A DNA stretch of 21,362 nt from a virus. Location: positions 1 through 21,362 of IMG/VR virus record IMGVR_UViG_3300037480_000117; one strand, 5' to 3'. This document shows, one piece after another, positions 1 through 21,362 of this stretch (positions are counted from its first letter, which is position 1; each line of letters starts with the position of its first letter). The position numbers and the translations under genes were made by a program. The notes below the pieces were generated by a model. That model made no database searches. It was given only the letters and a program-made list of their open reading frames with translations, and had not been told where the DNA came from.

Positions 1-428
1 ATCCTGATCTGAAGAAACTGCGTACTAGAGTTAACGAAGCACGCAAGGATCTTAAAGAGGCTAAGCCAGCATGGAAACGGGTTTCTGTGTTCCTTGATCA
101 ATGGGTACAACAAAACTTTAGAACCGAAGGTGGCAAGGTTGGTGGTTGGTCTCCATTCTCTGAATTTAATCTCAGGGCATTGTTAGATCCAAGTGCTAAG
201 CTGTTGCAAGACACAGGCCGATTGCGATTGAGCTTTGTACCCTTTGCTACTAAGAATGATGCAGGGATAGGTTCAGATTTACCCTATGCAGAGAAGCATG
301 AACAGGGTGAGGGTAATTTGCCAGTAAGGCGCATGCTACCGAAAGGAAGCGAAGTGAAAAAAGATGTGCGAGAGATCCTTGAAGACTTTGTGGGCGTAAC
401 GCTTAAAAGGGTTGAGAGACGGACATGA
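1..428 (+). CDS. Phage virion morphogenesis (gpG-like) protein, 5' partial
   Basis: The reading frame is open from base 3 to the stop at 426-428 (141 visible codons), so the true start lies before the window. The internal GTG at 87 is not the start, because the homologous-looking helical stretch (DLKKLRTRV..PAWKRVSVFLD) continues upstream of it. The motifs LQDTGRLRLSF, GIGSDLPYAEKHEQG and PVRRMLP match the phage virion morphogenesis family (Mu gpG-like), small proteins acting at head-tail joining or tail completion. The stop overlaps the next start as ATGA, so the two genes are probably translationally coupled. Family assignment is by recalled motif pattern. The exact step in assembly is inferred. 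Confidence 0.8.
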   Translation, partial: PDLKKLRTRVNEARKDLKEAKPAWKRVSVFLDQWVQQNFRTEGGKVGGWSPFSEFNLRALLDPSAKLLQDTGRLRLSFVPFATKNDAGIGSDLPYAEKHEQGEGNLPVRRMLPKGSEVKKDVREILEDFVGVTLKRVERRT

Positions 429-868
429 TTAACGTATCAGACATCACGAAAGAAATTGAGGATTTGCTCAAAACAAATCCCGATGTTTTGCAGAATCAGA
501 TAACAGTGCAGCGTTCAGAGTTTGCAAATCTTGATCCTAATAATACGCCGTGGCTCGGTATATATCGTGCCAAGATTGAATATGACCCTAATAGTCTGGG
601 GCGGCACAGTACAAGTTGGAGAGGTGTGCTCACTGTTCGTTTTATTGTACAGGCGGCAAATGATTTCTCAGGTGCAACTTGTGAGGAAGATCTTGAATCT
701 TATATTGAAGTTTTATTTGATGCGTTGTGGTCAGATCCAAGTCTCAATAATACAGTTTTGATGATGACTGCTTTAAATGTGGATTATAGCTACAAAGAAA
801 CGGAAAGTGAAACAATGCATTTTCAATGGGCCGTTGTAACAGCCGTATGGGAGGTAGACACAGGATGA
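425..868 (+). CDS. Putative tail terminator / tail completion protein
   Basis: This is a 147-aa acidic protein starting at an ATG that overlaps the upstream stop (ATGA). It has an N-terminal helix (ISDITKEIEDLLKT-like) followed by alternating hydrophobic strands, including a Trp-rich segment (TSWRGVLTVRFIVQAA) and a final strand with FQWAVVTAVWEV. Size, fold pattern and position between the gpG-like protein and the tube gene fit tail terminators (lambda gpU / SPP1 gp17 type), which cap the tube and join it to the head. No family-specific catalytic motif is expected. The role is inferred mainly from gene order. Overlap with the next start is again ATGA. Confidence 0.55.
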   Translation: MINVSDITKEIEDLLKTNPDVLQNQITVQRSEFANLDPNNTPWLGIYRAKIEYDPNSLGRHSTSWRGVLTVRFIVQAANDFSGATCEEDLESYIEVLFDALWSDPSLNNTVLMMTALNVDYSYKETESETMHFQWAVVTAVWEVDTG

Positions 869-1047
869 GTATTGATAATATTAAAATAGTGTGGGACGGT
901 CCAGAGCGCACAATCCCTGGCGTCGGTTCCCCAACAAAGGGCGCTGTTTTCTCAATTGATAGGAAACGCGGTGAAAGTTTTATAAGTCAAGGCTATGCAA
1001 GATTGTATAGCGAAATATTGGAAACATATGATGGGGAGGAAGACTAA
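865..1047 (+). CDS. Conserved small structural-cluster protein (60 aa)
   Basis: I take the ATG at 865, not the upstream ATG at 826, because 865 overlaps the previous stop as ATGA and a GGAGG-like sequence (gggaggtaga) precedes it. The 60-aa product has the pattern WDGPERTIPGVGSPTKG followed by FSIDRKRGESFISQGYA, and an acidic tail. Similar short proteins sit just before tube genes in many phages, but I know of no proven function. It has no membrane segment and no Cys motif. The stop overlaps the tube start as TAATG, indicating coupled translation. It could assist tube or terminator assembly, by position only. Confidence 0.65.
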   Translation: MSIDNIKIVWDGPERTIPGVGSPTKGAVFSIDRKRGESFISQGYARLYSEILETYDGEED

Positions 1048-2012
1048 TGACTTATGGTAATGACGCAAATATAGCAATGTGCTTTCAGGATTCTTACGGG
1101 ATGTTACAGACTGATTCTCTGTATTTCATTCCTATGTTATCTGAAAGCATAACCCCAAAAAAGCCTCCGCTCATCAGCCAGAATATGACTGGTCAGTATG
1201 ATGAAGGAGATCATTTTGAAGGCCCAAACACTGTTGACGGTGAATTGACAGCAGAGGCCCAGGCAATTCCTTTAGGCGTATTGATGAAGGCAGCTTTTGG
1301 TGATCCTGTATCAGTCACTTCTGATGCTATTTATACACATACATTCAAACCACGTACAGCGGACTTCGATGAGAAGGCGGCTAACATTCCATTCACTTAT
1401 TACAAGTATCTGCAAACAGGTAGCGCGGAATTGCTATTTGATTTGGTTGGTGCTTCATTTGAAATGAACGTAGCCAATGGTGAGCTCCTTATGGCTAAGC
1501 TTGGTGTGGTTGGTGGTAGTCGTTCCGACATTGCTGATGTCGCTGCCAGTTATCCTGGTGGTAAGAAGTTTGCTTGGAATGTGACCAGTGCCAGTATTGG
1601 TGGTTCTGCAATTGCTGATTTCAAGCAGTTAACAATCACAGTCAATGAGAACATTGCGCCGGATCATACCTTGAATGCTTCACGCACACCTTCAGTAGTG
1701 AAACGCACGGGGTTTCGTACCACTGAGATTGGGGGAACGATTAAGTTCAACAATCGTGATGAGTACCAACAGTTCTTGACACAAAGTGAGCGTGAGCTAA
1801 TTGCCAACTTCAAAGGTACTACAGAAATTCAGAGTGGTTACTTTGAAGAGGTTCGGATAATAGTCCCTGTATTTCGTTATGTTGATGACTTCCCCACTGC
1901 AGCCGCTGGCCCTGGTGAAATTGAGGTTTCGTTCTCTGCTAAGGGACTTTACAGCCCTGGAAGTGGAACTGCCACAGAGTTTGTTGTAGTTAATACACAA
2001 GCCGCTTATTAA
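1047..2012 (+). CDS. Major tail tube protein (Phage_tube_2-like)
   Basis: The 321-aa protein begins at a TAATG overlap. It has the look of the phage tail tube family: an N-terminal AMCFQDSYG stretch, conserved IPMLSESITPKKPP and GQYDEGDHFEGPNTVDGEL segments, then Gly/Ser/Thr-rich beta strands and a TVNENIAPDHTL segment typical of tube beta-barrels. It would polymerise around the tape measure to form the non-contractile tube. The absence of a sheath gene beside it supports a siphovirus. A good ribosome site (ggggagga) precedes the start. The following gap to the chaperone is only 17 bases. Confidence 0.8.
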   Translation: MTYGNDANIAMCFQDSYGMLQTDSLYFIPMLSESITPKKPPLISQNMTGQYDEGDHFEGPNTVDGELTAEAQAIPLGVLMKAAFGDPVSVTSDAIYTHTFKPRTADFDEKAANIPFTYYKYLQTGSAELLFDLVGASFEMNVANGELLMAKLGVVGGSRSDIADVAASYPGGKKFAWNVTSASIGGSAIADFKQLTITVNENIAPDHTLNASRTPSVVKRTGFRTTEIGGTIKFNNRDEYQQFLTQSERELIANFKGTTEIQSGYFEEVRIIVPVFRYVDDFPTAAAGPGEIEVSFSAKGLYSPGSGTATEFVVVNTQAAY

Positions 2013-2029
2013 GCCCACTGGAGAAAACT

Positions 2030-2434
2030 ATGGATTACAAATCTAAAACAACCACTGAAGTCGAATTTGAAGGCAATAAGATTGCTATTGAAGTGTCGCG
2101 CCTTTCTCGTAAAGACATGGTACATCTCATGCCGTTCCTACCGCAGCCCGATGATACGGGCGAAGTGAAAGTGGACTTGATTGAAGGTACTGAATTGGCA
2201 GATAAGATTGCTGATATCTTGCCGCCCTATGTGACCATCATTGGTGGCATAACGCTCGACGGTGAATTGCCGACGTTTGAGCAATTGGCTAATGATGCCT
2301 ACTTCATTAACCTTGTGGCGTCTGTTTCAACCGTCGTTTTTCAGTTTAGCTTTCCGGGGAATGACAGCGAAAAAAAGTCCGAATTGGAGCTTACAGAAGC
2401 TTCAGAGGAATCCCAAGAAGTGATGAACGCGTAA
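2030..2434 (+). CDS. Tail assembly chaperone G (unshifted product)
   Basis: The 134-aa protein starts at ATG 2030 after a GGAGAA ribosome site. It combines a beta-rich N-terminus (TEVEFEGNKIAIEVSRLSRKDM) with a helical, acidic C-terminus. Position between tube and tape measure is that of lambda gpG and its relatives, which bind the tape measure and load tube subunits. Codon 116 (AAG, 2375-2377) ends a perfect A_AAA_AAG slippery heptamer. Most ribosomes would continue in frame and finish at 2434, giving this short form. The C-terminal residues after 116 are therefore specific to the unshifted product. Confidence 0.8.
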   Translation: MDYKSKTTTEVEFEGNKIAIEVSRLSRKDMVHLMPFLPQPDDTGEVKVDLIEGTELADKIADILPPYVTIIGGITLDGELPTFEQLANDAYFINLVASVSTVVFQFSFPGNDSEKKSELELTEASEESQEVMNA

Positions 2435-2631
2435 TTGTAGGAGGGGCACCCTTAGAGTATTGGCTTGATGCTTTTATTAGTTGCCACTCTGATACGAGTA
2501 TAGGAATGGTTCATCACAGTTGGCCAGATGGAGGATGTTACTACGATCAAGATAATATCACTGTAATAATGTTTAGATGGATTTTGGAAGAGGCTCAAAG
2601 AGCAAGTAAAGATATATCGGAATCAAGTTAG
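2030..2631 (+). CDS. Tail assembly chaperone GT (-1 frameshift fusion)
   Basis: This product reads 2030-2377 in the first frame, slips back one base on A_AAA_AAG at 2371-2377, and continues from 2377 to a TAG at 2629-2631. The total is about 200 aa (116 + 84). The shifted frame has no stop and no need of its own start. It encodes GGAPLEYWLDAFIS, HHSWPDGGCYYDQDN and a helical end (MFRWILEEAQRASKD), a compact aromatic domain like other T extensions. In lambda-type phages the T domain contacts tube subunits while G coats the tape measure. The T stop lies 9 bases before the tape measure start. Confidence 0.82.
2371..2405 (+). promoter_or_regulatory. Programmed -1 frameshift signal (slippery heptamer plus hairpin)
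   Basis: The heptamer A AAA AAG at 2371-2377 is in the correct zero-frame phase. It is the most efficient type of bacterial slippery site (dnaX-like). Six bases later a hairpin can form: 2384-2392 pairs with 2397-2405 (nine pairs, two of them G-U) around the loop ACAG at 2393-2396. A GGGGA at 2356-2360, ten bases before the heptamer, could act as a weak internal Shine-Dalgarno stimulator. All three are in the arrangement known to promote -1 shifting. Efficiency cannot be read from the sequence. Confidence 0.85.
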
Positions 2632-2640
2632 GGGCGAATA

Positions 2641-4671
2641 ATGGCGAATGTAATTCAGTTCACGATTAAAGGCATAGATAAGGCTTCAGGCCCATTCGGT
2701 AAGGTATCCAGTACTATTGGTTCTATGACTAAGGTTGTGGCTGGATCGATTGCAGTCGCTGCAGCAGCCGCCACTGCTACGGTTGGTTTTGTGGCAGCTG
2801 TCACTAAAGGACAGGATCAACTAGCCAAGTTCTCTCTGCGACTTGGTATATCTGTTTCTGAACTTTCTGAATATCAGCATGTAGCCAACCTTGCAGGCAT
2901 CTCCACTGAGCAATTTAATCTAGCCACACAGCGCATGAATCGTCGTGTGGCTGAAGCGGCTGAAGGCTTAGGCGAAGCTAAGGGCGCATTAAAAGAACTC
3001 AATATCAATGCAGATGAGTTTAAGAACCTTGGACTTGATGAGCAGATGGAAACGCTTGCTGATAGTATGGCGGGTGTTTCTGATGATTCTGATAAACTGC
3101 GCCTCGCTTTTAAACTGTTTGATTCTGAAGGCACTTCAGTGCTCCAAATGCTCAAACAGGGTAGTGTAGCCATGCGAGAAATGGCAGCAGATGCAAGGTT
3201 CTTGGGGCTTAGTATTAGCGATGAGGCAGCAGCAAATGCTGAAGCGTTTCAGAACTCATTGACTCGCGCTACGGGTGCAATGAAAGGGCTATCTCGTGGC
3301 ATCTCTGATGAGCTGGCCCCATTAATGACCGGGCTATCTAATCGCTTTGCTGATTTCGTTGCCAGTAATCGGGAACGAATTGTGACATTTGTCAAAGAAG
3401 GGTTGCGTAGCTTCATTACTTTTGGCGTTGTCGTCGGGCAAGTAGTGACAAGCATCAAAGAAGGCTTTATGTCATTGTTTACCAGAGAAGGTTTCGAGTT
3501 GTTTGTTGAGAATGCAAAGATTGCCATGAAGGCAGTAATGGATATCTTCATCAATTCAGGCCCGTTATTAGTGGCAACTTTAGGCACAGCTTTCAAGATC
3601 CTTTGGGAGAGCTTTTTTGAATTAGGCAAATGGGCGTTCCAACAGTTATTTGATTTTGTGACAGGGCAGAATCTGGCTGATTCATTAGCAGAGGTTTTGT
3701 TTGAACGTATCCCCGCAGCAACAGAACGATCCAGGGCCGTATTAGGGCTGATGCTGGATGACCTTGGTGTACAGTTTAAAGACACTGCGGATTCTGCTAG
3801 TGCCTCTTGGCAAGATATGTTCGGCGTTAATATCAAAGGTGCGCAAGAAGTAGCCAATGCCTGGGTCAATTCAATGCAGGAATTTGGCATGGTCTCTGAT
3901 GAGGAGACTGAGAACGAACTAGAGCGCAGGAGGACGTTATTTGAGGAACTTCAATTATTGAATGAAGAGTACATGGACCAAGTAGGCACAGTCACGGAAG
4001 AAATGGCAGGTAATATTCAGGGTATTATGTTGAGCCTGTCTAAAGGCATAGGTGATGCATTCGCAGATAGCATTGTGGGGGGTAAGAAGCTATCAGACAG
4101 CCTACGGGCGCTAGGAAAGACAGTACTGAAGGAAATGATCTCGATGATGATCCGTATTGGCATACAGCGCCTCGTGCTGAATAAGATCATCGAGGGGGCT
4201 ACCCTCTCAGAAGGCTTGAAAGGCATCGCTGCAGGCGCTGCGAAGGCTGGTGCCAATGCCTTTTCATCCATTGCAGCTATCCCCATCGTTGGCCCATTCT
4301 TGGCCCCTATTGCAGCACTGGCAGCTGTCGCCGGGGCATTGGCCATTGGTCGCAAGGTCATTGGCCAAGCCGATGATGGCCTGACAAACGTCCCCAGGGG
4401 AGGCACGTTCTTACTGGATCAGGGGGAGCGTGTACTCTCCAGGCAACAAAACAAAGATCTGACTGGCTTTTTAAATGGGGGAGAGGGTGGCAGTCAATCG
4501 GTGATAATTGAACAGCTCAATATCCACGTTCTGGAGAATGCTACCAATGCCGAGGCATTACTTGAAATTGATCCAGCGGATATGGAAGAGCTAGTTGCTG
4601 AAAAGTTCATTCCTGCACTCGATGCCTTATCACTCAAGGGCGTTGAACAAGTAGAAACGAGGATTAGATAA
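2641..4671 (+). CDS. Tail tape measure protein
   Basis: The 676-aa protein starts at ATG 2641 behind AGGGG. It shows tape measure features: an N-terminal FTIKGIDKASGPFGKV segment, an Ala-rich hydrophobic stretch (about residues 31-54), long helical coiled regions (residues 60-250), further hydrophobic helices near 255-340, and a C-terminal hydrophobic Ala/Ile/Pro-rich segment near 535-575. It ends with the pattern GGTFLLDQGERVLS..QNKDL common at tape measure C-termini. It fixes tail length. At roughly 1.5 angstroms per residue it predicts a tail near 100 nm, an inference. It is followed directly (TAATG) by distal tail genes. Confidence 0.9.
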   Translation: MANVIQFTIKGIDKASGPFGKVSSTIGSMTKVVAGSIAVAAAAATATVGFVAAVTKGQDQLAKFSLRLGISVSELSEYQHVANLAGISTEQFNLATQRMNRRVAEAAEGLGEAKGALKELNINADEFKNLGLDEQMETLADSMAGVSDDSDKLRLAFKLFDSEGTSVLQMLKQGSVAMREMAADARFLGLSISDEAAANAEAFQNSLTRATGAMKGLSRGISDELAPLMTGLSNRFADFVASNRERIVTFVKEGLRSFITFGVVVGQVVTSIKEGFMSLFTREGFELFVENAKIAMKAVMDIFINSGPLLVATLGTAFKILWESFFELGKWAFQQLFDFVTGQNLADSLAEVLFERIPAATERSRAVLGLMLDDLGVQFKDTADSASASWQDMFGVNIKGAQEVANAWVNSMQEFGMVSDEETENELERRRTLFEELQLLNEEYMDQVGTVTEEMAGNIQGIMLSLSKGIGDAFADSIVGGKKLSDSLRALGKTVLKEMISMMIRIGIQRLVLNKIIEGATLSEGLKGIAAGAAKAGANAFSSIAAIPIVGPFLAPIAALAAVAGALAIGRKVIGQADDGLTNVPRGGTFLLDQGERVLSRQQNKDLTGFLNGGEGGSQSVIIEQLNIHVLENATNAEALLEIDPADMEELVAEKFIPALDALSLKGVEQVETRIR

Positions 4672-5021
4672 TGGCTTTCGTATTGACAGATGGCACCACA
4701 ACCGTTTCTTTTGAGCCGACGTATGGCTATAAGAACAAACAGAAACAACTAGTCAATCGTCATGAAGTGCGTGATGGTGGAATGTATCAATACCAGTTTT
4801 CTAATCCCAAGGCATGGAATTTACCATTGATCTATGTATCTTCAGCAAATGCTGAAACATTGAATGGTTGGTGGAGGGCTGGCACAGAGTTATCTATCAC
4901 GCCTCATGGATCTGTTGAGGTGACTACCGTTGGAATTATTAATAAGGAAGTTCCAATATCACAGAACATTAAACCTTCTGATACTGAATTTAAAGGTCGT
5001 ATCGATTTGAGGCAGTTTTAA
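4671..5021 (+). CDS. Distal tail / minor tail protein
   Basis: The 116-aa beta-rich protein starts in a TAATG overlap with the tape measure stop and itself ends in a TAATG overlap with the hub gene. It contains FVLTDGTTTVSFEPTYGYK, aromatic pairs such as YQYQFSNPKAW, and GWWRAGTELSITP, resembling small tail-tip proteins encoded directly after tape measures. It probably joins the tube end to the hub encoded by the next gene. No enzyme motif is seen. The assignment is by position and composition, and I cannot name a proven family. Confidence 0.6.
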   Translation: MAFVLTDGTTTVSFEPTYGYKNKQKQLVNRHEVRDGGMYQYQFSNPKAWNLPLIYVSSANAETLNGWWRAGTELSITPHGSVEVTTVGIINKEVPISQNIKPSDTEFKGRIDLRQF

Positions 5022-6940
5022 TGGTACATAGCGTCTCATCATGGTTTTATGAACAATCGATCAGTAAGAATCCAAAAGTTCTTAGACGGTGCTTGATAGG
5101 CAGTGATGATGTTTCTCAATATATGAAGCAATGGCCATCTATAAAACGTGATCATACTAAATTACGTCCCGGTAATATCAGTATAAATTTAGCAAATGAA
5201 GATCAAACATTCAATAATTTCATTGCTGATACACTCAACCTCACAAAATCAATACAACTAGATTTAGGTTTTGGTGGCAACCCTGCTGTCGTTGATAAAC
5301 TACAAGGCCATTGGATGGCTGATACAACTTCTGAGACTATAACATCAGGAGGGTTAGACCCTGATAGACATACAACAAGTCTTGGGCTTGATGTTTATGG
5401 CTCTATTGATAAATTACCAGCAGCAACCAATGCCAAGGTGATGGAATACTCTGCCTTCACTGGATCAGCTTATTTAGAACAAGCTTACAATGCAGCGCTC
5501 GATCCTGGCACTGATGTATGGGCCTATATGGGGTGGGCTAAGAGTACTGATATAGCTAGTTCTAGCCGTATAATGGAACGCAGCCACTACACTGTTTCAT
5601 GGTCTGATTCAATTATTCAAGTGGGGTTTAATAATGGTGGTGGTATATTTTTTGGGATATCTGATGATGGCGCTTTCTTAGATAGTGTTACCACAACTAG
5701 TGCCTATGATGATGGAGTTTATCATTTAATATCTTGCCTAAGAATTGAAAGTGCTACTAATCTCTATGTTGATAAAACTCTTGTTGAATCAGCCGCTATT
5801 AATAATGCAAATGGAACTTTGACGAATAGCCTAGCTACTCTACGTTTTGGCGCAAATAAGCATACTGCTAGTGCTCTGACAGATGGAACTTTGGCCATGT
5901 GGAGTGCAATTATTGGTGCGGTTCCTACAAATTATGATATTGGGAAAATTTATGACAACGAAATTGGATATCTTCAACCAGGGGGTAAGGAAGCCCCTGA
6001 TGATTGGGTTGCAGATCGCTTCAATCAAGTAGGAGAATTCCTCACTGTTTATGAAGGTGGCATAGGCTCTATTTCATTTGCCAGAGGTTTAGCTAAGATA
6101 CAAGCCGAGGATAAGTTCAACCCATTAAGCCATCGTGTTATTGGCAGTCGTGATACTCCCGTCCTAATGACAGATAGTTTCCTACCATCAGATGTTTTTT
6201 GGACAATATGCACATGCTATGGTGGGCTTTCTTCTGTCGAATCCACCAGTAACCCTGATATAGATTGGGCAGCGTTTCAAACCTGGGCAGCTGTGTTTTC
6301 AGCGGATTCTGTTTTTGTTAGCACAAAGTATGAAGGTGATAACTGTATCAAAGCGTTGAGAGACTTAGCACACTATACACAATCAACTATTGTCACTGAT
6401 CCAGCAAAAATAACACCTAATAGATTTTCAGGCATTGTGACCGGAGACGAGTTGCTTTTTGATGACAGTTCAATCATAGATAATACTGTAGTTATATCAG
6501 AGCAGACCATAATCAATAGGCAATATGTTTCAGGGGACTATGATCCTGATGTTAGCTCTTACGGAATAACTGTTGTGAAAGCAGATAGCGTTTCTATAAA
6601 TAGTTTTGGACTGCATGCCGATACTATGGAGAAGACCTCTATCTGGTACATCAACAGTTTATCAGCTGTGAACTTAGCAGATCGGAAAATTTCTTTTAAT
6701 AAAGTGCCAAGTACTGCGTATAGAATTGATCTTCCCCTCGTGCCTTTAACAAGGCAAATTGGGGATATTATAACTGTAGCAGATTCATCTCTCAGTGTTG
6801 CTAGTCATTCCATGAGAGTGATGGGCTACTCAATTAATATGGATAAGCTTGCGATGTCTTTATCAGCAGATGATACTCAATTGGCTAATCCTTTTCTACT
6901 TGACGTTTCAACTTTAGACGGACCGGAATTACTATTATGA
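5021..6940 (+). CDS. Hub-like tail protein with inserted LamG/ConA-like lectin domain
   Basis: The 639-aa protein has a two-part tail-hub frame. The first part is residues 1-88 (YMKQWPSIKRDHTKLRPGN, ISINLANEDQTFNNFI). The second part runs from about 325 to the end (VGEFLTVYEGGIGSISF, KIQAEDKFNPLSHRVIG, ICTCYGGLSS, LRDLAHYTQSTIV). Between them, residues about 95-316 have a beta-sandwich lectin look: GHWMADTTS, LGLDVYGS, WAYMGWAKS, YDDGVYHLISC, NLYVDKTLVESA, LRFGANKH and a closing YDNEIGY typical of LamG-type domains. The frame probably forms the tail tip. The inserted domain may bind surface glycan. Domain limits are estimates by eye. Confidence 0.65.
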   Translation: MVHSVSSWFYEQSISKNPKVLRRCLIGSDDVSQYMKQWPSIKRDHTKLRPGNISINLANEDQTFNNFIADTLNLTKSIQLDLGFGGNPAVVDKLQGHWMADTTSETITSGGLDPDRHTTSLGLDVYGSIDKLPAATNAKVMEYSAFTGSAYLEQAYNAALDPGTDVWAYMGWAKSTDIASSSRIMERSHYTVSWSDSIIQVGFNNGGGIFFGISDDGAFLDSVTTTSAYDDGVYHLISCLRIESATNLYVDKTLVESAAINNANGTLTNSLATLRFGANKHTASALTDGTLAMWSAIIGAVPTNYDIGKIYDNEIGYLQPGGKEAPDDWVADRFNQVGEFLTVYEGGIGSISFARGLAKIQAEDKFNPLSHRVIGSRDTPVLMTDSFLPSDVFWTICTCYGGLSSVESTSNPDIDWAAFQTWAAVFSADSVFVSTKYEGDNCIKALRDLAHYTQSTIVTDPAKITPNRFSGIVTGDELLFDDSSIIDNTVVISEQTIINRQYVSGDYDPDVSSYGITVVKADSVSINSFGLHADTMEKTSIWYINSLSAVNLADRKISFNKVPSTAYRIDLPLVPLTRQIGDIITVADSSLSVASHSMRVMGYSINMDKLAMSLSADDTQLANPFLLDVSTLDGPELLL

Positions 6941-7134
6941 TTATACGAATATTTGAATGTGATGTGGATGGGTGCCATGAACAAGAACAAGAAGAATATT
7001 ATGGCGCTGGAATAAATACCTGGGGATCATTTCAAGGGCTCTCTTTGAATGGGGTAGCTAATCCATTGCTTTGCTCAAAACATAAAATTGAGTTAGCGAA
7101 TAAGCTTGATGCTATGAAAGGAGAATTAAAATGA
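6937..7134 (+). CDS. Small Cys/His protein in the tail operon (65 aa)
   Basis: It starts at an ATG overlapping the hub stop (ATGA) and ends in an ATGA overlap with the fibre gene, so it is a real coupled gene. The 65-aa product carries C8, C13, H14, C46 and H49, which could form one zinc site (C-x4-C ... C-x2-H), plus a Tyr/Gly/Trp-rich middle (YYGAGINTWG). I do not recognise a family. Its position between hub and fibre genes suggests a tail-tip accessory or an assembly factor, by context only. Confidence 0.6.
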   Translation: MIIRIFECDVDGCHEQEQEEYYGAGINTWGSFQGLSLNGVANPLLCSKHKIELANKLDAMKGELK

Positions 7135-8132
7135 CTTGGGTAGATTTAAGCTCTGCTTTTGGTTTTGGATCGATACTTACATCCACTCAGCAACAACAAT
7201 TACGAGATAATATCACTGCACTAGCTAACGGTGATAGTGGAGCACCGGAGATTCAAACTGCTGCACTTGGCGCCAATATTGTTACATATGCAAAAATGTC
7301 TTTTAGCAATGATATCGACCAAGGAGATATCGCCGATAGTGCAATAGGCCAAGGTGAATTAAAAGAAACAATTCAGCAAACAAATTTTGGTAGTTCAACA
7401 GATGTACTTTTTACTGGTGCTGGGTATACGTTGGGATGGTCTGGTACTGTAAGTGGGACTGCAACTTGGAATGCATCTCTGTACACTCTCTCTACAAGTG
7501 CATGGGGAATACGATTTAATGAAATTTCAGGATCAGACACAGCCTATTTTCAAGCGAGATATCTACAAGCTTCACCCCCTTATGATTTAGGCGATGGGGA
7601 TATCCCTTTATTTCTTGAAGCAATTATCGACAATGGAAGTGGAGACATCCTATCTCTTAATTCAGCCGAAGATCCTGCCTGGGCGCACCATGGGCCTACT
7701 GATATAGGACCGGATCGCATAGACAAGCCAAGCGGAAGAGGATTCAAGAAGGTTTACGATTTCCCGCCTGGGTTAGAAAGGCCATTGCCTGAACAAACAC
7801 CTTTGCAAGCTAGAATTAATCATGAAAGAGCAAGGGCTGAGTTTATGAAAACGCCTGCGTTCAAGGAAATTGAAATAACAAAGGAATTTAAGAATTCAGA
7901 CATGGACATTTTTCCTCATCATTTCAAGAACAATGATTTAACCGGAAAAACAATTGTGTTATTAGATCCTGTTTCCCCTGTAATGGAAGAGATTATGTTG
8001 TTACGTGATTCAGGCGAAGATATAAATAAAATGATCATGGATGGGTATTTCAATATTGATGCTACCCCAATAATTCGCAATGGCCCACCGGGTATACAAA
8101 TTGTTTCAGTAGATTGGAAAAATACTCCATAG
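7131..8132 (+). CDS. Tail fibre / tip-like protein
   Basis: The 333-aa protein has an N-terminal segment often seen in phage fibre or tip proteins: WVDLSSAFGFGSILTSTQQQQLRDN followed by ANGDSGAPEIQTAALG and repeated short polar units (DIADSAIGQGEL). The middle (about residues 83-180) is Ser/Thr/Gly/Trp-rich and beta-like. The C-terminal 140 residues are different: Pro- and charge-rich (FPPGLERPLPEQTPLQ), then a compact mixed domain ending in IVSVDWKNTP. The N-terminus presumably docks to the tip. What the C-terminal part does is unknown. It precedes the lysis genes by 10 bases. Confidence 0.6.
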   Translation: MTWVDLSSAFGFGSILTSTQQQQLRDNITALANGDSGAPEIQTAALGANIVTYAKMSFSNDIDQGDIADSAIGQGELKETIQQTNFGSSTDVLFTGAGYTLGWSGTVSGTATWNASLYTLSTSAWGIRFNEISGSDTAYFQARYLQASPPYDLGDGDIPLFLEAIIDNGSGDILSLNSAEDPAWAHHGPTDIGPDRIDKPSGRGFKKVYDFPPGLERPLPEQTPLQARINHERARAEFMKTPAFKEIEITKEFKNSDMDIFPHHFKNNDLTGKTIVLLDPVSPVMEEIMLLRDSGEDINKMIMDGYFNIDATPIIRNGPPGIQIVSVDWKNTP

Positions 8133-8142
8133 GAGAATACAA

Positions 8143-8733
8143 ATGATATTGGTCAGCATAGGGCATCATGAAGATAAGCCGGGGGCATGCTTTGACGGTA
8201 TCTGTGAGTATGACCTGGCCATCAAATGGGCTGAGAAGATAGTTCAGCACTTAAAAGACAAAGGGCGGCTAGTGCCTGTTGGTGTGCTTAAGAAAAAAGT
8301 CAACTTTATTAATTCCCGCAATGTGGTACTTGCTGTGGAGATTCATTTCAACAGTTATAATGTATGGAAGGATCTGAATAAGGATGGTGTTGTCGATGTT
8401 GATGAATTAAAGCCTGCTGGACGGGGTAGTGAAACGCTTTACTACCCAAAGAGTAAGCTAGGCAAAGCCGCAGCTGAATTGATCCAAGATTCAATGGGCA
8501 TGATCATGGTGCCCAGTCGTGGCATCAAAGAGGGTTGGTATCGTATGGAGCCAAAGAACGGGCCTGATTACTTCCTGGCGAAGACAAACTGCACTGCACT
8601 GATCATCGAGCCTGAGTTCATTGATAACATTGGTATGCTTGCAGAGAACCAGGATGAGTGCTGTGAGGCGATTGCCAGTGCATTGATAGGCGCTGAGTTG
8701 TTGATCAAGAAAGAAAAGAGCAAATTGATATAG
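8143..8733 (+). CDS. N-acetylmuramoyl-L-alanine amidase endolysin (Amidase_3) with EF-hand loop
   Basis: The 196-aa protein has the Amidase_3 layout. GHHEDKPGA at 7-15 supplies zinc ligand H8, E22 in CEYDL is the second ligand, and EIHFNS at 66-71 supplies H68. EPEFIDN at 156-162 matches the catalytic Glu region (E..FxsN). It would cut the amide bond between MurNAc and the stem peptide. There is no signal peptide, so release needs the downstream holin. Residues 77-88 form an exact EF-hand loop (D77, N79, D81, G82, D85, E88) just after the third zinc ligand, suggesting calcium dependence. A ribosome site (aggagaa) precedes the ATG. Confidence 0.88.
   Translation: MILVSIGHHEDKPGACFDGICEYDLAIKWAEKIVQHLKDKGRLVPVGVLKKKVNFINSRNVVLAVEIHFNSYNVWKDLNKDGVVDVDELKPAGRGSETLYYPKSKLGKAAAELIQDSMGMIMVPSRGIKEGWYRMEPKNGPDYFLAKTNCTALIIEPEFIDNIGMLAENQDECCEAIASALIGAELLIKKEKSKLI
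8371..8406 (+). other. EF-hand calcium-binding loop encoded within the endolysin
   Basis: These 36 bases encode residues 77-88, D-L-N-K-D-G-V-V-D-V-D-E. All canonical loop positions are present: Asp 1, Asn 3, Asp 5, Gly 6, hydrophobic 8, Asp 9 and Glu 12. Single EF-hand loops are known in a few calcium-dependent endolysins. Calcium binding here is inferred. Confidence 0.75.
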
Positions 8734-8743
8734 GAGAACTGAC

Positions 8744-9313
8744 ATGAAGCTATGGAATATTGTTAAAAATGTTGGCGCTGGAATTATCAAAGAAGTTGTC
8801 CCTGGCGGCGGTTTATTAATCGGCGCTATTAATGAATTCTTACCCGATGATAAAAAACTTTCTGATTCTGCTACAGGCGAAGATGTTAAGACAGCCATTA
8901 GCAAGCTTACCCCTGCACAGCAAGCATCTATAATGGAAAAAGAATTTGATGTTGATATTACTCAAATTCAAGAATCGAATTCTACACTGCGGGCAATGCT
9001 TGAATCTGATACTAAAAATCCACAAACAACACGTCCATATATTGCTAAACACTCTTTTCATGTGATTGCTATTGCTGTAATTGCAGCCGTATTAATGTGG
9101 TCTTATGGCGTTCTGATAAAAGATAAAGATCTTGTTACGGCAGTTATGGACGGCTGGCCTTTTATATTATCCGTCATAGGTCCATTTGTAACTTTATTAT
9201 GGGCTTATTTTGGCGTGTTGAAGCAAGAGCATAGAAGTAGGCTTAATGCTGCACAAGGTAAGGAAACACCATCCATTATATCTGGGTTACTATCCGTAAT
9301 AAGGGGGAAATGA
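8744..9313 (+). CDS. 3TM-type phage holin
   Basis: The 189-aa protein has an amphipathic Gly-rich N-terminus (VGAGIIKEVVPGGGLLIGAI), a charged middle with LTPAQQASIMEKEFD, then the pattern NPQTTRPYIAKHSF before two clear membrane helices at about 106-125 and 138-159, and a basic C-terminus. This matches the 3TM phage holin family (PF11351-like). The first membrane element would be the N-terminal Gly-rich helix. It lies 10 bases after the endolysin behind an aggagaa site, as in a lysis cassette. It would permeabilise the inner membrane to release the cytoplasmic endolysin. Timing cannot be deduced. Confidence 0.78.
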   Translation: MKLWNIVKNVGAGIIKEVVPGGGLLIGAINEFLPDDKKLSDSATGEDVKTAISKLTPAQQASIMEKEFDVDITQIQESNSTLRAMLESDTKNPQTTRPYIAKHSFHVIAIAVIAAVLMWSYGVLIKDKDLVTAVMDGWPFILSVIGPFVTLLWAYFGVLKQEHRSRLNAAQGKETPSIISGLLSVIRGK

Positions 9314-9314
9314 T

Positions 9315-9707
9315 ATGCTTAAATATATTGTAGCAATACTATTGCTGTTGATTCTTGTACCTAATCAAGCACAGGCCGGGGATCATGACCACGGTGATAC
9401 CATTATCAACAACTACTATGAGCAGCCAGCATCAACTATGAGCGCAACACCGACGATTATTAGTAATGTACATGGGTTAAATTCAAGTGCATTGGCAGCT
9501 GGAATGGCGGCTGGTGATACTATTAACTTTGATCCTAATAGTCAGAAAACTCAGATTGGTGGTGGTGTTGGGTTTCATAATAGCTATATTGGATTTGCTG
9601 CTGCGATAGGTAAAAAAGTTGATAATACATTTTACAATGGTAATCTTATCAAGCTGGAAGGTGTGAAAGATCCGGTCGTGGGTATTGGCTTTGTTAGGAA
9701 CTTCTGA
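9315..9707 (+). CDS. Secreted mini-protein with YadA-anchor-like C-terminus
   Basis: The 130-aa protein has a clear signal peptide (Lys3, hydrophobic core 4-15, AQA at 19-21, cleavage before G22). The mature start GDHDHGDTIINNYYEQ is His-rich. From about residue 58 the sequence follows the trimeric-autotransporter anchor pattern: a helix SALAAGMAAGD, then strands QIGGGVGF, YIGFAAAIGKKVDN, FYNGNLIKLEG and VVGIGFVRNF, ending in a terminal Phe as outer-membrane barrel proteins do. A 12-strand trimeric barrel with a very short passenger is predicted. The gene starts one base after the holin stop. The next gene overlaps as TGATG. It lacks a lipobox. Family assignment is by eye. Confidence 0.6.
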   Translation: MLKYIVAILLLLILVPNQAQAGDHDHGDTIINNYYEQPASTMSATPTIISNVHGLNSSALAAGMAAGDTINFDPNSQKTQIGGGVGFHNSYIGFAAAIGKKVDNTFYNGNLIKLEGVKDPVVGIGFVRNF

Positions 9708-9985
9708 TGAAAGCATTAAAAATAATACTGGATTTCCTAGCCACTGTACTCACCAATAAGGTATTCATTGGCTTTTTATTCGTAGCACTAGCAGGTGGCA
9801 ACGTCTACCAATTTGTTGATCCAATGGCAGAGAAAGCAACACCTAAACCTATTGTCATTGAGATTGGTGATGAAGAGCATTCTCACAATGAGTATGCCAA
9901 GAAGCATTCACACCCCTTTGCAAGAGAAGGACACAGGCATCTTACATCGGATAAGATGGCTAAGGATCATGGGTATGTAGATTAG
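9707..9985 (+). CDS. Inner-membrane protein with His-rich HxH periplasmic tail
   Basis: The 92-aa protein has a basic N-terminus, a hydrophobic region at residues 5-36 whose core (about 18-34, KVFIGFLFVALAGGNVY) can span the membrane, then a periplasmic tail of about 55 residues. The tail has three HxH motifs (H58-S-H60, H67-S-H69, H77-R-H79), spaced with EYAKK and PFARE repeats. HxH motifs along trimeric phage needles bind iron, a known feature of several fibres. Its start overlaps the upstream secreted gene (TGATG), so the two are co-expressed. It sits at the spanin position of the cassette but has neither coiled coil nor an embedded lipoprotein gene. The function is unknown. Confidence 0.6.
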   Translation: MKALKIILDFLATVLTNKVFIGFLFVALAGGNVYQFVDPMAEKATPKPIVIEIGDEEHSHNEYAKKHSHPFAREGHRHLTSDKMAKDHGYVD

Positions 9986-10004
9986 TTTATTCTTGATTAA
10001 TCTA
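9978..10004. terminator. AT-rich hairpin at the convergent gene junction
   Basis: TAGATTA at 9978-9984 pairs with TAATCTA at 9998-10004. Further pairs (G-U, T-A, T-G) extend the stem toward a loop at 9988-9994. It covers the stop codons of both converging operons. It has no G+C-rich stem and only short T runs, so it is at best a weak bidirectional terminator. Transcripts may overlap. Confidence 0.35.
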
Positions 10005-10241
10005 AGGGTTATAACTACTGCCTTTACAGTAGCAAGGCCCTCCGCCTGTATCACATTTAGGGCAAAACGAATCCTGTTTTAATTCTTGAATCATTCTAAT
10101 TAATTCATTAAAAGCTCCTTGAATTACATCTTCTCTCTTTGCACTAGGCCCGGATAGTATATTTCTGCCGTTTTCATACAATCCTTCACAGTATGCAACA
10201 TAAGCCATTCCCGTACCGTCTTTTAGTATTTCCACTTTCAT
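10002..10241 (-). CDS. Small zinc-knuckle-like protein (79 aa)
   Basis: This is the last gene of the leftward operon. The product begins MKVEILKDGTGMAYVAYCEG with a GPSAKREDV segment, a helix (AFNELIRMIQELKQD), then a C-terminal metal site C60-x2-C63 ... C70-x-C72. The N-terminal half resembles small beta-hairpin plus helix phage proteins of unknown role. A ggggatact site precedes the ATG. It follows the Pmp3 gene by 14 bases. I do not recognise a family. Confidence 0.6.
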   Translation of the reverse strand: MKVEILKDGTGMAYVAYCEGLYENGRNILSGPSAKREDVIQGAFNELIRMIQELKQDSFCPKCDTGGGPCYCKGSSYNP

Positions 10242-10255
10242 AGTATCCCCTAATC

Positions 10256-10456
10256 TTACTTATCCCCCATCGCCTTGATCAACTTATCAGTTCGTTTGTC
10301 TGTCTTGTATTCATTAACTACGAGCAAGGCATGAATAATACCGGGCACCCATATCAGACAAGTCAATATCACATTGAAAAATGTAGTGAAGAAACCACCT
10401 TTGCTTATCATCACTGCTAATGGTGGAAAAAGAATTGCTAGTAAATATCTCATCAT
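10256..10456 (-). CDS. Pmp3/YqaE-family membrane proteolipid
   Basis: The 66-aa protein matches the Pmp3 (UPF0057) family: RYLLAILFPPLAVM, a short hydrophilic turn with GGFF, then NVILTCLIWVPGIIHALLVV. Two membrane helices lie at about 3-18 and 25-46, and a charged C-terminus (YKTDKRTDKLIKAMGDK) follows. Family members are usually 50-60 aa stress-induced membrane proteins in bacteria, fungi and plants, linked to membrane potential and salt tolerance. A copy in a phage operon could modify the host membrane during infection, which is inference. The ribosome site is AGGAAA before ATG-ATG. Either ATG could be used. Confidence 0.85.
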   Translation of the reverse strand: MMRYLLAILFPPLAVMISKGGFFTTFFNVILTCLIWVPGIIHALLVVNEYKTDKRTDKLIKAMGDK

Positions 10457-10462
10457 CGTTTC

Positions 10463-10717
10463 CTAGTCTTGTTCTTGGTTAGTTGCCTTGTATCCAAAAT
10501 GTACTTCAGCACATTCCTTGCAGTACCAGATTCCACAGTATAAACAACGATACATATACATATAATTAATTAATTTATGGCAACCACATCGTATCTTCAT
10601 GCGCGTCACCGGTATCTCATATTTTTCTTGTGCCTTAATAAACTTTATCTGTTCGTACATCCATTTAAGCTTCTGTTCCCGTTGCTCAGGAGTGGCATTA
10701 CTTTTATATTCTGGCAT
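10463..10717 (-). CDS. Small multi-cysteine zinc-finger protein (84 aa)
   Basis: I place the start at the ATG whose A is 10717, overlapping the upstream stop as TGATG. The in-frame ATG at 10774 lies inside the previous gene. The 84-aa product has a charged helix (TPEQREQKLKWMYEQIKFIK) and a cluster C44-G-C46-H47 ... C58-x2-C61-x4-C66-x2-C69 ... H73, enough ligands for two zinc ions in a cross-brace or treble-clef arrangement. Such proteins often bind host proteins or nucleic acid. The family is not recognised. Confidence 0.65.
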   Translation of the reverse strand: MPEYKSNATPEQREQKLKWMYEQIKFIKAQEKYEIPVTRMKIRCGCHKLINYMYMYRCLYCGIWYCKECAEVHFGYKATNQEQD

Positions 10718-11145
10718 CAATATATTACCTTCTCGAATTCTTCTGGTAGCTCGTAGTTGTCCCATCCAATACAATCAGTAATATCATCAGCAGACCATTT
10801 TGTCCTGCCACCACCCCAACAACAAATTCTTCCGTTTGCTCTCCATTCCTTAAAATATCGATTCTGTCTTTTACCACCATCACTCCAAACAACAACAGGA
10901 TCACCGTCTTTCAGGTTTGGGCGTTTTGGGATGAGGTCGAGATTAGATGGTGGATCTTGAGTTAAGGATTGATAGATACCATCCGATTTATATTTAGCTG
11001 TTCTCCAAATAGTTTCATACTTAGACTTCCATATAATTAAAATTGGCCATTCTCCACCCATATCCGTCTTAAGCACTTCAACTTCAATGTCAGGATTACG
11101 GGCCATCACCTCATCGCCGTTGTCTATGTGTTGTCTTATGTTCAT
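10717..11145 (-). CDS. Conserved hypothetical phage protein (142 aa)
   Basis: The product has two distinguishable halves. The first is a beta-rich half with IEVEVLKTDMGGEWPILIIWKSKYETIW. The second starts at PNLKDGDPVVVWSDGGK and continues RYFKEWRANGRICCWGGGRTKW, ending WDNYELPEEFEK. The second half resembles small phage modules of the form 'D-G-D-x-V-x-V-W-D ... R-x-F ... G-x-I-x-C-W-x-x-G ... W-D-N-Y'. I know no function for these. A GAGAGG site precedes the ATG. The stop overlaps the zinc-finger gene start. Confidence 0.65.
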   Translation of the reverse strand: MNIRQHIDNGDEVMARNPDIEVEVLKTDMGGEWPILIIWKSKYETIWRTAKYKSDGIYQSLTQDPPSNLDLIPKRPNLKDGDPVVVWSDGGKRQNRYFKEWRANGRICCWGGGRTKWSADDITDCIGWDNYELPEEFEKVIY

Positions 11146-11157
11146 TTTATAACCTCT

Positions 11158-11292
11158 CTAGTCAATAAAACACGGTTTGCCCTTTTCCCACTGTACATCA
11201 CAATCTTGTAATGGGTCGTGATGGCTAAGTTTGAAAAAGGCCACTACGAAGAATGTAATAACGATTGCCCAAAACACTATTCGTCCATACAT
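11158..11292 (-). CDS. Single-pass small membrane protein (44 aa)
   Basis: This very short gene runs from ATG at 11292 to TAG at 11158, one base after the upstream stop (TGATATG), so it is translationally coupled. The product starts MYGRIVFWAIVITFFVVAFF, one strong hydrophobic helix at about 5-20. A 24-residue hydrophilic tail follows with HHDP, two Cys (C31, C41) and Trp. Arg4 before the helix predicts a cytoplasmic N-terminus and periplasmic tail, where the two Cys could form a disulfide. The function is unknown. Confidence 0.6.
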   Translation of the reverse strand: MYGRIVFWAIVITFFVVAFFKLSHHDPLQDCDVQWEKGKPCFID

Positions 11293-11293
11293 A

Positions 11294-11545
11294 TCAATTT
11301 ATACTTCGCTTGTTTTTTTCTTCCAATGAATCTGAGATCCTTCTTAGGTTACTAATGATCTCATCTATGAAATCATAGTTATCGCCAAGTTTTATAATGT
11401 GCTCACAAGAGCCGCGTATGAACTCCACACATGCTGGTAATATAATCCCTGCGTGACTTCCAGAATCACGTGTAAATCTTAATATCATGTCAGTAAAAGC
11501 ATTTATTTTTTGGGCGTGTTGCTCTCTTCGTTCTTCATTACTCAT
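11294..11545 (-). CDS. Small helical hypothetical protein (83 aa)
   Basis: The product is highly charged at both ends (MSNEERREQHAQK and LEEKNKRSIN) and appears all-helical, with a middle LPACVEFIRGSCEHIIKLGD and a final amphipathic helix (FIDEIISNLRRISDSLEEK). It contains two Cys (C39, C47) but no zinc pattern and no membrane segment. An AGGATG-like site precedes the ATG, 13 bases after the upstream stop. I do not recognise a family. It may be an oligomerising helical protein. Confidence 0.6.
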   Translation of the reverse strand: MSNEERREQHAQKINAFTDMILRFTRDSGSHAGIILPACVEFIRGSCEHIIKLGDNYDFIDEIISNLRRISDSLEEKNKRSIN

Positions 11546-11558
11546 TGCTTCATCCTAT

Positions 11559-11732
11559 TTATAATTTAATCACTGTCACTATCATCAGAAACAATATGCT
11601 CACTAGAAATATCATCCAAAGTAAATCGAGTATCCAGATTTTAAGTGTCCGTTTGCCGCAACGTGAGCAACGCTTGGTATTAATAACTCTATGGCATGTG
11701 AGGCAAGCTCGACGTTTGAAATAATATCGCAT
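11559..11732 (-). CDS. Zinc-ribbon plus transmembrane tail protein (57 aa)
   Basis: It runs from ATG at 11732 (TAATG overlap with the upstream stop) to TAA at 11559. The 57-aa product has a basic N-terminus (MRYYFKRR), a zinc ribbon C10-x2-C13 ... C22-x2-C25 with Gly-Lys-Arg after it, and one long hydrophobic helix (about 33-55) ending in KL. The positive charge before the helix predicts the ribbon faces the cytoplasm. A membrane-tethered zinc ribbon could recruit host factors, which is speculation. The overlap and Cys spacing make a chance reading frame unlikely. Confidence 0.6.
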   Translation of the reverse strand: MRYYFKRRACLTCHRVINTKRCSRCGKRTLKIWILDLLWMIFLVSILFLMIVTVIKL

Positions 11733-11917
11733 TACTGTGGCCCCGTGAGAAAAGGTTTACGTGCCATTTTGTTTTCTATTCTTTTTGTTGTTGCCTCTAA
11801 TTTAAGCAACTTACTATAAATTATCATTTCCCCAGCTGTCATTTCTGCCCAACATTCCATACATTGCCAACAGCCAGCTTTTTGTATCCATTTTTCATGT
11901 ACACACATTTTTCTCAT
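11732..11917 (-). CDS. Small zinc-site protein (61 aa)
   Basis: I choose the ATG at 11917, which overlaps the previous stop as ATGA, over the in-frame ATG at 11959 inside the upstream gene. The product carries C5-x-H7 ... C16-x2-C19-x2-C22 with Trp neighbours (WQCMECW), a probable zinc site. A helical region (YSKLLKLEATTKRIENKMAR) follows. It is one of four Cys-rich small proteins in this part of the operon. The family is unknown. Confidence 0.6.
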   Translation of the reverse strand: MRKMCVHEKWIQKAGCWQCMECWAEMTAGEMIIYSKLLKLEATTKRIENKMARKPFLTGPQ

Positions 11918-12285
11918 TTTACTAACCCCAACTCTTCGCAATGATTCTTTATCACCCATCCAATATGCCCGACGATTGAATGAGCACGCGCACCTTTGGA
12001 TTTAGGAATTATGTAGCCCCCTTTTGGATCATGTGTTTGAAACATCTCATTAACTATGTACATAGGAAACGGGCCATCTTGTCTAAATGCGGCAGACAAT
12101 GCCCTGGTAGTAAAGCTGATCCATGGGAAGTTCTCCATGTTCTTTGAATTAATGAACACTTCAACAGGTCTGATCTGGCCATCAACTTCAGCATCATTAA
12201 TAGTAATGTACACAGCATCGTCGATTATTGGCGGCTTGATTTTGTAAGTCTTACCGTTTAGAACTTCTGATCGTTCAAGTTTCAT
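11914..12285 (-). CDS. NrdJb/TSCPD-family ribonucleotide reductase-associated domain
   Basis: The 123-aa protein resembles the C-terminal accessory domain of class II (cobalamin-dependent) ribonucleotide reductases and the separate NrdJb subunit. It has MKLERSEVLNGKTYKIKPP, DAVYITINDAEVDG, RPVEVFINSKNMENFPWI, TTRALSAAFRQDGP, FDP-like HDPKGGYIIPKS and IVGHIGWVIKNHCEELG. It is about half the length I recall for NrdJb and lacks the TSCPD-type Cys cluster. No catalytic NrdJ partner is in the window. It may act with a host or distant phage reductase to raise dNTP supply, which is inference. The start overlaps the upstream stop as ATGA. Confidence 0.65.
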   Translation of the reverse strand: MKLERSEVLNGKTYKIKPPIIDDAVYITINDAEVDGQIRPVEVFINSKNMENFPWISFTTRALSAAFRQDGPFPMYIVNEMFQTHDPKGGYIIPKSKGARAHSIVGHIGWVIKNHCEELGLVK

Positions 12286-12437
12286 AGTAGCCCTGCCATT
12301 TTCATAATTAATTCAATAGCCAAATACCAAGCATAGGGAAAGATAAATATAGTAAACAGTGTTTGACAAAATCCTGAAGCAAGCACAATTCCAGATAACC
12401 ATGTAGTTATTCCTATAAGTCCTATTAATTCTCTCAT
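12282..12437 (-). CDS. Small membrane protein (51 aa)
   Basis: The gene runs from ATG at 12437 to TGA at 12282. Both ends form ATGA overlaps with neighbours, which supports it strongly. The product MRELIGLIGITTWLSGIVLA continues into a second hydrophobic stretch (TLFTIFIFPYAWYLAIELIM), predicting two membrane helices with a short turn at SGFCQ. There is no metal motif. The function is unknown. It is placed directly before the NrdJb-like gene. Confidence 0.6.
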   Translation of the reverse strand: MRELIGLIGITTWLSGIVLASGFCQTLFTIFIFPYAWYLAIELIMKMAGLL

Positions 12438-12637
12438 CTCTTAGGTGCCTCGCCTTTTTGTAGTAGTTTTCTCAGTTCACGAATAGAGCGCAATCGGCTG
12501 TATCTTGTGAAGAGGCGTTTCAGATAGCTGATTCGATTAGCGCCTTTCAACTCTTTGTGGAGTTCTTTTAATAACTGACTCTCACTAAGTAGAATAATCT
12601 CTGAGTTAAATCGTTTCCAATTTCTTGATAAAGTCAT
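12434..12637 (-). CDS. Basic helical small protein (67 aa)
   Basis: This strongly basic, all-helical protein has the segments LSESQLLKELHKELKG, SYLKRLFTRYSRLR and SIRELRKLLQKG. ATGA overlaps flank it at both ends. The charge pattern (many Lys/Arg on amphipathic helices) would suit nucleic-acid binding or binding of an acidic host protein. No recognised domain. Confidence 0.6.
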   Translation of the reverse strand: MTLSRNWKRFNSEIILLSESQLLKELHKELKGANRISYLKRLFTRYSRLRSIRELRKLLQKGEAPKR

Positions 12638-12888
12638 TTGTTACCCCATGCACCGATTAGTTTCTGTTTCTCAATTTCGAGCAATTCTATTGTATACTCC
12701 TCCCATTTATCTACATGCAGTTGCCCATGTGATTGCTCTTCAAGTTTTATGTTTATTGCGTTCTCATGCAATTGACAATATACGGGGAAGTAAGCACAAT
12801 GGTTTCTGTAGTCATATTCGATCTCACCAATTGCCGTTATGCGTCTTAGATCTATAAATTTGCCACAGCATTTGTAGATACTTATCAT
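12634..12888 (-). CDS. Hypothetical small protein (84 aa)
   Basis: The product MISIYKCCGKFIDLRRI contains a Cys pair (C7, C8) followed by a beta-like stretch ending in FPVYCQLHENAINIKLEE and a helical C-terminus (YTIELLEIEKQKLIGAW). It has a YDYRNHCAYF segment. There is no clear zinc pattern and no membrane helix. ATGA overlaps with the helicase upstream and the basic protein downstream place it firmly in the operon. The family is not recognised. Confidence 0.6.
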   Translation of the reverse strand: MISIYKCCGKFIDLRRITAIGEIEYDYRNHCAYFPVYCQLHENAINIKLEEQSHGQLHVDKWEEYTIELLEIEKQKLIGAWGNK

Positions 12889-14264
12889 TTCCTCAACCTC
12901 GTTTTCAGCGCATTTAATAATGCGGTCTGTGTCATATTCTTTTCTTCAAGCACAGCCTTGATATCGTAGTCGACAGAATCCTTGACCATTAAATGATGAA
13001 TGATGACTTGCTTCTTTTGACCTTGCCGCCATATGCGTTTGATCAATTGTAGATAGTCTTCAAGGTTCCATGTCAGGCTGTAGAAGGCGGCGTGGTGGCC
13101 AGCATCTTGAAGATTCAGACCATGGGCCACTGAGCTGATCTGACCGAACAATAAAGGCAACTTGCCAGCATTCCATTCATCTTCGATCTTCAGAGCGTCT
13201 TTAGGCTTCACGCCGCCACCTACATACCTTGATTTGATTCTCTGGCCACCAACAGTGATATAAGGAAAGGCATCCATCAGCATCTTCAGATCAGCCTTGA
13301 ACTCATAGCCCACCAGTAAGGGAGAGCCTTGCAGCTCTTCAATCAGATCTGACAAGGCTTCGATCTTCGCTTCATGGATAAAATGCGTATCGCCATAGTT
13401 ATCTTTAATATGACCATTCACTATCTGCCTTAGCTTCTGTGTCTTCACAGCGGCAGTGCTGGCCAGCACATGCCCTTCCTTCAGCTCCATGACAAACTCT
13501 TCTTCCATCTCCCGGTACCGACTCATGACATCATCGGGCAATTCAATCTCAATGAAGTTGTCTGTTTTCTTTGGTAGATTCAAAAAGCTTTCATCAAAGC
13601 GTACTACTAAGGGCTTGATTTTCTTATATATTTTCTTATCGGCGCCATCCTGCAATGCATACTGATAGCCTTTAAATCCATAAGGATAGAAGAACTCATT
13701 GCGATAGGCTGTGATGTACCTGCCCAATGCTTCCCCCTGGTCGAGCACATAGATCTGGCTGAACAAATCCATCAAGCTCTTTGGTGTCGGCGTGCCTGTC
13801 AGTATGTAACGACGGTCAAAGTAGTTGAGCAATTTCTTAACCGCTTTGAATCGCAATGTCTTGAAGTTCTTTACCTTGCTTGACTCATCGAGCACCAACA
13901 CATCAAACTTTTCTAATAGCTTCTTAGGCTGGTTCTGCAACCATAGCAAGCCATCATAATTAATCAGATAGATATCAGCATCAGCCTTCAATGCCTTGAG
14001 CTTATGATCACCGTGAACAATCGACGTGCTGAAATCAAAGCTCCACTTTTTAATCTCTTTTGGCCACACGCTATAGATGATCCTGATGGTGGATACCACC
14101 AATGTCTTTTTTACGATGCCCTGATCTCTTAGAATATCCAAAGCAGAGAGCACCGAAACTGTTTTACCAAGCCCAGGCTCCAAGAACAATCCAGCTGCAG
14201 AGTTTTGCAGCATGAACTTGATCGCCTTCTTTTGGTAATTATGTGGTTTGAATTTCATATTCAT
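12885..14264 (-). CDS. SNF2/superfamily 2 DNA helicase
   Basis: The 459-aa protein shows ordered SF2 motifs: Q-like PHNYQKKAI (7-15), Walker A EPGLGKT (29-35), Ia-like VVSTIR, Walker B/II LDESS (125-129), III ILTGTPTP (154-161), V SVAHGLNLQDAG (378-389) and VI QLIKRIWRQGQKK (406-418). The Gln/Arg-rich motif VI and DExx box match the compact SNF2-like helicases of phages, which translocate on DNA using ATP. Clustering with VRR-NUC, Cas4-like and DEDDh nucleases and the polymerase suggests replication or recombination. Two ATGs (14264, 14258) are possible starts. The ribosome site is weak (aaagaa). Confidence 0.9.
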   Translation of the reverse strand: MNMKFKPHNYQKKAIKFMLQNSAAGLFLEPGLGKTVSVLSALDILRDQGIVKKTLVVSTIRIIYSVWPKEIKKWSFDFSTSIVHGDHKLKALKADADIYLINYDGLLWLQNQPKKLLEKFDVLVLDESSKVKNFKTLRFKAVKKLLNYFDRRYILTGTPTPKSLMDLFSQIYVLDQGEALGRYITAYRNEFFYPYGFKGYQYALQDGADKKIYKKIKPLVVRFDESFLNLPKKTDNFIEIELPDDVMSRYREMEEEFVMELKEGHVLASTAAVKTQKLRQIVNGHIKDNYGDTHFIHEAKIEALSDLIEELQGSPLLVGYEFKADLKMLMDAFPYITVGGQRIKSRYVGGGVKPKDALKIEDEWNAGKLPLLFGQISSVAHGLNLQDAGHHAAFYSLTWNLEDYLQLIKRIWRQGQKKQVIIHHLMVKDSVDYDIKAVLEEKNMTQTALLNALKTRLRK

Positions 14265-14272
14265 ATATTCTT

Positions 14273-14506
14273 TTATATATCAATTACCCAATCTAACCAT
14301 ATATTATCGTCACCGTTACTATATTGCTTTGCTCTAATAATAATAAAATCTTGATCAGTAGAATTGATGTCTGACGCTTTTATTGGATTAAAAGGCAGCT
14401 CTTCCCATGATGCTTTTAGAAGTAAAACCCTTCTTCTCTCCCCTATATATTCCGGGTGAGGAAGTCTCCTAAGTGTCTCAATTAAATTATTAATTCTTAT
14501 TTCCAT
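14273..14506 (-). CDS. Hypothetical protein between VRR-NUC and helicase (77 aa)
   Basis: The product starts MEIRINNLIETLRRLPHPEYIG, with a basic stretch GERRRVLLLKASWEELPFNP, and ends in aromatic acidic residues (NIWLDWVIDI). It has no Cys, membrane segment or known motif. It begins three bases after the VRR-NUC stop and precedes the helicase by eight bases. It may be an accessory to these enzymes by position. The family is not recognised. Confidence 0.55.
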   Translation of the reverse strand: MEIRINNLIETLRRLPHPEYIGERRRVLLLKASWEELPFNPIKASDINSTDQDFIIIRAKQYSNGDDNIWLDWVIDI

Positions 14507-14509
14507 ATA

Positions 14510-14812
14510 CTATATTCTCTCATTTTTTTCACATTCATTTTCATACACTCTCACAGCATCATCATAGTTATCACATACATAGACCTTATGATTGATTGCT
14601 CTTAAACGTTGATGCATTAATGTCTGAGCTTTTCTTGGCACTTCACCCTTGCGTTTAAACTCTATGAAAAAGCAATGCCCTCCAGGTATTACTATTAATC
14701 TATCGGGCCAGTGACGCTTTTCCATTTTTACACAGAAACCATTTTTACTCGCTACATAAGAAGTAAACAAACGCTCGGTATAGGATTCAAGATAAGATGC
14801 ATTAATGCTCAC
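14510..14812 (-). CDS. VRR-NUC domain nuclease
   Basis: The 100-aa protein is a stand-alone VRR-NUC (PD-(D/E)XK superfamily) nuclease. It has an N-terminal helix with E13 (YTERLF), the core P36-D37-R38 followed by LIVIPGGHCFFIEFKRKGE giving E51-x-K53, and Q63 in RKAQTLMHQRL. All expected catalytic residues (E13, D37, E51, K53) are present. Family members cleave branched or flap DNA and often neighbour phage SNF2 helicases. Its start overlaps the end of the Cas4-like gene by 11 bases. Confidence 0.88.
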   Translation of the reverse strand: MSINASYLESYTERLFTSYVASKNGFCVKMEKRHWPDRLIVIPGGHCFFIEFKRKGEVPRKAQTLMHQRLRAINHKVYVCDNYDDAVRVYENECEKNERI

Positions 14813-15470
14813 ACGGTCCTCCTCGTTTTTTATTATATGAACACCATCCGCACAAGCGTGTTGGCTTCATTTCAAACTCTTTGCATTTGTGCATCTTATC
14901 AATGCGCTTGATCCAGATCGTCTTCATGCGTTCCAAATCGCTGCGTTTCCATGCCCACTTCTGCACATTCTCTTCGCTAGCATCATCCAGATACCAGAAC
15001 TCTACATCGACTTGTTTTAGATCAGGCTCGATGCACAGCGCAGCCATTGCGTATACGTGCGCTTGATCGCGATGGCCTGGGTATCTCTTACCAGTTTTGT
15101 AATCAATGACGATGGCAGACTCCCCCGATGGATCGAAGAAAACAAAGTCAATGAAGCCGATGAAGTAATCCGTGTCATCCTTATTTGATAACTTCCATAA
15201 GCTGTTCAGACTCACATCAGGTTCGGTAAACCCTTCCTTCCTTTTATAGATCTTACGCAGTTCATTGAACTCTTTCTTGAAGTTCTTCAACTCATCGGGC
15301 AAGCCTTTGATAATACCTTTGACGTAGTTCTCTGCCTTCTTGTGAATAGCCAACCCTCTTTCCAGTGCAGGACTTGAGCCACGTGGCAAACGATCAATAT
15401 AGGCGTGCTCATATTGCCGGGGGCATTTGTCAAACATCGACCAGCGTGAATACGACCAGCGTTTACTCAT
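14802..15470 (-). CDS. Cas4/RecB-type PD-(D/E)XK nuclease with Fe-S cysteines
   Basis: The 222-aa protein has the RecB-type nuclease order: GLAIHKKAE (39-47, H43), GFIDFVFF (105-112, D108), VIDYKTGK (121-128, D123 and K125) and HRDQAHVYA (133-141, Q136 and Y140). Four Cys (C16, then C207-x2-C210 and C220) match the Fe-S cluster layout of Cas4 and AddB, where a lone N-terminal Cys joins three C-terminal ones. It would be an exonuclease acting on DNA ends in recombination or replication. No CRISPR genes or array are nearby, so a role in spacer capture is not indicated. Start and stop overlap both neighbours. Confidence 0.87.
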   Translation of the reverse strand: MSKRWSYSRWSMFDKCPRQYEHAYIDRLPRGSSPALERGLAIHKKAENYVKGIIKGLPDELKNFKKEFNELRKIYKRKEGFTEPDVSLNSLWKLSNKDDTDYFIGFIDFVFFDPSGESAIVIDYKTGKRYPGHRDQAHVYAMAALCIEPDLKQVDVEFWYLDDASEENVQKWAWKRSDLERMKTIWIKRIDKMHKCKEFEMKPTRLCGWCSYNKKRGGPCEH

Positions 15471-16026
15471 GATAGCAACTTGTTGCTAAATAGCAGTAGG
15501 CATTGGCTACGAGTTTGGCTTGATAAATAGCGTCATCCAAAGCATTGTGATGAATGCCCTCACGTTCAACATGCTTCTTCTTAAACCCACCTATTGACGC
15601 AAGATCAACAACAGTTCGCACGTCTCTGATGTTCCTATAGTGCCAAGGAATCTCGACTTTATATCCAAGTAATTCTTTGCATAATTTATAAGCATCCTCA
15701 AGCAGTGAGATATCAAACGTGCTACCGTTACCCCACACAATGCAACCATCTTCAAGCCAATTTCTCAATGAATTTAAAACCCAGTGTATTTCGTTATTAT
15801 CTTCTTTATTAAACAAATCCTTTTTAACCTCATCATCCTGCTTCATCCAAAATTGAACAGTCTTAAAATCAATTTTAAATTCATCACCACAGCGCGTTTT
15901 AGAATAGAAAGTATCTAGGACATCCCCTGTTTCAATATCAAACTTGGCACAGCCAATTGATAGGATGTAAGAGTTTCGGCCAGTGCCGAGGGTTTCAAGA
16001 TCGAAAGAGTAATCGTGTCTAGTCAT
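15463..16026 (-). CDS. DEDDh 3'-5' exonuclease (DnaQ / Rv2179c-like)
   Basis: The 187-aa protein carries the DEDDh residues: D9 and E11 in SFDLETLGTG, D105 in GSTFDISLLEDAY, and H160 and D165 in HHNALDDAIYQA. The segments YILSIGCAKFDIETGD and VQFWMKQDDEV match the Rv2179c-like branch, which degrades RNA or DNA 3' ends. The DNA polymerase two genes upstream already has proofreading residues, so this enzyme is likely to serve another purpose, such as nucleotide scavenging or end trimming. It overlaps the downstream nuclease start by eight bases. Confidence 0.87.
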   Translation of the reverse strand: MTRHDYSFDLETLGTGRNSYILSIGCAKFDIETGDVLDTFYSKTRCGDEFKIDFKTVQFWMKQDDEVKKDLFNKEDNNEIHWVLNSLRNWLEDGCIVWGNGSTFDISLLEDAYKLCKELLGYKVEIPWHYRNIRDVRTVVDLASIGGFKKKHVEREGIHHNALDDAIYQAKLVANAYCYLATSCYHE

Positions 16027-16186
16027 TGTTTTTTTCCTTTATCTCTTTTATACGATAATCTTTTAATTCTTGTAAAAAACCTGCAAGTAATGCTGCGTTA
16101 TATGCATATATTTCAGGTGGTGGTTTTGTGTACATGGCTGCATCACAGAACTTTGTTATCCATATATCTAGTAGTTTATCGTTCAT
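16019..16186 (-). CDS. Small helical protein (55 aa)
   Basis: I choose the ATG at 16186 (MNDKLLDIW...), which overlaps the upstream 49-aa gene as ATGA and has a GGAG eight bases before it. An earlier in-frame ATG at 16228 would sit inside that gene. The product is amphipathic with one Cys, a PPPEIYAYNAALLAG centre and a very basic/acidic tail (KDYRIKEIKEKNND). The stop overlaps the exonuclease start. The function is unknown. Confidence 0.55.
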   Translation of the reverse strand: MNDKLLDIWITKFCDAAMYTKPPPEIYAYNAALLAGFLQELKDYRIKEIKEKNND

Positions 16187-16332
16187 TTCACTTTCTCCAC
16201 ATAATATTGATATGCCATTCCACCCCAAAATAATAATAAAGCTGGTACACTATCGCTATATGAGTACGAAAGAATTAGATATCCCGGAAAAAAGCAGACA
16301 AAACAAAGTAGAATTATTTTTAAAAATTTCAT
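16183..16332 (-). CDS. Small membrane protein (49 aa)
   Basis: The gene runs from ATG at 16332 to TGA at 16183, both in ATGA overlaps (with the polymerase stop and the 55-aa gene start). The product MKFLKIILLCFVCFFPGYLI continues through SYSYSDS to a second hydrophobic stretch (VPALLLFWGGMAY) and ends YYVEKVK, predicting two short membrane helices. The first could alternatively be a signal peptide. Its function in the middle of a replication cluster is unknown. Confidence 0.6.
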   Translation of the reverse strand: MKFLKIILLCFVCFFPGYLILSYSYSDSVPALLLFWGGMAYQYYVEKVK

Positions 16333-18101
16333 TTCACTACTCCCATCTTGCCCCAACATCCACCAATCTTGCCATCGGTGAGCATGGGTAAATCAAACAA
16401 CTCGTCGTATTCCATCGCCTCTTTGAAGTCCTTCATCAACTTTTTCTTCTGCCTCTTCGCACCACTAATCATTATTTCGTCATGAATTGTGAGTACAATT
16501 CGAGCATCATAATTCTTTGCTTTGAGCATATCATCAATATTAAGTAGTGATCTTTTCACATGGTCGGCGGCTGAGCCTTGAATCAAAGTATTAAGCGCGA
16601 CATAATCATGATCCTCTTCAAAATCGTACCAACGCCCACCGGCTGTTTTAAACAGTTCATTACTACGATACATTAGCCTTAAATCATCTTTGACATCTTT
16701 AATCCCTGGCAGCGCTTCACCGTGTTGTTTGAAAATATCACTAGCATCTTCATAACTGATCTTCAAATCATTAGACAAAGCATTAGCACCGCCACCATAT
16801 ACAATTAAAAAGTTACAGCTCTTCATGTAGGCACGTGGATGCTTAATACCAGTTTTTTCTAATATCACATTACTTACCATTTGGTGTACATCGAGTTTTG
16901 GATTTTCTAAGAACGCTCGCAGCAGTTCACCATCTTCAAAGTGGGCAAGTATTCTTATTTCTTGCGAGGCAAAGTCTCTATTAAATAGCAGATGGTTCTT
17001 ATGATCAGGAATAACATAGTTGCGCATAAAAGGCAGCGTGCGATAACCTTTGAGCGGTTCCCTTGGCACCTGCTGAAAGTTGGAACTAAACCGGCCAGTA
17101 TAAGTGCCCTTGTCATTATCCCCCTTGATCGTATTGAACCAAGGAAAGAACCGGCCATCATTCTCAAGGGCTGATTTAAGCCATGGCCTCATATAAGTGC
17201 CGATGATCTTGGTGTACTTGCTGAACATATCCAGGTTGTGTACTACTTGCTTATCGTTGCAAACCCGAATCAATGAATCGATACCAGTCTTCTCATTCTC
17301 TTTATCGGTATACTCCCACTCATCAACCAGCCCTGCCTTTTCAAAGGCGGCTACTTTTTGAGGCCCACTGTTGAGATTGATGTCACCCAGCACTTTGTAT
17401 AACGCACGTTCATACCGCTTCTGTGCGCGTTCTGCTTTCTCAAGATCCGGGGCTAATGACTTGGCATCGACCATCACGCCTTCACGTTCCAGCTCGATTG
17501 CTTTGATGAGCACTCGCTTTTCAATCTCGTACTGATCAAGCATGCCCATGTCCTTAACATAGGGGGAAAACAATTCTCGCAGCTTCTTTGTTCGTACCAC
17601 GTCACCCTTGGCATACCGGCCAACCAGCTTTCCCGGTGCCCTGGCTATCAACTCTCCCCACTTGGTCTTCTTCTGCTTACCACCGGGGACATTGGCATAG
17701 ATCCAATCACGCAGGGTTTCCTGCTCTTCGGGCGGCATGTCCAGGCGCCTGTCGGACAATGGCTTGAGCTTCAGATTCGGTTCCCTTGGATCATGCAGGA
17801 AGGCCAGCAACAAGGTACAGTCAAAGCCATTGGGCGGCACCAGTGGCAAGTCAAAGAACTTCTCACCTACCTCAAGATCAAACTTAGCGCCGTGCATCAC
17901 GATGCGATGCGTTCTATAGAGCGCCTTCAGCCTTCGCTTTGCATCCTGCTTTGTGCAGTTGTTCTCTGTTGGATGGCCCCAGGCTAAATACTCAGGCCGC
18001 TTGCCTTGCTCAATGATCGCTACCCCTACCGGCTTGGGCGGGTAGACAGGGCGCTTCTCTATTTTTTCCGTTTCATAATCAATGATGGCTAGGGGTTTCA
18101 T
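16329..18101 (-). CDS. Family A DNA polymerase with 3'-5' exonuclease domain
   Basis: The 590-aa protein joins a proofreading domain and a polymerase domain but has no 5' nuclease. Exonuclease residues: D8 and E10 (IIDYETE), D75 (HGAKFDLE), and Y163 and D167 (RYAKGD). Polymerase motif A is D376 in NRDFASQEIR, where A-S-Q replaces the usual Y-S-Q. Motif B is R423-x3-K427-x3-F431-x3-Y435-G, and motif C is TIHDE (540-542). T334-GRFSSNFQQ-type and LNTLIQGSAAD segments are typical. Position 762 of E. coli Pol I corresponds to F431. This is the probable replicative polymerase. Start ATG overlaps the 50-aa gene stop (ATGA). Confidence 0.93.
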   Translation of the reverse strand: MKPLAIIDYETEKIEKRPVYPPKPVGVAIIEQGKRPEYLAWGHPTENNCTKQDAKRRLKALYRTHRIVMHGAKFDLEVGEKFFDLPLVPPNGFDCTLLLAFLHDPREPNLKLKPLSDRRLDMPPEEQETLRDWIYANVPGGKQKKTKWGELIARAPGKLVGRYAKGDVVRTKKLRELFSPYVKDMGMLDQYEIEKRVLIKAIELEREGVMVDAKSLAPDLEKAERAQKRYERALYKVLGDINLNSGPQKVAAFEKAGLVDEWEYTDKENEKTGIDSLIRVCNDKQVVHNLDMFSKYTKIIGTYMRPWLKSALENDGRFFPWFNTIKGDNDKGTYTGRFSSNFQQVPREPLKGYRTLPFMRNYVIPDHKNHLLFNRDFASQEIRILAHFEDGELLRAFLENPKLDVHQMVSNVILEKTGIKHPRAYMKSCNFLIVYGGGANALSNDLKISYEDASDIFKQHGEALPGIKDVKDDLRLMYRSNELFKTAGGRWYDFEEDHDYVALNTLIQGSAADHVKRSLLNIDDMLKAKNYDARIVLTIHDEIMISGAKRQKKKLMKDFKEAMEYDELFDLPMLTDGKIGGCWGKMGVVK

Positions 18102-18250
18102 CCTATGATCTCTTTTGTTATCTTAACAATCCTAGTTGAATACCTATCATATCGATCTTTTTGGCGTAATATTGTGGTAACATTATTAGCTCTTGCAACC
18201 TCCGTCCAACCATTTGGCCCTCTAGATTCCACTATATAATATGTTTCCAT
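18098..18250 (-). CDS. Small protein before the polymerase gene (50 aa)
   Basis: The gene runs from ATG at 18250 to TGA at 18098, the stop overlapping the polymerase start as ATGA. A GAGGGCTAG ribosome cassette precedes it. The product METYYIVESRGPNGWTEVA continues with a basic helix (ILRQKDRYDRYSTRIVKIT). Its short beta hairpin plus helix resembles other tiny phage proteins of unknown role. Translation coupling may set polymerase levels. Confidence 0.6.
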   Translation of the reverse strand: METYYIVESRGPNGWTEVARANNVTTILRQKDRYDRYSTRIVKITKEIIG

Positions 18251-18263
18251 CACACTAGCCCTC
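18248..18263 (-). promoter_or_regulatory. GAGGGCTAG ribosome-binding cassette, copy 1
   Basis: Identical to 18447-18462. It contains the stop codon (TAG) of the upstream 64-aa gene and the Shine-Dalgarno and ATG of the 50-aa gene, so termination and reinitiation can be coupled. Confidence 0.6.
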
Positions 18264-18449
18264 TTTATCAATAGTCCATTTATGAAATTGATCAGGTATG
18301 AAGACCATAGCTATACGCCAATCCCAACCATCGATCATGCCATTTATATCTGAATTATGGACTACGCGCTCATATGCTTTTACAATCCAACCACCAGGCA
18401 CCTTTGTCCTGAAGTGCTCTGCATCTATCTTCTCAAATTTAAACTCCAT
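18255..18449 (-). CDS. Conserved small phage protein (64 aa)
   Basis: Start taken at ATG 18449. A GTG at 18452 directly before it is possible, but the sister cassette at 18250 uses the ATG. The product has FEKIDAEHFRTKVPGGWIVKAYE, then GWDWRIAMVFIPDQFHKWTID. Short beta-rich proteins with 'P-G-G-W-x-V ... W-x-W-R-x-A-x-x-F-x-P-D ... H-x-W' occur in many phages and prophages. I know no function. Its TAG stop lies within the ribosome cassette of the next gene. Confidence 0.65.
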   Translation of the reverse strand: MEFKFEKIDAEHFRTKVPGGWIVKAYERVVHNSDINGMIDGWDWRIAMVFIPDQFHKWTIDKEG

Positions 18450-18463
18450 CACACTAGCCCTCG
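18447..18463 (-). promoter_or_regulatory. GAGGGCTAG ribosome-binding cassette, copy 2
   Basis: Sixteen bases (18447-18462) are identical to 18248-18263. Each reads GAGGGCTAG-TGTG-ATG on the minus strand. GAGGG is the Shine-Dalgarno element, about nine bases from the ATG. Two more copies with a different spacer lie at 20722-20742 and 21101-21121. Confidence 0.6.
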
Positions 18464-18467
18464 TTGT

Positions 18468-18498
18468 TTAAAAATACCCTCCCCCGGAAGGGAGGGCC
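18468..18498 (-). terminator. Rho-independent terminator / attenuator after the zinc-binding protein gene
   Basis: On the minus strand CCCTCCC (18496-18490) pairs with GGGAGGG (18483-18477) around a six-base loop, followed by TATTTTTAAA. This is a strong seven-pair G+C stem with a U tract, 17 bases after the stop of the gene at 18513. The polymerase genes follow only 20 bases later without visible room for a full promoter, so partial read-through is likely. Confidence 0.8.
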
Positions 18499-18512
18499 GT
18501 AAAAGAGAGAGG

Positions 18513-19283
18513 TTAACTAAACTTACTCTTCTTCTTCTTCACACTCTTCTTCTTCGTAGTTTTCTTTGCGCTCGGCTTCACGTACTTTGAGACATCGAAA
18601 GGCTGTTCAATCATACGTTGGGCCTGGGGCATTACCTGAACCAAAGACTGCAGGAGCTTCTCATTGGTAATCTCACTCTTGAAGTCAAACAGCAATGGAG
18701 GGCTTACCGCCGTGCTCTCAGGATCGAAAGACACGGTGACTGCACATTGCACCAACTCCAGGTCATGCGCCTCGGCATCATTAACAAAGTGCTTCCAGTT
18801 CGTCAATGATGTTGGTGGTATCCGCAGTATCTTTATTTCAGGTTCACCGGCTTGAGACTCATGCACCAAGGCTATGCAGCGACGATTGGTACACGCCTTG
18901 CCATTGCCTGTGCCACTACCATACTCATTAAGATCACAACCATCACACTGATCATGCTGCTTAATAGGACTAGTGGCGTGTGGCTCCAGCGTATCTTCAT
19001 CATAGCCAATTGCAAAACAAGCAGGCACATTGACTTCACCTTCAGAGTAGGGCTTGTCATACCAGGTATTCTGGAATGAATAGCCTAATATGATGCAGTC
19101 CATTTCCTGGCCAATTACTTTGCCAGCAATAGAGAACTTACCCCCTTTGATACTAATCACATCGCCGGTTGCTTGCTTTTCTTTGGGTGCCTTGCCTTGC
19201 TCTGCATACTTTGCCAGCTGATTTTTCCAAGGTAGCGCTACTTCTTTGGACTTGGATTTCGTTTTGGGCTTTGCTTTTGCCAT
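18513..19283 (-). CDS. Zinc-binding protein, candidate phage ssDNA-binding protein
   Basis: Start at ATG 19283, after a GAGGAAACAACG ribosome site. The longer in-frame ATG at 19337 overlaps the upstream gene. The 256-aa product has a Lys-rich N-tail (AKAKPKTKSKSK), a beta-rich core with SIKGGKFSIAGKVIG and MDCIILGYSFQNTWY, and a likely zinc site in QCDGCD ... KACTNRRC (C-x2-C, then C-x4-C). A PPLLFDFKSEITNEKLLQ region follows, and the C-tail is very Lys-rich (KKTTKKKSVKKKKSKFS). Related-looking proteins accompany phage polymerases, and an OB-fold ssDNA-binding role is plausible but unproven. The basic tail is unlike the acidic tail of typical SSBs. Confidence 0.65.
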   Translation of the reverse strand: MAKAKPKTKSKSKEVALPWKNQLAKYAEQGKAPKEKQATGDVISIKGGKFSIAGKVIGQEMDCIILGYSFQNTWYDKPYSEGEVNVPACFAIGYDEDTLEPHATSPIKQHDQCDGCDLNEYGSGTGNGKACTNRRCIALVHESQAGEPEIKILRIPPTSLTNWKHFVNDAEAHDLELVQCAVTVSFDPESTAVSPPLLFDFKSEITNEKLLQSLVQVMPQAQRMIEQPFDVSKYVKPSAKKTTKKKSVKKKKSKFS

Positions 19284-19296
19284 CGTTGTTTCCTCG

Positions 19297-19509
19297 TTAT
19301 GTTGCGTTGAGTTTTGCTGTGTCTTTTTGTACTGCATTGGCTGCTTTGATGAAGTCGCTTAATGCCACACGTGCGGCCTTGGCATCCATCGCTTCGCCCT
19401 TGTTAGCAGCGATGAGTTCGGATGTGATGGTCTGCTTAGACAACTTCATTGCAGACTTGTTAGTCTTGATACGTGCCTTTACATCTTTTAGATCGATCTT
19501 ACGTGCCAT
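19297..19509 (-). CDS. Small basic helical protein (70 aa)
   Basis: The 70-aa product is almost wholly helical and Lys/Ala-rich (MARKIDLKDVKARIKTNK, ITSELIAANKGEAMDAK, ALSDFIKAANAVQKD), with no aromatic residues. It could bind DNA or another protein. A strong AAAGGAGT site lies 8-10 bases before the ATG, within a short hairpin. It directly follows the structured non-coding stretch and precedes the zinc-binding protein by 13 bases. The family is not recognised. Confidence 0.6.
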   Translation of the reverse strand: MARKIDLKDVKARIKTNKSAMKLSKQTITSELIAANKGEAMDAKAARVALSDFIKAANAVQKDTAKLNAT

Positions 19510-19517
19510 TATAAAAT

Positions 19518-19530
19518 ACTCCTTTGGAGT
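19518..19530 (-). promoter_or_regulatory. Hairpin enclosing a Shine-Dalgarno sequence
   Basis: On the minus strand ACTCC-AAA-GGAGT forms a five-pair stem with a three-base loop. The GGAG arm is the ribosome site of the 70-aa gene starting at 19509. Opening of the hairpin would be needed for initiation. Stability is modest. Confidence 0.5.
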
Positions 19531-19551
19531 TGTTGTTTGAAAATAGTCTTT

Positions 19552-19658
19552 AATATGTGGCCCAATTGAAACTCTGAATGATACTGCAACTCTACACCGC
19601 AGTTTTTTAATAAGGGATACCGCCCTTTAATGAGTTTAGCTAGTATCGGCCACATATT
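19552..19658 (-). ncRNA. Candidate structured RNA element (three-way junction)
   Basis: The 154-base gene-free stretch 19510-19663 holds an exact 11-base inverted repeat, AATATGTGGCC at 19552-19562 and GGCCACATATT at 19648-19658. Inside it a second stem forms (AAACTC 19569-19574 with GAGTTT 19632-19637), enclosing two hairpins: ACTGC/GCAGT (19583-19587/19599-19603, 11-base loop) and AAGGG/CCCTT (19612-19616/19623-19627, 6-base loop). The nested design suggests an RNA fold rather than a simple operator. It could act as a leader control element, a processed small RNA, or a replication-origin structure. It does not match a tRNA. The strand is taken from the flanking operon. Confidence 0.45.
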
Positions 19659-19663
19659 GGAAA

Positions 19664-19852
19664 CTACTCTCCGCCACAGCCCCAATATACTTTTAAATCC
19701 TCTTGCAACTCTTCATAATCTTTTTGCAACTGCTGTATCCTTGCTCGCAGTTCAGTGATTGTGGGATCGATAGTATTATCGATAAAGTTCATCAACTCGT
19801 CCGTTGACATTGATGCTATAAGATCTTTGTACTGAGTGACTTTAGGGTTCAT
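19664..19852 (-). CDS. Coiled-coil small protein (62 aa)
   Basis: Start ATG overlaps the HNH gene stop (TAATG). The product has MSTDELMNFIDNTIDPTITEL leading into a long heptad-like helix (LRARIQQLQKDYEELQEDL) and ends KVYWGCGGE. It probably forms a dimeric coiled coil. There is no catalytic motif. It is the last gene before the structured stretch. Confidence 0.6.
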   Translation of the reverse strand: MNPKVTQYKDLIASMSTDELMNFIDNTIDPTITELRARIQQLQKDYEELQEDLKVYWGCGGE

Positions 19853-20349
19853 TACTTAGTTCCATGATTAGTGTGAAAATTATAGCTATTTTCTGCTGAT
19901 TTCCTCGCACATACAGCTTCAAAAAAATCTTTGTAGCGTCCAAGTGAAGTTGTTTTATAATTACTGGTGATATAAGCGCACCATTTTTTTCTTTCAGGGC
20001 TATAAGAAACCCCAACAACATTGGAAGTATTATCCGTACGCATCGAAGAATTTTTACAATTATCACTATGGCTAACAACACGTAGATTATTGATTCGATT
20101 ATCAGTTCTAATATGGTTTATGTGATCAATATCTTCTTTAGTCCATACCCCGTAAATGTAAAGCCATGCTAATCTATGTGCTCTATATCGGTGTTTCCCA
20201 ATACTTATAGTTACATAGCCATTAGTAGATAATGCCCCAGCTACGTTATTACTACTACAACCGCCTCTTCTAATTTTCCATGTGAAAATCCCAGTATCGG
20301 CATTGTAATGTAATAATCTTTTTAAGTATCCTTGTGTTAAATAAGCCAC
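19852..20349 (-). CDS. HNH homing-type endonuclease with AP2-like DNA-binding domain
   Basis: The 165-aa protein begins at a GTG (20349). It has a beta-rich N-domain (YNADTGIFTWK, GYVTISIGKHRYRAHRLAW), the HNH core IDHINHIRTDNRINNLR with H-N residues followed by SDNCKNS, and a C-terminal AP2/NUMOD-like segment (VVGVSYSPERKKWCAYI ... SLGRYKDFFEAVCAR). This arrangement is typical of free-standing mobile endonucleases in phages that nick or cut DNA and copy themselves between genomes. It is inserted in an otherwise tight replication operon. The GTG sits in a hairpin (20339-20355). Confidence 0.88.
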   Translation of the reverse strand: MAYLTQGYLKRLLHYNADTGIFTWKIRRGGCSSNNVAGALSTNGYVTISIGKHRYRAHRLAWLYIYGVWTKEDIDHINHIRTDNRINNLRVVSHSDNCKNSSMRTDNTSNVVGVSYSPERKKWCAYITSNYKTTSLGRYKDFFEAVCARKSAENSYNFHTNHGTK

Positions 20350-20355
20350 TTATTT
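20339..20355 (-). promoter_or_regulatory. Hairpin over the HNH start codon
   Basis: AAATAAG (20339-20345) and CTTATTT (20349-20355) can pair around a three-base loop. The GTG start of the HNH gene (20349-20347) and the upstream stop TAA (20352-20350) both lie in this fold. The stem is A+T-rich and thus weak, but a similar placement in T4 keeps homing endonuclease translation low. Confidence 0.4.
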
Positions 20356-20724
20356 TATTCCTTTCTTATACCCAATTCCAAGCGACTTCTTGTGGAACTT
20401 CTCAATGCCTGGGATCTTCACGCCGTCCTCAATTAGCTCACGAAAATGTGCTTGGCCAAGGCGCTTCTGCAATAAAGAAAAGTCCTTCTTTTTCAGGATG
20501 TACTTATATACCTCGTCCCAGTCCTTGACAGTGCCCTCCACTTCTTTTTTAAGTGTGATCGAGCCAAGCTTACCATCCACTCTTTGCGTACCGGCTTCAA
20601 ACTTCTTGATTAGATCATCCTGCAAGACACTGGCTTCTGATTTCATGGCCTCCAGTTCTTTAGCCTTGGCACTGATTTTCTTTTTCAATCTTAGATACTG
20701 GTCTGCATCTTTACCTGTAATCAT
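20350..20724 (-). CDS. Conserved phage coiled-coil protein (124 aa)
   Basis: The N-terminal half is a coiled coil (LRLKKKISAKAKELEAMKSEAS). The C-terminal half has the phage-wide pattern VKDWDEVYKYILKKKDF, LLQKRLGQAHFRELIEDG, KIPGIEKFHKKSLGIGY. It is a recurring phage protein of the early region, without a function that I can name with confidence. The start follows a GAGGGCTAG cassette, giving a clear ATG. It ends next to the HNH start. Confidence 0.7.
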   Translation of the reverse strand: MITGKDADQYLRLKKKISAKAKELEAMKSEASVLQDDLIKKFEAGTQRVDGKLGSITLKKEVEGTVKDWDEVYKYILKKKDFSLLQKRLGQAHFRELIEDGVKIPGIEKFHKKSLGIGYKKGIK

Positions 20725-20742
20725 TTTCTAGCCCTCTTAGTT
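20722..20742 (-). promoter_or_regulatory. GAGGGCTAG ribosome-binding cassette, copy 3
   Basis: Twenty-one bases are identical to 21101-21121 and read AACTAAGAGGGCTAG followed by AAA-ATG on the minus strand. The cassette supplies the Shine-Dalgarno and start for the 124-aa gene. Confidence 0.65.
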
Positions 20743-21103
20743 ATTCAGCGTAATCATCATTGCTGTATTGATTAATGCAATTACCTTGCAATATCTTTTG
20801 CCCAAATTCACCGTAACCAACTTCAACAAAATCAAATGGATTACTACCATCTTCATAATTAAAAGATAGCAACAATTTAACAAACTCATTTCTTAATTCT
20901 TCACCACGTTTAGCATCACCCCATCCTTTTTTACTTCCATCAGGGCCAAGTATTATAGTTATTTTTCCGTTGACTAAAGAAGGTATAAATGCGAATAATT
21001 GTTTATAACATTCTGGTAATGTGTCGATCCATTTTTTTACTTTTTCTACAGATACACTATTCCAAGTTGTTGCCACAATACATTCGTTATTTTCAACACC
21101 CAT
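20741..21103 (-). CDS. Conserved hypothetical phage protein (120 aa)
   Basis: The product has an N-terminal beta/helix region (IVATTWNSVSVEKVKKWID), then LVNGKITIILGPDGSKKGW, a charged helix (GEELRNEFVKLLLSF) and a conserved-looking end NPFDFVEVGYGEFGQKILQG with a tail SNDDYAE. No membrane segment and no catalytic motif are visible. Similar sequences occur as hypothetical proteins in phages, as far as I recall. It starts from the GAGGGCTAG cassette, copy 4. Confidence 0.7.
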   Translation of the reverse strand: MGVENNECIVATTWNSVSVEKVKKWIDTLPECYKQLFAFIPSLVNGKITIILGPDGSKKGWGDAKRGEELRNEFVKLLLSFNYEDGSNPFDFVEVGYGEFGQKILQGNCINQYSNDDYAE

Positions 21104-21121
21104 TTTCTAGCCCTCTTAGTT
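21101..21121 (-). promoter_or_regulatory. GAGGGCTAG ribosome-binding cassette, copy 4
   Basis: Exact 21-base match to 20722-20742. It provides the ribosome site and ATG of the 120-aa gene and shares three bases with its coding start. Confidence 0.65.
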
Positions 21122-21319
21122 CATTAATACAGCGTCAACTGTGTGAATGTGCCATTTATTTTGTTGTAGATATTGTTTATAGCTTGAGTACCAATACCGA
21201 GGACCGTATTTTTTGTAATATCCCTTAGATAGATCCTCCATATGTTCTTTGGCTTTCTCTTCATCACCAAGCACAACAGCTTTAACAGAATCATTGCAAC
21301 AAATCACATGCGCTTTCAT
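21116..21319 (-). CDS. Conserved small phage protein (67 aa)
   Basis: The product starts MKAHVICCNDSVKAVVLGDEEKAK, with a helix (HMEDLSKGYYKKYG), a Tyr/Trp-rich middle (RYWYSSYKQYL) and an end HIHTVDAVLMN. This alpha/beta pattern is common among tiny early-region phage proteins of unknown role. The start is at ATG 21319. Its ribosome site lies in a hairpin (21322-21342). Confidence 0.7.
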   Translation of the reverse strand: MKAHVICCNDSVKAVVLGDEEKAKEHMEDLSKGYYKKYGPRYWYSSYKQYLQQNKWHIHTVDAVLMN

Positions 21320-21321
21320 TC

Positions 21322-21342
21322 AAAATACCCTTTTGGGATTTT
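21322..21342 (-). promoter_or_regulatory. Hairpin enclosing a Shine-Dalgarno sequence
   Basis: On the minus strand AAAATCCC pairs with GGG-(T)-ATTTT around an AAAA loop, eight pairs with one bulged base. The GGG arm is part of the ribosome site eight bases before the ATG at 21319. It may lower initiation of the 67-aa gene, or it may be a weak terminator of an upstream gene. Confidence 0.4.
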
Positions 21343-21362
21343 CCTGATGTTAGTGAGAATCT

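Follow-up and report, generated by a model that had tools for sequence, protein, structure and literature searches.

Two-component spanins such as Rz/Rz1 of phage lambda are encoded by two small overlapping genes after the endolysin and holin genes, and combine an inner-membrane protein, which has an N-terminal helix and a periplasmic tail, with an outer-membrane partner that carries a lipobox (Kongari 2018, PMC6139136). In the same survey, 91 of 677 genomes of phages with Gram-negative hosts (~13%) had no recognisable spanin, and several of these spanin-less genomes lacked lipoprotein genes in all frames; an outer-membrane protein (OMP) serving as o-spanin was raised as possible, a case that lay outside the survey criteria (PMC6139136).

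The locus described here lies in a 21,362-base IMG/VR virus record (G000), which is called the window below; it is a fragment of ~21.4 kb and the genome is incomplete. Like a two-component spanin, the locus has two small overlapping genes after endolysin and holin genes, an inner-membrane protein with N-terminal helix and periplasmic tail together with a putative outer-membrane partner and, in the inner-membrane partner of its relative L002, a proline-rich stretch. Unlike such a spanin, the outer-membrane partner in the window bears an ordinary signal peptide instead of one with a lipobox and is presumed to form a barrel, the outer-membrane gene comes first in the pair, and the 92-aa inner-membrane protein has no evident coiled coil (the partner of a further relative, L012, has a charged helical tail).

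With the YadA anchor (PF03895) of trimeric autotransporters, the 130-aa product of the first gene (P0001) shares its length, a helix followed by strands and a terminal aromatic residue, and its mean similarity to 22 true anchors is above chance; it differs from these anchors in scoring far below the Pfam cut-off, in its very short passenger, in its unusual last strand (VRNF) and in the two-gene setting within a lysis cassette. Lambda Lom, lambda Bor and T5 Llp are likewise small phage-encoded outer-membrane proteins near lysis genes. Proteins of this type are 8-stranded barrels or lipoproteins, and they are encoded by single genes, whereas the first gene of the window's pair is coupled to an inner-membrane gene. 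Finally, the L002 partner recalls the generally known geometry of TonB/TolA, with an N-terminal helix, an (IIIEPAPA)n proline-rich spacer and a distal tip that might extend to an outer-membrane barrel, but it is much shorter and has no Pfam match at all.

Organisation of the lysis cassette

A preliminary description of the locus had claimed two overlapping genes positioned after an endolysin and a holin gene, and both points are borne out: the ORFs at 9315-9707 (+) and 9707-9985 (+) exist and share 1 nt within TGATG, and an Amidase_3 gene followed by the gene of a holin-like membrane protein lies directly upstream. The cassette has the following features:

8143-8733, + strand: endolysin, N-acetylmuramoyl-L-alanine amidase (Amidase_3; Pfam PF01520, E = 2.3e-13; PHROG 435 endolysin, E = 2.5e-29)
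8744-9313, + strand: holin-like protein of 189 aa with two C-terminal membrane segments (hydropathy peaks 107-125 and 141-159)
9303-9307, + strand: putative ribosome-binding site GGGGG of the 130-aa gene (sequence TAATAAGGGGGAAATGATATG)
9315-9707, + strand: 130-aa putative outer-membrane protein P0001, with signal peptide, short His-started passenger, helix, ~4 beta strands and C-terminal Phe
9315-9377, + strand: Sec signal peptide, residues 1-21, ending in NQAQA before G, with no lipobox cysteine (KD19 peak 1-19; lipobox scan negative)
9384-9419, + strand: HxH-x5-NNYY motif close to the mature N-terminus, HDHGDTIINNYY (from homologue comparison)
9483-9704, + strand: YadA-anchor-like region with predicted helix 57-66, strands 78-88, 93-107 and 110-127, and terminal Phe (low-confidence AF2 model, pLDDT 42)
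9705-9709, + strand: TGATG stop/start overlap (translational coupling), part of a TTC-TGATG junction common to the window, L002 and L012
9707-9985, + strand: 92-aa inner-membrane protein P0002, probably N-in/C-out, with periplasmic tail (one KD19 peak, 10-28)
9878-9940, + strand: three HxH motifs at residues 58, 67 and 76, with a period of 9 (tail-shuffle test)

The pair is linked to endolysin and holin-like genes, which is one of the marks of membership among the spanins. The 189-aa membrane protein is probably a holin because single members of its family (51 relatives in viral contigs) match the holin family PHROG 3427 (best E = 2.8e-4) and PF11351, GTA_holin_3TM (E = 0.0013); the window's protein itself reaches E = 0.2 against these families. 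In annotated Vibrio and Oceanospirillum phages, insofar as the records carry annotation, the gene of its homologue immediately follows one for an endolysin of the peptidase M15 type. The holin upstream of the L002 pair matches both families clearly (PF11351, 3.8e-22; PHROG 3427, 1.3e-34), and profile comparison of the window's holin with the L002 holin does not support a single common family.

Several other genes in or around such cassettes were recorded. In L006, L007, L008, L013-L015, L017, L019, L034, L039, L060 and L061, the window's holin family is followed by a recurring set consisting of a protein of 155-163 aa with multiple membrane segments, a short TM protein and a TM-coil protein of 90-126 aa; these are probably further holin-type genes. 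Shortly downstream of the window's lysis genes, on the opposite strand (10256-10456, -), there is a phage-encoded Pmp3/UPF0057 membrane proteolipid (PF01679, E = 1.2e-14; PHROG 38199, E = 1.8e-16), and the tail region encodes a 639-aa protein (5021-6937, +) with a sub-threshold match to Laminin_G_3 (concanavalin-like; residues 162-291, E = 1.2e-5).

The first gene and its possible relation to YadA-type anchors

The 130-aa protein consists of a hydrophobic leader up to the NQAQA site, a passenger of ~33 residues, a helix and strands with Phe at the very end, and its short mature N-terminus reads GDHDHGDTIINNYY. The signal peptide, the very short passenger and the terminal Phe listed in the preliminary description can all be seen in the sequence, and the leader has no lipobox. 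All three homologues have a His-rich stretch and then NNYY, and the spacer is longer in L012; as a DNA pattern, HxH-x5-NNYY is expected 0 times by chance in the window. Between P0001 and its L002 homologue, the differences at the three codon positions are 18/10/40, with a dN of 0.11, a dS of 0.6 and a dN/dS of ~0.17: the first gene is truly coding and under purifying selection. An antisense ORF (9483-9716, -) was ruled out as a gene because the distribution of differences over codon positions speaks for the + frame. Within P0001/P0006, conservation is lower in the passenger (codons 41-60, 65% nucleotide identity), the predicted strands 79-88 and 90-99 show a strong alternation in hydropathy, and the last strand (end VRNF) has Arg at position -2.

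The YadA-anchor-like barrel that had been proposed for this protein stands in part. A helix and strands are predicted at low confidence and the terminal Phe is there; the score against PF03895 is 12 bits with a cut-off of 22.7 (E = 0.23) and is thus below the curated threshold, and in a YadA_anchor search over three virus records P0001 is the sole match (12.2 bits, E = 0.0044). For closer comparison, 22 true YadA-type anchors from cellular genomes served as the reference set. With a local HMM of these anchors, P0001 could not be told apart from shuffled versions of itself. In an end-to-end profile alignment fixed at the C-terminus, P0001 scored 18.9 versus 7.4 +/- 4.6 for shuffles, 4 of 400 of which reach its score (shuffle controls, here and below, take no account of generic barrel-like patterns); it also scored above all other F/W/Y-ending phage ORF tails in the set, with only the L002 homologue near, and the true anchors reach 80-129 on the same profile, in sample. 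The mean pairwise score of P0001 to the 22 anchors is above that of 1000/1000 shuffles with BLOSUM45 and 999/1000 with BLOSUM62, and the pairwise alignment is collinear up to the terminal Phe. The L012 homologue has no anchor signal.

Structure prediction gave a similar picture: the monomer AF2 model of P0001 has a helix and strands at low confidence (pLDDT 42) and that of the L012 homologue is poorer (pLDDT 36). Fold comparison of the low-confidence P0001 model returned nothing significant, and the weak, tied matches include the trimeric-autotransporter anchors 3emo, 2gr7, 2gr8 and AtaA 9vnj (Z = 3.0, rmsd 2.6, 51 residues); a PDB sequence search with the 130-aa protein yielded chance-level matches only. 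It is plausible, but not proven, that the 130-aa protein is a distant YadA-type anchor with a predicted barrel.

The second gene

Hydropathy analysis of the 92-aa protein shows a single hydrophobic segment (KD19 peak 10-28) with a net charge of +1 before and -1 after it, in agreement with the earlier assignment of a single inner-membrane helix with a periplasmic tail (N-in/C-out by charge). Over residues 1-35 it shares 51% identity with the L002 partner, and the membrane segment is the best-conserved part of the protein; the 3' parts of the inner-membrane genes of the three pairs gave no confident alignment among each other. In the His-rich tail, the three HxH motifs recur every 9 residues exactly, and three equally spaced HxH occurred in 0.013% of 100,000 tail shuffles. 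A PDB search with the 92-aa protein (phmmer) found no solved structure.

It had also been suggested that the His-rich segments of the two proteins meet through a metal ion. YadA-type proteins export their N-terminal passenger to the cell surface. Such a bridge is doubtful because this topology places the passenger outside the cell and the partner tail in the periplasm, and because the L012 partner has no HxH; we therefore rejected it as the leading idea.

Relatives and transfer of the pair

The pair was found in three genomes only: the window, L002 (record G001, 44.8 kb) and L012 (record G010, 57.6 kb). The first gene of L002 is 81% identical to that of the window and the partner has diverged; the pair directly follows a clear GTA-type holin, whose sequence family differs from that of the window's holin. 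In tblastn comparisons, G000 and G001 have nothing in common beyond the pair and a helicase (33% identical), and blastn returns a single 470-bp match (82%) that begins shortly upstream of the first gene and ends within the second. This pattern of matches indicates that phages which otherwise differ have exchanged the pair as a unit, and that it has kept its place after the holin. The inner-membrane partner of L002 (6399-6734, +) has two HxH motifs and a proline-rich spacer, (IIIEPAPA)n, containing three IIIEPAPA-like repeats in tandem; the 92-aa version in the window has no such repeats, and the length of the spacer therefore varies.

In L012, a P0003-type holin is followed by four other small genes and then by a diverged pair in the same order. 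The product of its first gene (HGGHSHDIDIDNSTTNNYY...) ends in Phe and is probably homologous to that of the 130-aa gene, judged from a single-pair BLASTP match (E = 0.004) together with the architecture. Its partner is a protein of 134 aa with one membrane segment, and the stop/start junction TTC-TGATG is identical in 3/3 pairs. The lysis region of L012 also encodes a 193-aa secreted protein (6961-7542, +) that looks like fibronectin III, and there is a similar one in L049.

Searches for further copies were negative throughout. Among 50 records with or near the window's holin family, no further one matched the first-gene profile. A tblastn search of both proteins against 50,697 phage records gave no real match; the match H1 (E = 5) was dismissed as chance. 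Four approaches applied to IMG/VR identified L002 as the only relative of the ~81% type of the first gene, and the other 19 sequence-pattern matches were out of frame or unrelated. A peptide scan of cellular genomes found no prophage copy, a profile search of 369 cellular genomes of one class (a set without a positive control) found no copy, and plasmids had no copy of the pair.

Lipoprotein genes in the carriers and their relatives

Lipoprotein genes were searched for with an all-frame scan for lipobox proteins that recovers lambda Rz1, lambda Bor and T7 18.7. The absence of an Rz/Rz1-type lipoprotein, claimed previously, holds throughout the window: the scan finds no lipobox protein in any frame of this 21.4-kb fragment, and an outer-membrane lipoprotein subunit, one of the marks of two-component spanins, is seen neither in the 130-aa protein nor elsewhere in the window. 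L002 and L012, which carry the pair, have no convincing lipoprotein gene either. In G001 (44.8 kb), there is no lipobox protein with a ribosome-binding site in any frame; this record encodes both terminase subunits, tail and replication genes, and is probably only near-complete because no recognised portal or capsid gene was seen. In G010 (57.6 kb), one lipobox match was found that looks spurious.

A complementary distribution of lipoprotein and pair is unsupported, as many relatives are without both. G007, G018, G024 and VP16C, which share the window's holin family, have neither a convincing lipoprotein nor the pair; the absence of a lipoprotein is therefore a trait of the group and not a proof of replacement. 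In L036, a relative with this holin family, an ORF for a 43-aa o-spanin-like lipoprotein (6564-6695, +; lipobox LSAC) overlaps the end of the holin gene; after it comes a protein of 121 aa that looks helical and shows no evident membrane segment. The L036 lipoprotein suggests that the slot after the holin is able to hold an outer-membrane lysis factor.

Possible functions of the pair

Our preferred, though tentative, reading of the pair is a spanin-like module for outer-membrane disruption in which an outer-membrane protein replaces the lipoprotein o-spanin. It is based on gene order, coupling, the lipobox-less signal peptide, the membrane segment, purifying selection on the first gene, co-transfer and the lack of a detectable lipoprotein gene. 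The preliminary description had already proposed for the pair either the outer-membrane step of lysis or a change of the cell surface that blocks superinfection: the position in the spanin slot, the translational coupling and the recurrence behind a different holin agree with the first proposal, and the lysis role itself is predicted from position. Morons also adjoin lysis genes, as lambda bor adjoins Rz, and this counts against the spanin-like reading. In the proposed mechanism, both genes would be expressed late, together with endolysin and holin, and their product amounts would be coupled via TGATG. The 130-aa protein would be exported by Sec and form a trimeric, YadA-anchor-like barrel in the outer membrane, while the 92-aa protein would have its N-terminal helix in the inner membrane and its proline/histidine-rich tail in the periplasm. 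Once holin and endolysin have removed the peptidoglycan barrier, the two proteins could meet and join the membranes or tear the outer membrane.

The main rival is receptor blocking or a surface change: the 130-aa protein in the outer membrane would mask the receptor late, exclude superinfection and spare the loss of progeny on debris and sister cells, with the inner-membrane protein as an accessory. Receptor blocking and superinfection exclusion are known for T5 Llp, Cor and Lom, and most phage-encoded outer-membrane proteins with a known function belong to this type; the neighbourhood of bor and Rz in lambda fits too, as does the less conserved passenger of P0001/P0006, given that YadA-type proteins usually show their passenger outside. 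However, an inner-membrane partner, coupled in all three pairs, would be superfluous for a receptor blocker, the pair stands directly behind two different holins, and no sigma-70-like promoter of its own precedes it on the + strand. We regard this explanation as unlikely.

Quite improbable is a role in accessory lysis control, with the inner-membrane protein tuning the holin in an antiholin-like manner and the secreted partner remaining periplasmic and forming no barrel. The slot after the holin is often occupied by other small membrane proteins in relatives (multi-TM, TM-coil), and it is the membrane segment that is best conserved in the 92-aa protein; yet signal peptide, alternating strands and C-terminal Phe better fit an outer-membrane protein, and the pair is found behind holins of differing sequence families. 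That the two are virion or tail accessory proteins, an idea that comes from the three equally spaced HxH, since metal-binding trimeric fibres and spikes of phages typically carry such motifs, and from the tail genes just upstream of the lysis genes, is highly improbable, as a signal peptide and an N-terminal membrane helix are unexpected in virion parts and the phmmer search returned no solved structure for the 92-aa protein.

Within the spanin-like reading, a more specific proposal, and a somewhat unlikely one, is that this is the first spanin-type pair that joins a barrel derived from an autotransporter anchor to a proline/histidine-rich partner of TonB-like geometry, and thus a lipoprotein-free route; a literature search, its scope mostly outside subscription papers, found no description of such an outer/inner-membrane pair. 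The pair is a small and concrete candidate for the OMP-as-o-spanin case of Kongari 2018, and it offers a search pattern for further cases: a signal peptide, a C-terminal Phe, TGATG and a single-helix partner, adjoining a holin gene.
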